Source: Pseudomonas asplenii (GTDB lineage: Bacteria > Pseudomonadota > Gammaproteobacteria > Pseudomonadales > Pseudomonadaceae). Taken from it: a DNA stretch of 64,000 bases. The position numbers and the translations under genes were made by a program. A model generated the notes under the pieces. That model saw only the letters and a program-made list of their open reading frames with translations, had not been told where the DNA came from and searched no databases. The stretch lies in contig NZ_LT629777.1 in NCBI RefSeq assembly GCF_900105475.1, forward strand, positions 1,736,001-1,800,000, given 5' to 3'. This document shows positions 1 to 64,000 of this stretch, piece by piece. The stretch's first letter is position 1. Every line of letters begins with the position of its first letter.

Positions 1-628
1 CGTCGCCGAGGGCTTTGCGCAGGCGGCGGATATGCACGTCGACGGTCCGCTCTTCGACATAGACGTTGCCACCCCAGACCTGGTCCAGCAGCTGCCCACG
101 GGTGTAGGCGCGTTCCTGGTGGGTCATGAAGAACTGCAGCAGGCGATATTCGGTAGGGCCCATCTCTGCCGGCTTGCCGTCGATGGTCACGCGGTGGCTG
201 ATGGGGTCGAGCAGCAGGCCACCGACTTCGATCGGTGCTTCGCCGTCCGTCGGGCCGGCGCGGCGCAATACGGCTTTCAGGCGGGCAACCAGTTCGCGAG
301 GGGAGAACGGCTTGGTGATGTAGTCGTCGGCGCCGACTTCAAGCCCCTGGATCTTGTTGTCTTCCTCGCCCTTGGCGGTGAGCATGATGATCGGGATATC
401 GCCGGTCAGCTCGTCGCGCTTGAGGCGTCGGGCCAGCTCGATGCCGGAGGTGCCGGGCAGCATCCAGTCGAGCAGGATCAGGTCAGGTTTGCGGTCGACG
501 ATGATCGCATGGGCCTGCTGGGAGTTTTCGGCTTCCATGCAGTCATAGCCGGCCATTTCCAGGGCGACAGCGATCATCTCCCGAATCGGGGCTTCGTCGT
601 CGACGATCAGAATGCTCCTGCCAACCAT
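1..628 (-). CDS. phoB: Phosphate regulon response regulator PhoB (3' end cut by window edge)
   Basis: PhoB is the OmpR-family response regulator phosphorylated by PhoR under phosphate starvation; it then binds Pho boxes and activates the Pho regulon. The minus strand reads 209 codons from ATG at 628 to the window edge. An N-terminal receiver domain has the acidic pocket D10/D11, the phosphoacceptor D54 in ILLDWMLP and K106 in TKPFSP. A winged-helix DNA-binding domain follows, containing [16 protein letters not shown] at the very end. The family is about 229 residues, so only about 20 C-terminal residues are missing. A candidate Pho box lies about 55 bases upstream of the start, consistent with autoregulation. 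The family assignment is firm. Confidence 0.96.
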
Positions 629-683
629 GTCCCTTAATCCTCTTGTCATTTAACTGTCTTGCGCCGCATTAGATAACGAAATT

Positions 684-701
684 ATTGCAGTCATGTGACA
701 G
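684..701 (-). promoter_or_regulatory. Candidate Pho box upstream of phoB
   Basis: Read on the phoB strand this is CTGTCAC-ATGA-CTGCAAT: two 7-base half sites separated by 4 bases, the spacing of the Pho box consensus CTGTCAT-N4-CTGTCAT. The first half differs at one base and the second at two. A second, oppositely oriented pair (TTGTCAT-TTAA-CTGTCTT on the plus strand at 643-660) lies within the short leader. Binding by PhoB is inferred. Confidence 0.5.
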
Positions 702-781
702 CTTTTCCGGGAGGCAGACGATATTCATGTTCATGAACTAAGCTGGGAGTTCGAATCTACAACCACAAAAGGAAGGTTCTG

Positions 782-1162
782 ATGACTCGTTCTTCGTTTT
801 CGTTGAAAGCCCTGTTGGTCGCAGCGGCCCTGTCGCTGCCGGCACTGGCGGCCGCCGCCGAACCTGCCATGGCCAAGGGTGGAATGCTGGTCGATCACCA
901 TGGCATGACGCTGTACACCTTCGACAAGGATACGGCGGGCAAGTCAGTGTGCAACGGCGACCCTTGCGAAACCAACTGGCCACCGCTGGCTGCCACTGCA
1001 ATGGACAAGGCTTCGGGCAAGTGGAGCGTGATCAAGCGCGATGATGGCAAGCTGCAGTGGGCCTATGATGGCAAACCGCTGTACACCTTCAAGGCCGACA
1101 AGAAGGACGGCGACATGACCGGTGATGGCAAGGGCGGTGTCTGGCACGTAGCCAAGCCCTGA
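782..1162 (+). CDS. Small periplasmic protein with Lipoprotein_15-type repeats (COG4315-like)
   Basis: A 126-residue secreted protein of unknown function. Residues 1-26 form a signal peptide (positive MTRSS, hydrophobic LLVAAALSLPALAAA). There is no lipobox cysteine, so a soluble periplasmic product is expected. The mature part has two related segments, GMTLYTFDKDTAG near residue 40 and GKPLYTFKADKKDGD near residue 95. This is the pattern of the family described as secreted repeat of unknown function (PF03640). The two cysteines flanking GDP (C59, C64) could form a disulfide. An AAAGGAAGG Shine-Dalgarno precedes ATG 782. It converges with ubiA across a REP hairpin. Confidence 0.8.
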   Translation: MTRSSFSLKALLVAAALSLPALAAAAEPAMAKGGMLVDHHGMTLYTFDKDTAGKSVCNGDPCETNWPPLAATAMDKASGKWSVIKRDDGKLQWAYDGKPLYTFKADKKDGDMTGDGKGGVWHVAKP

Positions 1163-1232
1163 GGGCGAATGGGGCGGGCGCTTGAGTCACGCCATAGGTG
1201 GGTGGCTCACGAACCAGGAGGCCCCTCGAACC

Positions 1233-1302
1233 TGTAGGAGCAGGGCTTGCCCGCGAATGGGTCCTTGAGACCCAACAGCTTCGCGGGCAAGCCCTGCTAC
1301 AA
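1233..1302. repeat. REP pair (REPIN-like inverted repeat)
   Basis: Two inverted copies of a Pseudomonas REP-like unit (TGTAGGAGCAGGGCTTGC... and its reverse complement ending ...GCTACAA) flank a short middle segment. The arms pair almost perfectly over about 25 bases. The element sits between the convergent ends of the secreted-protein gene and ubiA, and could also act as a bidirectional mRNA end. Confidence 0.75.
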
Positions 1303-1326
1303 GGGGGCTGCCTGGGTCTTCCCGGT

Positions 1327-2217
1327 TCAGCGCATCGCGTAATCGAGCACCACGCCGATGAAGATCGCCATCCCCGCCCAATGGTTGTGCAGGAACATCC
1401 TGAAACAACGCTGCGGATCACGGTCGCGGGTCATCCAGAATTCCCAGGCGAAGCACGCCGCTGCCACCAGCAAGCCGGCGTGAAACCAACCGCCCAGCTC
1501 GAAACGCGCGCCGGCCAGTAGCAGGCAGCCGAGCATCAGCCCTTGCAGTGTCAGAATGATCGCCCGGTCAGCATCGCCGAACAGGATGGCGGTGGATTTC
1601 ACGCCGATCTTCAGGTCGTCCTCGCGGTCGGTCATGGCGTAGTAGGTGTCGAAGGCCACTGTCCACATCAGGTTGGCGATGTACAACAGCCACGCGGCCG
1701 CCGGCAGGTTGCCATCCTGGGCGGTGAACGCCATCGGGATGCCCCAGGAGTAGGCGGCGCCCAGCACCACCTGCGGGTAGTAGGTGTAGCGCTTCATGAA
1801 GGGATAGCAGGCCGCCAGGGCCAGGGCGCCGAAGGAAAACCACACGGTGGTGGCGTTGGTGCACAGCACCAGCACGAAACTGATCCCCATCAGCAGGGCG
1901 AATACCGTCAGTGCCTCCTTGCCGCTGATCCTGCCCGCCGCCATGGGCCGCTGCTCGGTGCGCTTGACGTGGCCATCGACCTTGCGGTCGGCGAAATCGT
2001 TGATCGCGCAGCCGCCGGCTCGGGTCAGGACCACGCCCAGGCCGAAAATCAGCAGGTGGCTCAGCGACGGAACCCCTTTGGCCGCGATCCATAACGCGCT
2101 CAAGGTCGGCCACAGCAGCAGGTAGATGCCGATGGGCTTGTCCATTCGCGTCAGTTGCAGGAAATCCCAGGCGCGTGGGTGCAGCCGATTCAGCGATTTG
2201 AGCAGATTCAGGTACAT
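1327..2217 (-). CDS. ubiA: 4-hydroxybenzoate octaprenyltransferase
   Basis: UbiA is the integral membrane prenyltransferase that joins the polyprenyl side chain to 4-hydroxybenzoate in ubiquinone synthesis. The 296-residue protein starts [17 protein letters not shown] and has multiple hydrophobic helices. The first aspartate-rich motif is NDFADRKVD (N73, D74, D77, D81) and the second is D190 followed by DREDD at 197-201; both bind Mg-prenyl diphosphate in this family. The start at 2217 overlaps the ubiC stop by one base (TGATG), which indicates translational coupling. A longer in-frame reading upstream lies inside ubiC and is rejected. Length and motifs are typical. Confidence 0.96.
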
Positions 2218-2780
2218 CAGCAAGGCTCCTGGGTGGCATCGATGGCGCGCCACAGACTCGGCAGGAAGATCTCCGCCACCAACAGACTCAACGGCCCGCG
2301 ATTGAAGCGCGAGCGCCGGCCCCAGAGATCGTCGGCACGATATTCGGCCGGCAGCCAGGGCGCGGGGTAATGGCACACCTCGATCGCCTGGCGTTCGAAA
2401 GCCTGGTCGCAGAACAGCAGTTCGCCCAGCGAGCGACTGCCCAGCTCATCCAGGTTCAAGCCGCCTTGCTGCAAGGCGCTCTGCGCCGCCACGCTGCGGG
2501 CGAACACCCAGGGTTGGCCATGGCCGCGCAGATAGACCTCGCGGACCCAGCCGAGGCTGTCGACGGGCAGTTCCAGGGCATGACACTCATCCTCGCGCAA
2601 CGTTTGCCAGCCCTCGAACAGTGGCATGACGCTGAAGGCATTATCGGAAAGCCGTGTCAGACGGCGGGTCAGAGAACCCTCGTCGAACAGCCAGTCAAGC
2701 GTCTGAATGCTGGGCAGGGGCACCAGCCGGCTCCGGGTGAGCCAGGCGGGCGAGGCCGAGGATGGAGTGTTGTGCGACAC
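2217..2780 (-). CDS. ubiC: Chorismate pyruvate-lyase
   Basis: UbiC removes pyruvate from chorismate to give 4-hydroxybenzoate, the substrate of the adjacent UbiA. The protein has 187 residues. It carries the conserved arginine in the REVYL strand (R80) and the conserved glutamate near the C-terminus (E170 in LLVAEIFLP), which are the active-site residues in the E. coli enzyme family. It is the first gene of a two-gene unit with ubiA, transcribed leftward from the 200-base region it shares with the rubredoxin gene. Confidence 0.94.
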
Positions 2781-2981
2781 GATGGGCAGTTGATCGGCAG
2801 CCAGTGAGGCGGCGAGCTTACCACAGGGTGTCCGGCCAATTAGAGCGCCTGGGACGCCATCGCTAGCGATCGTGCTTGCATCTGGCGGCTTCGGTCAGTA
2901 CAAAACGCCCTGAGCCGGACGGCAACGCTGTATCCAACGATCGTCCGTGCCAAACATGCCTGGGAACCGAGGAAGTAGCGA

Positions 2982-3149
2982 ATGAAGAAGTGGCAATGTG
3001 TGGTCTGTGGCCTGATCTACAACGAGGCCGATGGCTGGCCTGACGATGGCATCGTTGCCGGCACGCGCTGGGAAGATGTTCCGGAAGACTGGCTGTGCCC
3101 GGACTGTGGTGTTGGCAAGGCCGACTTCGAAATGATCGAAATCGCCTGA
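2982..3149 (+). CDS. rubA: Rubredoxin
   Basis: A 55-residue rubredoxin beginning [10 protein letters not shown]. The four iron-binding cysteines are C6 and C9 (CVVC) and C39 and C42 (CPDCG), so the single Fe(Cys)4 site is intact. Rubredoxins of this type pass electrons from the adjacent flavoprotein reductase to hydroxylases or oxidative-stress enzymes. The start is supported by a GAGGAAG Shine-Dalgarno; the gene is easily overlooked because it is short. Only one rubredoxin gene is present here, whereas I recall two in tandem in P. aeruginosa. The divergent region upstream contains a perfect 12-base palindrome, ATCGCTAGCGAT, at 2859-2870, of unknown meaning. Confidence 0.95.
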
Positions 3150-3188
3150 TCGAGCAAATTTCAAGCAATCATGGATGTGGAGAAAGGA

Positions 3189-4337
3189 ATGAACGCACCT
3201 GTCGTGATCGTCGGTACCGGGTTGGCCGGTTATAACCTGGCCCGGGAGTTTCGCAAGCTCGACGGCGAAACGCCGTTGTTGCTGATCACCGCCGATGACG
3301 GGCGTTCCTATTCCAAGCCCATGTTGTCCACCGGCTTTGGCAAGAACAAGGACGCCGATGGCCTGAGCATGGCCGAGCCTGGCGCCATGGCCGAGCAGCT
3401 CAAGGCCGAAGTACGCACCCATACCCGCATCAGTGGCATCGACCCGGGTCACAAGCGCCTGTGGATCGGCGAGGAGGCGGTGAGCTATCGTGACCTGATC
3501 CTGGCCTGGGGTGCGGAAACCGTGCGTGTGCCGGTCGAGGGCGATGCGCCCGAGGCGATCTTCCCGATCAACGACCTGGAGGACTATGCGCGCTTTCGCG
3601 CCGCCGTGGCCGGCAAGCAGCGCGTGCTGTTGCTGGGCGCGGGACTGATCGGCTGCGAGTTCGCCAACGACCTGATCCTCGGCGGTTACCAGGTCGATCT
3701 GGTAGCGCCTTGCGAGCAGGTCATGCCGACCCTGCTGCATCCGGCTGCCGCAGCGGCGGTGCAGGCTGGCCTGGAAGGCCTGGGCGCGCGTTTCCATCTC
3801 GGGCCGGTGCTGACCCGCCTGCAGCGCGTCGGCGACCATCTGCAGGCGCATCTGTCCGATGGTGAAACCCTCGACTGCGACGCGGTGGTGTCGGCCATCG
3901 GCCTGCGCCCGCGCATCGACCTCGCGGCGGCGGCGGGCCTGCAGGTCAACCGTGGGGTAGTGGTCGACCGCCATCTGCGCACGTCCCACGCCAATATCTA
4001 CGCCCTGGGCGACTGCGCCGAGGTCGATGGGCTGAACCTGCTGTATGTGATGCCGCTGATGAGCTGCGCCCGTGCCTTGGCCCAGACCCTGGCGGGCAAC
4101 CCTACCGCCGTGACCTACGGCGCCATGCCCATTACGGTCAAGACGCCGGTCTGCCCGCTGGTCGTGTCGCCTGTGCCACGGGGCATGGAAGGGGTGTGGA
4201 CGGTCGAGGGGCAGGGGGCCGATATCACGGCGTTGTGCCGTGATGCCAGCGGTCGCCTGCTCGGCTATGCCCTGACCGGCGGCGCCGTTGCGCAAAAGCT
4301 GGCCTTGAACAAGGAACTGCCGGCGCTGCTGGCGTAA
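3189..4337 (+). CDS. rubB: Rubredoxin reductase (FAD/NAD(P)H-dependent)
   Basis: A 382-residue flavoprotein of the pyridine-nucleotide disulfide oxidoreductase fold that reduces rubredoxin with NAD(P)H. The FAD-binding GTGLAG motif is at residues 9-14, the NAD-binding GAGLIG is at 150-155, and the second FAD motif ALGDCAEV is near residue 275. I chose ATG 3189 because GGAGAAAGGA lies immediately upstream; the in-frame ATG at 3171 has no ribosome site and would place that sequence inside the coding region. It follows rubA by 39 bases, so the two form an electron-transfer operon. Confidence 0.92.
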
Positions 4338-4524
4338 ATAGCGCTCCTTCTGTCGCAAACCCCCCGCTTTTGCTGCTACAAAGGTCGCAGGCAGACTGGC
4401 GCGGGGCTCGGTGCCGTGCCATTCTCCTCCCGTCTGTCGCAGCGTAGAGCCTGCGGCGCTTTGGGCGCTGTTCCGGGAGAACAGCACGGACATAACAACA
4501 AAAAACCGTCAAAGAGGCTTCACT

Positions 4525-4800
4525 ATGCGTAAACCAGAACTCGCCGCTGCAATCGCTGAAAAAGCGGATCTCACCAAAGAACAAGCCAACCGTGTACTGA
4601 ACGCGGTTCTCGAAGAAATCACCGGCGCGCTGCACCGCAAAGACAGCGTGACGCTGGTGGGCTTCGGCACCTTCCTGCAGCGTCACCGTGGCGCCCGTAC
4701 CGGCAAGAACCCGCAAACCGGCGAGCCGGTTAAAATCAAGGCCAGCAACACCGTGGCGTTCAAGCCGGGCAAGTCGCTCAAAGACAGCGTCAACCCGTAA
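4525..4800 (+). CDS. hupA: HU family nucleoid DNA-binding protein
   Basis: A 91-residue histone-like protein starting MRKPELAAAIAEKADLTKEQ. The DNA-binding signature GFGTFLQRHRGARTGKNPQTG and the flexible-arm sequence KIKASNTVAFKPGK are both present. HU bends DNA, compacts the nucleoid and assists replication and recombination. AAAGAGG precedes the start. The leader has a perfect 7-base inverted repeat (GCTGTTC-N5-GAACAGC at 4467-4485) about 40 bases before the ATG. This is the last core gene before the secretion island. The symbol hupA follows P. putida usage and is less certain than the family. Confidence 0.93.
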   Translation: MRKPELAAAIAEKADLTKEQANRVLNAVLEEITGALHRKDSVTLVGFGTFLQRHRGARTGKNPQTGEPVKIKASNTVAFKPGKSLKDSVNP

Positions 4801-4844
4801 GCCTCATGGCAGTACTCCCGGAGCAAGGGGAGTGTTGGGAAGCA

Positions 4845-4880
4845 ATGGGCACGCCGATCGGATCGGGTGCCCATTTTCAT
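4845..4880 (+). terminator. Intrinsic terminator after hupA
   Basis: ATGGGCAC at 4845-4852 pairs perfectly with GTGCCCAT at 4867-4874; the loop contains a smaller CCGATCGG palindrome, and TTTTCATT follows. A second small hairpin (ACTCCC/GGGGAGT) lies just before it. Confidence 0.75.
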
Positions 4881-5015
4881 TGCCCGTACGGATAAAAGTG
4901 AGAGCGGCGTCATGGCTCGGCGAACGCCCGCCGTGGACACCTTGATTGTTACCAGTTATTGCCTGAAGATTCGCGGCTCATCGAGTCATCCACCTGCATG
5001 GACCGTGTTTCCATC

Positions 5016-5447
5016 ATGACCGCATACCGCCTTCAGGAAGCCGACCTGGACATTCCTGAGACCTGGCAGGACCAGAGCCTCAATATCTTCAAGCTGCCTG
5101 CTGTCGGCGGTGCCCGCGAAGCCAGTTTTGTCATCAGCCGCGACCCGAGCCGTGGCGACACGCCGTTCGTCGACTATGTCGAGGCCCAACTGAAAAGTGC
5201 CGAGCAGCAGTTGCCCGGTTTCAGCCTGATCAAGCGCTGGGATTTCGTCCTGAGCGAGCACGCCGCCGTGCTGCTCGACTACAGTTGGCAGCGTGAAGGA
5301 CGCGAGTTGATGCTGCGTCAGGTATTCATCGACCGCAAACCGGTGGGCTTGATTGCCACCCTGACCACCACGCCGAACGATCTCGTGTATCACGAGCCGG
5401 CGTGGAAGGCGGCATTGCAGACGCTCAAGCTGCAACCCCAGACCTGA
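5016..5447 (+). CDS. DcrB/DUF1795-family T6SS effector chaperone (Eag type)
   Basis: A 143-residue protein of the DUF1795/DcrB fold. Eag chaperones of this family bind and shield the N-terminal transmembrane helices of PAAR effectors before T6SS export. It begins MTAYRLQEADLDIPETWQDQ and matches in pattern the second chaperone at 13042-13467 (MTYRLNEFQFQLP), which supports ATG 5016 over the upstream ATG 4998. The gene ends 18 bases before the PAAR effector gene, so it most likely serves that effector. No clear Shine-Dalgarno is seen. The family call is good; the pairing is inferred from position. Confidence 0.82.
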   Translation: MTAYRLQEADLDIPETWQDQSLNIFKLPAVGGAREASFVISRDPSRGDTPFVDYVEAQLKSAEQQLPGFSLIKRWDFVLSEHAAVLLDYSWQREGRELMLRQVFIDRKPVGLIATLTTTPNDLVYHEPAWKAALQTLKLQPQT

Positions 5448-5465
5448 CCGGCGCTCCTCGACAGC

Positions 5466-6761
5466 ATGGACATGTTGGCCGCTGCCCGTCTCGGTGATGA
5501 GATAGCCCACGGTTTCGGCGTGGCGGCGATGGTCGCCGGTGCCGTGGCCGGCGCCCTGATCGGTGCCGCAGTGGTGACGGCCACCGTGGCCACCGGCGGC
5601 GTGGCACTGGCGATCATGGCCGGTTCGATTGCCGCTGGCGGGCTGTCGATGTTCCAGATCGTCAAGGGCCTGAACACGATCTTCAACCTGCCCGAGCCGA
5701 CGACCGGGACGTTGATACTCGGTAGCCAGAATGTCTTCATCAACAGTCGCAACGCCATGCGTGCCGGTGTCGACGCGGCGGACTCCTGCTCGGGGCTGCC
5801 GCTGAACCATCCGTACTGGCCGTTCAACGTCGAGATCGCCGAAGGCAGCGCTACGGTCTACATCAACGGCCAGCCGGCGGCACGCCTGAAGAGCAAGATG
5901 AGCTGTGGCGCGCACATCAAGACCGGTAGCCCGAATACTTTCATCGGCGGGCCGACGGTAGCCGTGGCGTTCGTCCTCGATATCGAGGGCTGGCTGCACA
6001 CCGGCCTTGAAGCCCTGGGCCTGGCGGCGCTCGGTGGGGCGGCGATACTGGCGGCGATGACCGGGCTCGCGGCCCTGGGTGGCTTCGTCGTGATTGGCGG
6101 CGCGATGATGGGCGGTATGGAACTGCTTGGCCAATTGGGCGATCGCCTGGGGCCGGGCTACCGCGATCTGTTGCAGGGTGTCGCCGGCATGGCGTTGCTC
6201 GGCATGGGGCCGAAGATGGCCCGTCTGGGCGAGGCGCCCGTGCCGCGCGCGGCGGTGTACAAGGCCGGCATGACCGAAGCCGATATCATGGCGATCCCCA
6301 AGGGCAGTCGACCACCACCGAGTGATTATCTCGAGGGTTCGTACATCGACAAACACCTGCAGACCTTCAAGGACGAGGGTGGCGGCTTTCTGTTCACCGC
6401 CGATGACATCTCCAACCCCAAGTACGGCTCGTTCAACCCGAACAAGTTCGTCATGGCAAAATCCGACCTCAATGGTGTGGTGGCCGAGTACCAGAAGGCC
6501 GGCGATGTCTCGGTGCTGGAGTCGGCTCTGGGTTACGATCCCGGATCACTGGTGGGCAAGGATATCTATATGGTGAGCCTGGACAATCCCAAGGTGCTGA
6601 TGCCCACCGGCAACGAGGGCGGCGTCAACTCGCTCTGGCGCCCTGGCGGCCTGACCCATCCGGGCGGCATGCGCGAGGCGGTGCTGGACAATGTGCCGAT
6701 TTCCCACGGTAACGACGTCAATGTGCTGATGTCGACCCACGATGTAGTGAAAATCCAATGA
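5466..6761 (+). CDS. PAAR-domain T6SS effector with C-terminal toxin domain
   Basis: A 431-residue effector with the layout of Tse6-like toxins. Residues 16-66 are hydrophobic transmembrane segments; a PAAR-like tip domain at about 80-170 includes GTLILGSQNV, VYINGQPAAR and CGAHIKTGSPN; a second hydrophobic block spans 180-245; and a soluble toxin-like domain spans about 283-431. The PAAR would cap the VgrG spike and the helices would assist entry into the target cell. The C-terminal domain has conserved-looking stretches (GNEGGVNSLWRPGG, HPGGMREAVLDN) that I cannot assign with certainty. By layout an NAD(P)+-directed, ADP-ribosyltransferase-like enzyme is possible. Its stop overlaps the next gene by 4 bases, and the chaperone gene is directly upstream. 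Confidence 0.85.
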   Translation: MDMLAAARLGDEIAHGFGVAAMVAGAVAGALIGAAVVTATVATGGVALAIMAGSIAAGGLSMFQIVKGLNTIFNLPEPTTGTLILGSQNVFINSRNAMRAGVDAADSCSGLPLNHPYWPFNVEIAEGSATVYINGQPAARLKSKMSCGAHIKTGSPNTFIGGPTVAVAFVLDIEGWLHTGLEALGLAALGGAAILAAMTGLAALGGFVVIGGAMMGGMELLGQLGDRLGPGYRDLLQGVAGMALLGMGPKMARLGEAPVPRAAVYKAGMTEADIMAIPKGSRPPPSDYLEGSYIDKHLQTFKDEGGGFLFTADDISNPKYGSFNPNKFVMAKSDLNGVVAEYQKAGDVSVLESALGYDPGSLVGKDIYMVSLDNPKVLMPTGNEGGVNSLWRPGGLTHPGGMREAVLDNVPISHGNDVNVLMSTHDVVKIQ

Positions 6762-7291
6762 ACAACCCGCTCGACAACGTACTGCAACTGGCCCTGGCCA
6801 ACGACGAACTGGACAAGTTCCTGGTCGGCGAGCCGTTCTACTTCCTTGAGGCCAAGGTCGACAACGACGAGCCGCAGAACGTGGTGGCAGCCTTTGACCA
6901 ATTGGTCCTGCCGTACTGGCGCCAGACCCACGATGCGAGCTTGCCGACGCGTTTCGTCGCGGCCCTGCTGACCCTTCTGGCGACCTATCCGGATCGCAAC
7001 CGGGCGATCTACATCGCCCAGGACTGGGTCTGGTACTACCGTTTCTGCCAGGACAAGCAGCGCAAGCAGCCGCAGGGCCCTTATGGTGATCTGTTCGACA
7101 TCGACCTGGGCAGCGTGGCCGTGGCGCTCAAGCGCCAGCTGGAAAGCCGCAAGGCCGACCTGCAGGCTGACACCCGCTGGGCGGGCGCGGCCTGGAACAG
7201 CCCGGATGGCATGTGGACGCCGCTGATGCGTTCGGCGCTGATGGTGCGGGACAAGCTGGGCGGGCCGGACTTCGTTCCGGCCAATGCCTGA
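6758..7291 (+). CDS. Putative immunity protein for the upstream PAAR effector
   Basis: A 177-residue soluble protein with no signal peptide, rich in acidic and aromatic residues (QDWVWYYRFCQ). Its start codon overlaps the effector stop (ATGA). That is the usual arrangement for a toxin-immunity pair, where the cytosolic immunity protein blocks the toxin domain of its own effector. I do not recognise the family by sequence, so the function rests on position. The product being cytosolic suggests the toxin acts in the cytoplasm. Confidence 0.65.
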   Translation: MNNPLDNVLQLALANDELDKFLVGEPFYFLEAKVDNDEPQNVVAAFDQLVLPYWRQTHDASLPTRFVAALLTLLATYPDRNRAIYIAQDWVWYYRFCQDKQRKQPQGPYGDLFDIDLGSVAVALKRQLESRKADLQADTRWAGAAWNSPDGMWTPLMRSALMVRDKLGGPDFVPANA

Positions 7292-7298
7292 GCCTGTC

Positions 7299-7619
7299 TC
7301 AGGCGGTCATGGCCTGTGCGGGGTTGCCGGCGTCCTTGAGCAGGGCGTCGACCTGCTTCAGCTGATTGAGCAGGGCGCCGACGTTGCCGGCATTGATCAG
7401 CGTGCCCTGGGCGAACGCCTTGTTCAACGGGACCATGGCGCTGGACACCGCATGGTTGGCCTCGGCTTCCTGCAGGTTTTCCTGAAGTTGCCTGAGCATG
7501 TCCCTGAGCAGGGGATCATCCAGGGATAGCGGGGCGCCCAGGTCATGCTTCTTCAGCGTGCTGACCAGCAACCCCAGCGCTACGCTGGCCCGCATCAACG
7601 CTCTTTCTCGTGCATCCAT
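7299..7619 (-). CDS. Uncharacterised 106-residue protein in the effector region
   Basis: A small, mainly helical, soluble protein starting MDARERALMRASVALGLL; I recognise no family. ATG 7619 was chosen because GGGAGA lies 7 bases upstream; the longer in-frame reading has none. It ends 7 bases from the convergent immunity gene and follows the secreted 125-residue gene on the same strand. The repeated leucine spacing between residues 37 and 95 suggests a helical bundle or short coiled coil. It could be an accessory or orphan immunity protein, but nothing in the sequence proves that. Confidence 0.6.
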   Translation of the reverse strand: MDARERALMRASVALGLLVSTLKKHDLGAPLSLDDPLLRDMLRQLQENLQEAEANHAVSSAMVPLNKAFAQGTLINAGNVGALLNQLKQVDALLKDAGNPAQAMTA

Positions 7620-7728
7620 TCGCCATCTCCCATGTTGACGATCCTGCTGAAGACTCAAGAATAGACCACGATTGTGACCAAGCCGCAAAGAGAACATCGA
7701 GACGCAAGGTCGCACCCGCCTATCGACG

Positions 7729-8106
7729 TTATCGCCCCACGACCGGGTAGTGTTTGATGCGGCATGGATGGCTGTTGCCATCGCCCTTGCACATGCCATC
7801 GAGGTAACGGTAGTCGACCTTTACCGACTGCCCTTTTGTCGGCCAGCGTTTGCGTGGGAGGGTGGTTTGGTAGTCGGGCGTTTCCGGGGTGAAGGTGATG
7901 CTCGAGCCCACCTCCGGACATTCGACCGTTGTCGATTGCGGGCTGGCTTTCAGGACCTGGGCCTGTAGTTGTGGATAGGGTTGCTTAACCACCTCGGTAA
8001 CGCGCAGGTCCAGGCGGCAGATCTGCCAGGTTGCCGCTTGTGCGGGGATGCACAGCACAGAAAGCGCCAGGGCTATCAGTATAGGGAGCGTTACCTGGTT
8101 TTTCAT
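7729..8106 (-). CDS. Uncharacterised secreted/periplasmic protein, 125 residues
   Basis: Starts MKNQVTLPILIALALSVLC with cleavage predicted after AQA (about residue 25), so the product is periplasmic. The mature part has four cysteines (in QICRLD, VECPE, MCKGD and HPCRI), enough for two disulfides, and mixed beta-type sequence. I know no family name. It lies between the two effector-immunity modules on the strand of the Rhs operon, 81 bases after the immunity gene. A role as a periplasmic immunity or accessory protein is possible but is inferred only from location. The start codon has a weak ribosome site. Confidence 0.6.
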   Translation of the reverse strand: MKNQVTLPILIALALSVLCIPAQAATWQICRLDLRVTEVVKQPYPQLQAQVLKASPQSTTVECPEVGSSITFTPETPDYQTTLPRKRWPTKGQSVKVDYRYLDGMCKGDGNSHPCRIKHYPVVGR

Positions 8107-8187
8107 GTTTATGCCGCGCCTGAGTGGGGTCTCGGTTGCTGCCAATGCGCCTGGGCAGGGTATGTCGGGTTGATCTTCGGGGGTAAC

Positions 8188-8592
8188 TCAATCACCCTGG
8201 AACAGGCCGATGTACTTCAATCCGTTATAGCTGTCCTTGATGGGTTCTTTGAGCACAAGCTCTGCATCCTGATACCAGAAGATTGCATTGGCCTTCTTGA
8301 TTCCCAAGGCAGCGCAACGAGATTTGACCAGGGGTAATTCGTCCTGGTCCACAGAGGATTCGATCAGGATTTCATCCAGAGAAACTTCCTGCTCGTTACG
8401 AGGAATGATGCCAATGAAGTCCTCGTCATACCAACGGGTGCCGATGTCCTTGCAGAAACCGCAGAGCTTATAGTTTGGGTCGTCAAAATTTCCTTCGACA
8501 GAGTAGTCCAGCGCGAAGTAACTCATGTATTCCTCTTCCGAGGAAAAGTTACTGCCTATCCATACGTGAACATGATTGTTTTCATTTGACAT
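8188..8592 (-). CDS. Immunity protein for the Rhs toxin, Imm22/DUF4284-like
   Basis: A 134-residue acidic cytosolic protein. The opening VHVWIGSNFSSEEEYMSYF and the later YDEDFIGI resemble the Imm22 (DUF4284) family of polymorphic-toxin immunity proteins. The ATG directly follows the rhs stop (TAAATG), with AAGTAGGTG inside the end of rhs serving as its ribosome site, so translation is coupled to the toxin. Base composition is clearly lower in G+C than the neighbouring tss genes, as it is in the adjacent rhs toxin tip, which suggests that toxin and antidote were acquired together. The family name is from memory; the immunity role is strongly supported by position. Confidence 0.72.
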   Translation of the reverse strand: MSNENNHVHVWIGSNFSSEEEYMSYFALDYSVEGNFDDPNYKLCGFCKDIGTRWYDEDFIGIIPRNEQEVSLDEILIESSVDQDELPLVKSRCAALGIKKANAIFWYQDAELVLKEPIKDSYNGLKYIGLFQGD

Positions 8593-11500
8593 TTATAAGC
8601 ACCTACTTAATTTCATATGGTTTCTATGATGTCGTGCAATGATCATCTTGGCTTCCCTTTTGCTGGCGGCCGTTTCCAAGTCTGCAATCAGCTTGTTATG
8701 GAAGTGTCTACCAGCACTGCTTCCGTGATGTGCTCCATCTGGAACAGGCCTGCCTTTTGAGTCCGTGACGTTAGTAAAGGTAATCCTCTTCGTTTCAACA
8801 ACATATTTTTTCAGCTCTTGAGCGGTAAAGCCGAGTTCCTTGGCTTTGGCCGCAAGGGAAACCGGGAACATCTCATGCATATTCCCTGATCCACGCAAGG
8901 CGGCACTTACCGACTCTTTGTTGCTGCTGATATCTTTAATAGATGCCGTATTGAACCAGTCATCAAATTTCCCATAAGCCCAGGGCGCCCATCCTAGTGG
9001 GTCTGACCAGGCCAACGGGTTCGGAGCGTATTGATAAAGATTGAAACCACCCAGCAGTCCAATCGGATCCGGTGTGGTGAACCGTCCGATGTCCGGGTCG
9101 TAAAAGCGGAACGTGTTGTAGTGCAGCCCTGTCTCCCGGTCCAGATACTGACCCTGAAACCGCAGGTTCTGCTCCTCGATGTAGTAAGGTTCGCGTACTT
9201 CCTCCAGGGTATTACCCCAGACCTTGTAGCGCGCCTGCCACAGCGTATGGCCGTCGCTTTCCGTCAGTTGTTCCGGCAGGCCGTTGATGTCGTTGTGGTA
9301 GTAGCGCACCTTCTGTAGCGCGCCCAGGCCGTCGACCCGGGCTATCGGCTCGTAACCTCCAGCATAAAGGTACAGGCTGGTCTGGCTATGGCGATGCTCC
9401 TGCAAAAGTCGCAGCCCATCCCAGGTAAAGCGCGTTTCGCCCAGGGGATAGCCGTTGCTGTCCTGCTCGGTCTTCTCGATACGCCGTCCCAATGGGTCGT
9501 AGCGCATGCGCACCACGGTCTCACGGGCGCCTTCCTGATTGTGGACTTCGATCAGCCGGTGCTCGGCGTCATAGCTGAAGCGCTGCACCCGCCGACTGCC
9601 GCTGCGTTTTTCGATCATCCGGCCGAAGGCGTCGTAGCGGTAGCGCTTGTCCTGGTAGGTCAGCAGTTTGTTATGCACCACCAACCCCGCACTGGCCGCC
9701 GGGCCGTCGAGCAGGTTGGCGGCGGCGTCGTAGGCGAAGGTCTCGTTCTGGCCCTGGACGTTGTCCTGGCTGGCGATGATCCGTCCCGTGGCGTCGTAGT
9801 GCAGCAGTTGGCGCTGGTCGCCACGGGGCTGCTGGTCGAGGCGGCCGATCAGGTTGTCGGCCGGGTCGTAGTCGAAGTGTTTCTGTACCGGGGCCGGCAG
9901 TGCCGTAGGCGGACCGGCGGGGCGGCGCAGGCGTGAGCGCAGGCGGCCGCTGCGGTCGTAGTCGCTGCGGGTGCTGAGCTGGCCCTGGGTGCGCAGGACC
10001 TCGCGGTGCAGGCGGTCGCGCTCGAAGTCGCTGATCACCTGGCCGTCGAGGTTGAGCTGATGCAGGTGGCCGCTGCCGTAATACAGGCGATTGATCCAGC
10101 GCCCGTCCGGCAGTTGCGTCTGCTGCAGGTTGCCCAGTTCGTCGTAGTGATGTTGCAGGCTGCCCGCCGCGCTCTGTTCTTCCAGCAACTGGCCGAGGGC
10201 GTCGTAGGCAAAGCCCAGGCTCTGGACCTGTCCGGCATTGTCGGTGAAGGTCACGGCGGTCAGTTGATCGACCGGGTCGTAGCTGTACTCGGTGCGGCCA
10301 TCGTCGGTGACCTTGGCGACCAGACGGCCGACTGCATCGCGTTCCAACCGGTGGACGATGGGCTTGATCGGCTCGTTCGGTACCGCTGCCAGTCCATGGC
10401 CGAACGGGGCCGGCACGTACTCCAGGCGGGTGACGTCATCCAGCCCGTCGTAGGTATAGCGCCGGGCGCTGCCGTCGAGGTCCTGCTGTTCCACCAGGCG
10501 GTCGCCGGCATCCCAGAGGAAGCGGTAGCTCTCGCCGTTCTCGTTGGTCAGCGCTTGCAGGCGGCCATAGGCGTCATAGCTGAATTGCACCTGGCGGCCG
10601 ACGGCATCGATACGCTGGCGCACCTGGCCGCGGCGGTCGTACTGGTAGGCGGTGGTATGGCCGGCCGGGTCGACATGCCCGGTCAGTTGGCCGCTGCTGT
10701 CGCGTTGATACTGTTCGACACGGCCGTCTGCCAGGGTGGTCTGCAACAGGTTGCCCTGGGCATCATGCTGGTAGGTAGTGCGTTCGCCGAGGGCATCGGT
10801 GACCACTTGCAGGTACCCGCGCCGGTCGTAACTGAAGCGGGTCGGGTAGCCGGAGCAGTCGACGTGCTCGATCAGTTGCCCGAAATTGTTCCACTGCAAG
10901 GTCTTGTGCTTGCCGCTGGCGTCGATGATCTGCACCACCTGGCCACGTGCGTCGTAGCGGTACTGGGTGACCTGGCCCAGCGGGTCGGTCTCGTGGGTGC
11001 AGTTGCCGCGCGGGTCGTAACGGTATTGCCAGTTGTGGCCGGCGCTGTCGGTTTCCACCAGTGGCAAGGCCCAATGTTCCAGCCAGACAGTCGACTCGCT
11101 GCGCCCCAGCGGGTCGAGGCTGTCGCTGAGGTTGCCGGCCTCGTCGTAGCTGTAGCGGTACTGCCCGCCCTGGGGATCGATGGCGCCGAGCAACTGGCGC
11201 TCGTCGTTCCATTCGAACTGCCAGGTCTGGCCGAGGTTGTCGGTGTATTCGGTGATCTGGTGCTGCGGGTTCCAGCGTCGCGTGCTGACCCGGCGCAGGC
11301 CATCGGTGATCCGCGTGGTGCCGTTGTCCAGGTCGTAGTCGAAGCGATATTCGTCGCCCTCGTCGGTCCAGTGACGAATCACCCGCCATTCGCGGTTGCC
11401 GACCTCGGCCCACTGGTAGAAACAGCGCAGGCCGGTGGGCAACTGGTGCTCGACCATCCGTCGCTGTGCGTCATAGGCGAAGCGGCGCTGGACCTGGCCG

Positions 11501-13038
11501 AGGGCATCGCGTACTTCGGCCAGGTCACCGCCGTGGTCGTAGGCGTAGCTGACCAGCACCTCGCGCTGGTGATCGGGATACAGGCGCTCGATCTGGGCGA
11601 TCCGTCGCGGCCATTGCGGGCTGTAGATCAGTTCCACCTGGACCTGATCGAAGGTATCGCGCAGCCGCACCAGTTTTCCCGAGTCGTCGTAGTCGAGATA
11701 GATCCGGTTGTCGTTGCGATCGCCCCACTGGCTCAGGCGCAGATGGGCAGGATTGATCAGGGTCGGCTCGAACAGACGGTACAGGCCGTCATCGCTCTCG
11801 ATCAGTAGTTGGCCGTTGCCGTGGCGGCGCACTGCCAGACCTTCGCCGGCGCTGAATACCGCGCCGCCGAGGGGGATCGAGCCCATGTCGATCCGCCGTG
11901 CCTGTTCGTCGGTGTAGATCAGCCGCTCGCCACCCTCGGGATGGGGCTCGATCTGTACACAGGTTTCATAGGGGACGCTCCAGCCGCTGCCGAGCAGGCT
12001 GTCGTGGCGCTCGTCACGGCTGTTGTAGAAACGCTGCCAGTCGATGGGCAGGATACCGGGCAGGACGAAGTCCAGTTCGTCCTCGCCGCCCAGTATCTTG
12101 GCGCCGGTGGCAGCGTGCACCGGGTTGGGGGAGCCGGCGATGGCCTGGGTCAGGGCGCCGGTGGCCTGGCTGACTACGAACGAGTTGACGCCCGAGAGCA
12201 GCATGCACGGCAGGTTGCTCATGAACTTGCCCTTGCCGCCCTTGAGCATCATCAACACCGTGATCGCCAGGCCGATGCCGGGCGTCTTGCCGCTGCGGAT
12301 CTCGCGTACCACCACCGAATTGCCGCCGATGGTCACGTTCGAGGAGACCATGCCGGAGGACACCACCTTGCCGTCGCAGGTGCTGCGGTCGCCGCTGCGC
12401 ACCGCCGGTTGGCCGTTGATGCTGACCTTTTCCGAGCCCTCGGCGAGAAACTGTTGTGGCATCGGCGAGTGTTTGGTACAGGTCACCAGATCCAGCGGCT
12501 TGGGTTGCGTGCCGGGAGCCGGGTTGGCAACCGTGGGTCGCCACATCTGGGAGAAGAACCCCTTGGCCATGTCGAGGAAGCCGGGGCCTTCCTCTTCCGC
12601 AGGCGCTTCTTCAGGTGTATTGGCGGCCTCGCTGTCGGGCACGCCGCCAGCCGGCGCCGGCGGTGGCGCGGTACCGGCGGCGCGTGCCGCGGGAATCGAG
12701 TTGGTCAGGGTATTTTTGGAGCCGGTCTGGATGGTCGCCTGCACCGTGGGCGGGAACAGCGCGTTGCCGATTCCCTCGCACATGTCGCTCAGGCCCTTGT
12801 CGGCGCCGGTCTTGCTCATGACCACGCCGACGATCACCCCGACCACCGCACCCAGTACGCAGGCGCCAAGGCCACCCGTGGCGACCGTGATGCCGGTCGC
12901 AGCGACCACCGCTGCTGTCGCCAGTGCACCGATGGCGACGTTGGCCGCCACCTCCAGCACGCCGCCGAGGATGTCGGCCATCACCGCAGTGTGTTCCAGC
13001 CCATCTCCCAGGCGGGCGGCCCAAAGCGCGTCGGACAT
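8593..13038 (-). CDS. rhs: PAAR-Rhs polymorphic toxin, T6SS effector
   Basis: A 1481-residue effector. Residues 20-75 are transmembrane segments for the Eag chaperone. A PAAR domain begins near residue 101 (QTGSKNTLTNSIPAARA), is interrupted by a Pro/Glu-rich stretch of about 50 residues, and resumes with SINGQPAVRSGDRSTC. Rhs/YD repeats (YDxxGR-type) fill about 300-1330 and should form the hollow shell that encloses the toxin. The shell ends in DPIGLLGGFNLYQYAP and NPLAWSDPLG near residue 1350, the conserved junction where Rhs proteins self-cleave. The remaining 131 residues (bases 8593-8988) are the toxin, rich in histidine (HEMFPVS, AHHGSSAGRHFHNKL, ARHHRNHM), suggesting a His-metal nuclease. 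The immunity gene follows directly. Confidence 0.93.
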   Translation of the reverse strand: MSDALWAARLGDGLEHTAVMADILGGVLEVAANVAIGALATAAVVAATGITVATGGLGACVLGAVVGVIVGVVMSKTGADKGLSDMCEGIGNALFPPTVQATIQTGSKNTLTNSIPAARAAGTAPPPAPAGGVPDSEAANTPEEAPAEEEGPGFLDMAKGFFSQMWRPTVANPAPGTQPKPLDLVTCTKHSPMPQQFLAEGSEKVSINGQPAVRSGDRSTCDGKVVSSGMVSSNVTIGGNSVVVREIRSGKTPGIGLAITVLMMLKGGKGKFMSNLPCMLLSGVNSFVVSQATGALTQAIAGSPNPVHAATGAKILGGEDELDFVLPGILPIDWQRFYNSRDERHDSLLGSGWSVPYETCVQIEPHPEGGERLIYTDEQARRIDMGSIPLGGAVFSAGEGLAVRRHGNGQLLIESDDGLYRLFEPTLINPAHLRLSQWGDRNDNRIYLDYDDSGKLVRLRDTFDQVQVELIYSPQWPRRIAQIERLYPDHQREVLVSYAYDHGGDLAEVRDALGQVQRRFAYDAQRRMVEHQLPTGLRCFYQWAEVGNREWRVIRHWTDEGDEYRFDYDLDNGTTRITDGLRRVSTRRWNPQHQITEYTDNLGQTWQFEWNDERQLLGAIDPQGGQYRYSYDEAGNLSDSLDPLGRSESTVWLEHWALPLVETDSAGHNWQYRYDPRGNCTHETDPLGQVTQYRYDARGQVVQIIDASGKHKTLQWNNFGQLIEHVDCSGYPTRFSYDRRGYLQVVTDALGERTTYQHDAQGNLLQTTLADGRVEQYQRDSSGQLTGHVDPAGHTTAYQYDRRGQVRQRIDAVGRQVQFSYDAYGRLQALTNENGESYRFLWDAGDRLVEQQDLDGSARRYTYDGLDDVTRLEYVPAPFGHGLAAVPNEPIKPIVHRLERDAVGRLVAKVTDDGRTEYSYDPVDQLTAVTFTDNAGQVQSLGFAYDALGQLLEEQSAAGSLQHHYDELGNLQQTQLPDGRWINRLYYGSGHLHQLNLDGQVISDFERDRLHREVLRTQGQLSTRSDYDRSGRLRSRLRRPAGPPTALPAPVQKHFDYDPADNLIGRLDQQPRGDQRQLLHYDATGRIIASQDNVQGQNETFAYDAAANLLDGPAASAGLVVHNKLLTYQDKRYRYDAFGRMIEKRSGSRRVQRFSYDAEHRLIEVHNQEGARETVVRMRYDPLGRRIEKTEQDSNGYPLGETRFTWDGLRLLQEHRHSQTSLYLYAGGYEPIARVDGLGALQKVRYYHNDINGLPEQLTESDGHTLWQARYKVWGNTLEEVREPYYIEEQNLRFQGQYLDRETGLHYNTFRFYDPDIGRFTTPDPIGLLGGFNLYQYAPNPLAWSDPLGWAPWAYGKFDDWFNTASIKDISSNKESVSAALRGSGNMHEMFPVSLAAKAKELGFTAQELKKYVVETKRITFTNVTDSKGRPVPDGAHHGSSAGRHFHNKLIADLETAASKREAKMIIARHHRNHMKLSRCL

Positions 13039-13041
13039 GAC

Positions 13042-13467
13042 TCAGGCCAGTGCCAGGCTGTGCTTGATCGTGGCCCAGTGGGCGGCTTCGGCATCACCCA
13101 GCGGTTGCGCCTTGACGTAGCTCAGAGCGGTCATCTTGCGCGTGCCGGGCAGGACGAAGGCCAGCTGGAACTGATAGACCTTGTCCGCGCCCTTGCTGTA
13201 CTGGCTGTGCGACTCGATGGCATCGAGGGATTGGTCCGCGCCCAGGCGTATGTCCTGGCGTGGCTGGTAGCGCAGTTCCTGAACCTGCTGTTCGAGGCGC
13301 TTGAGCTGGCTGTCGAAGTTGCTGCGCAAGTCTTCGCCGTCGCCCAGCTGGCTGCGGCTGATGATCAGCGACGTGCCCAGTTCGGGGAACTTGAGGATGT
13401 TGATCGAGGCATCGAGCAGCTCGCTGTCGGGCAACTGGAACTGGAATTCGTTGAGGCGATAGGTCAT
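13042..13467 (-). CDS. DcrB/DUF1795-family T6SS effector chaperone (EagR type)
   Basis: A 141-residue DUF1795/DcrB-fold protein starting MTYRLNEFQFQLPDSELLD, related to the chaperone at 5016-5447. In this family the protein holds the N-terminal helices of a PAAR-Rhs effector and brings it to VgrG. It lies between vgrG (16 bases upstream) and rhs (3 bases downstream), the standard vgrG-eag-rhs order. Its likely client is therefore the Rhs toxin at 8593-13038. Confidence 0.88.
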   Translation of the reverse strand: MTYRLNEFQFQLPDSELLDASINILKFPELGTSLIISRSQLGDGEDLRSNFDSQLKRLEQQVQELRYQPRQDIRLGADQSLDAIESHSQYSKGADKVYQFQLAFVLPGTRKMTALSYVKAQPLGDAEAAHWATIKHSLALA

Positions 13468-13482
13468 GGCGTGAAGTCCTTT

Positions 13483-15417
13483 TTACTTGGGCTTGGGAAA
13501 GGCCGACGCCACCTTGGCGTCGATGGTGCCTTTCACACCGTCGCCTTGCGGGGCGGCGTCGGGGCCTTTGCCATTGTTGAGGTGCAGGACGCCGCCAGTA
13601 TTGAACTGCGCGTCACCGCTGGCGTGGAAGCTGATCTGTACGCCGCACAGGTTGATCTGGCCACTGGCATTGAGTTCCAGCACGCTGGCGCCGCAGACCA
13701 GCCGCAGATTTTCGCCGACCTCGATCAGGTAGCTCTGGCTGATACTGTCGGTCTTGCTCTGGCCGACGGTGAGCACGTCCTGGTGCTGGACGATGCGCAC
13801 CCGGTTGTTGCCGATCAGCACGGTTTCGTCGCGGCCGATGCTCTTGTTGCGGTTGTGGCCCACCGAATGGCTTTCGTCGACCTCGACCACGATGTCCTGG
13901 TTGCGCTCGGCGTGGATATACAGCTGCTCGGCGCCCTTCTTGTCCTCCATGCGGATTTCGTTGAAGTTGGCTGGGCTGCCGCCCTTGCTCGACCGGCTCT
14001 TCATGCCGCTCTGGGTGGCATTGGCGGGCAGGTCGTAGGGCACCGTCTGTTCGGCGTTGTAGACCCGGCCGGTGATGATCGGCCGGTCGGGGTCGCCTTC
14101 GAGGAAGCTGACGATGACTTCCTGGCCGATTCGCGGGATCTGCATCGAGCCCCAGTTCTTGCCGGCCCAGGCCTGTGACACACGGATCCAGCAGGAGCTG
14201 TTTTCATTGGACTGGTCGTGGCGGTCCCAGTGAAAGTGCACCTTGACCCGACCGAACTGGTCGGTCCAGATCTCCTCGCCAGCGGGGCCGACCACTACTG
14301 CCGTCTGCGGGCCGCGAACGATGGGCCGGGTGGTGTTGGCCAGCGGGCGGAAACTCTGCTGGGCGTCGATGCAGGTCAGGCTGCTCTCGAACTGCGAGCC
14401 GGCGCTGCCGGTACCGGACTCCAGGCTTTCCTGGGCGATGTAGTAGCGCGCGGCGACGATCAGGTATTCGCGGTTCTGGTCCTGGCGGCCGAAGCCGGTC
14501 AGGCTGAACAGGTTGCCGGCGCCGATGCCACGGGCATTGCCGTTGAGCTGCACGCGCTCGTGCAGGCTCTGGATCGCTTCGATGCGGGTGCGCGCGTAGT
14601 GCTCGCCGTCCTGGCTCTGCACGTAGCTGCCGGGGTAGTCGTACAGCGGATAGTCGCCGGCGCTGTGTGGGCGCGGCATGGTCGAGCGCACGTCGATGCG
14701 TGCGCTGGGGCGCTGGAAGTCGTAGTCGTTGAGCTCCAGGGAGCCGGGCTGGACTTCCTGGGCCAGTTGCCAGCCGTTGAGGTGGTCGCGTTCGCGGTGC
14801 TGGCCGTCCGGTGGGTAGTAGGGAATCGACTCATAGCCGGGCGCCGGGTGGTGGGCACCGTAGGCGTCGGCCAGGACCAGCACGTGGCGGTCCTTTTCAT
14901 GGCGGAAATAGTAGTAGATGCCTTCCTGTTCCATCAGCCGGCTGACGAAGTCGAAGCTGCTTTCGCGGTACTGCACGCAGTATTCCCACTCGCGGTAGGG
15001 CTGGCTGAGCACGTCTTCGAAGTCGGAGAAACCGAGGTCGCGGAACACCTGCTTGATGATCTGCGGGATGGTCATGTGCTGGAAGATGCGACAGTCGGAG
15101 GTGCGGGTCAGCAGCCAGAGCCAGGGGCGCAGGGTCACCTGGTAGCTGGCGAACTGGCCGGTGTCGACGTTCTGGCTGCAGCGCGCGACGATGCCGTGGA
15201 AATAGCGGCTGGCCCCGCCCTGCAATTGCAGGGAGAGGCTCATGGGCTTGCCCAGCAGCTGGTTCAGGTCGAGGGCACCGTCGGTGGAGGTCAGGTGCAA
15301 TTCGTATTCGAACGGCCGCCCCAGTTCCTCGCCGCCGCCCATGTCCTTGAGCAGCAGCACATCCGGCCCGAGAGGGCTGTGGACCTGGGCCAGGCGGGTG
15401 GCTTGTGTGAATAGCAT
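13483..15417 (-). CDS. vgrG: T6SS spike protein VgrG
   Basis: A 644-residue VgrG. The N-terminal part resembles phage hub gp27 (opening MLFTQATRLAQVHSPLGPDV, then YRESSFDFVSRLMEQEGIYY near residue 155). The middle carries the gp5-type OB fold (WTDQFGRVKVHFHWDRHDQ and GDPDRPIITGRVYNAEQ). The tail is a beta-helix needle (HNRNKSIGRDETVLIGNN). The protein ends shortly after the needle without an added enzymatic domain, so it is a structural spike that would carry the PAAR effectors encoded on either side. It follows clpV by 58 bases and precedes the Rhs chaperone gene. Confidence 0.95.
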   Translation of the reverse strand: MLFTQATRLAQVHSPLGPDVLLLKDMGGGEELGRPFEYELHLTSTDGALDLNQLLGKPMSLSLQLQGGASRYFHGIVARCSQNVDTGQFASYQVTLRPWLWLLTRTSDCRIFQHMTIPQIIKQVFRDLGFSDFEDVLSQPYREWEYCVQYRESSFDFVSRLMEQEGIYYYFRHEKDRHVLVLADAYGAHHPAPGYESIPYYPPDGQHRERDHLNGWQLAQEVQPGSLELNDYDFQRPSARIDVRSTMPRPHSAGDYPLYDYPGSYVQSQDGEHYARTRIEAIQSLHERVQLNGNARGIGAGNLFSLTGFGRQDQNREYLIVAARYYIAQESLESGTGSAGSQFESSLTCIDAQQSFRPLANTTRPIVRGPQTAVVVGPAGEEIWTDQFGRVKVHFHWDRHDQSNENSSCWIRVSQAWAGKNWGSMQIPRIGQEVIVSFLEGDPDRPIITGRVYNAEQTVPYDLPANATQSGMKSRSSKGGSPANFNEIRMEDKKGAEQLYIHAERNQDIVVEVDESHSVGHNRNKSIGRDETVLIGNNRVRIVQHQDVLTVGQSKTDSISQSYLIEVGENLRLVCGASVLELNASGQINLCGVQISFHASGDAQFNTGGVLHLNNGKGPDAAPQGDGVKGTIDAKVASAFPKPK

Positions 15418-15475
15418 CGGTTATCTCTGGGCTCTGTGTGGTTCGGTCTGGCCGCAGCGCTGCGAAAGCGTCGGC

Positions 15476-18157
15476 TCAGACCTCCACGTCGCTGAACTGG
15501 TAGTGCAATTCGTTATCCCGCACGCTGATCCGCACCCCCGCCAGCGCCTTGCCTTCGAGCATGCGCGTGAGGAACTCGCGGCTCATGTCCGGCAGCAGGC
15601 TGTTGGTCAGGATTGCGTCGATCATCCGTCCGCCGCTTTCGGTTTCGGTGCAGCGCGAGACGATCAGGTCGACCACCTCGTCGTCGAAATCGAAGGCGAC
15701 CTTGTGGGTGCTTTCCACGCGCTTCTTGATGCGGCCCAACTGCAGGCGGGTGATCGCCTTGAGCATGGTGTCGCTGAGCGGGTAGTACGGAATGGTCACC
15801 AGGCGCCCCAGCAGCGCTGGCGGGAAGATCTCCAGCAGCGGCTGGCGCAGGGCCTTGGCGATATCTTCCGGGTCGGGCACGTTGGTCGCGTCCTTGCACA
15901 GGTGCGAGATCAGCTCGGTGCCGGCATTGGTGGTAAGCAGGATCAGGGTGTTCTTGAAGTCGATCACCCGGCCTTCGCCGTCTTCCATCACGCCCTTGTC
16001 GAACACCTGGAAGAAGATTTCGTGCACGTCCGGGTGGGCCTTTTCCACCTCGTCCAGCAGCACCACGCTGTAGGGCTTGCGCCGTACCGCTTCGGTCAAC
16101 ACGCCGCCTTCGCCATAGCCGACGTAGCCCGGTGGGGCGCCCTTGAGGGTCGAGACAGTGTGGGCTTCCTGGAATTCGCTCATGTTGATGGTGATGACGT
16201 TCTGCTCGCCGCCGTACATGGCTTCGGCCAGGGCCAGCGCAGTTTCGGTCTTGCCCACGCCGGAGGTGCCGGCGAGCATGAACACGCCGATCGGCTTGCT
16301 CGGGTTGTCGAGGCCGGCGCGGGAGGTCTGGATGCGCTTGGCGATCATGCGCAGGGCGTGGTCCTGGCCGATGATGCGCTTGCTCAGGTGCTGGTCGAGG
16401 TTGAGCACGGTTTCCAGCTCGTTGCGGGCCATGCGGCCGACCGGGATACCGGTCCAGTCGGCGACCACCGAGGCCACCGCCTGGTAGTCCACGGTGGGCA
16501 GGATCAGCGGGCTTTCGCCCTGCAGGGCGCTGAGGCGCTGTTGCAGGTCGATCAGTTTTTCGCGCAGGGCGTGGCCCTGTTCGCCGCTGGCATCGCTGTC
16601 CACCACGCCGGTGCTTTCACGCAGTGCGGCGCGGGTGGCGAGCAGTTCGTCGACCAGGCTCTTTTCCTCGGCCCAGCGGCTTTCCAGCTCGGCCAGGCGT
16701 TCGCGCTCAGTGCCGAGCAGGTCCTCGCTGGTGCGCTTGCGGCTGCGGGTGTCGATCCCGATGGCATGCTCGCGGGCGATGATCTGCAATTCGGTTTCCA
16801 GCGCCTCGATGCGCCGACGGCTGTCGTCGACCTCGGCTGGCACCGCGTGCAGGCTGATGGCGACGCGGGCGCAGGCGGTGTCGAGCAGGCTGACTGACTT
16901 GTCCGGCAGTTGCCGCGCCGGGATGTAGCGGTGGGACAGCTTGACCGAGGCCTCCAGGGCTTCGTCGAGGATCTGCACCTGGTGGTGCTTCTCCATGGTC
17001 GAGGCGACGCCGCGCATCATCAGCAGGGCCTTGTCTTCCGACGGCTCGGCGACCTGCACCACCTGGAAGCGGCGGGTCAGGGCCGGGTCTTTCTCGATGT
17101 GTTTCTTGTACTCGGCCCAGGTGGTCGCGGCCACCGTGCGCAGGGTGCCACGGGCCAGGGCCGGCTTGAGCAGGTTGGCCGCATCGCCGGTACCGGCGGC
17201 GCCACCGGCACCGACCAGGGTGTGGGCTTCGTCGATGAACAGGATGATCGGCTTGGGCGAGGCCTGGACATCCTCGATGACCTGACGCAGACGCTGTTCG
17301 AACTCGCCCTTCATGCTCGCGCCGGCCTGCAGCAGGCCGACGTCGAGGCTGCGCAGTTCGACATCCTTGAGCGAAGGCGGTACGTCGCCGGCGACGATGC
17401 GCAGGGCGAAGCCCTCGACCACCGCAGTCTTGCCGACCCCGGCTTCGCCAGTGAGGATCGGGTTGTTCTGGCGACGGCGCATGAGAATGTCCACCAGTTG
17501 GCGGATTTCCTCGTCACGGCCGACGATCGGGTCGAGCTTGCCGCTGCGGGCCTGCTCGGTCAGGTCGACGGTGAAGCGCTTGAGTGCTTCCTGCTTGCCC
17601 ATGGCGCTCGGCGCGATGGCACCGCTGGCTTCGCCCGGCACCGCACCGGCATTGAAGCCGTCGCTGGCGCCCAGGTTGTTTTCCGGCGAGTCGCCGACGT
17701 ACTCGTCGAAGCGCTCGCTCAAGGCCTCGGCCTTGATCTTGTCGAACTCCGATGACAGCCCCAGCAGCGCATGACGCAGACTCGGGGTCTTGAGGATGCC
17801 GAGCACCAGGTAGCCGGTACGTACCTGGCTTTCGCCGAACATCAGGCTGCCATAGACCCAGCCACGTTCCACCGCTTCCTCGACATGGGAGGACAGGTCG
17901 GTGATCGAGGTCGAACCACGCGGCAGGCGGTCGAGTGCTTCGGTCAGGTCACGGGCCAGGCGCGCCGGCTCGATATTGAACTGGCGCACCAGGCGGTGCA
18001 GGTCCGAGTCCTGCAACTGCAGCAACTGGTGGAACCAGTGGGCGAGTTCCACATACGGATTGCCCCGCAGCTTGCAGAACACCGTGGCGGCTTCGATAGC
18101 CTTGTAGGCGACGCTGTTGAGTTTGCCGAACAGCGCGGCGCGACTGATTTCACCCAT
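15476..18157 (-). CDS. clpV: T6SS sheath-recycling AAA+ ATPase ClpV/TssH
   Basis: An 893-residue Clp-type ATPase that disassembles the contracted TssB-TssC sheath. The N-terminal domain (1-160) is the sheath-binding part. The first AAA+ module has Walker A GEAGVGKT at 237-244 and Walker B FIDE at 307-310. A coiled-coil middle region spans about 440-550. The second module has Walker A GTSGVGKT at 630-637, then LLDEVEKAHPDVHEIF. Both ATP sites are intact and the length is typical. The start overlaps the tssG stop by 8 bases, so it is translated as part of the tss operon. Confidence 0.96.
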   Translation of the reverse strand: MGEISRAALFGKLNSVAYKAIEAATVFCKLRGNPYVELAHWFHQLLQLQDSDLHRLVRQFNIEPARLARDLTEALDRLPRGSTSITDLSSHVEEAVERGWVYGSLMFGESQVRTGYLVLGILKTPSLRHALLGLSSEFDKIKAEALSERFDEYVGDSPENNLGASDGFNAGAVPGEASGAIAPSAMGKQEALKRFTVDLTEQARSGKLDPIVGRDEEIRQLVDILMRRRQNNPILTGEAGVGKTAVVEGFALRIVAGDVPPSLKDVELRSLDVGLLQAGASMKGEFEQRLRQVIEDVQASPKPIILFIDEAHTLVGAGGAAGTGDAANLLKPALARGTLRTVAATTWAEYKKHIEKDPALTRRFQVVQVAEPSEDKALLMMRGVASTMEKHHQVQILDEALEASVKLSHRYIPARQLPDKSVSLLDTACARVAISLHAVPAEVDDSRRRIEALETELQIIAREHAIGIDTRSRKRTSEDLLGTERERLAELESRWAEEKSLVDELLATRAALRESTGVVDSDASGEQGHALREKLIDLQQRLSALQGESPLILPTVDYQAVASVVADWTGIPVGRMARNELETVLNLDQHLSKRIIGQDHALRMIAKRIQTSRAGLDNPSKPIGVFMLAGTSGVGKTETALALAEAMYGGEQNVITINMSEFQEAHTVSTLKGAPPGYVGYGEGGVLTEAVRRKPYSVVLLDEVEKAHPDVHEIFFQVFDKGVMEDGEGRVIDFKNTLILLTTNAGTELISHLCKDATNVPDPEDIAKALRQPLLEIFPPALLGRLVTIPYYPLSDTMLKAITRLQLGRIKKRVESTHKVAFDFDDEVVDLIVSRCTETESGGRMIDAILTNSLLPDMSREFLTRMLEGKALAGVRISVRDNELHYQFSDVEV

Positions 18158-19202
18158 GCTCTGTGCTCCTTGAGTGGGGGGCTGGTGTGGCGTGTTCGGC
18201 GTAATGCCGTGCCAGGATCAGGTCCCTGGCGTCTTCTTTGGGTTGGCCGACCCAGGTGTTGAAGCCCAGGCGGAACTGACCGTTGAGTTGCAATCGGGGG
18301 ACTTCGGGCTGTTCCAGAACCAGGTTGAGGTCCCAGTCCAGCTCGTGCCCCAGGTATTCGGCGACCCAGGCCACCAGATGGCGGAACGGTTCGCCATCGG
18401 GCAGCAGGCCCATGTATTCGTCGAGTTTCAGCGGGCCGAAGCGGATGCGGAACTTGTGCTGGCGGTCCCACACATGGCGCCCCAGGCAGAAGTCCACGCC
18501 CAGTTGGCTGGCGTTGACGCCGAGGCGGCTGCGCTCCGGCAACTCCAGCCACTGGCCGACGTATTCCTCGATCTCCACCGGCAGGCCGAAGTATTCGCTG
18601 AGAATCGCCTTCAAGCCGTCCGGGTAGCGGGTCTGCGCGGCAAGGTGGCCGCTGAAGTGCAGCTTGGCGGTGGCCGGGATCAGACCCTGTTTGAGCAGGC
18701 TGGGCATGCCTCGGCCACTGAAGGCGGCCAGGCGTTCGGACCAGTAGTCGTCATCCGGGCGGTCGTGGCTGACGGTCGGCCGCGCCTCGGCCCAGGCCCG
18801 GTAGAACAGGCTCAGCAGGCGATGGTGGAACACATCGAGAAAACGCTTGCTGGTGCTGTCGGCGTTGTTGCGCTGGCGCTCGCGTATGTACTCGGTGAGG
18901 TGCAGCGGCAGCGGCCCGTTGGGCCCGCCGAGGCCGAAGAAGAACTGCTCCAGGCGCGCTGGCGCAGTGTCGCTGGCTGGCGTCATCGACGCCAGGGTGG
19001 CCGGGGCAAATGCACAGTCCAGTTGCTGACCGAGGCGCAACGGGTCGTCCGCCAGGCGTTGCGAATGGCCAAAACGCGGCAGGTGCGGCGATTCGCACTC
19101 GATACGCCGCAACGCCTGGAAGAAATCGTATTCCCAGGGCTCGGATTGCATCGCCGTGAGCGTGCTCACAGGGTCGGACGGCGTCCGGGCTTGGCTTTCC
19201 AT
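18150..19202 (-). CDS. tssG: T6SS baseplate subunit TssG
   Basis: A 350-residue TssG (VasB/ImpH family), which forms the baseplate wedge with TssE, TssF and TssK. Family features seen are PWEYDFFQALRRIE near residue 22, the FFGLGGPNGPLPLHLTEY block near residue 90, and the C-terminal FRLGFNTWVGQP. The start at 19202 overlaps the end of tssF by 37 bases; a later in-frame ATG exists (TAMQSEPWEY, residue 18) and would reduce the overlap. The order tssE-tssF-tssG-clpV is that of HSI-I-type clusters. Confidence 0.94.
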   Translation of the reverse strand: MESQARTPSDPVSTLTAMQSEPWEYDFFQALRRIECESPHLPRFGHSQRLADDPLRLGQQLDCAFAPATLASMTPASDTAPARLEQFFFGLGGPNGPLPLHLTEYIRERQRNNADSTSKRFLDVFHHRLLSLFYRAWAEARPTVSHDRPDDDYWSERLAAFSGRGMPSLLKQGLIPATAKLHFSGHLAAQTRYPDGLKAILSEYFGLPVEIEEYVGQWLELPERSRLGVNASQLGVDFCLGRHVWDRQHKFRIRFGPLKLDEYMGLLPDGEPFRHLVAWVAEYLGHELDWDLNLVLEQPEVPRLQLNGQFRLGFNTWVGQPKEDARDLILARHYAEHATPAPHSRSTEHG

Positions 19203-21025
19203 CGCATGATCTCGCCGCGTTCGGTGGTACGGATCACCGTCTCGGTAAAACTGTTGATCGACACGTAACGTGCCAGGAAGCGTTCGAACACCGCGCCGAG
19301 GAGGAACACCCCGGTGCCGCGGAACGCGTTCTCGTCGAATTCCAGAGTGATCTCCAGGCCACGGCCGAAGACGATCGGCCCGGGCATCGGCAGCCGCCGG
19401 GTACAGGCCTTGCTGCTGACTTCGCGCAGGCCCTCGATCTGCAACTGCAGGGCGGCATCGTTGCTTTCGCCGTACAGCCGCAGCAGCTCGCGCAGGGCGG
19501 CGGCGCCCTGGCCGGCTTCGCTCAGCGACAGGTAGTTCAGCGACAGCTGGCTGATCAGGCGCCAGGCCTTGTTGTCATGGGCGTGGCTGGCCCGTGGCCG
19601 GCTCGGTCCGGCCAGGCAGCGCACTGCCGAGACCGGGGCGCTGTCGGCCAGGGTGAAGTCGCTCTTGCCGCTGCCGACGTTCATGAACAGCGGCAGGTCG
19701 CGGTTGGTACACAGCGCGCTGACGCCCAGTTGGCGCAGGTCGTGGCGGTAGGGCGCCTGTTGGCTGTCGACCAGGCTGACGAAGGTCTCGCTGCCGATGT
19801 AGGTCGAGCGGGTGCCCTTGCGCCGCTGTTCGCTGGACAGCACCCGCGGCTCGCGGCGCAGGATGTAATAGGCCTGGTCACGACCATAGCGCGACGGGTC
19901 GCGCACGGCATAGAAAGGCAGGAACGGCTGGTCGGCGCCAGTGCCGTGGCCGGTGAGGCCGGTCAGCGAGTGGACCTCGAAATCCATCGGCCGGGTCCGG
20001 TCGGCGATCACATGGTGCTCGTTGACCCGTTCGGACAGGTGGATGCGGTCCAGGCGCCGGGGAAACAGGTTGATCGCCGGGGTACAGAACGGCACGAACT
20101 GCGCGGCGCTGACGCTGCCTTCCAGACTCGGGTCGAAACGCTCGAACAGCACGATCAGCTCCAGCTCCTGGCCGCTGCAGCGCTTCACGGCACGACTCAG
20201 TCCGGCGACATCGACGAACAGGTAGCGCTGCGGCAGGGCGAAGTATTCCTGCAGCAACCGATAGCCCTGGAAAGCCTGGGCCACCACCGGCATTGCCGCT
20301 TCGCGGTCGTCGAAGCCGCAGGCACGCAGGGCGTCTTGCGGCAGGCGCTCGACCCAGTCGCCGCCCGGTGCCCGGGCGAACACCGCGCAGGCATTGCCCA
20401 GCAGTTGTTCATAGAGGCGGAACGGTTGCTCGTCGGCACCGTTGAGGTACAGCGGCAGGTTGTCCAGTTCGAGGTTGGCGAATGGCAGCTCGGCGCCGGT
20501 GCGCAAGGTCAGGCGCAGGCCGGCCTTGGCTTTCGGCTCGCTGGCGGCCAGGCGGCCCAGCACTGCTGCCGGATTGCCGAAGTACTCGGCCTGGCTGACC
20601 TGCAAGGGCCACAAGGTCACGGCATGGGCGGTGCGGTATTCGCAGGAGGTCTGGGTGTCCTTGCCGAGTGTTGCGCGCAACACGCTGTCGCGCGGCAGGG
20701 TGAAGCCGCTGGCCAGCGAACCCTCGTCGGGGTCGGTCTGCAACTGCACCACGGTCATCGACGGGGTCGGTGCCAGGTAGTGCGGGTAGGCGATTTCCAG
20801 CAGGTTGTGGGTGAAGGTCGGGTACTCGGCGTCGAGCTTGAGCTGCACGCGTGCGGTGAGGTAGGCAAAGCCTTCCAGCAGGCGCTCGACATACGGGTCG
20901 GCGCAGTCGACTCCAGACAGCGACAGGCGCCCGGCGATCTTCGGGTATTCCTTGGCGAACTCGGCGGCGCTTTCGCGCACGTGCTGCAGTTCCTGATTGT
21001 AGAGGTCGAGCAGGCGCGGGTTCAT
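19166..21025 (-). CDS. tssF: T6SS baseplate subunit TssF
   Basis: A 619-residue TssF (VasA/ImpG family), the largest wedge component of the T6SS baseplate. It begins [20 protein letters not shown], then has the conserved [26 protein letters not shown] 21025 overlaps the tssE stop by 4 bases; a longer in-frame reading into tssE is rejected on that ground. Length agrees with the family (about 600-620). Confidence 0.95.
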
Positions 21026-21546
21026 GAACGTCTCCGTTGCTCGGCAGGGACCACGCGCACGTGGCCCGATTCCAGGTCGAGGTCGGTGCGTAGCAACAAG
21101 GGCAGTGGTGCCGGCAAGGCCCACAGGTCGCCCTCGATCTCGAAGCTCAAGGCGTTGTGGTTCATCTCGCCATAGGCGACCTGGGCGCGCACTCGCAGGC
21201 TGCTGGCCAGGATGCGCGGCTCGAAGGTGGCGATAGCCTTGTGGATCAGGCTTTCCAGCGCCGGGATGTCGATGCTCGAAGCACTGTAGCCGGCCAATGC
21301 CGGCAGGCCGTAGTTGACCACCGAGGTACCGGCCGGCGTATGCAGCGTGTCATCGGCGTCGAGCAGCGAAGTGGTATTGAGCAGCCAGGTCAGGTCACGC
21401 AGGACCGAGGCCTTGAGCTGGTTCATCGACAACACGCGCTTGTCGGTGCCTTCCTGCTGATGCCCGGGCTCGTCGTCGGTCAGCCGATCGAGCAGCGACG
21501 GTTGCAGGCGTTCGCGCAGGGCGAAGTCGCTTGGCACGCTGCTCAT
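21022..21546 (-). CDS. tssE: T6SS baseplate subunit TssE (gp25-like)
   Basis: A 174-residue TssE, related to phage T4 gp25, which starts sheath polymerisation at the baseplate. The gp25 fold shows in [18 protein letters not shown] and [12 protein letters not shown]. The conserved acidic helix and the C-terminal [23 protein letters not shown] are present. It starts 150 bases after hcp. In P. aeruginosa HSI-I I recall the accessory gene tagJ lying between hcp and tssE; no such gene fits here. The start lacks a clear ribosome site, so expression is uncertain in level. Confidence 0.9.
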
Positions 21547-21662
21547 CGTGCAACGTCACAGGGGCTGGACGCTGCGGTGCGGCAGCTCCACTGATCGGGA
21601 AACGAAGGCTTGGCCATGCTCGGACACCGGCAATGAATCGAATTCGGGGGGAGTAGCGCCCA

Positions 21663-21691
21663 GTGCCCCCGGCGCGATGCGTCGGGGGCAC
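21663..21691 (-). other. Strong hairpin just after hcp
   Basis: GTGCCCCCG at 21663-21671 pairs perfectly with CGGGGGCAC at 21683-21691, 6 bases past the hcp stop codon. No U-run follows on the hcp strand, so it is more likely a 3'-end stabiliser or partial attenuator that lets hcp mRNA exceed the downstream tssE-clpV mRNA. That role is inferred. Confidence 0.6.
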
Positions 21692-21696
21692 GAGGA

Positions 21697-22185
21697 TCAA
21701 CGCTTGGTGTTCGAGCGGATGTTCCAGCCGAACTTGACCGGGCCACCTTGCTTGGAGCCATCGGCTTTCTGCTCCTGATACTCGACCATTACCTGGGCGA
21801 AGTTCAGTGTGACGTTTTCGGTCAGGCGATCATCGCTACCCGAGCCGCCAGTGCTCAGGGAAGTGACCAGCACTTCTTCCAGATCGATCTTCATGTACTC
21901 GACCTGGCTTTCGCCGCCGGCCTTGCGCACCACCAGGGTGACCTTGTCGATGTGCTTGCCGCTGGCGCAGTGCATCATCAGGTTGGGCGAGGCCTTGTCG
22001 ACGTACTTGGTCAGCGACAGGTCCTGGATGTTGACCTTGCCGGCGCCGCCGCCACCACCCATGTGCATGTTGCCGGACTGGGACATGCCCCAGCTCCAGT
22101 TCAGGACGTCGATCTCGTCCTTGTGGGCCTTGTCCTGGGACTCGCCCTTGATGTCGCCGATCTTGATGAAGATATCAACAGCCAT
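21697..22185 (-). CDS. hcp: T6SS inner tube protein Hcp
   Basis: A 162-residue Hcp whose hexamers stack to form the tube propelled by the sheath and also chaperone small effectors inside the ring. It begins MAVDIFIKIGDIKGESQDKA, followed by the family's DVLNWSWGMSQSG loop and the C-terminal FAQVMVEYQEQ and FGWNIRSN strands. It is separated from tssC by 250 bases containing a REP pair, so it may have its own promoter or be processed from the operon mRNA. Type and length match Hcp1 of HSI-I systems. Confidence 0.96.
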   Translation of the reverse strand: MAVDIFIKIGDIKGESQDKAHKDEIDVLNWSWGMSQSGNMHMGGGGGAGKVNIQDLSLTKYVDKASPNLMMHCASGKHIDKVTLVVRKAGGESQVEYMKIDLEEVLVTSLSTGGSGSDDRLTENVTLNFAQVMVEYQEQKADGSKQGGPVKFGWNIRSNTKR

Positions 22186-22278
22186 GTTTTCTCCAGTGTG
22201 GTCTTCACCACGATGTTGTTAGCCAGGACCCGCCAGGTAGGTAGCGGATTCGCTGTTATCGCGGGTTACACGGTCCCT

Positions 22279-22410
22279 TGTAGGAGCCGGTTTGCTGGCG
22301 ATCGGCCGCGAAACGGTCGTAAATCCGGTGTACGCGGTCCATCAGGCACAACGCGTCCAGCGGTTTTGCGAGTGCTGCGCACTCGATCGCCAGCAAGCCG
22401 GCTCCCACAG
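22279..22410. repeat. REP pair (REPIN-like) inside the tss operon
   Basis: TGTAGGAGCCGGTTTGCTGG starts the element and its near-exact inverse (CCAGCAAGCCGGCTCCCACA) ends it, around a middle of about 85 bases. The unit is the same family as those at 1233-1302 and 43870-43917. It occupies most of the gap between tssC and hcp; the rest of that gap shows no gene. Its RNA would fold strongly and could separate expression of hcp from tssABC. Confidence 0.78.
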
Positions 22411-22435
22411 GGGGTGGCACCCACAAGGTTTGGGG

Positions 22436-23929
22436 TCAGGCGCCTTTCGCCGACGGCAGCTTCGACACCAGGCGCAACGACACGGTCAGGCCTTCGAGCT
22501 GGTAGTGCGGACGCAGGAAGAACTTGGAGGTGTAGTAGCCCGGGTTGCCTTCGACGTCCTCGACCACCACTTCCGCCGCCGCCAGCGGGTGCTGGGCCTT
22601 GGTGGTTTCGGTGGAGTGAGCCGGGTCGCCGTCGACATAGTTGAGGATCCAGTCCTGCAACCAGCGCTGCATTTCGTCCTTTTCCTTGAACGAACCGATC
22701 TTGTCGCGAACGATGCACTTCAGGTAGTGGGCGAAGCGGCAGGTGGCGAACAGGTACGGCAGGCGCGCGGCCAGGTTGGCGTTGGCGGTGGCGTCCGGAT
22801 CGTCGTACTCGGCCGGTTTCTGCAGCGACTGGGCGCCGATGAACGCGGCGAAGTCGGTGTTCTTCTTGTGCAGCAGCGGCATGAAGCCGTTCTTCGCCAG
22901 TTCCGCTTCACGACGGTCGGAGATGGCGATCTCTGTCGGGCACTTCATGTCCACGCCGCCATCGTCGGTCGGGAAGGTGTGCGCCGGCAGGTCCTGGACC
23001 TCGCCGCCGGACTCGACGCCGCGAATCCGCGAGCACCAGCCGTAATGCTTGAACGAGCGGTTGATGTTCACCGCCATGGCGTAGGCCGCGTTGGCCCAGG
23101 TGTACTTGTTGCTGTCGGCGCCGTCGGTATCTTCTTCGAAGGCGAAGGCTTCCACCGGGTCGGTCTTGGCGCCGTACGGCAGGCGCGCCAGGAAGCGCGG
23201 CATGGTCAGGCCGATGTAGCGCGAGTCTTCCGATTCACGCAGCGAGCGCCAGCCGGCGTATTCCGGGGTGGTGAAGATCTTGGTCAGGTCGCGCGGGTTC
23301 GACAGTTCCTGCCACGAGCCCATGCCCATCACGGTCGGCGAAGCGGCGGAAATGAACGGCGCGTGCATCGCCGCGCAGACCTTGGACAGCTCGCCGAGCA
23401 ACTCGACATCCGGTGGCGACTGGTCGAAGTAGTAGTCGCCGACCAGGCAGCCGTAAGGCTCGCCGCCGAACTGGCCGTATTCCTCTTCGTACATCTTCTT
23501 GAAGATCGGGCTCTGGTCCCAGGCCGTGCCCTTGAATTTCTTCAGGGTCTTGTGCAATTCCGGCTTGGCGATGTTCAGCACGCGAATCTTCAGTTGCTCA
23601 TCGCTTTCGGTGTTGTTGACCAGGTAGTGCAGGCCACGCCAGGCGCTTTCCAACTGCTGGAAGTCCGGATGATGGATCACCTGGTTGACCTGGGCGGTGA
23701 GCTTGGCGTCGATGGCCGCGATGATCGATTCGATCGACTTGATGGCGTCGTTGGAGACCAGGTCGGTCTGTGCCAGAGCCTGTTCGGCGAGGGTCCGCAC
23801 GGCGCCTTCGACGGCTTCGCGGGCCCGCTCGGTCTTGGGCTTGAATTCCTGCATGAGCAGGCTGGCGAACTCGCTCGGCTCGGTGCTGGTGCCGGATACA
23901 GGCTGATTGTCTTGCTGCAGCTGGGTCAT
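22436..23929 (-). CDS. tssC: T6SS contractile sheath large subunit TssC
   Basis: A 497-residue TssC (VipB/EvpB family), which forms the contractile sheath with TssB. Family blocks are visible: FQQLESAWRGLHYLVNNTES near residue 90, YGCLVGDYYFDQSP near 160, and the C-terminal YYTSKFFLRPHYQLEGL. It lies 15 bases after tssB and they are certainly cotranscribed. Start and length agree with HSI-I homologues. Confidence 0.96.
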   Translation of the reverse strand: MTQLQQDNQPVSGTSTEPSEFASLLMQEFKPKTERAREAVEGAVRTLAEQALAQTDLVSNDAIKSIESIIAAIDAKLTAQVNQVIHHPDFQQLESAWRGLHYLVNNTESDEQLKIRVLNIAKPELHKTLKKFKGTAWDQSPIFKKMYEEEYGQFGGEPYGCLVGDYYFDQSPPDVELLGELSKVCAAMHAPFISAASPTVMGMGSWQELSNPRDLTKIFTTPEYAGWRSLRESEDSRYIGLTMPRFLARLPYGAKTDPVEAFAFEEDTDGADSNKYTWANAAYAMAVNINRSFKHYGWCSRIRGVESGGEVQDLPAHTFPTDDGGVDMKCPTEIAISDRREAELAKNGFMPLLHKKNTDFAAFIGAQSLQKPAEYDDPDATANANLAARLPYLFATCRFAHYLKCIVRDKIGSFKEKDEMQRWLQDWILNYVDGDPAHSTETTKAQHPLAAAEVVVEDVEGNPGYYTSKFFLRPHYQLEGLTVSLRLVSKLPSAKGA

Positions 23930-23944
23930 GATCGTTCGTCCTGA

Positions 23945-24460
23945 TTAAGCGCTGGGCTCGGAGTCCTGGGGCTTTGGCGCACTCGCCAGGGCCTGCAGCA
24001 ATGCCGGGTCCTTGATCGCCTTCATGATGATTTCTTCGGCGCCGGTCTTGCCGTCCATGTAGGTCAGCAGGTTGGCCAACTGGGTCCGCGCTTCGAGCAG
24101 CTTGTTCAGGGAGTCGACCTTGCGCGCCACGGCGGCGGGGCTGAAGTCGTCCATGCTTTCGAAGGTGATATCCAGGCTCAGGTTGCCTTCACCGGTCAGT
24201 TCGTTCGGTACGTTGAACGCGACCCGTGGTTTCATGGCCTTGAGACGCGAGTCGAAGTTGTCGACGTCGATCTCCAGGAACTTGCGGTCGGCGACGGCGG
24301 CCAGCGGTTCGGCGGGCTTGCCGGCCAGGTCGGCCAGTACGCCCATCACGAAAGGCAACTGGACCTTTTTCTCGGCGCCGTAGAGTTCCACGTCGTACTC
24401 GATCTGGACCCGTGGCGCACGATTGCGCGCGATGAATTTCTGAGAACTTTGCTTCGCCAC
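23945..24460 (-). CDS. tssB: T6SS contractile sheath small subunit TssB
   Basis: A 171-residue TssB (VipA/ImpB family), partner of TssC in the sheath. Characteristic elements are RVQIEYDVELYGAEKKVQLP near residue 17, FVMGVLADLAGKP, and MKPRVAFNVPNEL. The C-terminal LLTYMDGKTGAEEIIMKAIKD lies before the short tail. The gene follows tssA by 81 bases. The assignment is firm by sequence and by position before tssC. Confidence 0.96.
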   Translation of the reverse strand: MAKQSSQKFIARNRAPRVQIEYDVELYGAEKKVQLPFVMGVLADLAGKPAEPLAAVADRKFLEIDVDNFDSRLKAMKPRVAFNVPNELTGEGNLSLDITFESMDDFSPAAVARKVDSLNKLLEARTQLANLLTYMDGKTGAEEIIMKAIKDPALLQALASAPKPQDSEPSA

Positions 24461-24541
24461 GTTGCTGCTCCTGGTCGCTGCTGCGACGGTGTAGGCGTCA
24501 TCGGTATAGGCCGTTAACGTAACTGCGCGGGTCTGTCGGGC

Positions 24542-25570
24542 TTACTCGCCCTCGGGGCCCCGCAGATTTTCAAACTGGGACATGCCGTCGGGAATAAGGT
24601 TGCGTACGATCGCTTCGAAATCGGCGTGGACCAGATTCTTCGCCCGGTTCAACAACACCGGCAGCGGGCTCGAAGGCTCGTGGCGGGTGTAGTAGACGAG
24701 GATACGATCGAGGCTGCGCAGCACGTCGTCGCGGTTGCCGATCTCGCCGCTGGCCCGTGGTGCCGCGACTGCCGGGGCCTTTGCAGAGGCGTATCCGGCA
24801 TCTTCGTCGCTGCTGTCGGAGCTGTCCGAGGCCGGGACGGAACCGCCCGGTGCGTATTCGGCGAGCACTTGCAGCGCGAGCTTGAGCGGCTGGCGCAAGG
24901 CGCTCAGGTCGACGCCCTGGGCCGAGCCGACCTGTTCGGAAACGTAGCTCTCGATGGCGTCGAGTGTCGTGCGGGCCTCGGTGATGGCGTTGCGCACGGC
25001 CTGCAGTTCATCCGGATCGGTGTCGCGCAGGGCGCCGCTCAGTTCGTCCGGGCTCAGGCTTTCGTCGGCGAAGCTCAACAGGCCGCTGGCGTTCAGCGCG
25101 GCCCGCAGGGTCACGGTACCGAAGGCGCGGGAGCGAGTCAGTACGCTTTCACGCAGCAGTCGCACGTTGGTCTCGCAGGCCAGCCCCGACAAGGCGTTGA
25201 CCCGTACCGTGGGGTCGTTGTCGTCATCGGCGTCGAGCAGCGGATAGAGCTCGCCCCAGTATTGCTGGAGCAACTGATGAATCAGTTCGAGGGCATCGCG
25301 CAGGCCGCTGAAGCCTTCGAGGGCCAGGCTGCTTTGCGTCAGGAAATGGGTGATGCGCAGGTCTTTGCTGCGTTGCAGCAAAGCCGTGCTCGATTGCTCG
25401 ATGACACGCCAGGCAGGCGGTTCGGCCGGCTGTATGGAATCGCCCATGCTGCGCTCGGGCTTGCCTTGGGCGTCGCGTTCCAATTGCAGGAATTGCGCGT
25501 CATATTCCAAGTCCTCGCCGCAGGGCGAGTTCGCGGAAACGGCGGCAAGCAACAAGGGCAGGTCCAGCAA
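24542..25570 (-). CDS. tssA: T6SS assembly protein TssA
   Basis: A 342-residue TssA with the N-terminal ImpA domain (DLPLLLAAVSANSPCGEDLE at the start, then WRVIEQSSTALLQRSKDLRI near residue 53). A variable middle region rich in Ser, Asp and Ala follows (about 240-280), and the C-terminal part contains RDDVLRSLDRILVYYTRHEP. TssA helps prime sheath growth at the baseplate. It is the first gene of the leftward operon, transcribed from the control region at 25571-25960; AAGGAGAT just upstream of ATG 25570 is a good ribosome site. Confidence 0.94.
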   Translation of the reverse strand: MLDLPLLLAAVSANSPCGEDLEYDAQFLQLERDAQGKPERSMGDSIQPAEPPAWRVIEQSSTALLQRSKDLRITHFLTQSSLALEGFSGLRDALELIHQLLQQYWGELYPLLDADDDNDPTVRVNALSGLACETNVRLLRESVLTRSRAFGTVTLRAALNASGLLSFADESLSPDELSGALRDTDPDELQAVRNAITEARTTLDAIESYVSEQVGSAQGVDLSALRQPLKLALQVLAEYAPGGSVPASDSSDSSDEDAGYASAKAPAVAAPRASGEIGNRDDVLRSLDRILVYYTRHEPSSPLPVLLNRAKNLVHADFEAIVRNLIPDGMSQFENLRGPEGE

Positions 25571-25646
25571 GTTCGATCTCCTTATCGTCCGGCAGAGTGA
25601 CAGGTACTTCCCGAGAAAGTTCCCTGAAGGAAAATTTCATAGTTTG

Positions 25647-25674
25647 GCTTGATATAGGCTCTTTGATATCAAGC
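25647..25674. promoter_or_regulatory. Perfect dyad GCTTGATAT-N10-ATATCAAGC, candidate operator
   Basis: Nine-base arms at 25647-25655 and 25666-25674 with a 10-base spacer place the half-sites about two helical turns apart on one DNA face, as expected for a dimeric regulator. It lies 77 bases before the tssA start codon. No regulator gene is encoded in the island, so the binding protein would be encoded elsewhere. There is no U-run, so it is not a terminator. Confidence 0.5.
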
Positions 25675-25890
25675 GGCCACCATGTATAAACAGGAAGTTG
25701 TGCATTTTTGGTGTAGTACTTGGAGCTTGTCAAGGTAAGCTACTCAGCCTTTGTTACAGTTGTGACGGGTTCGGCAAGGCCGTCGACCACCGAGTCATGA
25801 GCGGTACGATTGTAAGAAATTTGTGGGTAGAATCCCCCAGTTTCGCCGAAATGTCTGAAAGTGATGGGTTTTATCCCAGGGCTCACAAGG

Positions 25891-25930
25891 CCCGGCCCGA
25901 GCTTGCTGCACGAGCATTGCAGCGGGCCGG
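25891..25930 (+). other. Leader hairpin before tagH ribosome site
   Basis: GCTGCA pairs with TGCAGC around a 7-base loop, extended by outer CCGGCCC/GGGCCGG arms with a 6-base bulge on the left. It ends 19 bases before the AAGGAGG ribosome site at 25950-25956. The ribosome site itself reads CAAGGAGG, close to the A-N-GGA core bound by RsmA/CsrA, which represses HSI-I translation in P. aeruginosa. Such control here is an inference. Confidence 0.5.
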
Positions 25931-25960
25931 CTGTGCGTGGAAGTACTGCAAGGAGGCGCA

Positions 25961-27403
25961 ATGTCGCTGTGCTTGACTATTACTAGTTACCACAAGATTA
26001 CCCCTGGCCAATGTCCCGAGAAGACCTTGGACAAGGGGGTGATGGCAATTGGCCGTAGTTCTGAGAATGACTGGGTGCTGCCCGATCCGGAGCGGCTGGT
26101 TTCTTCACGACATTGCGTTATCCAATACAAGGATGGTCGTTACTATCTGACCGATAACAGTACCAACGGCGTGGAACTGGTCAATGCCGGTATTCGTTTG
26201 CGCAGGGGCAACAGTGAGCCGTTGCAGGATGGCGAAGTTATCCGGATCGGTGAGTACGAAATCCGCGTGCGCATCGACTTCAATCTGCAGTGGGCCGATT
26301 CGCCGCTCTCCGGGGTGGACACCTCCAACAGTTTCGAGGCCTTGATGGGCCGTGCTGCCGCCCCGACGCCACCTCCTGTGAATCTTCCAGCGGCGCATTT
26401 TCAGGGCGGCTCGGCGATGGATACCTTGCCTGACCTGTTCGACTTCCTGGCCCCTGCGAGTGTGCCGCCGGCGGCCGTGCCGGATCATGTGCCGGCGCAG
26501 CAGCATGATTTCCGTCCGCCGACGCCGGTGATTGCGCCTGCGCCGGTCGTGGAGCCGATTCCGCCAATAGCCACGGCTGCGGTCGTTGCTCCCAGCGCGA
26601 ACGTGATCCCGGAAGACTGGGACCTGTTCGGCGATACACCGAAAGCCCCCGTCAGCCAGCCTGCGCCGATCCCGGTGGTGATTCCCGAGATCGTTGCGCC
26701 GGCACCTTTGGCGATGGAACCTGTCCCAGCTCCAGCTCCAGCTCCAGCTCCAGTCGCCGTGCCTGAGCCCGTGCCGGCGCCGGTGCTCGCTCCGGTTGCG
26801 GGAGGCGACTCGCAGGCCAACCTGCTGCAAGCCTTTCTGCGTGGTGCCGGGCTCGACCAACTGCGCATCGACAGCGCCCAGGTGGAGGCGCAGATGGAAG
26901 CGGTCGGTCGCAGTTACCGGCTGATGGTCGAAGGTCTGATCGATGTCCTGCGTGCGCGCAGCAGCCTCAAGGGCGAGTTCCGCATGCAGCAGACAATGAT
27001 CCGTCCGGTGGAAAACAACCCGCTCAAGTTCGCTCCGAATGCCGATGAGGCGTTGCTGCTCCTGCTGCGCCATGGCAATCAGGCGTTCATGGCGCCGGAC
27101 CAGGCGGTGCGTGACAGTTTCGATGACCTGCGGGCGCACCAACTGGCGGTGATGGCCGGGGTGGAAGCGGCCATCAAGCATCTGCTCAAGCGTTTCGAAC
27201 CGGCCGAACTGGAAGCCCGCATGAGCCGCCCCGGCGGCTTGTCGAACCTGTTCAGCGGCTCGCGCCAGGCCCAGTACTGGCAGCAGTTCACCGAGTTGTA
27301 CTCGAAGATGTCCCGTGAGGCCGAGGACGACTTCCAGGACCTCTTCGGGCGCGAGTTCAGCCGGGCGTACGAGGAACACAGTGCCCGTCTGGGCAAGGGC
27401 TAG
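25961..27403 (+). CDS. tagH: FHA-domain T6SS scaffold TagH/Fha
   Basis: A 480-residue protein corresponding to Fha1. An N-terminal forkhead-associated domain (about 25-105; GRSSENDWVLPDP, SSRHCVIQYKDGRYYLTDNSTNG) binds phosphothreonine. A long Pro/Ala linker (about 130-285) includes a run of PAPAPAPA encoded by a tandem CCAGCT hexamer at 26725-26753. The C-terminal ImpI/VasC domain (about 285-480) contains MQQTMIRPVENNPLKFAPNADE. PpkA phosphorylates Fha1 to trigger T6SS assembly in P. aeruginosa; PppA reverses it. ATG 25961 follows an AAGGAGG site; an upstream in-frame ATG at 25937 is rejected. First gene of the rightward operon. Confidence 0.93.
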   Translation: MSLCLTITSYHKITPGQCPEKTLDKGVMAIGRSSENDWVLPDPERLVSSRHCVIQYKDGRYYLTDNSTNGVELVNAGIRLRRGNSEPLQDGEVIRIGEYEIRVRIDFNLQWADSPLSGVDTSNSFEALMGRAAAPTPPPVNLPAAHFQGGSAMDTLPDLFDFLAPASVPPAAVPDHVPAQQHDFRPPTPVIAPAPVVEPIPPIATAAVVAPSANVIPEDWDLFGDTPKAPVSQPAPIPVVIPEIVAPAPLAMEPVPAPAPAPAPVAVPEPVPAPVLAPVAGGDSQANLLQAFLRGAGLDQLRIDSAQVEAQMEAVGRSYRLMVEGLIDVLRARSSLKGEFRMQQTMIRPVENNPLKFAPNADEALLLLLRHGNQAFMAPDQAVRDSFDDLRAHQLAVMAGVEAAIKHLLKRFEPAELEARMSRPGGLSNLFSGSRQAQYWQQFTELYSKMSREAEDDFQDLFGREFSRAYEEHSARLGKG

Positions 27404-27456
27404 CACGGCAACACACGGATTTAACGGAAAGTTCAGACCGTCACTGAGGACGCAGG

Positions 27457-27954
27457 ATGATTCACCGAGTTTTACTGGCCGCAGCCATGGCGCTGTTGCT
27501 CAACGCATGCAGCAAGGACGCAGCCGCCCCGGCGCCCGCCGACGAGCCCGCGGCCGATAGCGCCACCGCTGTCCTGAACTTTCATGCCATCTACGGCCTC
27601 AACCCCGGCGCCAATGGCGCGCCGGCGCCGGTCCGGGTGCGCATTTTCGAGCTTAAGAACACCGCCAACTTCAATCGTGCCGATTATTTCGCCCTGGCCG
27701 AACGGGCCCAGGCGACCCTCGGCGCCGACCTGATCGACCAGGACGAAGTGCTGGTCCAGCCTGGCGAGCAACTGAGCGTCGAACGCCCGCTCAATCCCGC
27801 GACCCGCCATGTCGGACTGGTGGTGGGCTATCGCGAGATCGACCAGGCGTTGTGGCGCAATGTGCTCAACGTGCCGCCTCGGCAGGTCACCGATTATCAG
27901 ATCAGCCTCGATGTGCGCGCCGTGCGCAGCGCCGTCGAAGGCTCCGCCCCTTAG
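27457..27954 (+). CDS. tssJ: T6SS outer-membrane lipoprotein TssJ
   Basis: A 165-residue lipoprotein with signal sequence MIHRVLLAAAMALLLNAC and lipidation cysteine C18. The mature part is the transthyretin-like TssJ fold (VRVRIFELKNTANFNRADYF near residue 55, then RHVGLVVGYREIDQALWRN). TssJ anchors the TssL-TssM complex to the outer membrane. It starts 53 bases after tagH with GAGGACGCAGG upstream and precedes tssK by 15 bases. Confidence 0.94.
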   Translation: MIHRVLLAAAMALLLNACSKDAAAPAPADEPAADSATAVLNFHAIYGLNPGANGAPAPVRVRIFELKNTANFNRADYFALAERAQATLGADLIDQDEVLVQPGEQLSVERPLNPATRHVGLVVGYREIDQALWRNVLNVPPRQVTDYQISLDVRAVRSAVEGSAP

Positions 27955-27969
27955 GCAAACGGAGAAGCC

Positions 27970-29304
27970 ATGTCCTGGAACAATCGAGTGGTCTGGTCGG
28001 AAGGCATGTTCATCGGAACGCAGCACTTCCAGCAGCATGACCGTTACCTGGAAAACCTGATCGACGCCCGCAGCCGTCCGCTGTCGGCCGGCGCCTGGGG
28101 ATTCTCCGAACTGTTGATCGACCAGGGCCTGCTGGCCCAGGGCAAGCTGGCTATCGTTTCCGCCAAGGGCCTGCTGCCGGATGGCACGCCGTTCAACATT
28201 CCCCATGACGACCTGGCGCCGAGCCCGCTGAGCATCGAGGACAGCCTGCGCGACGGCGTGATCTACCTGGCGTTGCCGCTCAAGCGTGCCGGTGCCCGCG
28301 ACACCGTGGACGAAGGCGAGGAGCTGGGTGGGGCGCGTTACCTGAGCCAGGTGCGCGAGGTCCGTGACGACAATGCGCCATTCGAGAACCGTGCGCCGGT
28401 GGCCGTGGGTTCCCGTGCCCTGCGCCTGCTGACCGAGGGTGACGGCCTGAGCGACTACGCCGCTATCGGCCTGGTACGGGTCAAGGAAAAACGCGCCGAC
28501 CGCGCCCTGGTGCTGGACGAGAGTTACATCCCTCCAGTGCTCGACGTTGCCTCGAGCAAGCCGCTGGCGGCGTTTCGCAGTGAGTTGCTGGGTCTGTTGC
28601 ACCAGCGCGGCGAAGCCCTCGCCGGGCGGGTGGTGGCCTCGGGGGCGGGCGGTGCCTCGGAAATCGCCGACTTCATGCTGCTGCAACTGGTCAACCGCGC
28701 CGAGCCGCTGGTCAGCCATCTGAGCCAGCTCAGCCCCTTGCACCCGGAGCGCTTCTACAGCGAACTGGTGAGCCTGGCCGGCGAATTTTCGACCTTTTCC
28801 CAGAGTGGCCGGCGCCCGGCCGAGTACCCGCAGTACCAGCATGATGCCCTGGCGCTGAGTTTTGCCCCGGTCATGCAGGCGCTGCGCGAGGCGCTGTCGA
28901 TGCTGATCGACAGCAAGGCGACGCCGATCCCTATCGTGGAAAAGGCCTATGGCATCCATGTGGCCATGCTGGCCGACAGGACGCTGATCGACAACGCCAG
29001 CTTCATCCTGGTCGTGCGTGCCGATATCCCCAGCGAGACCCTGCGCGGACGTTTCGCCCAGCAGAGCAAGATCGGTTCGGTGGAACACATTCGCGACCTG
29101 GTCAACCTGCAACTGCCGGGCATTGGCCTGCTGCCGTTGCCGGTGGCGCCACGGCAGATCCCGTTCCATGCCGGCTCCACCTACTACGAGCTTGATCGTG
29201 GCAGCGAGCACTGGAAGCAACTGATGCACTCTGGCGGTTTCGCCTTCCATGTCGCCGGGGAGTTCCCGGGATTGAACCTGGCGTTCTGGGCCATCCGAGG
29301 ATAA
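27970..29304 (+). CDS. tssK: T6SS baseplate adaptor TssK
   Basis: A 444-residue TssK (ImpJ/VasE family), the trimeric adaptor linking the baseplate to the TssL-TssM membrane complex. Typical features are the opening WNNRVVWSEGMFIGTQHFQQ, the middle YPQYQHDALALSFAPVMQAL and the C-terminal block LVNLQLPGIGLLPLPVAPRQ. The gene lies between tssJ and tssL with only 6 bases to tssL, the order shared by most T6SS clusters. Confidence 0.96.
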   Translation: MSWNNRVVWSEGMFIGTQHFQQHDRYLENLIDARSRPLSAGAWGFSELLIDQGLLAQGKLAIVSAKGLLPDGTPFNIPHDDLAPSPLSIEDSLRDGVIYLALPLKRAGARDTVDEGEELGGARYLSQVREVRDDNAPFENRAPVAVGSRALRLLTEGDGLSDYAAIGLVRVKEKRADRALVLDESYIPPVLDVASSKPLAAFRSELLGLLHQRGEALAGRVVASGAGGASEIADFMLLQLVNRAEPLVSHLSQLSPLHPERFYSELVSLAGEFSTFSQSGRRPAEYPQYQHDALALSFAPVMQALREALSMLIDSKATPIPIVEKAYGIHVAMLADRTLIDNASFILVVRADIPSETLRGRFAQQSKIGSVEHIRDLVNLQLPGIGLLPLPVAPRQIPFHAGSTYYELDRGSEHWKQLMHSGGFAFHVAGEFPGLNLAFWAIRG

Positions 29305-29310
29305 GCGGCG

Positions 29311-30636
29311 ATGCACTCCAATGAAGATCCGCTGGGTCAGCCTGCCCCGGCCCCCAACGACCGTACCCAGTTCATGCCGCGCCCCGGTGGCCGCGAGTCC
29401 CAGGCCGCCCCACGGGCCGAGCCGGCGGCCGCGCTGTCGATGCCGGCCGCGCCGTTGCCGATCGGCCAGTCCCAGGGCCTGAACCCGCTGGAGAGCGCTG
29501 CCGGCCCGCTGCTGGCGCTGCTCACGCGGCTGCGCAATACCATTGCCCATCCGGCCCCGGCCAGCCTGCGCGCGCAGTTGCTGGGTTACCTGCGCCAGTT
29601 CGAGGAGCGCGCCGAAGCTGCCGGTATGGCGCGCAACGAAGTGTTGCTGGCCCGCTACGCCTTGTGCACTGCCCTCGACGAAGCGGTGCTCAGCACGCCG
29701 TGGGGCAGCACCAGCGAGTGGGGCAAGCAGAGCCTGTTGATCACCGTGCACAACGAGGCCTGGGGCGGCGAGAAGGTGTTCCAGTTGCTCGAGCACTGCC
29801 TGCAGAGCCCGCGCGAGCGCCTGTACCTGCTGGAGTTGCTGTACCTGTGCATGTGCCTGGGTTTCGAAGGCCGTTATCGGGTGATGAACGACGGTCGCAG
29901 TCAGTTGGAAGCGCTGCGTGAGCGCACCGCCGCGACCATCCGCAGTGCCCGTGGCGAATACGAGCGTGAGCTGTCGCCGCGTTGGCGTGGCCTGAGCGTG
30001 GCCCGCGACCGCCTGAGCCAGTTCATGCCGCCCTGGGTGGGGGTGGCCATCGGCCTGGCGTTGCTGCTGGCGCTGCTGTTCGGCCTGCGCCTGAAGCTGG
30101 CCGCCGATGCCGAGCCGGTGTTCAAGAATATCCATGCCCTGGGCGAGATTCCGGTGCAGACCATCGACCGGCCCGTGGTTCAGCCCAAGCTGGTCGAGCG
30201 GCCGCGCCTGGCGGGTTTCCTGGCCGAAGAGATCAAGGCCGGCAAGGTCGCGGTCGAGGACAAGGTCGACCGTTCGGTGGTGACCATCCGGGGCGACGAA
30301 CTGTTCGCCTCGGGCAGCGCCAGCATCGTTGATGACTTCCAGCCACTGATGCTGCGTATTGCCGACGCCATCCACAAGGTCAAGGGCCAGGTGCGGGTCA
30401 CCGGGCACAGCGACAACCGTCCGATCGCCACCCTGCGCTTCCCGTCGAACTGGGCGTTGTCCCAGGCGCGGGCCGAGCAGGTGTTGCAGATCCTCGCGGC
30501 GAAGACCGGCCAGCCTGAGCGCTTCAGTGCCGAAGGGCGCAGCGATACCGAGCCGTTGGCGTCGAACGCCACGGCCGAGGGCCGGGCGAAGAATCGTCGG
30601 GTGGAAATCACAGTCTTGGCGGAGGGAGTCGAGTGA
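29311..30636 (+). CDS. tssL: T6SS inner-membrane protein TssL with OmpA-like peptidoglycan-binding domain
   Basis: A 441-residue fused TssL. The cytoplasmic DotU/IcmH domain (about 55-215) has LLTRLRNTIAHPAPASLRAQ, LDEAVLSTPWG and the CMCLGFEGRYRV block. A single membrane span WVGVAIGLALLLALLFGL lies near residues 242-259. The periplasmic end carries an OmpA/MotB domain with VTGHSDNRPI and GRSDTEPLASN, which anchors the complex to the cell wall. This extended form is also what I recall for the P. aeruginosa HSI-I system. The stop overlaps the tssM start (GTGA). Confidence 0.94.
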   Translation: MHSNEDPLGQPAPAPNDRTQFMPRPGGRESQAAPRAEPAAALSMPAAPLPIGQSQGLNPLESAAGPLLALLTRLRNTIAHPAPASLRAQLLGYLRQFEERAEAAGMARNEVLLARYALCTALDEAVLSTPWGSTSEWGKQSLLITVHNEAWGGEKVFQLLEHCLQSPRERLYLLELLYLCMCLGFEGRYRVMNDGRSQLEALRERTAATIRSARGEYERELSPRWRGLSVARDRLSQFMPPWVGVAIGLALLLALLFGLRLKLAADAEPVFKNIHALGEIPVQTIDRPVVQPKLVERPRLAGFLAEEIKAGKVAVEDKVDRSVVTIRGDELFASGSASIVDDFQPLMLRIADAIHKVKGQVRVTGHSDNRPIATLRFPSNWALSQARAEQVLQILAAKTGQPERFSAEGRSDTEPLASNATAEGRAKNRRVEITVLAEGVE

Positions 30637-33600
30637 AGGCGTTTTTCGGTTTTGTCATTCGCTGGGTGATCCCTGTGCTGGGGCTGATCGCCCTGAGCCT
30701 GATCATCTGGTTCGTCGGCCCGCTGCTCGAAATGTTGGTGCCGCAAGGGCGGCGCTGGGCGTTGATCATCCTGATCTTCGCGATCTGGATCGGTTATCGC
30801 CTGTTCCGTCTGATCCAGGCCCGGCGCCAGGCGGCGAAAGTCATGCAGAGTCTGGCCGCCGACACGCCACCGGATGCGGCCAGTGTCGCCACCGCCGAAG
30901 AGCTGGCGACCCTGCGCCAGCGCATGGACGAGGCGCTGGTGCTGTTGAAGAAGGCCCGGCTCGGAGGCGATGAACGCCGTAACCTGTATGAGCTGCCGTG
31001 GTACGTAATCATTGGCCCACCCGGCTCGGGCAAGACCACCGCACTGGTCAACTCCGGTCTGCATTTCCCGCTTGCAGCGCAACTCGGCGCCGGAGCGATC
31101 CGGGGTGTCGGCGGTACGCGCAACTGCGACTGGTGGTTCACCGACGAAGCCGTGCTGCTCGACACCGCTGGCCGCTACACCACCCAGGACAGTCATGCCC
31201 AGGTGGATAAGGCGGCCTGGCTGGGCTTTCTCGATCTGCTCAAGACCCAGCGTTCGCGCCGTCCTATCGATGGTGCGTTTATCGCCATCAGTCTTTCCGA
31301 CCTGCTGCTGGGTACCGATGCCGAGCGCGCGGCTCACGCCGTGGCGATCCGGGCGCGGATCCAGGAGTTGTATACCCAGCTTGGCGTGCGCTTCCCGATC
31401 TACCTGATGCTGACCAAGCTCGACCTGGTGCCGGGTTTCATGGAGTTCTTCGACGCCCTGAGCAAGGAAGAGCGGGCGCAGGTGTGGGGCACGACCTTTA
31501 CCCTGGACGACGGCAAGCACGCCGAAAGCCCGCTGGTGCACTTCAAGGGCGAGTTCGCCGCGTTGGAACAGCGGCTCAACGAGCGTCTGGTGGAACGTCT
31601 GCAACAGGAGCGCGACCCGGCGCGGCGCGATCTGATCTACGGCTTCCCGCAGCAGTTCGGCGCGCTGCGCGAGTCCCTGCAGAGCTTCCTCGACGGTGTG
31701 TTCAAGCCCAATGCCTATGAAGACCGGGCGCTGTTGCGCGGCGTGTACTTCACCAGCGGTACCCAGGAAGGCAGCCCGATCGACCGACTGATCGGCGCCA
31801 TGGCCCAGAGCATGAGCCTGGACCGCCAGCACCTGGCCCGCCAGAGTGGTACCGGGCGCAGTTACTTCATCGAAAAACTGTTCACTGCCGTGGCCTTTGC
31901 CGAGCGCGGCTTGGTCGGGGTCAACCCCAAGGTCGAGCGGCGGCGCAAGTGGCTGGCTCGCGGCGTATTGGCGGCGACGGTCGCGGTGGTGTTGCTGGTC
32001 AGTACCTTGTGGTTGATCAGCTACAAGGCCAACCAGGCCTATATCGCCCAGGTCGACCAGAAGGTCGCGCCGCTGGCCCAGAGTGTGCAGAACCTCAGCC
32101 CGGCACAACGTGACGTGCTGGCGGTGTTGCCGCTGCTCAATGCGGTCAGGCACCTGGCCGGCGATGCACCGGGCTGGTCCGAGGGCCTGGGCTTGTACCA
32201 GGGCGACATGCTCGAAGCGGAGTCCGCCAGCGTCTATCGCAAGCTGCTGATCGCGGTGTTCGCGCCGCGGCTGGTGACTCGTGTCGAAGAACAGTTGCGC
32301 AGTGGCGGCAGTTCGGACTTCCTCTACGAGGGCTTGAAGGCCTACCTGATGCTGGCCGACAACGAGCACTATGACCCGGAGTTCATCAAGGCCTGGATCG
32401 CCCTCGACTGGGACCGCAACCTGCCACGGGACCTGCCGCCGGAGCAGCGCCTGGCCCTGGGTGAACACCTCAAGGCGTTGTTCGATCGGCATCCGCCGAA
32501 TGCCCGGCTGGATGAGCGACTGATCGACGACCTGCGCCGCCAGTTGCAGCAATTGCCGGTGGCGCAGCGGGTCTACGACCGGGTCAAGCGCCAGAAGCTG
32601 CCCGAGGGTGTAGCGGATTTCCGCCTGAGTGACGCCGCTGGCCGCGATGCCGCGCTGGTGTTCAGCCGCAAGAGCGGCAAGCCGCTGAGTGAGCCGCTGA
32701 GCGGTTTCTTCACCGCCAAGGGTTATCGCCAGGCATTCCTGCTGGCCAGTCTGAACCAGGCTGGAACCCTGGCTGAAGAACAGTGGGTGTTGGGCCGCGA
32801 CCAGGGCGAGCAGCAGAACGTCGCCAGCCTGGCGGCGGATGTGCGCCGTCTGTACTTCCAGGATTACCAGCGCCAGTGGGATGCCTTGCTGGCGGATATC
32901 GACTTCGTGCCGATCACCAGCGTGGCCCAGGCGGCCGATGTGCTGCGGGTGATCTCCGGTCCGACTTCGCCGCTTAAAAAGCTGCTGGTGGCGGTGGCCA
33001 AGGAAACCGATCTGCAGCAGGAAGAACGCCTGTTGGCAGCCCAGGGCAAGAAGGTCGACAGTGGTGTCGACCAGATCAAGCAACGCCTGGGCTCGATGCT
33101 TGGCCAGGATCAACCGTCCGGCGATGCGCCAGCGGCGCCGGCCGAAGATCCGGTCAGCGCGCATTTCGCCGAACTCAACGCCCTGGTCAGCAAGGGCGAG
33201 GGCGAACCGGCAGCCATCGATAGCCTGCTGGCGGACATGAACGCGCTGTATGTGCAGGTCAGTGCGATGGTCGGTGCCAGCGGCGATGCCCTGCTCGGTG
33301 AAGCGAAGAACCAGGCGGCGGGCGCTGCGGCGCGGGTCAGCCTGAATGCCGAGCGACAGCCAGCGCTGGTCCAGGGGCTGGTCAAGTCGGTAGTCAGCTC
33401 GACCACCAACAGCATGATGGGCGGGGTGCGTAACCAGTTGAACGCGGCCTGGGTCAGCGAGGTGGTGAACGTCTACCGGCAGTCCCTCAGCGGCCGTTAT
33501 CCGCTGTCTCCTGGCAGCGCCCGGGACGCGACCCTCGACGACTTCGGCCAGTTCTTTGGCGTGGGCGGGGTGATGGACAACTACTTCCGCAAGTACCTGC

Positions 33601-34136
33601 AACCCTACGTCGACACCTCGACCGCGACCTGGCGCTGGCAGCCGGGTGCGGCGCAGAAACTGGGGATTTCGCCGGGTGTGTTGCAGACCTTCCAGCGCGC
33701 TGCGGCGATTCGTGATGCGTTCTTCCGCTCCGGCGGTACCCAGCCGATCGTACGTTTCGAACTGAAGCCGGTGGCGATGGATGCCTCGATCACCCAGTTC
33801 CTGCTCGACCTCGACGGCCAGCAGATCAGCTATGACCACGGCCCGAGCCGGCCGGTGGCGATGCAGTGGCCGAATCCGGGCAGTATCGGGGTGGTGCGCC
33901 TGTCGATTTCGCCGCCTTCGGCCACCGGTCGTTCCGGCGTGACCCTGGACGGCCCGTGGGCCTGGTTCCGTCTGCTGGAGCAGTCGGACCTGGTGGCCGG
34001 CAACTCGCCGGACCGCTTCAACCTGCGTCTGCGGGTCGATGGTGCGAGCATCTCCTACGAGTTGCGCGCCAACAGCGCCTTCAACCCGTTCAAGAGCCGC
34101 GTGCTCAGTGGCTTCAGCCTGCCGGAGCGCCTATGA
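30633..34136 (+). CDS. tssM: T6SS inner-membrane protein TssM (IcmF)
   Basis: A 1167-residue IcmF protein spanning the envelope. Two N-terminal membrane segments (about 10-30 and 42-60) precede a cytoplasmic GTPase-like domain with intact Walker A GPPGSGKT at 128-135. A third membrane span lies near residue 440 (AATVAVVLLVSTLWLIS). A long periplasmic region that contacts TssJ follows to the end. The start is GTG at 30633, overlapping the tssL stop by 4 bases and preceded by GGAGGGA. The stop overlaps tagF by 4 bases. Confidence 0.96.
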   Translation: MKAFFGFVIRWVIPVLGLIALSLIIWFVGPLLEMLVPQGRRWALIILIFAIWIGYRLFRLIQARRQAAKVMQSLAADTPPDAASVATAEELATLRQRMDEALVLLKKARLGGDERRNLYELPWYVIIGPPGSGKTTALVNSGLHFPLAAQLGAGAIRGVGGTRNCDWWFTDEAVLLDTAGRYTTQDSHAQVDKAAWLGFLDLLKTQRSRRPIDGAFIAISLSDLLLGTDAERAAHAVAIRARIQELYTQLGVRFPIYLMLTKLDLVPGFMEFFDALSKEERAQVWGTTFTLDDGKHAESPLVHFKGEFAALEQRLNERLVERLQQERDPARRDLIYGFPQQFGALRESLQSFLDGVFKPNAYEDRALLRGVYFTSGTQEGSPIDRLIGAMAQSMSLDRQHLARQSGTGRSYFIEKLFTAVAFAERGLVGVNPKVERRRKWLARGVLAATVAVVLLVSTLWLISYKANQAYIAQVDQKVAPLAQSVQNLSPAQRDVLAVLPLLNAVRHLAGDAPGWSEGLGLYQGDMLEAESASVYRKLLIAVFAPRLVTRVEEQLRSGGSSDFLYEGLKAYLMLADNEHYDPEFIKAWIALDWDRNLPRDLPPEQRLALGEHLKALFDRHPPNARLDERLIDDLRRQLQQLPVAQRVYDRVKRQKLPEGVADFRLSDAAGRDAALVFSRKSGKPLSEPLSGFFTAKGYRQAFLLASLNQAGTLAEEQWVLGRDQGEQQNVASLAADVRRLYFQDYQRQWDALLADIDFVPITSVAQAADVLRVISGPTSPLKKLLVAVAKETDLQQEERLLAAQGKKVDSGVDQIKQRLGSMLGQDQPSGDAPAAPAEDPVSAHFAELNALVSKGEGEPAAIDSLLADMNALYVQVSAMVGASGDALLGEAKNQAAGAAARVSLNAERQPALVQGLVKSVVSSTTNSMMGGVRNQLNAAWVSEVVNVYRQSLSGRYPLSPGSARDATLDDFGQFFGVGGVMDNYFRKYLQPYVDTSTATWRWQPGAAQKLGISPGVLQTFQRAAAIRDAFFRSGGTQPIVRFELKPVAMDASITQFLLDLDGQQISYDHGPSRPVAMQWPNPGSIGVVRLSISPPSATGRSGVTLDGPWAWFRLLEQSDLVAGNSPDRFNLRLRVDGASISYELRANSAFNPFKSRVLSGFSLPERL

Positions 34137-34786
34137 CGACAGTGGGTTACTACGGCAAACTGGCCAGTCGCGGCGACTTTGTCAGCCGGGCGCTGCCCCA
34201 GGGTTTCCTGCAGCCGTGGGATGCCTGGCTGGCGTCCGGGTTGCACGCCAGCCAGCAGCAATTGGGTAGCGATTGGTTGAATGTGTACCTGGTCAGCCCG
34301 CTCTGGCGGTTCGTGCTGGCGCCGGGGGTCTGCGGTCCGGAGGCGGTGGCCGGGGTACTGATGCCGAGCATCGACCGGGTTGGCCGCTATTTTCCGCTGA
34401 CGGTGGCCCAGCCGCTGGATGCCGAGCATGCCCTGGCGAAGGTGGTCGGCGGTGCTGATGACTGGTTCGAACGGGCCGAAGCCTTGTTGTTGGCGACCCT
34501 GGAGGAGGGGGCCAGCTTCGAGGCGTTCGATCATGGCGTGCAGCACCTGAGTAAGTTGCCGTTCGCCAACAAGGCCCCGACCAGCGAGTTCGCCGGTCTG
34601 CAGCGCTTTGCCGCGCTCGACGCGCAGAGTCGCGGCCAGGCCCTGGCCGAACAGGCCTGCGCGGGCGCGAGCCTGTGGTGGGGACGCGGTTCGCAGCGGA
34701 TCGACGCCGGCCTGATGCGTTGCGAAGGCCTGCCGGCCAGCGCCGATTTCGGCAGCTTCCTGCTGGGCAAGGGGGCGGCGAGCTAG
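34133..34786 (+). CDS. tagF: T6SS-associated post-translational repressor TagF
   Basis: A 217-residue TagF (DUF2094/ImpM family), which in P. aeruginosa holds the HSI-I system off by acting on Fha, independently of the kinase pathway. The opening VGYYGKLASRGDFVSRALPQ and the later WLASGL, SPLWRFVLAPGVCG and VGRYFPLTVAQPL are family hallmarks. ATG 34133 overlaps the tssM stop by 4 bases; a longer frame starting inside tssM is rejected. The TAG stop directly abuts the pppA start with no spacing. Confidence 0.93.
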   Translation: MTTVGYYGKLASRGDFVSRALPQGFLQPWDAWLASGLHASQQQLGSDWLNVYLVSPLWRFVLAPGVCGPEAVAGVLMPSIDRVGRYFPLTVAQPLDAEHALAKVVGGADDWFERAEALLLATLEEGASFEAFDHGVQHLSKLPFANKAPTSEFAGLQRFAALDAQSRGQALAEQACAGASLWWGRGSQRIDAGLMRCEGLPASADFGSFLLGKGAAS

Positions 34787-35515
34787 ATGGCCAGTACCCC
34801 AGTAATCAACTATCGGTCCGCCAGCTACAGCCATGTCGGCATGGTGCGCCAGATCAACGAGGACGCCTGCCTCGAATTGCCCGATGCCGGCCTCTGGGCC
34901 GTGGCCGATGGCATGGGTGGGCATGCGGCGGGCGACTATGTCGCCAGCCTGATCGTCGATACCCTGCGGCGCATCCCGCCGTCCGATTCCCTGGCGATCT
35001 ACAGCAATGCCCTGCGCACCCGCCTGGCCGAAGTCAATGCGGCGGTTCGCGAGGAAGCCGCAAACCGTGGCGTGACGATGATGGGCAGCACCGTGGTGCT
35101 GTTGGCGGTACGCGGCGACAGCGCGACCTGCCTGTGGGCCGGCGACAGCCGCCTGTACCGCCTGCGCGATGGGCAACTGGAGAGCATTTCCCGCGATCAC
35201 AGCTACGTCCAGGACCTGCAGGACAGCGGCCTGCTCAGCGAGGCCGAGGCGCGGGTGCATCCGCGGGCCAATATCGTCACCCGGGCGATTGGTGTCGAGG
35301 CACAACTGGAGCTGTCGATGAGCAATTTCCAGGTGCTCCCTGGCGATAGCTTCCTGCTGTGCAGCGACGGTCTGAACAAGACCGCCGAGGATGCCGAGAT
35401 CCGTGACGTGCTCGGCCATCCGCAACCCTACGAAGTGGTACGCAGCCTGGTCCACCTGGGCCTGACCCGGGGAGCCCCCGACAACATTACGGCGATCGTC
35501 GTCAAAGCCACCTGA
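34787..35515 (+). CDS. pppA: Ser/Thr protein phosphatase PppA (PP2C family)
   Basis: A 242-residue PP2C-type, metal-dependent phosphatase that dephosphorylates Fha and resets the T6SS. The conserved metal-site motifs are all present: RQINEDACLEL, VADGMGGH, WAGDSRLYRLR, SRDHSYVQDL, LCSDGLNK and APDNITAIVV. It has no membrane segment. It lies immediately after tagF and 14 bases before its opposing kinase ppkA, as in HSI-I of P. aeruginosa. Confidence 0.95.
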   Translation: MASTPVINYRSASYSHVGMVRQINEDACLELPDAGLWAVADGMGGHAAGDYVASLIVDTLRRIPPSDSLAIYSNALRTRLAEVNAAVREEAANRGVTMMGSTVVLLAVRGDSATCLWAGDSRLYRLRDGQLESISRDHSYVQDLQDSGLLSEAEARVHPRANIVTRAIGVEAQLELSMSNFQVLPGDSFLLCSDGLNKTAEDAEIRDVLGHPQPYEVVRSLVHLGLTRGAPDNITAIVVKAT

Positions 35516-35529
35516 AGACACTTCCCTAC

Positions 35530-38500
35530 ATGGACATACTGATTCCCGGATTCGACATAGACGGCGAGATTGGCGAAGGCGCCATGGCCACCGTCTATCT
35601 GGCGACCCAGCGGTCGCTGGAACGCAAGGTGGCGCTGAAAGTCATGGCGGCTGCGCTGGCCGCCGACCCGACCTTCTGCGAGCGCTTCCTGCGCGAAGGC
35701 CGAACCCTGGCGCGGCTGTCGCACCCGCATACCGTGACCATCCACGATATCGGCAATGTCGGCGAGCTGTACTACATGGCCATGGAGTACCTGCCCAACG
35801 GTACGCTCAAGGAACGTATCGCCGAGGGCCTGAGCCCGGAGCAGGGCCTGCAGTACATTCGCCAGATCGCCTCCGCGCTCGGTTATGCCCATGCCCAGGG
35901 TCTGGTACACCGTGATGTGAAGCCGGCGAACATCCTGTTCCGTGCCGACGGTACGGCGGTGCTCTCGGACTTCGGCATCGCCAAGTCGCTGGACGACCGC
36001 ACCCAGTTCACCCAGGCCGGTTTCGCCGTCGGTACGCCGAGCTACATGAGCCCCGAGCAGGCCCGTGGCCAGGAGATCGACGGGCGCGCCGACCTTTATG
36101 CGCTGGGCGTGGTGCTTTACGAAATCCTCGTCGGCAAGCTGCCCTATACCGGCACCGATGCGTTGTCGACGGCGCTGGCGCACCTCACTGAACCGTTGCC
36201 GGAACTGCCGATCCAGCATGGTCGCTACCAGCACATCCTGCAGCGGTTGCTGGCGAAGGACCCGGCCGAGCGTTTCCCCGACGCGGCGGCATTGCAGGCA
36301 GCACTGGACAACCTGCCGAGCGAGGCGTTGGAGTCGACCCTGATCCAGCCCCTGGCCCTGCCCACGGCCGCCGTCGAGAAACCGGCGGCCCCTGATCTGG
36401 GCGGGCTGACCCCGGTATCGATCGAGATCCCCAGCCAGGCACCGGCGCAACCGGCGTCGCGGCCGAGCCCACAGCCTACGCCGAGCCCGCAACCGGTACT
36501 GCGTGACAACGCCGACTCGCAGCAACGCCGTGGCCCGGTGCTGGCCTTGTTGGCCGTCGCGGTGGCGGCCGCCATCGGGGTCGCCGGTGCCGGTTATTGG
36601 TGGCTGGGCAGTGATAAACCGGTGAAAGCGCCAGCGACCGCCAGTGCCACGCCGTCGGCCTCTACCACGCCCGTGGCCGGTACAGCCCCCACCTCGACCA
36701 CGTCGTCTGCCTCGAACAGGCCGGCGGACCCGGTGAGCACGACCGCAACCGTCCAGGCTTCGCCTGGCGAAGCTGACGGCGGCAACCGGCCGCTGCTGAT
36801 GGTCGGCAAGAAGACCTTGTTCCAGCGCGTGTTGAGCCAACCCGGCGCGCAGTTGTATAGCTCGCCTGGCGGTCAGGCCGACAAGGCCCTGCCGGCGTTT
36901 TCGGTGCTGTACGTCTACCAGCGCAAGACCGTCGATGGCGCTTCCTGGATGCGGGTCGGGGCCGCCAGTGACGGACGCAGCGAAGGCTGGTTACCCAGCG
37001 CGAAAGTCAGCGAATGGAAACAGAGCCTGGTACTGAAGTTCACCGAGCGCTCCGGTCGTGAACCGGTGATGTTCCTGCGTGACGCTGCCGATATCGACAA
37101 GTTGCTGGCCAATCCGGCGGCGGCGAAGAACCTGTTGCTCAGCGCGCAGAAGAACCCGGCTGACAACCAGCGGGTGCTGGCCCTGGAACCGGCGGCCAGC
37201 GCCGTGCCGCAGAACCAGTTCTATCTGCTGCCGATTTTCGATTCGCGCGAAAGCATCGACGAAAACGGCCAGCCGGTGCAGTTGCTCAATGTCGCCTCGA
37301 TCGACCCGGGCAGCGCCGCGCAAAAAAGCGTCAGCGGCGCGGCACCCGTGGCCGCGGCGGACAAGTTCCGCACCGCGATCGTGCTGGTGGTCGACACCAC
37401 GGTGTCGATGCAGCCCTACATCGACCAGGTTCGCGACGTGGTCCATGAACTGCAGAGCCAGATCGCCCAGCGCGGCGAGCTGGACAGCGTCAGTTTTGGC
37501 CTGGTGGGCTTTCGTAACAACATCCAGAAGACCCCGGGCCTTGAGTACCTGAGCAAGACCCTGATCAGCCTCGACCAGGGCCGCGATCCCGAGCGTTTCC
37601 TGGAGTTGGCGCGGCAGGTCAAGGCGTCGACGGTGTCGAGCCATTCGTTCAACGAGGATTCCTTCGCCGGCATCATGCAGGCGGTCGATGGCATGGGCTG
37701 GTCCGGCTATGGCGGGCGGCTGATTCTGTTGGTCACTGATGCCGGATCGTTGCGCAAGAACGACCCCTACAGCAGCACCCGGATGAACGAGGCGGAGATT
37801 CGCCAGGCGGCACTGAGCAAGCAGATCAAGATTTACGCACTGCACCTGCGCAGTGCGGCCGGCAATAAGAACCACGCCTTTGCCGAGCAGCAGTACCGCA
37901 CCCTGACCGCCGACGCCAACCCGAAGATCGGCGACCTCTACATTCCGGTCCAGGGCGGCGATGTGCGCAAGCTCGGCGAGCGGGTCGAGGAAATCGGTTC
38001 GGTGTTCGCCAACCTGGTGCACCAGGTACGCAGCAACCAGACTCAGGCGGCGCCGCTGCTGGCGTCGGCACCGACCCTGGCAGACAAGTCGGCGGCCATC
38101 GGTTATGCCATGCACATGGATTTCCTCGGGCGCAAGGGCGCCAGCCAGGCGCCGCAACTGGTCAGTGCCTGGACCGCCGACCGCGACCTGACCAACCCGG
38201 CGCTGCCGGCGTTCCAGGTCTGCGTGATGCTGACCAAGCTGCAGCTCAACGAGTTGCAGCAGTCGCTGAAACTGATCGTCGATGCCGCGCGTAAAACCCA
38301 GAGTTCGCCCAAGGACTTCTTCCAGGAAATCGCCAGCGCCAGTGCCTACATGAGTCGTGACCCGGCGGCCCTGCGCAAGGGCGGCAATCTCGCCGATGGC
38401 GGGGTGCTCGGTGAGTACCTGGAAGGCCTGCCGTATCGCAGCAAGTCGCTGAGCATGACCCAGGACCTGTGGCTGTCGCTCAGCGTTGCCGAACAGGAAG

Positions 38501-38634
38501 ACTTCATCGATGAACTGGAGTCGAAGATCCGTCTCTACGAGACCTTCCACAACGATGTGGCGAACTGGGTCCGGTTCGGCGATGCCGAGCCGGGTGACGC
38601 GTTGTACCGCGTACCGCTGTCGACGCTGCCGTGA
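35530..38634 (+). CDS. ppkA: Ser/Thr protein kinase PpkA with periplasmic vWA domain
   Basis: A 1034-residue transmembrane Hanks-type kinase that activates the T6SS by phosphorylating Fha. The kinase domain (1-275) has the invariant lysine K37, catalytic HRD with D129 and DFG with D147, all intact. A Pro/Ser-rich linker precedes a membrane span near residue 345 ([20 protein letters not shown]). A periplasmic von Willebrand A domain follows (about 615-850), with a MIDAS-like motif (VDTTVSMQ) that senses signals from TagQRST. No Shine-Dalgarno is obvious; translation may be coupled to pppA. The stop overlaps tagT. Confidence 0.95.
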
Positions 38635-39350
38635 TGTTCAGTCTGCGCGAGGTGCGCAAGACGCGGGGCGAGGGCGCCCAGCGCTACAGCCTGGTGATTG
38701 CGCGCCTGGACCTGGCGCCCGGTCAGCAATGGGCGCTGGTGGGTCCGAGCGGTTGCGGCAAGAGTACCTTGCTCGACCTGCTGGCGCTGGTTTTGGCGCC
38801 CGATCGGGCCGGCGTGTTCGCCTTCGACGGGCCCGCTGGCGTGCAGGATATCGCCGCGCTGTGGCGTGAAGGACGACATGACCCGCTGGCGCAACTGCGC
38901 AGCCGCTATTTCGGTTATGTGCTGCAGACCGGCGGGCTGCTGGGGTTTCTCGATGTGCGCGGGAACATCGAACTGTCGCGCAAACTGCTGGGTCTGGCGG
39001 ACGACGGCAGCGTGCGGCGCCTGGCCGAACAACTGGAGATCGCCGACCAGTTGGACAAGAAGCCCCAGGCCTTGTCCGTCGGGCAACGCCAGCGCGTCAG
39101 TTGTGCCCGGGCGCTGGCCCATGGTCCGCGGCTGTTGCTGGCCGACGAACCGACCGCCGCACTCGACCCGCTGAATGCCGGTCGGGTCATGCAGTTGCTG
39201 CTCAGGCAGGCCGGCGAGCAGGGAGCCTGCTGTGTGGTCGCCAGTCATGACGAGACGCTGGTGCGCGATTTGGGCATGAGCGTGTTGCGCATTACCTGTC
39301 GGCGTGATGCCGATGGTGGCGTGACTGCGACACTGGGGAGCGACGCTTGA
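38634..39350 (+). CDS. tagT: T6SS-associated ABC transporter ATPase TagT
   Basis: A 238-residue ABC ATPase of the LolD/MacB type. Walker A GPSGCGKST, signature LSVGQRQR and Walker B LLLADEPT are intact. With the permease TagS it works upstream of PpkA in sensing outside attack (the T6SS tit-for-tat response). I use ATG 38634, whose A is the last base of the ppkA stop (TGATG); the GTG one codon earlier is possible. The stop overlaps tagS in the same way. Confidence 0.93.
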   Translation: MFSLREVRKTRGEGAQRYSLVIARLDLAPGQQWALVGPSGCGKSTLLDLLALVLAPDRAGVFAFDGPAGVQDIAALWREGRHDPLAQLRSRYFGYVLQTGGLLGFLDVRGNIELSRKLLGLADDGSVRRLAEQLEIADQLDKKPQALSVGQRQRVSCARALAHGPRLLLADEPTAALDPLNAGRVMQLLLRQAGEQGACCVVASHDETLVRDLGMSVLRITCRRDADGGVTATLGSDA

Positions 39351-40552
39351 TGCGCGGTGCTCTGGTGGCGGCCCTGGCCTGGCAGGATTATCGCGCCGAC
39401 GCACGCCTGTCGGCCTGCACGGTGTTGGCGCTGGTGGCGGTGATCGCGCCGTTGCTGGTGCTGTTCGGCCTCAAATTCGGGCTGGTCAGCAGCCTGACCG
39501 AACGGCTGGAGCGAGACCCGCTGGTACGCGAGATCATTCCTCTGGGCGGCGGTCGCTTCGGTGCCGCCTACATCGCCGAACTGGGCCGGCGTGACGACGT
39601 GGCGTTCGCCCTGCCACGGACCCGACAGATCGCCGCCACCGCCGATCTGTCCATCAGTCGCCAGGGGCCTGCGTTGAACGTCGAGATGCTGCCGACCGCC
39701 GAGGGCGACCCGCTGCTCGGCGGCCTGCCGGCACCGACCGGCCTGGCGGCGATGCTGCTGAGCCACACCGCTGCGGAAAAGCTCGGTGTGAAGGCCGGTG
39801 ACTGGCTTGAGGTGGCCTTTGGTCGACAAGTGGCTGGCCGGGTGGAAAGCCAGCACACGCAGATCCAGGTGCAGGCGGTGCTGCCGCTGGAGGCCTTCGG
39901 GCGTGATGCGTTGTTCGCTCCGCTGGCGTTGCTGGAGGCCGCCGAGGATTATCGTGACGGTCGTGGCGTGCCATTGCTGGGCTGGAGCGGCGAGCCGCCG
40001 GGCTCCGCTGCGCAGCGGGTGTACCCGGCTTTCCGGCTGTATGCCCGTGACCTCAACGATGTCGAGCCGCTGCGCCGCTATTTCGCCGAGCGTGGCCTGC
40101 TGGTTTCGACCCAGGCGCAGACCATCGCCCAGGTCCAGTCGCTGAGTCGCAACCTGTCCATCGTATTCTGGATCATCGCCACCCTGGCCCTGGCCGGGGC
40201 GTTCGCGGCGATCTTCGCCGGAGCGCTGGCGGCGGTCGAGCGCAAGCGGCGCGAGTTGTCGGTGTTGCGCCTGCTCGGCCTCGGCACCGGTGCCTTGCTG
40301 CTGTTCGTGGTGCTGCAGGCGTTGTACAGCGGGGTGTTGGCTGCGGTGTTGAGCGCTGTGTTGTACCGCGTCGCGGAAGAGGGCCTGAATCATCTTTTTG
40401 TGCAGTCGACGGGCGAATATGCGAGCCAGTTACTGTTGGGCCATTACGTGCTGGCACTTTTTTCGGTGTTGGTGGTCTGTGCTCTGGCTGCAGCCCTCGG
40501 TGGCTGGCGGGTGGCGCGGATAGAAGCTTCGGAAGGAATCAGAGATGTTTAA
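39350..40552 (+). CDS. tagS: T6SS-associated ABC permease TagS
   Basis: A 400-residue FtsX/MacB-type permease: one N-terminal membrane helix (near residue 25), a large periplasmic loop (about 50-255), then three helices (about 268-290, 312-335, 358-380) around ERKRRELSVLRLLGLGTGAL. It pairs with TagT. ATG 39350 overlaps the tagT stop (TGATG); the track of the reading frame also allows TTG one codon earlier, which is less likely. The gene overlaps tagR by 8 bases. Confidence 0.92.
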   Translation: MRGALVAALAWQDYRADARLSACTVLALVAVIAPLLVLFGLKFGLVSSLTERLERDPLVREIIPLGGGRFGAAYIAELGRRDDVAFALPRTRQIAATADLSISRQGPALNVEMLPTAEGDPLLGGLPAPTGLAAMLLSHTAAEKLGVKAGDWLEVAFGRQVAGRVESQHTQIQVQAVLPLEAFGRDALFAPLALLEAAEDYRDGRGVPLLGWSGEPPGSAAQRVYPAFRLYARDLNDVEPLRRYFAERGLLVSTQAQTIAQVQSLSRNLSIVFWIIATLALAGAFAAIFAGALAAVERKRRELSVLRLLGLGTGALLLFVVLQALYSGVLAAVLSAVLYRVAEEGLNHLFVQSTGEYASQLLLGHYVLALFSVLVVCALAAALGGWRVARIEASEGIRDV

Positions 40553-42287
40553 GCTGCGCAGCGCGACCCACATGGTCTTGATCGGTTGCCTGGGCCTGGG
40601 TTCTTTGGGCCTGGGCGCTCTGGCGCGGGCCGACGACGACAGCAACAAGCTGGACAATCCCAAGCCGCTGAGCGGCGACATCAGCCTGCCGTTGCCCTGC
40701 GATGGCGAGATGGTCTTCCGCTACGTCTATATCCTCGCCCAGGGCAGCCTCGATGACCGCGAGATCAGCCTGGGCTACCCCTTCAGCGAGGACGAGCCGG
40801 GCTACAAGCAGTCGTTCATTTCCGGCTATCGCCGGGACTTCATCAACGGCCAGTTCACCCTCAAGGACCTGCCCAGCGATTGGCAGAAGGCGATTGCCCC
40901 GGCCCTGCCGAAAACCGATGCCGGTTCGCCGTTGAAACCGATGTTCTATTTCATGGGCAAGTATCCGGTGACGGCGCGCCAGTACGCGTTGGTCATGGCC
41001 CAGGCGCAATCGTTGTCCAGTGGTGAGCCGGCACCGGCCTGCGAGGCACCGGAAGGCCTTGCCGGGCGCTTGCCCAAGGTCAAGGTGTCGCGTTTCGATG
41101 CCGAGCGCTTTTCGGCGGTCTACAGCGCCTGGCTGATGAGGTATCACCGCGATCGGCTGCCGGTCAGTGGTCGTGGCAGTTCGGCCGAGGATGGCGGTAC
41201 CGGCTTCGTCCGCCTGCCGACCGAGGTCGAGTGGGAGTATGCCGCCCGTGGTGCCCAGGCAGTGGGCCGCCAGGAGCTGGAAGGCCGGCTGTTTCCGCGG
41301 CGCCAGCCGGGCAGCGACAGCGACGGGCCGCTGTCCGACTACGCGGTATTCAACCAGGTGGCCGGTGGTACCGGGCAGGCGCCACGGCTGATGCCGGTGG
41401 GCACCAAGTTGCCCAACCCGATCGGCCTGTTCGATGTGATCGGCAATGCCGCGCAAATGGTCCAGGAGTCCTTCCAGTTGGTGCATGCCGGCCGGCGCCA
41501 GGGCGCCTATGGCGGCTTCGTGGTCAAGGGCGGCAACTACCTCGAAGGTGAAGGCACGCTGTTTACCGGCATGCGTCGCGAGTATCCGCTGTTCGCCGCC
41601 GATGGCACCGAGCAGAGCAACGAGACCACCGGCTTTCGGGTTGCCATCGGCGCGCTGTCGGCGCCGCGCTCGCGCTACAAGGAACTGTTCGAGCAGTGGC
41701 AGAAGGAAGGTCGCCTGGCCGCCCTGACCGACGCCATCGACGATGCCCAGGACCCGACCAAGCGCCTGGACAGCATCATTTCCGGCACCACCGACACGCG
41801 TCTGCAGGCCGAGCTGGGGCTGGTCAACGAAGAACTCAAACGCAACGTGTCGCTGATCGCCCGCCAGCGTGAAGAGGCCGCCGGCAACCTGATCCAGTCG
41901 GCCGCGTTGGTGGCCGAGACCGTCAACAACTACAACATCCGCCTGACCAACCTGAAGAAGAGTCGCCAGCAGGCCGTCGATGCCAAGGACGAGGCCAGCG
42001 CTGCGCTGTTCGCCACGGCCATCGAAAACGGCACCAGCGCGCTGGACGGCGCCGTGGCGATCTACATCGACAACCTGGCAACAGCCACGCGCTACACCGA
42101 TGCGGTGATCCAGGCGCAGTTCCAGCGGGTCAAGGAAGAACTCAGTCGCAAACCCGTGCTCGGCAACAGCCTGGTGGCACGGGCAACCTTGTTCGTTCGT
42201 CATGTCGGGGATTACCGCAAGCAACAGCGGGCCGATCCGGCGACGATCTTGAAAGCGTTACTCGCATCGACCGCGCAGAAGCCTTGA
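40545..42287 (+). CDS. tagR: T6SS-associated periplasmic protein TagR (FGE-sulfatase domain)
   Basis: A 580-residue periplasmic protein with signal peptide (MFKLRSATHMVLIGCLG, cleavage after ALARA). The central part (about 140-365) is a formylglycine-generating-enzyme-like fold (LPTEVEWEYAARGAQAVG, NPIGLFDVIGNAAQMVQESF, ETTGFRVAIGAL). The remainder is helical. In P. aeruginosa TagR promotes PpkA activation and binds the outer-membrane lipoprotein TagQ. No sign of an enzymatic cysteine pair was checked. It overlaps tagS by 8 bases and precedes tagQ by 78 bases. Confidence 0.93.
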   Translation: MFKLRSATHMVLIGCLGLGSLGLGALARADDDSNKLDNPKPLSGDISLPLPCDGEMVFRYVYILAQGSLDDREISLGYPFSEDEPGYKQSFISGYRRDFINGQFTLKDLPSDWQKAIAPALPKTDAGSPLKPMFYFMGKYPVTARQYALVMAQAQSLSSGEPAPACEAPEGLAGRLPKVKVSRFDAERFSAVYSAWLMRYHRDRLPVSGRGSSAEDGGTGFVRLPTEVEWEYAARGAQAVGRQELEGRLFPRRQPGSDSDGPLSDYAVFNQVAGGTGQAPRLMPVGTKLPNPIGLFDVIGNAAQMVQESFQLVHAGRRQGAYGGFVVKGGNYLEGEGTLFTGMRREYPLFAADGTEQSNETTGFRVAIGALSAPRSRYKELFEQWQKEGRLAALTDAIDDAQDPTKRLDSIISGTTDTRLQAELGLVNEELKRNVSLIARQREEAAGNLIQSAALVAETVNNYNIRLTNLKKSRQQAVDAKDEASAALFATAIENGTSALDGAVAIYIDNLATATRYTDAVIQAQFQRVKEELSRKPVLGNSLVARATLFVRHVGDYRKQQRADPATILKALLASTAQKP

Positions 42288-42365
42288 GCGGTCGGAGTCC
42301 GGCGAGTGTAGAGGGGATCCGGGCGGTAGGTGCCGCATCGGCCAAGTCAAACCAAGAAAGGAAAC

Positions 42366-43313
42366 ATGAACATGATTTTCTCCAGTAAACCCCTTGTTTC
42401 AACCTCCAAGTGCCGTGCCGCGCTGTGGGTTGCCGCCGGATTCAGCACCGTGCTGATGGGCGGTTGCGCCACGTCGCCGACCTCCAAGGTCGGCCAGAGC
42501 ACCAAGGTCGAGTACTACCCGACCTGCTACGAGCCGGTGCAGCACCTGCGTGACACGGACTCGAGCATGACCCGTTCCATCGCTACCGGCGCGGTGATCG
42601 GTGCCCTGGGCGGTGCCGCACTCGGCGCGTTGACTGGCGACGATTCGAGCAAGCGCGGTCGCAATGCCGCCATCGGTGCCGCCGGTGGCGCACTGGCCGG
42701 TGGTGCAGCGGGCTACTACACCGAGAAGCAGAAGCAGATCGCCGACGACAATCAGCGCATTGGTTCCTACGCCGCTGACGTCAGCAAGCGCTCCGCCGAT
42801 ATCGATCGCAGCACCGCTTATGCCCAGGCTTCGCAGAGCTGCTACCAGCGTGAGTTCACCAACCTGGTCAGCGCCCGCAAGGCCAAGACCATCGGTGACG
42901 CCGAAGGTCGCAAGCGCCTGGCGGAAATCGTTGCCGGCCTGAAAGAGTCCAACGACCTGATCGTCGCGGTGAATGGCAAGGCCGCTGAAGACCTGAACAA
43001 CTACACCCAGGCGTACGAAAAGGACCTGCAGACCGTTGGTGTACAACGGACTGACGTGGTGACCGTTGCCACGGCCGATAGTGCTCCTGCGATCGCCCCG
43101 ACGGGTAAAGGCAAGAAGCAGAAGGTCATCAAGAAGCCAGCGCTGCCGACCGTGCCGAAAGAGGCCGTAGCGACTGAAAAAACCATCCAGGATGCCAACG
43201 CGAAGAAAGCGGCCAGCCAGCAAGTGGCGGCCACCGGTCAATCGCAGGTCAACAGCATGTGCAAAAACCCGGACCTGGGCGACTGGGCACCAGTACCTTG
43301 CCCGAATGCCTGA
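42366..43313 (+). CDS. tagQ: T6SS-associated outer-membrane lipoprotein TagQ
   Basis: A 315-residue lipoprotein with lipobox LMGGC (C34) after an N-terminal signal. The mature part has a glycine-zipper stretch (IGALGGAALGALTGDD, then GGALAGGAAGYYTEKQ) and a helical C-terminal half. TagQ tethers TagR at the outer membrane in the HSI-I regulatory pathway. ATG 42366 follows AAGAAAGGAAAC; an upstream in-frame ATG at 42330 is rejected and a second ATG at 42372 is possible. It is the last gene of the rightward T6SS operon. Confidence 0.9.
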   Translation: MNMIFSSKPLVSTSKCRAALWVAAGFSTVLMGGCATSPTSKVGQSTKVEYYPTCYEPVQHLRDTDSSMTRSIATGAVIGALGGAALGALTGDDSSKRGRNAAIGAAGGALAGGAAGYYTEKQKQIADDNQRIGSYAADVSKRSADIDRSTAYAQASQSCYQREFTNLVSARKAKTIGDAEGRKRLAEIVAGLKESNDLIVAVNGKAAEDLNNYTQAYEKDLQTVGVQRTDVVTVATADSAPAIAPTGKGKKQKVIKKPALPTVPKEAVATEKTIQDANAKKAASQQVAATGQSQVNSMCKNPDLGDWAPVPCPNA

Positions 43314-43452
43314 GTGACCGCCTGGTCATGAAAATGCTGACATAAGCGGCAAACGCCAGCCGATCTTCTTGCAAAGAAGGAGATCGGTGGCGTTCCTCGA
43401 ACAAACCGCTACACTGCGCCGGCGATTCCATTTTTCTGCCGAGGCGTTGTGC

Positions 43453-43830
43453 ATGAAATTCCGTTTTCTTCTCTGGGCAATGGGCCTGCTGATGGCCCGC
43501 GCCAGCCGCAATAACCCCGCGTTCCAGCAGCAACTGGCCGACAAGGCACTGGTGTTCCAGCTGCAGACGCTGGACGGCAAGATCGCCCGTCACTTCATCG
43601 TCAAGGATCAACGTATCACCAGCCAGTCCGGAACCTATCCGGAGCCGGCGTTCGCCATCGGCTTCAAGGATGCCGCGTACGGCTTCGCCACGCTGCAGGC
43701 GAAGAACAAGCAGTTGGCGTTCATGACGGGGATTCAGGACAAGTCGATCCAGATCAAGGGCAATCCGGCCCTGGTGATCTGGTTCCAGGGGCTGACCAAG
43801 TACCTCAAGCCGAAGAAAAAGAAGGCCTGA
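43453..43830 (+). CDS. SCP2-like small protein
   Basis: A 125-residue protein with a hydrophobic N-terminus (MKFRFLLWAMGLLMARAS) and a basic tail (KPKKKKA). The middle, with VFQLQTLDGKIARHFIVKD and PEPAFAIGFKDAAYGFATL, resembles the SCP2 sterol/lipid-binding fold. Its physiological role is unknown. ATG 43453 was chosen as the first in-frame ATG after a GAGG, and the longer frame from 43369 lacks support. It begins 140 bases after the T6SS island and is the first gene of the right-hand core region. Confidence 0.6.
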   Translation: MKFRFLLWAMGLLMARASRNNPAFQQQLADKALVFQLQTLDGKIARHFIVKDQRITSQSGTYPEPAFAIGFKDAAYGFATLQAKNKQLAFMTGIQDKSIQIKGNPALVIWFQGLTKYLKPKKKKA

Positions 43831-43869
43831 GGCGTTGCTGAAGGTTTGATATCTGGGGTGACTGTTCCG

Positions 43870-43917
43870 CCGCTATCGCCACAAGCCGGCTCCCACGCCG
43901 GCTTGTGGCGATAGCGG
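43870..43917. terminator. Perfect 21-bp hairpin (single REP-like palindrome)
   Basis: Arms at 43870-43890 and 43897-43917 are perfectly complementary over 21 bases around the 6-base loop TCCCAC. The core GCCGGC-TCCCAC belongs to the Pseudomonas REP family. It lies between the convergent SCP2-like gene and the HDOD gene, so it probably ends transcription from both sides although no U-run follows. Confidence 0.75.
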
Positions 43918-43934
43918 TCTGATGACCGCTGCTA

Positions 43935-45335
43935 TCAGTGCTGGCCGAACTGCGAAGCCAGTTCGCGCAGCAGCACTTCGGCTTCCAGCACCTTGCTCAC
44001 CACGTCCTCGGCCTTGTCGCGGCTCAGGCCCAGACGGTCGAGCAGGGCGTCGGGGATTGCCTCGTCCGGCCCGGAGCCGATGTTGCGGCTGCGCAGCAGG
44101 CGCACCGCCAGGCACACCAGGTTCGGGTACGCGGCATAGTCGCCGTCGTAGTGCGGGTCGTGCTGGAACCGCAGCGCGGTGGCCAACTCGTCCGGCATGT
44201 CCCAGTAGCGCATCAGCCAGGCGCCGATCTGCTCGCGGCTGATGCCCAGCAGGTGCTGCTCGACGTAGCTGTGGCACAGGTGCGGGTTGACCTCCAGATG
44301 CCGACAGATCAGCGAGAAATGCGGCGGGAACACATGGGCCAGCAGCAGGTAACCGAAGTTGTGCAGCAGGCCGGCCAGGTAGGTCAGGCCGGCTTCGGGG
44401 CGCTGCGCACGCGGCATGGCGCGGGTCAGGCCTTCGATCACAGCAGCGGTGTAGATCGATTGCTGCCAGTACGGCGTGCTGTGCTGCGGATGGTCCTTGG
44501 GCAGGCTCAGGGTCTTGCCCAGGGCCAGGCCGAGCGCCAGGTTGATCACCAGGTCGAAACCCAGCACCCGCACGATGGCATCTTCCACCGAGCGGATCTT
44601 GCCCGGCGAGGCGTAATACGGCGAAGCCGCCCAGCTCACCACTTGCGCGGCCAGGGCCGGATCAGTCTCGACCACACCGGTGATGTCGTCGATGGTCGCA
44701 TCGGGGTCGACCCGCAGCTTGATGATCTTCTGTGCGGTTTCCGCCAGCGGTGGAATCTCGATGGTCGCTTCCAGGCGTTGCTGGATGCGCCGTGCCGTGA
44801 AGACCTGGACCGCCTGGGTGATTTCCTTGCGATCGTCATCGGGGCGATCGAGGTTCGGACGAATATTGCTCAGGGCTTCGCCGAAGCTGGCGGCGCTGGC
44901 CTTGGTGAGCATGCTCTTGAAGTCGTCGCTGGAGATTTCCAGCAACAGGCCGAGTTCGCCGGAGTTGATCAACAGGCTCGGTTCACGCAGCAACTGTTCT
45001 TCGTACAGGCACGGCGAGCTGGTCAGTGCCGGCAGGCCGGGCAACAGGTGCAGGCTGTGTTTGCCGAGCATGCGCTCCAGACGTTCGGTGGAAACGGCCG
45101 TCAGGCTGCGGCCGGTGAGTTCGGTCAGGCGGTTGAGGTCGAGCAACTGGTTCTGCGCGAACAGGACCATGAGCGCACCGACTGCGTCATCGAGCAGCAC
45201 CGCCTGAACCTTGCGTGAAGCCGGCAGGCCAGGTTCGTCAGTGACTTCGCGATAGCGGATGGCAAGCTTGTCGAGCAGCATTCGAACCACAGACGGGGTG
45301 TGCGGGGTTGCATCAATGAGGGCAACTTCTGTCAT
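43935..45335 (-). CDS. YbaK-like plus HDOD-domain signalling protein
   Basis: A 466-residue protein. The N-terminal part (about 1-150) resembles the YbaK/prolyl-tRNA-editing fold (DKLAIRYREVTDEPGLPAS, VQAVLLDDAVGALMVLFAQN). The C-terminal part (about 195-420) is an HDOD domain (PPLAETAQKIIKLRVDPDAT, YLAGLLHNFGYLLLAHVFPP, LLGISREQIGAWLMRYWDMP), a degenerate HD fold common in regulators of motility, biofilm and stress. Start ATG 45335 is the first with family-like sequence (MTEVALIDATPH); an ATG 21 codons upstream is possible and neither has a strong ribosome site. Its exact role is unknown. Confidence 0.85.
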   Translation of the reverse strand: MTEVALIDATPHTPSVVRMLLDKLAIRYREVTDEPGLPASRKVQAVLLDDAVGALMVLFAQNQLLDLNRLTELTGRSLTAVSTERLERMLGKHSLHLLPGLPALTSSPCLYEEQLLREPSLLINSGELGLLLEISSDDFKSMLTKASAASFGEALSNIRPNLDRPDDDRKEITQAVQVFTARRIQQRLEATIEIPPLAETAQKIIKLRVDPDATIDDITGVVETDPALAAQVVSWAASPYYASPGKIRSVEDAIVRVLGFDLVINLALGLALGKTLSLPKDHPQHSTPYWQQSIYTAAVIEGLTRAMPRAQRPEAGLTYLAGLLHNFGYLLLAHVFPPHFSLICRHLEVNPHLCHSYVEQHLLGISREQIGAWLMRYWDMPDELATALRFQHDPHYDGDYAAYPNLVCLAVRLLRSRNIGSGPDEAIPDALLDRLGLSRDKAEDVVSKVLEAEVLLRELASQFGQH

Positions 45336-45413
45336 GGTCTGTATCCGTGTACCTACAATCTCAGCAGTATAACCAGCTTGTACCAGTGGATGGTCCACGA
45401 ATTGTGAGGTCTA

Positions 45414-47489
45414 TCACACTTGGCCGTATTGCTGACCGTGACGCAGCCAGCGTTCCAGCAGCGGGCTGACATGTTGTGGCCAATGTGCCAGCAGCGCTTG
45501 GGCCGCATCGCGGACGGCCGGTAGCAGGTCGGCATCGCGCATCAGGTCGGCGACCTTGAACTGCAGCAGGCCGGTCTGGCGGGTGCCGAGCATTTCACCA
45601 GGGCCGCGCAGTTCCAGGTCTTTTTCGGCGATGACGAAGCCGTCGTTGGTCTCGCGCATGATGCCCAGCCGCTGGCGGCCGATCTGGGACAGCGGCGGGT
45701 GGTAGAGCAGTACGCAGTGGCTGACGGCGCTGCCCCGGCCGACCCGGCCACGCAACTGGTGCAGTTGCGCCAGGCCCAGGCGTTCGGGGTTTTCGATGAT
45801 CATCAGGCTGGCGTTGGGCACATCGACGCCGACTTCGATCACCGTGGTGGCGACCAGCAGTTGCAGGTTGCCCACCTTGAATTCGGCCATCACTGCGGCC
45901 TTTTCCGCCGGCTTCATGCGCCCGTGGATCAGGCCGACCCGCAACTCGCCCAGAGCGGCGGTCAATTCTTCGAAGGTGGTTTCGGCGGCCTGGCAGGTCA
46001 GTTCTTCGGACTCTTCGATCAGCGTGCACACCCAGTAGGCCTGGCGGCCTTCGGCACAGGCGGCGCGGACCCGCTCGACCACCTCGAAGCGCCGGCTGTC
46101 GGCGACCAGCACGGTATTGACCGGTGTACGGCCGGGCGGCAGTTCGTCGAGGATCGAGGTGTCGAGATCGGCATAGGCGCTCATTGCCAGGGTGCGCGGG
46201 ATTGGCGTGGCGGTCATGATCAGCTGGTGCGGGCACATCCGCCCGCCCACGCCCTTCTGGCGCAGGGCCAGGCGCTGTTGGACGCCGAAGCGGTGTTGTT
46301 CGTCGATGATCACCAGGGCGAGGTTCTTGAACCGGACTTCGTCTTGGAACAGCGCGTGGGTACCCACCACCATCGGCGTGCCGCTGGCAATCTGTTCCAG
46401 GGCGCTGGCGCGGGCCTTGCCCTTGAGCTTGCCGGCCAGCCAGGCGGTTTCGATGCCCAAGGGGGTCAGCCAGCGCTGGAAATTGATGAAGTGCTGCTCG
46501 GCGAGGATCTCGGTCGGTGCCATCAGTGCCACCTGATAGCCCGCTTCCAGCGCCTGCAGGGCGGCCAGGGCGGCGACCACGGTCTTGCCCGCGCCAACAT
46601 CGCCCTGGATCAGGCGCAGCATCGGTTCGGGCTGGCTGAGGTCGTAGGCGACTTCGTTGCCGACCCGCTGCTGGGCGCCAGTCGGCGGGAAGCCGAGGTT
46701 GGCGAGAAACTGCGCCGGCAGCTTGCGTGCTTTCGGCAGGGCCGGCGCACGCAGGGCCCGCAGGCTTTCGCGCAGGCGTTGTTGGGACAGCTGATGGGTG
46801 AGCAGCTCTTCGAAGGCCAGGCGGTGCTGGGCCCAGTGATGGCCGAGGGCGAGTTCTTCGACATCGGCATCGGCCGGTGGCTGGTGCAGGTAGCGGATCG
46901 CATCGTCCAGGGGGGCCAACTGGTAGTCGCTGGCCAGTTCCCGTGGCAACCAGTCCGGCAGGCTGCGCGGCCCGAGCATGGCCAGGCTCTGCTGGCTCAG
47001 CAGGCGCAGGCGTTGCTGGGTCAGGCCTTCGGTCAGCGGGTAGATCGGGGTCAGGGTCTGGTCGACCGGCGGCGGCTCGTCACCGGTCAGGGCACGGTAT
47101 TCCGGGTGATAGATTTCCAGTCCCGAGGCGCCGGGCCGGGCCTCGCCGTAGCAGCGCACATGGGTGCCGCGCTTGAGACCTTCCTTCTGGGCGTTGCTGA
47201 AATGATAGAAGCGCAGGCTCAGCCCGCCGGTGCCGTCATTGAGCCTTACCAGCAGGCTGCGACGCTTGCCCATGACCACATCGGCACCGCTGACCACGCC
47301 TTCGATCACCGCGTCCTGGCCGGGGCGCAGGGCTCCGATGGGGACGACACGGGTCCGGTCCTGGTAGCGCAGGGGCAGGTGAAACAGTACATCCTGGATG
47401 GTTTCCAGGCCGACCTTGGCCAGCTTCTCGGCCATGGCTTCGCCGACCCCCTTGAGTGCCGTGACGGGCACCTGCGACAGCTCAGTCAC
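45414..47489 (-). CDS. recG: ATP-dependent DNA helicase RecG
   Basis: A 691-residue RecG that remodels stalled replication forks and Holliday junctions. The N-terminal wedge/OB region contains LPLRYQDRTR and VVMGKRRSLLVRLNDGTG. Helicase Walker A GDVGAGKT is at 296-303; the DEQH box and the C-terminal RGRVGRG motif are also present. I place the start at GTG 47489, which gives MTELSQVPVTALKGVGE and the expected length; it is 5 bases past the oxyR stop. An earlier ATG at 47528 would overlap oxyR by 34 bases. The oxyR-recG pairing suggests oxidative damage and repair are coexpressed. Confidence 0.94.
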   Translation of the reverse strand: MTELSQVPVTALKGVGEAMAEKLAKVGLETIQDVLFHLPLRYQDRTRVVPIGALRPGQDAVIEGVVSGADVVMGKRRSLLVRLNDGTGGLSLRFYHFSNAQKEGLKRGTHVRCYGEARPGASGLEIYHPEYRALTGDEPPPVDQTLTPIYPLTEGLTQQRLRLLSQQSLAMLGPRSLPDWLPRELASDYQLAPLDDAIRYLHQPPADADVEELALGHHWAQHRLAFEELLTHQLSQQRLRESLRALRAPALPKARKLPAQFLANLGFPPTGAQQRVGNEVAYDLSQPEPMLRLIQGDVGAGKTVVAALAALQALEAGYQVALMAPTEILAEQHFINFQRWLTPLGIETAWLAGKLKGKARASALEQIASGTPMVVGTHALFQDEVRFKNLALVIIDEQHRFGVQQRLALRQKGVGGRMCPHQLIMTATPIPRTLAMSAYADLDTSILDELPPGRTPVNTVLVADSRRFEVVERVRAACAEGRQAYWVCTLIEESEELTCQAAETTFEELTAALGELRVGLIHGRMKPAEKAAVMAEFKVGNLQLLVATTVIEVGVDVPNASLMIIENPERLGLAQLHQLRGRVGRGSAVSHCVLLYHPPLSQIGRQRLGIMRETNDGFVIAEKDLELRGPGEMLGTRQTGLLQFKVADLMRDADLLPAVRDAAQALLAHWPQHVSPLLERWLRHGQQYGQV

Positions 47490-47494
47490 GGCAT

Positions 47495-48415
47495 TCAGCT
47501 CGCAGCGGGCGGCTTGGCCACCGAGCACAGGCGGATCGAGTCGGCGAGGATCTCGATCGCCTTGGGCCGAGGGAAACTGGCCCGCCAGGCGATGGCCACC
47601 GTGCGGAACGGCGTGGGTGGCGTCAGCGGACGCACCTCGATGACACCGGGGGCGTAGTGATGGCTATCCACCGCCGACAGCGGCAGCACCGACACGCCCA
47701 GGCCGGAGGCGACCATGTGGCGGATGGTTTCCAGGGAGCTGGATTCGACCGTGGTGTGCTTGGCCGCGTCGCTGCCCTTGGCCAGCGTCGGGCAGGCTTC
47801 GAGAACCTGGTCGCGGAAGCAGTGGCCTTCGCCGAGCAGCAGCAGGCTCTTGTCGTTGAGCAGGGCGCTGTCGATGGTTTCCTTGCGGGTCCAGGGGTGC
47901 GAGGCCGGCATCAGCACGTAGAACGGCTCGTCGTACAGCGGCAGGGTCAGCACATCGGCCTCGTTGAACGGCAGGGCGATGATCACGGCGTCCAATTCAC
48001 CGTTACGCAGCTTGTCGCGCAGGACGTGGGTGAAGTTTTCCTCGATGTACAACGGCATCTGCGGGGCGACCCGGTGCAGTTGCGGGATCAGGTGCGGGAA
48101 CAGGTAGGGGCCAACGGTGTAGATCGCACCGACTTTCAGCGGCGCGGTCAGCTGGTTTTTCCCGGCCTGGGCCAGTTCACGGATGCCCTGGGCCTGTTCC
48201 AGGACCTTTTGGGCCTGGGCGACGATGCTTTCGCCAACCGGCGTCAGGCGCACGGCGCTCTTGCTGCGCTCGAAGATCAGCACGCCGAGTTCGTCTTCCA
48301 GCTTTTTCACGCCCACTGACAGGGTCGGCTGGCTGACATGGCAGCGCTCGGCCGCATGACCGAAGTGTTGTTCTTGGGCGAGGGTAACGATGTAGCGTAA
48401 TTCGGTCAGGGTCAT
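47495..48415 (-). CDS. oxyR: Peroxide-sensing LysR regulator OxyR
   Basis: A 306-residue LysR-type activator of peroxide defence genes. The N-terminal helix-turn-helix is MTLTELRYIVTLAQEQHFGH and CHVSQPTLSVGVKKLEDEL. The redox cysteines are C199 (GEGHCFRDQ) and C208 (LEACPTL), the pair that forms the activating disulfide. The C-terminal GVSVLPLSAVD segment is the usual effector-domain end. It is the first gene of the oxyR-recG unit. Confidence 0.97.
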   Translation of the reverse strand: MTLTELRYIVTLAQEQHFGHAAERCHVSQPTLSVGVKKLEDELGVLIFERSKSAVRLTPVGESIVAQAQKVLEQAQGIRELAQAGKNQLTAPLKVGAIYTVGPYLFPHLIPQLHRVAPQMPLYIEENFTHVLRDKLRNGELDAVIIALPFNEADVLTLPLYDEPFYVLMPASHPWTRKETIDSALLNDKSLLLLGEGHCFRDQVLEACPTLAKGSDAAKHTTVESSSLETIRHMVASGLGVSVLPLSAVDSHHYAPGVIEVRPLTPPTPFRTVAIAWRASFPRPKAIEILADSIRLCSVAKPPAAS

Positions 48416-48524
48416 CGTGGGCGTCCATGAGGTTGCCGCCCAAGCATAACGGCTGCCATCGATAGACGCACGTTATCAGGTGAAGGTTTGGGTGAAGATT
48501 GTCGTTAATGTTGGCGCAGGGAGA

Positions 48525-48551
48525 AGAATCCCACGGGTTGCGTGGGATTCT
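48525..48551 (-). terminator. Hairpin after tonB
   Basis: AGAATCCCACG at 48525-48535 pairs perfectly with CGTGGGATTCT at 48541-48551 around a 5-base loop, starting 7 bases past the tonB stop. On the tonB strand TCTCCC follows instead of a U-run, so termination may be factor-assisted. Confidence 0.55.
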
Positions 48552-48558
48552 GGGAGGG

Positions 48559-49311
48559 CTAGCGGTTGCGCTTGTCGATGGAGTAGACGAAGGGCGCGAC
48601 GATCTCGATGCTGCCGTTGGTCAGCATCTCTGCCGGTGGCTTGGGCAGCGGCTGGGCGCTGCGGATCATTTCCAGGGTCGCCCGGTCCAGATCGGCGTTC
48701 CCCGAACGGCCCACCAGTTCGTACGAGAGCACCTTGCCTTCGGCGTCGACGACAAAACGCAGACGGTTCAGGCCTTCCTTGTTTCGCAGTCGTGCGGCCT
48801 GCGGGTACTTCTTGTACTTGCCCAAATGTGCCAGCAAGGTGCCTTCCCAACTGGCCTTGGCAGCGAGCTGCTGGGGCGACGGACCTGGTGCCGGCGCTGC
48901 GGATTTCTCCGGCGGACGGGTGGTCGGGGGCTCCTCGGAAGGCTTTTCTTCCTCCTTGGGTTTTTCCTTTTCCGGTTCCTTCTTCACTTCCGGCTTGGGC
49001 GGCTGTGGCTTGGGTTTGGGCTTGACCGGCTTGGGTACCGAGATGGTCGGCTTGGGCGCTTCGGCCAGCTTGGGCAGCGGCAATTCCTCTTCCGGTGCCG
49101 GCGGCGTGGGCGGCGTCACCACCTTGGGCGGTGCCGGCGGTGGTGGTGCGGGTGGCAGCGGTGCCAGCTCGACCATCATGGCCTGCTGCGGTAGCTCGAT
49201 CGGCTTGGACACCGACCAGTTCAGGGCGGCGAGGATCGCCACCGCATGAACGCCCAGGACCAGGGCCAGGCTACCGCCGTAACGCGTCAGTTTGTGGCGC
49301 GTCGTGATCAT
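48559..49311 (-). CDS. tonB: Energy transducer TonB
   Basis: A 250-residue TonB. A single N-terminal membrane anchor (about 13-32) is followed by a Pro/Lys/Glu-rich periplasmic spacer (about 50-145, PKPVKPKPKPQPPKPEVKK) and a C-terminal domain (about 155-250, KYKKYPQAARLRNKEGLNRL, then LDRATLEMIRSAQPLPKPP) that contacts TonB-dependent outer-membrane receptors. ATG 49311 overlaps the exbD stop by 4 bases. With ExbB and ExbD it converts proton-motive force into receptor opening for siderophore and vitamin uptake. Confidence 0.95.
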   Translation of the reverse strand: MITTRHKLTRYGGSLALVLGVHAVAILAALNWSVSKPIELPQQAMMVELAPLPPAPPPPAPPKVVTPPTPPAPEEELPLPKLAEAPKPTISVPKPVKPKPKPQPPKPEVKKEPEKEKPKEEEKPSEEPPTTRPPEKSAAPAPGPSPQQLAAKASWEGTLLAHLGKYKKYPQAARLRNKEGLNRLRFVVDAEGKVLSYELVGRSGNADLDRATLEMIRSAQPLPKPPAEMLTNGSIEIVAPFVYSIDKRNR

Positions 49312-49736
49312 TTCTTGGCTGCCGTCTCAAGTCCGACCAGGCCGACCTTCAGGTAACCGGCTGCGCGCAGCGAGTCCATGACACGCATCAGGTCGCCGTA
49401 GTCCACGCCCTTGTCGGCCTGGAAGAAGATGGTGGTGTCTTTCTTGCCGTGGGTCTTGGCGTCCAGGGCCGGGCCCAGGGACTCGGCCTTGACCTCTTCT
49501 TCACCGAGGAACAGCTTCTGGTCGGCCTTGACGCTGAGGAACACCGGCTTCTCCGGGCGCGGCGACGGCTTGGCCGTCGAGGCGGGCAGATCGACCTTGA
49601 TGTCCACGGTGGCCAGGGGCGCCGCGACCATGAAGATGATCAGCAGCACCAGCATCACGTCGATGAACGGCGTGACGTTGATTTCATGATTCTCGGCCAG
49701 ATCGTCGTCTGCGCCTTCTTTCAAATGCAGGCCCAT
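49308..49736 (-). CDS. exbD: TonB-system proton channel subunit ExbD
   Basis: A 142-residue ExbD with one N-terminal membrane helix containing the conserved aspartate (NVTPFIDVMLVLLIIFMVA, D27). A periplasmic domain with KVDLPASTAKPSPRPEKP follows. ExbD and ExbB form the proton-conducting motor that drives TonB. It lies 6 bases after exbB and overlaps the tonB start. Confidence 0.96.
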   Translation of the reverse strand: MGLHLKEGADDDLAENHEINVTPFIDVMLVLLIIFMVAAPLATVDIKVDLPASTAKPSPRPEKPVFLSVKADQKLFLGEEEVKAESLGPALDAKTHGKKDTTIFFQADKGVDYGDLMRVMDSLRAAGYLKVGLVGLETAAKK

Positions 49737-49742
49737 GGTCGC

Positions 49743-50732
49743 TTACCCCACTTTGACCATTTGCGGTTGGCTGGCACGCTCTGGTGGCAGGTGGTCGAGG
49801 TCGCGGCTGACCAGCAGCAGAACCTGTGCCGAAGCGTCCGAGACCTGCGCCTTGTAGCCAGCGATGGAGCGGGCGAAGACGTTGTAGATCACCACGGCCG
49901 GGATGGCTGCGACCAGGCCCAGGGCGGTCGCCAGCAGGGCTTCGGCGATACCTGGTGCAACCACCGCGAGGTTGGTGGTCTGGGTCTTGGCGATACCGAT
50001 GAAGCTGTTCATGATGCCCCATACGGTACCGAACAGACCGACGAACGGTGCGGTGGAGCCGATGGTAGCCAGTACGCCGGTGCCGCTGCTCATGTTGCGG
50101 CCGCAGGCGGCAACCAGGCGCTCCAGGCGGAAGCTGACGCGCTCCTTCATGCCTTCCTTCTCGCGGCTGTTGGCCGACAGACGCATTTCTTCGAGGGCGT
50201 CGTGCACCAGCAGGTTGGCCAGGGTGCCTTCTTTGGCGGCGCTGGCGCTGGCTTCCTTGAGGGTGATGGCTTTCTTCAGGTTGGCGATTTCACCGCGCAG
50301 GCGGCGTTTGGCGCCCAGCAGTTCGAAACCCTTGGCGATCCAGATGGTCCAGGTGATGATCGAAGCGATAGCCAGGCCGATCATTACCAGTTTTACGACG
50401 ATGTCGGCATTCTGGTACATGCCCCATGGCGACAGGTCGTGGGACATGCCCAGGCTGTTGGCTTCGGCGGGTTGCGCATCGGCCTCGGAGCCTTCGGCAC
50501 CTGCGGCGTTTTGCGCTGGGGCCTGGTCGGCAGCGACGGGCGTCACGACCGGCGCGGCGGCTGGAGCTGTGGCTGGAGCGGTGGCGGCAGGTGCGGCGTG
50601 GTTGGCTGGCTCATCAGCAAAAGCGGCAGTCGGGGCCAGCAACAGGCTGAACAGTACCGCCGCTAACGAGCGCCAGGCGCGTGACGGGCGGTGGGGCTGG
50701 GTTGGCGAGGCGGAAGAGTGATTGCGTGTCAT
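49743..50732 (-). CDS. exbB: TonB-system proton channel subunit ExbB with extended N-terminus
   Basis: A 329-residue ExbB. A signal peptide (MTRNHSSASPTQPHRPSRAW, then LAAVLFSLLLAPTAAFA) is followed by a Pro/Ala-rich periplasmic extension (about 40-85). Then come the three membrane helices of the MotA/TolQ/ExbB family: near residue 118, and near 215 and 260 (TIGSTAPFVGLFGTVWGIMN and VAPGIAEALLATALGLVAAI). The longer form is common in pseudomonads. It is the first gene of exbB-exbD-tonB and a Fur-like box lies about 85-100 bases upstream. Confidence 0.94.
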   Translation of the reverse strand: MTRNHSSASPTQPHRPSRAWRSLAAVLFSLLLAPTAAFADEPANHAAPAATAPATAPAAAPVVTPVAADQAPAQNAAGAEGSEADAQPAEANSLGMSHDLSPWGMYQNADIVVKLVMIGLAIASIITWTIWIAKGFELLGAKRRLRGEIANLKKAITLKEASASAAKEGTLANLLVHDALEEMRLSANSREKEGMKERVSFRLERLVAACGRNMSSGTGVLATIGSTAPFVGLFGTVWGIMNSFIGIAKTQTTNLAVVAPGIAEALLATALGLVAAIPAVVIYNVFARSIAGYKAQVSDASAQVLLLVSRDLDHLPPERASQPQMVKVG

Positions 50733-50815
50733 GCTGGCCGGACCTGAGAGAAGTAGAAGTGGGTCTTGTCCTTCCAGGCCTCGTGGGGGCCGAGAACAAA
50801 TGGTCGGGTATTATT

Positions 50816-50834
50816 GCAAGTAATTCTTGTTAGC
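50816..50834 (-). promoter_or_regulatory. Candidate Fur box upstream of exbB
   Basis: On the plus strand this reads GCAAGTAATTCTTGTTAGC, an imperfect AT-rich dyad agreeing at 12 of 19 positions with the common Pseudomonas Fur-box form GCAAATGATAATCATTTGC. It lies about 85 bases upstream of the exbB start in the region shared with the divergent epimerase gene. An overlapping near-palindrome ATTATTGCAAGTAAT is at 50810-50824. Iron control of exbBD-tonB is usual but unproven here. Confidence 0.4.
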
Positions 50835-50923
50835 AGAAGTAATAGCGTCTCTTTTTTTCTTCGATTGCTAGCCGCTCGTCCATTCCTGAGGCTAGTCTGT
50901 GCCCCTTTGTATGGAGATTTCCG

Positions 50924-51781
50924 ATGTACGCTCCTTCTGTTCTGATCGCTGGTTGCGGCGATGTCGGTGGCCGGCTGGCCAGCCAGTTGCTGGGCCAGGG
51001 CTGGCAGGTGCACGGTTTGCGCCGGTCGATTTCCCGTCTGCCCGAAGGCGTGCGCGGGGTAGCGGGCGATCTGTTCGACGCTCAGCGACCTGCGACCTGG
51101 CCGACGGGCTCTCTGGATTACGTGGTGTATTGCGCGGCTGCGACCGATCACGACGAGGCCGGTTATCGAGCTGCCTATGTCGACGGTCTGCGGCATGTCC
51201 TGAGTTGGCTCAAGGAGTCCGGGCAGCAGCCGCGGCGGCTATTGTTCGTCTCCAGCAGCAGTGTCTATGTGCAGCAGCATGGCGAGTGGGTGGATGAAAC
51301 TTCGGCGACCGAGGCCGAGAGTTATTCCGGGCGTCTGATGCTTGAGGCCGAGCAACTGGCGCTCGACAGCGGCATCGCGGCGAGCCGGGTACGCCTGACC
51401 GGCATTTACGGGCCTGGTCGCGAGTGGCTGCTGACGCAGGTGCGCCGTGGCTATCAGGTGGCGGTCGAGCCGCCCCTGTATGGCAATCGCATTCATGCCG
51501 ATGACGCCGCCGGGCTGCTGGCGTTCCTGCTGGAGGCCGATCGGGCGGGCAAGGTGCTGGAGGACTGTTACATCGGCGTCGACGATTCGCCGGCGCCTTT
51601 GGCCGAGGTGGTGGGCTGGTTGCGCGATTATCTGGGCGTGACCGAGTGGGATGCCGAGGCCAGCGTGCGCCGTACCGGCAGCAAGCGTTGCAGCAATGCC
51701 CGTGCGCGGGCTCTGGGCTGGGTGCCGCGTTATCCCAGTTATCGTGAAGGATACGCGGCGATTCTCGAAGGGCGTTGCTGA
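50924..51781 (+). CDS. NAD(P)-dependent epimerase/dehydratase family protein
   Basis: A 285-residue extended short-chain dehydrogenase-like protein. The nucleotide-binding motif is IAGCGDVGGRLASQLL near residue 8 (GxGxxG form). The catalytic-type serine and tyrosine occur in LLFVSSSSVYVQQHG and ESYSGRLMLEAEQLA (YxxxK replaced by YSGRL, so the usual lysine is missing). It matches the YeeZ-like subgroup annotated as SDR family proteins; the substrate is unknown. The gene is single and converges with the lipoprotein gene at a palindromic terminator. Confidence 0.8.
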   Translation: MYAPSVLIAGCGDVGGRLASQLLGQGWQVHGLRRSISRLPEGVRGVAGDLFDAQRPATWPTGSLDYVVYCAAATDHDEAGYRAAYVDGLRHVLSWLKESGQQPRRLLFVSSSSVYVQQHGEWVDETSATEAESYSGRLMLEAEQLALDSGIAASRVRLTGIYGPGREWLLTQVRRGYQVAVEPPLYGNRIHADDAAGLLAFLLEADRAGKVLEDCYIGVDDSPAPLAEVVGWLRDYLGVTEWDAEASVRRTGSKRCSNARARALGWVPRYPSYREGYAAILEGRC

Positions 51782-51785
51782 CACG

Positions 51786-51815
51786 TACCCTGTAGGCGCT
51801 GGCGTCTACAGGGTA
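51786..51815. terminator. Bidirectional hairpin between epimerase and lipoprotein genes
   Basis: TACCCTGTAG (51786-51795) pairs perfectly with CTACAGGGTA (51806-51815) around a 10-base loop, between two convergent stop codons. The GTAGGCGCTGGCG part resembles the Pseudomonas REP family. No long U-run is seen. Confidence 0.6.
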
Positions 51816-51819
51816 TCGG

Positions 51820-52557
51820 TTATTTCTCCAGCAGCCACTGGCGATTGCCGGGATAGAGCTGCGGCTGTTCGTCGGCCTGGGCGGAGTTCAGGGCCTGGAA
51901 AATCTCCAGTTGCTTGCCCTTGCGCACGAAGATCCAGGCATTGCCCTTGTCGCCCTGCTGCAGCCAGATGCTGTCGTTGTTGCCGCTCATGTTCGCGCAA
52001 TCGCCCGCCAGGCAAAGGGCGTAGCGATCGGCGCCGGGCAGGCCCTCCAGGCGGCCGTCCGGCAGGAACTTCACCTGCGCACCTTCGCCGGGACCGCTGA
52101 CGATCTTCCAGTCGCCACCCATGTAGTCGGTATACAGCGTCTGTTCGAAGCTGGCGCCGACTGGCGCGCCGGCCGGCAGTTCATTCTGGGCGCGCGCGAA
52201 GGTTTGCTCGGGTTCGGACTCGCTGGCGCCTTGAATCAGTTCCTTGCCGTCGCGCACCAGCGGGGTGCCGGTGCTGCCGTAGAAGTCAGCGTGCCACTTC
52301 TGCTTGCCGTCCGCCCGCACATGTCCTTCGGGGCGTTCGAAGCCGTTGCTGTACTTGGCCTGGCCGTTGCGCGTGTCGATGTTCCATTCCAGGTTCGGCC
52401 CGTAGGTATCCAGGGCTTCGCGCAGGCTGCCTTTTTTCACGGCAGCGTCAATGGCCGCCTGGTTGATCCAGGTGCCGCTGATGTCATATTTGGCGGGATC
52501 GCTGGCGCAACCGCCAAGCAGGAGGGCGAACAGCGGGAGGGCGAGCGCTTTGCGCAT
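51820..52557 (-). CDS. Putative lipoprotein, 245 residues
   Basis: Starts MRKALALPLFALLLGGCASD with a lipobox LLGGC (C17); no charge at position +2 other than Ala, so outer-membrane sorting is likely. The mature part is soluble with two similar-looking WxxD/FY segments (TWINQAAIDAAVKKGSLREA, then GGDWKIVSGPGEGAQVKFLP) and a C47-type disulfide pair CLAGDC. No family name is known to me. AAGGATT upstream of ATG 52557 is the ribosome site. It follows the ridA remnant by 41 bases on the same strand, at the end of the spoT unit. Confidence 0.75.
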   Translation of the reverse strand: MRKALALPLFALLLGGCASDPAKYDISGTWINQAAIDAAVKKGSLREALDTYGPNLEWNIDTRNGQAKYSNGFERPEGHVRADGKQKWHADFYGSTGTPLVRDGKELIQGASESEPEQTFARAQNELPAGAPVGASFEQTLYTDYMGGDWKIVSGPGEGAQVKFLPDGRLEGLPGADRYALCLAGDCANMSGNNDSIWLQQGDKGNAWIFVRKGKQLEIFQALNSAQADEQPQLYPGNRQWLLEK

Positions 52558-52598
52558 GGTGGAATCCTTGCAGGCAGTGCGGGTGGTTCTGGAAAGGC

Positions 52599-52706
52599 TT
52601 ATTCGATGACCAGAGTCGTGTCCATTTCGACTTGTGCGCCGCATGGCAGCGCCGCCACACCGATGGCGGCAGTGGCCTTGTCGATGCTGAAAACGCTCTG
52701 GGTCAT
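52599..52706 (-). pseudogene. ridA: ridA remnant with an in-frame internal deletion (35 codons)
   Basis: The small frame begins MTQSVFSIDKATAAIG and then reads VAALPCGAQVEMD with ending TTLVIE and a TAA stop. The first 16 residues match the RidA (YjgF/2-iminopropanoate deaminase) N-terminus and the last 19 match its C-terminus as I remember Pseudomonas RidA, a protein of about 126 residues. About 90 residues are missing and the reading frame is kept. The junction is at AAIG, a tetrapeptide present at both ends in the intact family (DKAxAAIG and ARAAIGVAALP), so recombination between short repeats explains the loss. The ribosome site AAGGA and its place 34 bases after spoT are retained. Enzyme activity is surely lost. 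Confidence 0.85.
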
Positions 52707-52740
52707 GAATGATTCCTTGTAGTGTCCGGGCGCTGGCGAG

Positions 52741-54846
52741 CTAGGCACGCATGCGGGTGATACGGATCACGCCGGTGAGGGCGCGCAGCTTCTTGATCAC
52801 GCGGGCCAGGTGCACGCGGTCGTGCACGCTGACGACCAGTTGGACCACACTGATGCGGCCATCGCGCTCGTCCATGCTGATTTTCTCGATATTGCCGTCG
52901 GCCGCGTTGACGCTGCTGGCCAGCAGGGCAATCAGGCCGCGCTGGTGTTCCAGCTCGACGCGCAGTTCGACATTGAATTCGCCGGTGACATCCTTGGCCC
53001 AGGAGAGCTGGATGCATTTTTCCGGATTGTGGCGGATTTCGCTGATATTGCGGCAGTTTTCCAGGTGCACGACCATCCCCTTGCCGGCCGACAGATGGCC
53101 GACGATCGGATCGCCCGGAATCGGTGTGCAGCACTTGGCGTAGCTGAGCACCAGGCCCTCGGTGCCGCGAATCGCCAACGGGCCTTCGGGGCTCGGCAAC
53201 TGTTCGCCTTCGCCCATCATGCGTCGGGCGACCACGTAGGCCATGCGATTGCCCAGGCCGATGTCCTCGAGCAGGTCCTCGATCAGTTCCAGGCGGTACT
53301 CGTGCAGAATCGACTGCACGCGTTCGAGCGGAATCTTGTCCAGGGCACTGTCGAAGCCATTGAGCACCTTGTTCAGCAGGCGTTCGCCGAGGCTGATGGA
53401 CTCGGAGCGGCGTTGCAGCTTCAGGGCGTGGCGAATATGGGTACGGGCCTTGCCGGTTACCACGAAATTGAGCCATGCCGGGTTCGGCCGGGCACCGGGC
53501 GCACTGACGATCTCGACCGTGGAGCCGCTTTGCAGCGGTTCGGACAGCGGTGCGAGACGGCGATTGATCCGACAGGCAATACAGCTGTTGCCCACGTCGG
53601 TATGCACCGCATAGGCGAAGTCGACCGCCGTGGAGCCCTTGGGCAGCTCCATGATCCGGCCTTTGGGCGTGAACACATAGACCTCGTCCGGGAACAGGTC
53701 GATCTTCACGCTCTCGATGAACTCCAGGGAGTTGCCGGCGCGCTGCTGCATTTCCAGCACGCCCTTGACCCACTGGCGGGCGCGGGCATGGGTGCCCTTG
53801 GGTTGTTCGTCACCACTGGACTTGTACAGCCAGTGGGCGGCGATGCCGTTGTTGGCCATCTCTTCCATTTCTCGGGTACGGATCTGGATCTCGATCGGTA
53901 CGCCGTGCATGCCGAACAGCGTGGTATGCAGCGACTGGTAGCCGTTGGCCTTGGGAATCGCGATGTAGTCCTTGAACCGGCCGGGCAATGGCTTGTACAG
54001 GTTGTGCACGGCGCCGAGCACGCGATAGCAGGTGTCGACCTTGTCGACGATGACCCGGAACGCATAGACGTCCATGATCTCGTTGAAGGCCCGACGTTTG
54101 CCGCGCATCTTCTTGTAGATGCCGTAGAGGTGTTTCTGCCGGCCGCTGACTTCGCCCTCGATGCCGTCCACCGCCAGGCAGTGGCTGAGGGATTCCTCGA
54201 TCTTGTTGACGATTTCCTTGCGGTTGCCCCGGGCGCGCTTGACCGCCTGGTAGATGCGCGCGGAGCGCATCGGATGCATGGCCTTGAAACCCAGGTCCTC
54301 GAACTCGATGCGTACCGCGTGCATGCCCAGCCGGTTGGCGATGGGCGCATAGATCTCGAGGGTTTCCTTGGCGATGCGCCGGCGTTTTTCCCCCGAGAGC
54401 ACTTCCAGGGTACGCATGTTGTGCAGACGGTCGGCGAGCTTGACCAGGATCACGCGGATATCGCGGGCCATGGCCATCGCCATCTTCTGGAAGTTTTCCG
54501 CCTGTGCCTCGGCCTTGGTCTCGAAGTTCATCTGAGTCAGCTTGCTGACTCCGTCGACCAGTTCGGCGACGGTCTCGCCGAACTGCGCCTGCAGCGCTTC
54601 CTTGGCGATTCCGGTGTCTTCGATCACGTCATGCAGCATCGCGGCCATCAGGCTCTGATGGTCCATGTGCATGTCGGCAAGAATATTGGCCACCGCCAGC
54701 GGGTGCGTGACGTAGGCTTCGCCGCTGCGGCGGCGTTGGCCGTCGTGGGCTTGTTCTGCGTAGAAGTACGCCCGGCGGACCAGGTTGACCTGGTCGGCAC
54801 CGAGGTAGGCCGATAAGCGATTGGCGAGGGCGTCTATGCTCGGCAT
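52741..54846 (-). CDS. spoT: Bifunctional (p)ppGpp synthetase/hydrolase SpoT
   Basis: A 701-residue RelA/SpoT enzyme controlling the stringent-response alarmone. The hydrolase HD domain contains H72-D73 (MLHDVIEDTG) and RLHNMRTL. The synthetase domain has KANGYQSLHTTLFGMHGVPI. A TGS domain follows (VYVFTPKGRIMELPKGSTAV), then a C-terminal ACT domain (RVELEHQRGLIALLASSVNA) for regulation. Both catalytic halves look intact. It follows rpoZ by 60 bases, so the group gmk-rpoZ-spoT is co-regulated as in E. coli. Confidence 0.97.
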   Translation of the reverse strand: MPSIDALANRLSAYLGADQVNLVRRAYFYAEQAHDGQRRRSGEAYVTHPLAVANILADMHMDHQSLMAAMLHDVIEDTGIAKEALQAQFGETVAELVDGVSKLTQMNFETKAEAQAENFQKMAMAMARDIRVILVKLADRLHNMRTLEVLSGEKRRRIAKETLEIYAPIANRLGMHAVRIEFEDLGFKAMHPMRSARIYQAVKRARGNRKEIVNKIEESLSHCLAVDGIEGEVSGRQKHLYGIYKKMRGKRRAFNEIMDVYAFRVIVDKVDTCYRVLGAVHNLYKPLPGRFKDYIAIPKANGYQSLHTTLFGMHGVPIEIQIRTREMEEMANNGIAAHWLYKSSGDEQPKGTHARARQWVKGVLEMQQRAGNSLEFIESVKIDLFPDEVYVFTPKGRIMELPKGSTAVDFAYAVHTDVGNSCIACRINRRLAPLSEPLQSGSTVEIVSAPGARPNPAWLNFVVTGKARTHIRHALKLQRRSESISLGERLLNKVLNGFDSALDKIPLERVQSILHEYRLELIEDLLEDIGLGNRMAYVVARRMMGEGEQLPSPEGPLAIRGTEGLVLSYAKCCTPIPGDPIVGHLSAGKGMVVHLENCRNISEIRHNPEKCIQLSWAKDVTGEFNVELRVELEHQRGLIALLASSVNAADGNIEKISMDERDGRISVVQLVVSVHDRVHLARVIKKLRALTGVIRITRMRA

Positions 54847-54906
54847 GAGGTTTCCCCCGACCGAAGCCTTGTACCCTGCGCCGTGCTACGTCGACCAGGC
54901 ATAGGC

Positions 54907-55170
54907 TTAGACGGCCTCGTTGGACTCGTCCTCGAACGCCGCGAACAGAGGTTCGTCTTCGACGATCTCCTCGTTGGCGATCATTTCGTAGCTCACCAGG
55001 CCTTCAGCGATTTCACGCAGGGCAACGACGGTAGGCTTGTCGTTTTCCCATGCCACTTTCGGCTCTTTACCGCCGGTCGCCAGTTGACGAGCACGCTTGG
55101 TGGAGAGCATGACCAGCTCGAAACGGTTATCCACGTGTTCTAGGCAGTCTTCAACGGTTACGCGGGCCAT
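54907..55170 (-). CDS. rpoZ: RNA polymerase omega subunit
   Basis: An 87-residue omega subunit, [20 protein letters not shown], with the conserved [15 protein letters not shown] segment that clamps beta-prime. It stabilises RNA polymerase and forms one of the ppGpp sites. AGGAACACC precedes the start. It lies 167 bases after gmk, with an intrinsic terminator in between, so it probably has its own promoter too. Confidence 0.97.
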
Positions 55171-55233
55171 GGTGTTCCTCGTAGCAAATGCGGTAGGCGG
55201 GCTGCCCTGATGGGCGAGCGGACTCGACAGTTT

Positions 55234-55263
55234 AAAAAAACACCAGCGATTAGGGAAGCGCTG
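55234..55263 (-). terminator. Terminator between gmk and rpoZ
   Basis: On the minus strand CAGCG pairs with CGCTG around a 10-base loop, followed by GTG and a run of seven T. It lies about 75 bases past the gmk stop. The stem is short, so readthrough into rpoZ is possible. Confidence 0.55.
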
Positions 55264-55337
55264 ATTTTTTCAGCAACCTCTCCAACGCGCTACAAGGTGC
55301 AATGTAAAGCCCTTGCCGCGCGTTTGGAAAGTCTTTG

Positions 55338-56832
<1,495 letters not shown>

Positions 56833-57016
56833 GGAAGTACCTCGCTGTTCGGGCCTGCCAGTGTTGCCGGGCGGGCCTGATGGGTAGATTGACGCTGATG
56901 GGCAGCAAAGGCGCAGGATTGTAGCGCAGTGTGGCGAATGCCCCAATGCCGGTGGGCAGAAGGGCACTGATACACAGTCGGATTTATTAGAAGTGCCCAG
57001 TGCCGGCCATGACCTC

Positions 57017-57022
57017 TATAAT
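57017..57022 (+). promoter_or_regulatory. -10 element of rph promoter
   Basis: A perfect TATAAT, 38 bases before the rph start. The -35 position 17 bases upstream reads TGCCCA, a weak match. Sigma-70-type promoter with modest confidence. Confidence 0.55.
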
Positions 57023-57059
57023 GCCGGGTAGATTTCCGTCCCAGTACAGGTATTCCCAG

Positions 57060-57782
57060 ATGAAACGTCCAAGTGGTCGCGCCGCCGATCAGCTTCGCTC
57101 GATCCGCATTACCCGCAACTACACCAAACACGCCGAGGGGTCTGTGCTGGTTGAGTTTGGTGACACCAAAGTGATCTGCACGGTCAGTGTCGAGAACGGC
57201 GTGCCGCGTTTCCTCAAGGGGCAGGGCCAGGGTTGGTTGACCGCCGAATACGGCATGCTGCCGCGGGCGACTGGCGAGCGTACCCAGCGCGAAGCCAGCC
57301 GTGGCAAGCAGGGTGGCCGGACCCTGGAAATCCAACGCCTGATCGGCCGTTCGCTGCGTGCCGCGCTGGACATGTCCAAGCTCGGCGACATCACCCTGTA
57401 TGTCGACTGCGATGTGATCCAGGCCGATGGCGGTACCCGCACTGCGTCGATCACCGGCTCCATGGTGGCGCTGGCCGATGCGTTGAAAGTGATCAAGAAA
57501 CGCGGTGGCCTCAAGGCCGGCAACCCGCTCAAGCAGATGATCGCCGCCGTGTCGGTGGGCATGTACCAGGGCGAGCCGGTACTGGACCTTGACTACCTGG
57601 AAGACTCCGCTGCCGAGACCGACCTCAACGTGGTGATGACCAGCACGGGCGGTTTCATCGAAGTCCAGGGCACCGCCGAAGGCGCGCCGTTCCAGCCCGA
57701 AGAGCTGAACGCGATGCTGGAGCTGGCGAAGAAGGGCATGGGCGAGATTTTCGACCTGCAGAACGCAGCCCTGGCTGACTGA
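57060..57782 (+). CDS. rph: Ribonuclease PH
   Basis: A 240-residue RNase PH, a phosphate-dependent exoribonuclease that trims tRNA 3' ends. It starts [20 protein letters not shown] and carries [19 protein letters not shown], the [19 protein letters not shown] phosphate-binding region and [18 protein letters not shown] (acidic metal-site residues). ATG 57060 with AGG upstream. It diverges from yicC and converges with crc through a strong two-way terminator. Confidence 0.97.
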
Positions 57783-57799
57783 TCAGTCCAGGCAGATGC

Positions 57800-57828
57800 A
57801 AAAAAGCCGACATGATGTCGGCTTTTTT
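57800..57828. terminator. Bidirectional intrinsic terminator between rph and crc
   Basis: GCCGAC (57806-57811) pairs with GTCGGC (57817-57822) around a 5-base loop, flanked by A6 on the left and T6 on the right, so it works on both strands. Confidence 0.9.
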
Positions 57829-57840
57829 GTGGCTGTTGGC

Positions 57841-58620
57841 TCAGATGGTCAGCGTCCAGTCGTAGTCCACGATCAGCGGCGCGTGCTGCGAGAAGCGCGG
57901 CTGGCGTGGCAGGCGTGCGCTACGCACGAAACGGCGCAGACCCGGGGTCAGGATCTGGTAGTCGAAACGCCAGCCGAGGTTGAGCATCTCGGCCTGTTCG
58001 TTGTCCGGCCACCAACTGTACTGGTCGGCTTCGCGGCTGACTTCACGCAGCGCGTCGACATAACCCATGTTGCCGAGAATCTCGTCCATCCAGGCCCGTT
58101 CCGGTGCGAGGAAGCCCGGGGACTGCTGGCTGTCGCGCCAATTCTTGATGTCGAGCTTCTGTTGCGCCACATAGAGTGAGCCACAATAGATGTACTCACG
58201 ACGTTTGCGCCGCTGTTTATCCAGATAGCGGGCGAAGTCGTCCATAAGCTTGAACTTCTGGTTCAAATCTTCATCGCCGTTCTGCCCGGAAGGAAGCAGC
58301 AAGGTCGCGATGCTGACCTTGTCGAAATCGGCTTGCAGGTAGCGCCCGTAGCGGTCCGCTGTCTCGAAACCGAGACCGCTGATGACAGCCTTCGGTTGCA
58401 GCCGCGAGTACAGAGCCACGCCACCCTGGGCGGGGACTTCGGCATCGCAGGCATAAAGGAAGTAGCCATCCAGTTGGAAGGCTGGGTCATCCAGTTCAAA
58501 GGCGGAGGCGCGGGTGTCCTGCAGGCAGATGACGTCGGCATTCTGGGCTTGCAGCCAACTGAGCAAACCACGCTCGACTGCAGCCTGAATACCATTGACG
58601 TTCACACTGATGATCCGCAT
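57841..58620 (-). CDS. crc: Catabolite repression control protein Crc
   Basis: A 259-residue Crc, which strengthens Hfq-mediated translational repression of catabolic genes in Pseudomonas. It has the endonuclease-exonuclease-phosphatase fold (MRIISVNVNGIQAAVERGLL, VICLQDTRASAFELDDPAF). The catalytic positions are altered: LQDTR in place of LQETK and YCGSLYVA where active enzymes have GDFN, in line with the known absence of nuclease activity. ATG 58620 and the length fit exactly. It is single and diverges from pyrE. Confidence 0.96.
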   Translation of the reverse strand: MRIISVNVNGIQAAVERGLLSWLQAQNADVICLQDTRASAFELDDPAFQLDGYFLYACDAEVPAQGGVALYSRLQPKAVISGLGFETADRYGRYLQADFDKVSIATLLLPSGQNGDEDLNQKFKLMDDFARYLDKQRRKRREYIYCGSLYVAQQKLDIKNWRDSQQSPGFLAPERAWMDEILGNMGYVDALREVSREADQYSWWPDNEQAEMLNLGWRFDYQILTPGLRRFVRSARLPRQPRFSQHAPLIVDYDWTLTI

Positions 58621-58701
58621 AAATGGCCCCAAAAATCACGTGCGTGTATGATACCCGAGGTCTACCTAATTAGCTAAATTCGTGGTATTTGGGGTTTTTT
58701 C

Positions 58702-59346
58702 ATGCAGGCGTATCAGCGCGATTTCATCCGTTTTGCCATCGATCGCGGGGTTTTGCGCTTCGGTGAGTTCACCCTGAAGTCGGGTCGCACCAGCCCGTAT
58801 TTCTTCAATGCCGGCCTGTTCAACTCCGGCTCCGCCCTGGCCCAGTTGGGGCGTTTCTATGCGGCGGCGATCGTCGAGAGCGGCATTCCCTTCGACGTCC
58901 TGTTCGGCCCCGCCTACAAAGGTATTCCGTTGGCCGCCGCAACCGCCGTGGCCCTGGCCGAACATCACCAGCGCGATCTGCCCTGGTGCTTCAACCGCAA
59001 GGAAGCCAAGGCCCACGGCGAAGGCGGCAGCCTGGTCGGCGCGCCACTGACGGGCAACGTGCTGATCATCGACGACGTGATCACCGCCGGTACCGCTATT
59101 CGCGAAGTGATGCAGATCATCGAATCCCAGGACGGCGCCAAGGCTGCGGGCGTATTGATCGCGCTGAACCGCCAGGAGCGCGGCAACGGTGACTTGTCGG
59201 CGATCCAGGAAGTCGAGCGCGACTTCGGTATCCCGGTGGTGAGCATCGTTTCCCTGAACCAGGTGCTGGAATTCCTCGCTGGCGACGAGCAGCTCAAGCA
59301 GCACCTGCCTGCGGTCGAGGCTTACCGCGCACAGTACGGGATCTGA
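58702..59346 (+). CDS. pyrE: Orotate phosphoribosyltransferase
   Basis: A 214-residue enzyme that makes OMP from orotate and PRPP in pyrimidine synthesis. The PRPP-binding motif is [14 protein letters not shown] (near residue 116), and the flexible loop [15 protein letters not shown] is present. The start [20 protein letters not shown] is typical of the gamma-proteobacterial enzyme. The crc-pyrE adjacency is usual in Pseudomonas. Confidence 0.97.
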
Positions 59347-59352
59347 CCGCTC

Positions 59353-59934
59353 TTGCAGCCTGCCTACCTGTGTCTGGCCCTGGCCCTTGTGGCTTCGTTC
59401 GTCGTGCAGGCGGACGAGGTGCTGCTCTATCGTTATGTCGATGACAAGGGCGTCACCGTGCTGGACCGCCAGGGTGTGCCGCCGGAGTACGTCGGCAAGG
59501 GCTATCAGGTCCTGAACCAGCAGGGCCGTGTGGTGCAGACCGTGGCCCCCGCGCTGACGCCCGAGCAACTGCAGCGCATTCGGGTCGAGAAGGCCCGCGC
59601 CGATGCCAACGCCCAATTGTTGCAGCGCTATTCCAGTGTCGACGAGGTCGACAAGGCGCAAGCGCGCAAGCTGGCCGAACTGGATGCGGTGATTGCCAGC
59701 ACGCAGACCCATCTCCAGGCCTTGCTGGCCCAGCAGGCCGGCCTGCAAGGCCAGGCGGCGGAGCAGGAGCGTGCGGGCCGGGAGGTTTCGCCGGAGCTGT
59801 TGGCACAGCTCGGTGGTTTGCGTGACGAGCAGGCGCGCATGAAGGCCGAGATCGCCCGCTATCAGGCGGCGCGGGTCCAGGCCCAGCAGGATTTTGCCGC
59901 CGATCGGGCGCGGGTCGAGCAGTTGTTGCGCTGA
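59353..59934 (+). CDS. DUF4124-family secreted protein with coiled-coil end
   Basis: A 193-residue protein with signal peptide (QPAYLCLALALVASFVVQA), then a DUF4124-like segment (LYRYVDDKGVTVLDRQGVPP, YVGKGYQVLN) of unknown function, then a long helical coiled-coil region (about 75-193, rich in Gln, Ala and Arg). An in-frame stop (the pyrE TGA) lies 3 codons upstream, so the only possible start giving a signal peptide is TTG 59353. It begins 6 bases after pyrE and is probably coexpressed. Confidence 0.8.
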   Translation: MQPAYLCLALALVASFVVQADEVLLYRYVDDKGVTVLDRQGVPPEYVGKGYQVLNQQGRVVQTVAPALTPEQLQRIRVEKARADANAQLLQRYSSVDEVDKAQARKLAELDAVIASTQTHLQALLAQQAGLQGQAAEQERAGREVSPELLAQLGGLRDEQARMKAEIARYQAARVQAQQDFAADRARVEQLLR

Positions 59935-59944
59935 GCTTACGACG

Positions 59945-59982
59945 AAAAAAGCCCCGCCCGGTTTCCCGGTGCGGGGCTTTTT
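59945..59982. terminator. Bidirectional intrinsic terminator between DUF4124 gene and argB
   Basis: AAAAAGCCCCGC and GCGGGGCTTTTT pair fully around CCGG-rich loop bases, with A and T runs on both sides. It ends convergent transcripts. Confidence 0.9.
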
Positions 59983-59994
59983 GATGTGAGTCGA

Positions 59995-60900
<906 letters not shown>

Positions 60901-60952
60901 TCAGGGCTCCGGTGAAACAGGTGGTCGGGCGGTTTTCTAGGCTGCCCGGATA

Positions 60953-63541
60953 TCAGAACGGTAGTTGGAGATCAGGTGCAACACGTTTGAGCTGGGCGTG
61001 GAACACATCCTTGATGCGCTGCAGCTCTTCCTCGGTATCGGCCTCGAAGCGCAGTACCAGCACCGGTGTGGTGTTGGACGCGCGGACCAGGCCCCAGCCT
61101 TTGGGGTAGTCGACCCGCACACCATCGATGGTGGTCAGGTTGGCATCGCCCCATTGTGCGTCGTGCAGGGCTTCAATGATGCTGAATTTGCCCTCGTCGG
61201 TCACATTAATGTTGATTTCCGGCGTGGAAATATCGTTCGGGAAGGTCGCGAACAGCTCTTCGGCGCTGGATTTCTCCTGACTGAGGATCTCCAGCAGGCG
61301 TGCGGCGCTGTAGATGCCGTCGTCGAAACCGAACCAGCGTTCCTTGAAGAAGATATGACCGCTCATCTCGCCAGCGAGCAGGGCGCCGCTCTGCTTCATT
61401 TTCTTCTTGATCAACGAGTGACCGGTCTTCCACATGACCGGACGGCCGCCATATTCCTGGATCAGCGGGGTCAGGCGGCGGGTGCATTTGACGTCGAAGA
61501 TGATATCCGCGCCCGGGTTGCGCGATACCACGTCCTTGGCGAACAGCATCAGCAGGCGGTCGGGGAAGACGATGCTGCCGGTGTTGGTCACCACGCCGAC
61601 ACGGTCGCCGTCGCCATCGAAGGCCAGGCCCAGGTCGGCATGGGTTTCCTTGACCTTGGCAATCAGGTCTTCGAGGTTTTCCGGCTTGCCAGGGTCCGGG
61701 TGGTGGTTCGGGAAGTTACCGTCGACCTCGCAGAACAGCGGGATCACTTCACAGCCCAGGGCCTCGATCAGTTGCGGCGCGATCACGCCGGCAGCGCCGT
61801 TACCGCAGTCGACCACCACCTTGAGTTTTTTCGCCAGCACGATGTCGCCACGGATCTGCTCGAAGTAGCGATCGAGGATGTCGACTTTCTCGATGCTGCC
61901 CTTGCCGCTGCTCAGGTCGTTGGTTTTCAGGCGCGTGTGCAGGGCCTGGATCTGTTCGTTGGCGAGGGTGTCGCCGGCGATGACGATCTTGAAACCGTTG
62001 TAGTTCGACGGGTTGTGGCTGCCGGTCAGCATGACGCCGGACTTGCCGGCCAGCACGTTGGCGGCGTAGTACAGGGCGGGGGTCGGTACCAGGCCGACAT
62101 CGCTGACATGGCAACCACTGTCGTGCAGGCCCTGGATCAATTGCTGGACCAGTTCCGGGCCGGACAGGCGGCCGTCACGGCCTACCGAGACATTGGCTTC
62201 GCCCTGGGCCAGGCTCTGGGAGCCGATGGCACGGCCGATCCAGTAGGCGGTTTCGCCGTTCAGGGTTTCGGGGACGGTGCCACGGATGTCGTAGGCGCGG
62301 AAGATGCTGTCGGGGAGTGTCGGTGCGGTGCTGTTCATGAGGTGAGGGTGCTCCGTTCTCAGGAAGTCCTGGTTTTCGTCGAGAATGTCGATATCAAGGA
62401 TGTCGACATCTTGGAATAGCGGATCGATCCAGTCGTCACCTTGAGTGGCGGGTTGGATCGGCTCCGGGGCACTACGGGTCGTCGGGCCTGTATCGATGCC
62501 GGTTTGGCTCGTGGTGGCGGCAGGCTGGCTATTGCGTTGGGAGAACCGCGCCAGTTCCTGTGCCAGTCCACTGAGTGCCGGCAGGCTCAAACTGAAGGCT
62601 TTGACGGCTTTTCCGCCTGAGAGTTCTTGAAACAGCTGTTCCAGCTGTCGAGCATCGCTGTCCAGGCGGCTTTGCAGGCGGCGGTGGGTCAGCCGGATCG
62701 CCAGGGCGGCGCTGCCGAGCAGCAGTACGGCGGCCAGCAGCATGATGCCGTAGGCGCTGAGTGGGTAGCCGAACTGGTAGGCAGGTCCTGGGCTGTATTT
62801 CAGCGTCCAGTTGCCGGTAGAAAATGGATAGACGTCGGTCGAGGCGGCAGTCCCGCGTTGATCGAGCACCTGCTCCGGGCTGCCGAGAATGCTTTGGGTC
62901 AGTTGTAACGAGCCGGCACTCTCGGGCCAGTTGGTCAGGGTCTGGAGTAGTTGCTGCAGGTCGAAGACCATCAGCAGGGTGCCGGCCACCGGCGCGTCGG
63001 GCGTCTCGTGCAGCGGTGCAACGCTGTAGATCAGCCAGCGCGGGCCGATCTTGTAGGCTTCCGGTGCGGGTTTGACGCCACGCTCGGCACGGCGGATCAG
63101 GTCCAGGGCCGAGAAATTGAGCGGTGCCGCCCGATCGGTGAGCGGTTGGGCGGCGTCACGCAGGTTCAGTTGCGCATCCACCAGGCCGGGCAGATAGCGC
63201 AGGCCGTTTTCCGCCATTTTCACGGCATTGCTGTCCGGGCTCTGCAGGGCCTTGAGAAGGGCCGGATTGAGCGCGGCGGCGTCGGTCTCGGCGGTCAGGT
63301 TGGTAATGGCCTGGAACAGTTTCGAGGCGGTCGTGGTCGCGGCTGCTTGCGCCATTTGCGAGCGAAAGAGCTGGTTCCAGGGCGCCAGCACGCCGAACCA
63401 GAGCAGGGCTGCCGCCAGGAGCAGGCCGCCGAGCGCAATTTTCAGGCCCGGCAGCAACGGGTTGGCGGTTTCGCTCGCAGACGTCTGGTCATGGTGCTCG
63501 GCGCTGTTGGCCGTCTTTGCACTGCGCTTGATGCCTTTCAA
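60953..63541 (-). CDS. algC: Phosphomannomutase/phosphoglucomutase AlgC, long form with membrane sensor-like N-terminus
   Basis: An 862-residue fused protein. The C-terminal part (about 402-862, homologous to classical AlgC that starts at 62338) has MLTGSHNPSN with the phosphoserine, a metal-binding DGDGDR loop and GEMSGHIFF. It makes mannose-1-P and glucose-1-P for alginate and LPS. The N-terminal 400 residues hold a membrane span (33-53), a periplasmic region of about 200 residues, a second span (264-284), a helical region and an acidic linker (QDVDILDIDILDENQDF). I use TTG 63541, which has GGAGG 6 bases upstream; the earlier TTG 63556 would put that sequence inside the coding region. The longer form is known in several pseudomonads. 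Confidence 0.9.
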   Translation of the reverse strand: MKGIKRSAKTANSAEHHDQTSASETANPLLPGLKIALGGLLLAAALLWFGVLAPWNQLFRSQMAQAAATTTASKLFQAITNLTAETDAAALNPALLKALQSPDSNAVKMAENGLRYLPGLVDAQLNLRDAAQPLTDRAAPLNFSALDLIRRAERGVKPAPEAYKIGPRWLIYSVAPLHETPDAPVAGTLLMVFDLQQLLQTLTNWPESAGSLQLTQSILGSPEQVLDQRGTAASTDVYPFSTGNWTLKYSPGPAYQFGYPLSAYGIMLLAAVLLLGSAALAIRLTHRRLQSRLDSDARQLEQLFQELSGGKAVKAFSLSLPALSGLAQELARFSQRNSQPAATTSQTGIDTGPTTRSAPEPIQPATQGDDWIDPLFQDVDILDIDILDENQDFLRTEHPHLMNSTAPTLPDSIFRAYDIRGTVPETLNGETAYWIGRAIGSQSLAQGEANVSVGRDGRLSGPELVQQLIQGLHDSGCHVSDVGLVPTPALYYAANVLAGKSGVMLTGSHNPSNYNGFKIVIAGDTLANEQIQALHTRLKTNDLSSGKGSIEKVDILDRYFEQIRGDIVLAKKLKVVVDCGNGAAGVIAPQLIEALGCEVIPLFCEVDGNFPNHHPDPGKPENLEDLIAKVKETHADLGLAFDGDGDRVGVVTNTGSIVFPDRLLMLFAKDVVSRNPGADIIFDVKCTRRLTPLIQEYGGRPVMWKTGHSLIKKKMKQSGALLAGEMSGHIFFKERWFGFDDGIYSAARLLEILSQEKSSAEELFATFPNDISTPEININVTDEGKFSIIEALHDAQWGDANLTTIDGVRVDYPKGWGLVRASNTTPVLVLRFEADTEEELQRIKDVFHAQLKRVAPDLQLPF

Positions 63542-63624
63542 ATAGCGCCTCCGCAATACTCATCCTGAAATGCAGCGCGAATGGTCCTGGCCGGATCTTC
63601 GGACCCGGCCAGGATCAGCGTAGG

Positions 63625-64000
63625 TCAATGGCTGCCCGAATGCCCAAAACCGCCTGCGCCGCGTTGGGTTTCGTCAAATTCCTGGACCATTTCGAAGTGT
63701 GCCTGCACCACGGGCACCAGTACCAGCTGGGCAATACGCTCGCCGACGGCGATGTTGAACGCGCTCTGACCACGGTTCCAGCAGGAGACCATCAGTTCGC
63801 CCTGATAGTCGGAGTCGATCAGGCCCACCAGGTTGCCCAGGACGATGCCGTGTTTGTGGCCAAGGCCCGAGCGCGGCAGGATCAGCGCGGCCAGGCCGGG
63901 ATCGCCGATATAGACCGACAGGCCGGTGGGGATCAGCAAGGTCTGGCCCGGTTCCAGTACGGTGTCCTGCTGGAGCATGGCACGCAGGTCGAGGCCGGCG
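63625..64000 (-). CDS. dut: Deoxyuridine 5'-triphosphate nucleotidohydrolase (5' end cut)
   Basis: The last 124 codons of dUTPase, which hydrolyses dUTP to keep uracil out of DNA. Seen motifs are [16 protein letters not shown] (motif 2), [12 protein letters not shown] (motif 3), [11 protein letters not shown] (motif 4) and the C-terminal [12 protein letters not shown] (motif 5), which closes over the active site. The N-terminal part with the first motif extends past the window edge. It lies just upstream of algC in the usual Pseudomonas order. Confidence 0.95.

What the first reader, a model, noticed from the sequence alone, without database searches (positions are those of the whole stretch)
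52599..52706. ridA reduced to a 35-codon in-frame remnant by deletion between AAIG-encoding repeats
The reading frame joins a normal RidA start to a normal RidA end, losing about 90 codons without a frameshift. In intact RidA the tetrapeptide AAIG occurs near both ends, and the junction is exactly there, so repeat-mediated deletion is the natural explanation. RidA removes reactive enamines and its loss usually upsets branched-chain amino-acid and PLP metabolism, so a core gene next to spoT being destroyed is striking. The retained frame and ribosome site mean a 35-residue peptide could still be made. Alternatives are another active RidA paralogue elsewhere, or an assembly artefact.
Basis: partly seen in the sequence, partly recalled or inferred. 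Interest (0 to 1): 0.75.

Follow-up and report, generated by a model that had tools for sequence, protein, structure and literature searches.

The report
Deleted ridA, likely replaced by import
A Pseudomonas genome has lost most of a nearly universal housekeeping gene (ridA) by a deletion between two short repeats, and it carries an imported relative of that gene, rare in the genus, which probably does the job instead.

Summary
Window 52599-52706 (minus) is an in-frame 35-codon ridA remnant between spoT and a lipoprotein-like gene. All 80 named relatives fetched at this locus have a full 126-codon ridA there. The missing piece is 273 bp; ridA of the closest of those 80 has one direct repeat of at least 9 bp, GCCGCCATCGG, spaced exactly 273 bp. 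Seven of 35 remnant residues occur in none of the 80, so the deletion is not recent and an assembly artefact is very unlikely.

New: canonical ridA is found in 393 of 398 Pseudomonas genomes. Three of the five without it are 78-86% complete and uninformative. The other two are this genome and its sister among 13 sampled, P. vanderleydeniana, which has no trace of ridA there. These two are also two of only three genomes in 398 with a Bacillota-like RidA (47.5% identical to canonical, catalytic Arg kept, under purifying selection, linked to a PAS_6/HTH_22 regulator); the third, P. yamanorum, keeps both. Both IlvA enzymes, presumed source of the toxic enamine, are intact. Best reading: the acquired RidA made the core gene dispensable. 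Complementation is untested; the two lineages are sisters, so one loss or two is open.

The parts
52599..52706 (-). ridA remnant: 35 codons plus stop, joining canonical RidA codons 1-16 to 108-126 (junction inside the repeat)
52660..52670 (-). single remaining copy of the 11-bp repeat GCCGCCATCGG at the deletion junction (18-bp context 52660-52677)
52714..52718 (-). AAGGA Shine-Dalgarno-like sequence kept in front of the remnant
   Evidence: read from the sequence
52566..52574 (-). site of a second deletion relative to P. gingeri A6001 and P. batumici, which have a 9-10 bp-arm inverted repeat there (CTGGCGCAG/CTGCGCCAG)
52741..54846 (-). spoT, intact upstream neighbour (context and rate control)
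51820..52557 (-). lipoprotein-like gene downstream, no Pfam match at E 1e-5; used to fetch named relatives

Best explanation
The canonical ridA of the spoT locus was inactivated by a 273-bp deletion between two copies of an 11-bp direct repeat (shown by the sequence; replication slippage or short-homology recombination is inferred). The leftover 35-codon frame lacks the catalytic arginine and most of the fold and is decaying. The loss was tolerated because the lineage of this species and of P. vanderleydeniana carries a Bacillota-like RidA, linked to a PAS_6/HTH_22 regulator gene (G000:C1:5347669-5348037, outside the window), which I infer deaminates the 2-aminoacrylate made by the intact IlvA enzymes. 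This is displacement of a core gene by a horizontally acquired equivalent at another site.
For: Deletion. Decay: 9 of 35 residues differ from the commonest residue and 7 of 35 are in none of 80 relatives; against L043, 7 of 30 remnant codons differ nonsynonymously versus 14 of 702 in spoT (Fisher p 7e-6). Core status: canonical ridA at E<=1e-60 in 393 of 398 Pseudomonas genomes, 383 of 385 of the good ones. The two good genomes without it are G000 and G320. Bacillota-like RidA at E<=1e-42 in 3 of 398: G000, G320 (89%), G061 (70%). G320 (contig length 7,026,924, equal to that of the P. vanderleydeniana protein P0006) has spoT followed after 26 bases by the lipoprotein gene, no ridA, and no canonical copy among its 12 PF01042 matches. 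G000 and G320 are sisters among 13 genomes (support 100). The acquired RidA scores 170.4 bits on NCBIfam TIGR00004 (cut-off 106.25; canonical 180.8), keeps the Tyr, Arg and Glu positions, groups apart from canonical Pseudomonas RidA and has dN 0.060, dS 0.695 between G000 and G320. Of the 120 listed database relatives 8 bear an organism name: 3 Pseudomonas, 5 Bacillota (taxonomy, the two 'Clostridia bacterium' by name). Both genes over the TIGR01124 (ilvA) cut-off are open in G000. Bacillus subtilis YabJ, among the solved relatives, is reported as an enamine/imine deaminase in vitro (PMC9239102, introduction).
Against: No activity or expression was tested. P. aeruginosa has a second RidA-subfamily protein (PA3123), yet only loss of PA5339 gives the ridA defects (PMC9239102), so subfamily membership alone does not guarantee replacement. 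G061 (P. yamanorum) has both genes, so acquisition does not force loss. G000 and G320 are sisters, so the co-occurrence may be one acquisition and one loss on one stem, and the naive probability of 4e-5 overstates the evidence. The acquired gene sits in different surroundings in G000 and G320, so a single common acquisition is not shown. This paralogue was picked as the replacement after seeing its score. A tree member set chosen by similarity to it cannot prove the donor.
Confidence: 0.7

Rival explanations
1. Simple loss without replacement: the deletion is repeat-mediated, but the cell tolerates 2-aminoacrylate by other means (ordinary Rid paralogues, altered targets, or a niche with isoleucine), and the acquired RidA serves only its own gene cluster.
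For: 12 PF01042 proteins in the genome; in P. aeruginosa ridA defects are corrected by isoleucine and eased by suppressor mutations (PMC9239102 abstract and passages). The acquired gene is linked to a regulator gene and a palindrome, so it may be expressed only under special conditions. In P. yamanorum it lies with a PLP-enzyme-class gene, which fits a local role.
Against: The only two good genomes of 385 without canonical ridA are both carriers of a gene found in 3 of 398, with the caveat that they are sisters. IscS position 183, where a known suppressor lies, is Q in this genome as in the four relatives compared, and both IlvA-type genes are open. In P. aeruginosa the ordinary paralogues do not cover for PA5339.
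Confidence: 0.25
2. The 35-residue peptide is a functional product retained by selection (for example a regulatory or binding peptide).
For: Frame, start, Shine-Dalgarno-like sequence and stop are all kept; an identical 35-residue protein stands in the database for a cluster of 5 member sequences.
Against: High nonsynonymous divergence, residues seen in no relative, complete absence of the stretch in the sister species. About ten changed codons leave a fair chance of no stop codon without selection (inference).
Confidence: 0.03
3. Assembly or sequencing artefact: an intact ridA was collapsed across the repeat.
For: The junction lies exactly at a repeat, as a misassembly could.
Against: An 11-bp repeat 273 bp apart is easily spanned by reads (inference); the codons on both sides carry substitutions found in none of 80 relatives; an identical database protein lies on a contig of 106,375 bases, so not the single contig of this genome, although it may be another assembly of the same strain.
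Confidence: 0.02

Closest known systems
Canonical Pseudomonas RidA (PA5339 type, spoT-linked)
   Same: Same locus, same start and end of the protein; 126 codons in 80 of 80 named relatives.
   Different: Here 91 codons including the catalytic arginine are gone and the rest is decaying.
Bacillota-type RidA (Bacillus subtilis YabJ and relatives)
   Same: The acquired RidA of this genome resembles this group and exceeds the TIGR00004 cut-off.
   Different: It sits in a Pseudomonas chromosome beside a PAS_6/HTH_22 regulator gene, with a palindrome TGAACA-NN-TGTTCA in front.
Displacement of a core gene by a horizontally acquired equivalent (xenologous displacement; term recalled)
   Same: Rare acquired homologue plus loss of the resident gene in the same clade.
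   Different: Replacement is not in situ; a decaying stump remains here and nothing remains in the sister species.

Membership tests
RidA subfamily (remnant at 52599-52706) | full-length RidA of about 125 residues | tested here: not met
   35 residues only
RidA subfamily (remnant at 52599-52706) | catalytic arginine (Arg105 of TdcF; position 103 of the canonical Pseudomonas protein) | tested here: not met
   that residue lies in the deleted stretch or was lost at the junction; the remnant reads ATAAIG there
RidA subfamily (acquired protein, L001) | NCBIfam TIGR00004 above its cut-off | tested here: met
   170.4 bits against 106.25
RidA subfamily (acquired protein, L001) | catalytic Arg with Tyr and Glu of the active site | tested here: met
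   aligned with canonical RidA, positions kept; roles from PMC4433059 passages, which also say that changing Tyr or Glu had little effect
RidA subfamily (acquired protein, L001) | enamine/imine deaminase activity | not testable with these tools
   no assay; inferred from the arginine criterion and from YabJ
Core-gene displacement by horizontal transfer | resident gene lost in the lineage but present in relatives | tested here: met
Core-gene displacement by horizontal transfer | replacement gene of different descent present in the same lineage | tested here: met
   donor not established
Core-gene displacement by horizontal transfer | replacement gene performs the lost function | not testable with these tools
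   needs complementation or removal mutants
Core-gene displacement by horizontal transfer | acquisition precedes loss | tested here: inconclusive
   neither order is excluded; surroundings of the gene differ between G000 and G320

The most novel reading that the evidence does not exclude
In one Pseudomonas clade the housekeeping enamine defence has moved from the spoT-linked ridA to an acquired Bacillota-type RidA under a local PAS_6/HTH_22 regulator, and the old gene was then lost twice by different deletions (273-bp in-frame slippage here, complete removal in P. vanderleydeniana).
Probability: 0.33. Interest if true: 0.6.

Novelty: new member of a known kind. Interest (0 to 1): 0.47.

Why it matters
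[quoted passage not shown] aeruginosa only one of nine Rid proteins carries the ridA phenotype (PMC9239102, introduction). A clade that has dropped that gene while holding a distant RidA is a natural experiment on what makes a Rid protein able to do the housekeeping job, and gives a small concrete test: remove the acquired gene and look for serine sensitivity rescued by isoleucine.

Tried and rejected
Compensation by loss of the enamine source was considered and rejected: both genes over the ilvA (TIGR01124) cut-off are open. Compensation by the known IscS change at position 183 was rejected: Q is kept; the other two suppressors in PMC9239102 (dapA, PA1559) were not checked. Three further genomes without a canonical ridA hit (G231, G235, G329) were set aside as uninformative: 86, 78 and 78% complete, with no spoT-region match in two and only a 36-base match in the third. 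A second genus draw centred on G320 (397 genomes) gave no new carrier; the listed handles were those of the first draw, so it adds little.

I first held that G320 keeps bases which G000 lost, which would have shown independent losses. The check does not bear this out: the 26 bases before the G320 lipoprotein gene match G000 at 20 of 26 and P. gingeri A6001 at 21 of 26. One shared loss, later completed in G320, is therefore as open as two losses, and I lowered the probability of the two-loss reading (0.45 to 0.33) and the overall confidence slightly (0.72 to 0.70). Dating by substitution counts was only a rough estimate: the remnant dN of 0.11 against L043 is less than the neutral change expected had the deletion preceded the G000-G320 split (dS between them about 0.37), which leans to a later deletion, but seven changes decide nothing.

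Literature: the rows listed (20 of 1,284 papers; 15 of 379; 12 of 200; 1 of 1; 12 of 12; 10 of 68, all irrelevant), seen as titles and starts of abstracts, show no paper on natural loss or displacement of ridA in Pseudomonas; the unlisted rows were not seen and only open-licence PMC papers are held. Papers seen: PMC9239102 outline with abstract, passages and introduction (its abstract says eight Rid proteins, its introduction nine); PMC4433059 and PMC5619798 passages only; all others as listings. PA3123 was not compared with the acquired RidA.

Nine of the 12 own Rid proteins went through NCBIfam (L010-L012 did not). L002 also exceeds the TIGR00004 cut-off (118.8 bits) but its start looks like a signal peptide (read by eye), so it was not favoured as the cytosolic replacement.

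Full report
What is there. The window is a stretch of a 6.53-Mb single-contig Pseudomonas genome (G000:C1:1736001-1800000; genus from the relatives). Between spoT (52741-54846, minus) and a lipoprotein-like gene (51820-52557, minus) lies a 35-codon frame, 52706 to 52599, with ATG, an AAGGA sequence 7 nt upstream and TAA. Its first 16 residues are the start of RidA and its last 19 the end of RidA.

Ancestral state. The search for related loci returned 80 named genome loci around the lipoprotein gene (the best 80 of 183 confirmed). All 80 hold a full 126-codon ridA between spoT and that gene. The closest by the lipoprotein is P. gingeri A6001 (L043). In one search, 27 of 38 genomes, the own one included, matched the region, and in the listed same-genus rows other than the own the first piece ends at or before the repeat. 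In one search (199 genomes, listing capped) every listed row except the window's own stops at or before query position 222, the repeat.

Mechanism of the deletion. 126 - 35 = 91 codons = 273 bp. In the P. gingeri A6001 gene the only direct repeat of 9 bp or more at spacings 20 to 349 bp is GCCGCCATCGG, at spacing 273; the repeat finder sees an 18-bp pair, 16 of 18 identical, at the same spacing. Among the 80 relatives the longest exact run at that spacing is 11-12 bp in 33 and shorter in 47. One copy remains at 52660-52670. Slippage or short-homology recombination between the two copies explains the junction and, since 273 is a multiple of three, the retained frame. Which of the two routes is inference.

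Age and decay. Nine of 35 remnant residues differ from the commonest residue in the 80 relatives, and seven of these nine occur in none of the 80. Leaving out the repeat codons, 7 of 30 remnant codons differ nonsynonymously from L043, against 14 of 702 spoT codons (Fisher p 7e-6); dN is 0.109 against 0.011. The end codons of ridA are freer than the middle (3 nonsynonymous among the same 30 codons between L043 and L044), so part of the contrast is positional. An identical 35-residue protein stands in the database for a cluster of 5 member sequences with 2 contigs, the longest 106,375 bases, so not the 6.53-Mb contig; its sources are not shown and it may be another assembly of the same strain. 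Together this makes an assembly artefact very unlikely. A second deletion near 52566-52574 removed a 9-10-bp-arm inverted repeat that P. gingeri A6001 and P. batumici have downstream of ridA.

How rare the loss is. Canonical ridA was found at E<=1e-60 in 393 of 398 Pseudomonas genomes (383 of 385 with at least 90% completeness and at most 5% contamination). Without a hit: G000, G320, G231, G235, G329. The last three are 86, 78 and 78% complete and show no match, a 36-base match and no match to the spoT region, so they say nothing. G320 is complete; its spoT stop codon is followed after 26 bases by the lipoprotein start, with no ridA, and its 12 PF01042 matches include no canonical one. Its contig length, 7,026,924, equals that of the P. 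vanderleydeniana protein, hence the name. The 26 bases fit G000 at 20 and P. gingeri A6001 at 21 positions, so they do not tell whether the 273-bp deletion was shared and later completed in G320 or the two losses are independent.

The likely replacement. G000 has 12 PF01042 matches, none at the remnant. The best-scoring (L001, C1:5347669-5348037) is 47.5% identical to canonical RidA, scores 170.4 bits on TIGR00004 (cut-off 106.25; canonical 180.8) and keeps the Tyr, Arg and Glu positions. Relatives of this type at E<=1e-42 occur in 3 of 398 Pseudomonas genomes: G000, G320 (89%) and G061 (70%) (the second draw of 397 gave the last two again). G061 shares contig lengths with P. yamanorum records (581,620 with L081; 147,909 with P0085) and keeps an intact canonical ridA. 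Among the 120 listed database hits, 8 bear an organism name: 3 Pseudomonas and 5 Bacillota. A tree of 69 proteins (61 of the 120 listed, 7 canonical, the own one) separates it from canonical RidA (100/99), though the 61 were chosen by similarity to it. Between G000 and G320 the gene has dN 0.060 and dS 0.695, so it is under purifying selection. In all three genomes it is linked to a PAS_6/HTH_22 (YheO-like) regulator gene. In G000 and G320 the pair is adjacent but the surroundings differ (amino-acid permease and TonB receptor against a Sir2-type protein); in G061 an aminotransferase-class protein and a Na+/H+ antiporter lie between. A palindrome TGAACA-NN-TGTTCA precedes the gene in G000 and G320, with one mismatch in G061, a candidate operator (inference).

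Why replacement is the best reading. Both genes over the TIGR01124 cut-off (IlvA paralogs are named as the main 2-aminoacrylate source in P. aeruginosa; PMC9239102) are open, and IscS keeps Q183, so neither the source nor the one target checked explains tolerance. In P. aeruginosa only PA5339 of nine Rid proteins gives the ridA phenotype, so ordinary paralogues are poor candidates; but PA3123, also of the RidA subfamily, does not cover there either, so the same could be true of L001. Both good genomes without canonical ridA carry the rare type. Treating genomes as independent the chance is 4e-5, but G000 and G320 are sisters among 13 genomes (support 100; the 13 were my choice of close hits, several lack some of the 14 genes, argB most of all), so the evidence is that of one clade with one or two losses. 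G061 shows that both genes can coexist.

Verdict. What is new is that the loss belongs to a small clade that holds an acquired RidA, which points to displacement rather than destruction of the function. Complementation is the missing test.

Noticed in passing
window 52566-52574; L043:2952-2978; L044:2952-2977: A 9-10 bp-arm inverted repeat between ridA and the lipoprotein gene in relatives is missing from the window; its loss may join spoT-operon transcription to the lipoprotein gene (inference).
   Followed up: partly
L168:4100-4113, L196:5165-5178, L197:5401-5414: Palindrome TGAACA-NN-TGTTCA (one mismatch in L197) in front of the acquired rid gene in three species, with a PAS_6/HTH_22 regulator gene nearby: a candidate operator.
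   Followed up: partly
L197:1543-5340: In P. yamanorum the acquired-type rid gene lies with an aminotransferase-class (PF00155) protein, a Na+/H+ antiporter and the PAS_6/HTH_22 regulator; the PLP-type enzyme may be the enamine source this RidA originally served.
   Followed up: no
G065:C1:3096521-3097510: The second ilvA-type gene of this genome shows one internal TGA in the match: possible pseudogene.
   Followed up: no
L135:1495-1968: G010 has a Rid protein with a lipoprotein-like start (read by eye) beside a glutathione-reductase-like gene.
   Followed up: no
plasmid record NZ_CP070468.1:61008-62280: A 92.8-kb record filed as a P. aeruginosa plasmid holds spoT, a RidA family gene and a hypothetical gene (80.7% identity), as on the chromosome.
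   Followed up: no
window 51820-52557: Lipoprotein-like protein of 245 aa, found in many Pseudomonas genomes, with no Pfam match.
   Followed up: no
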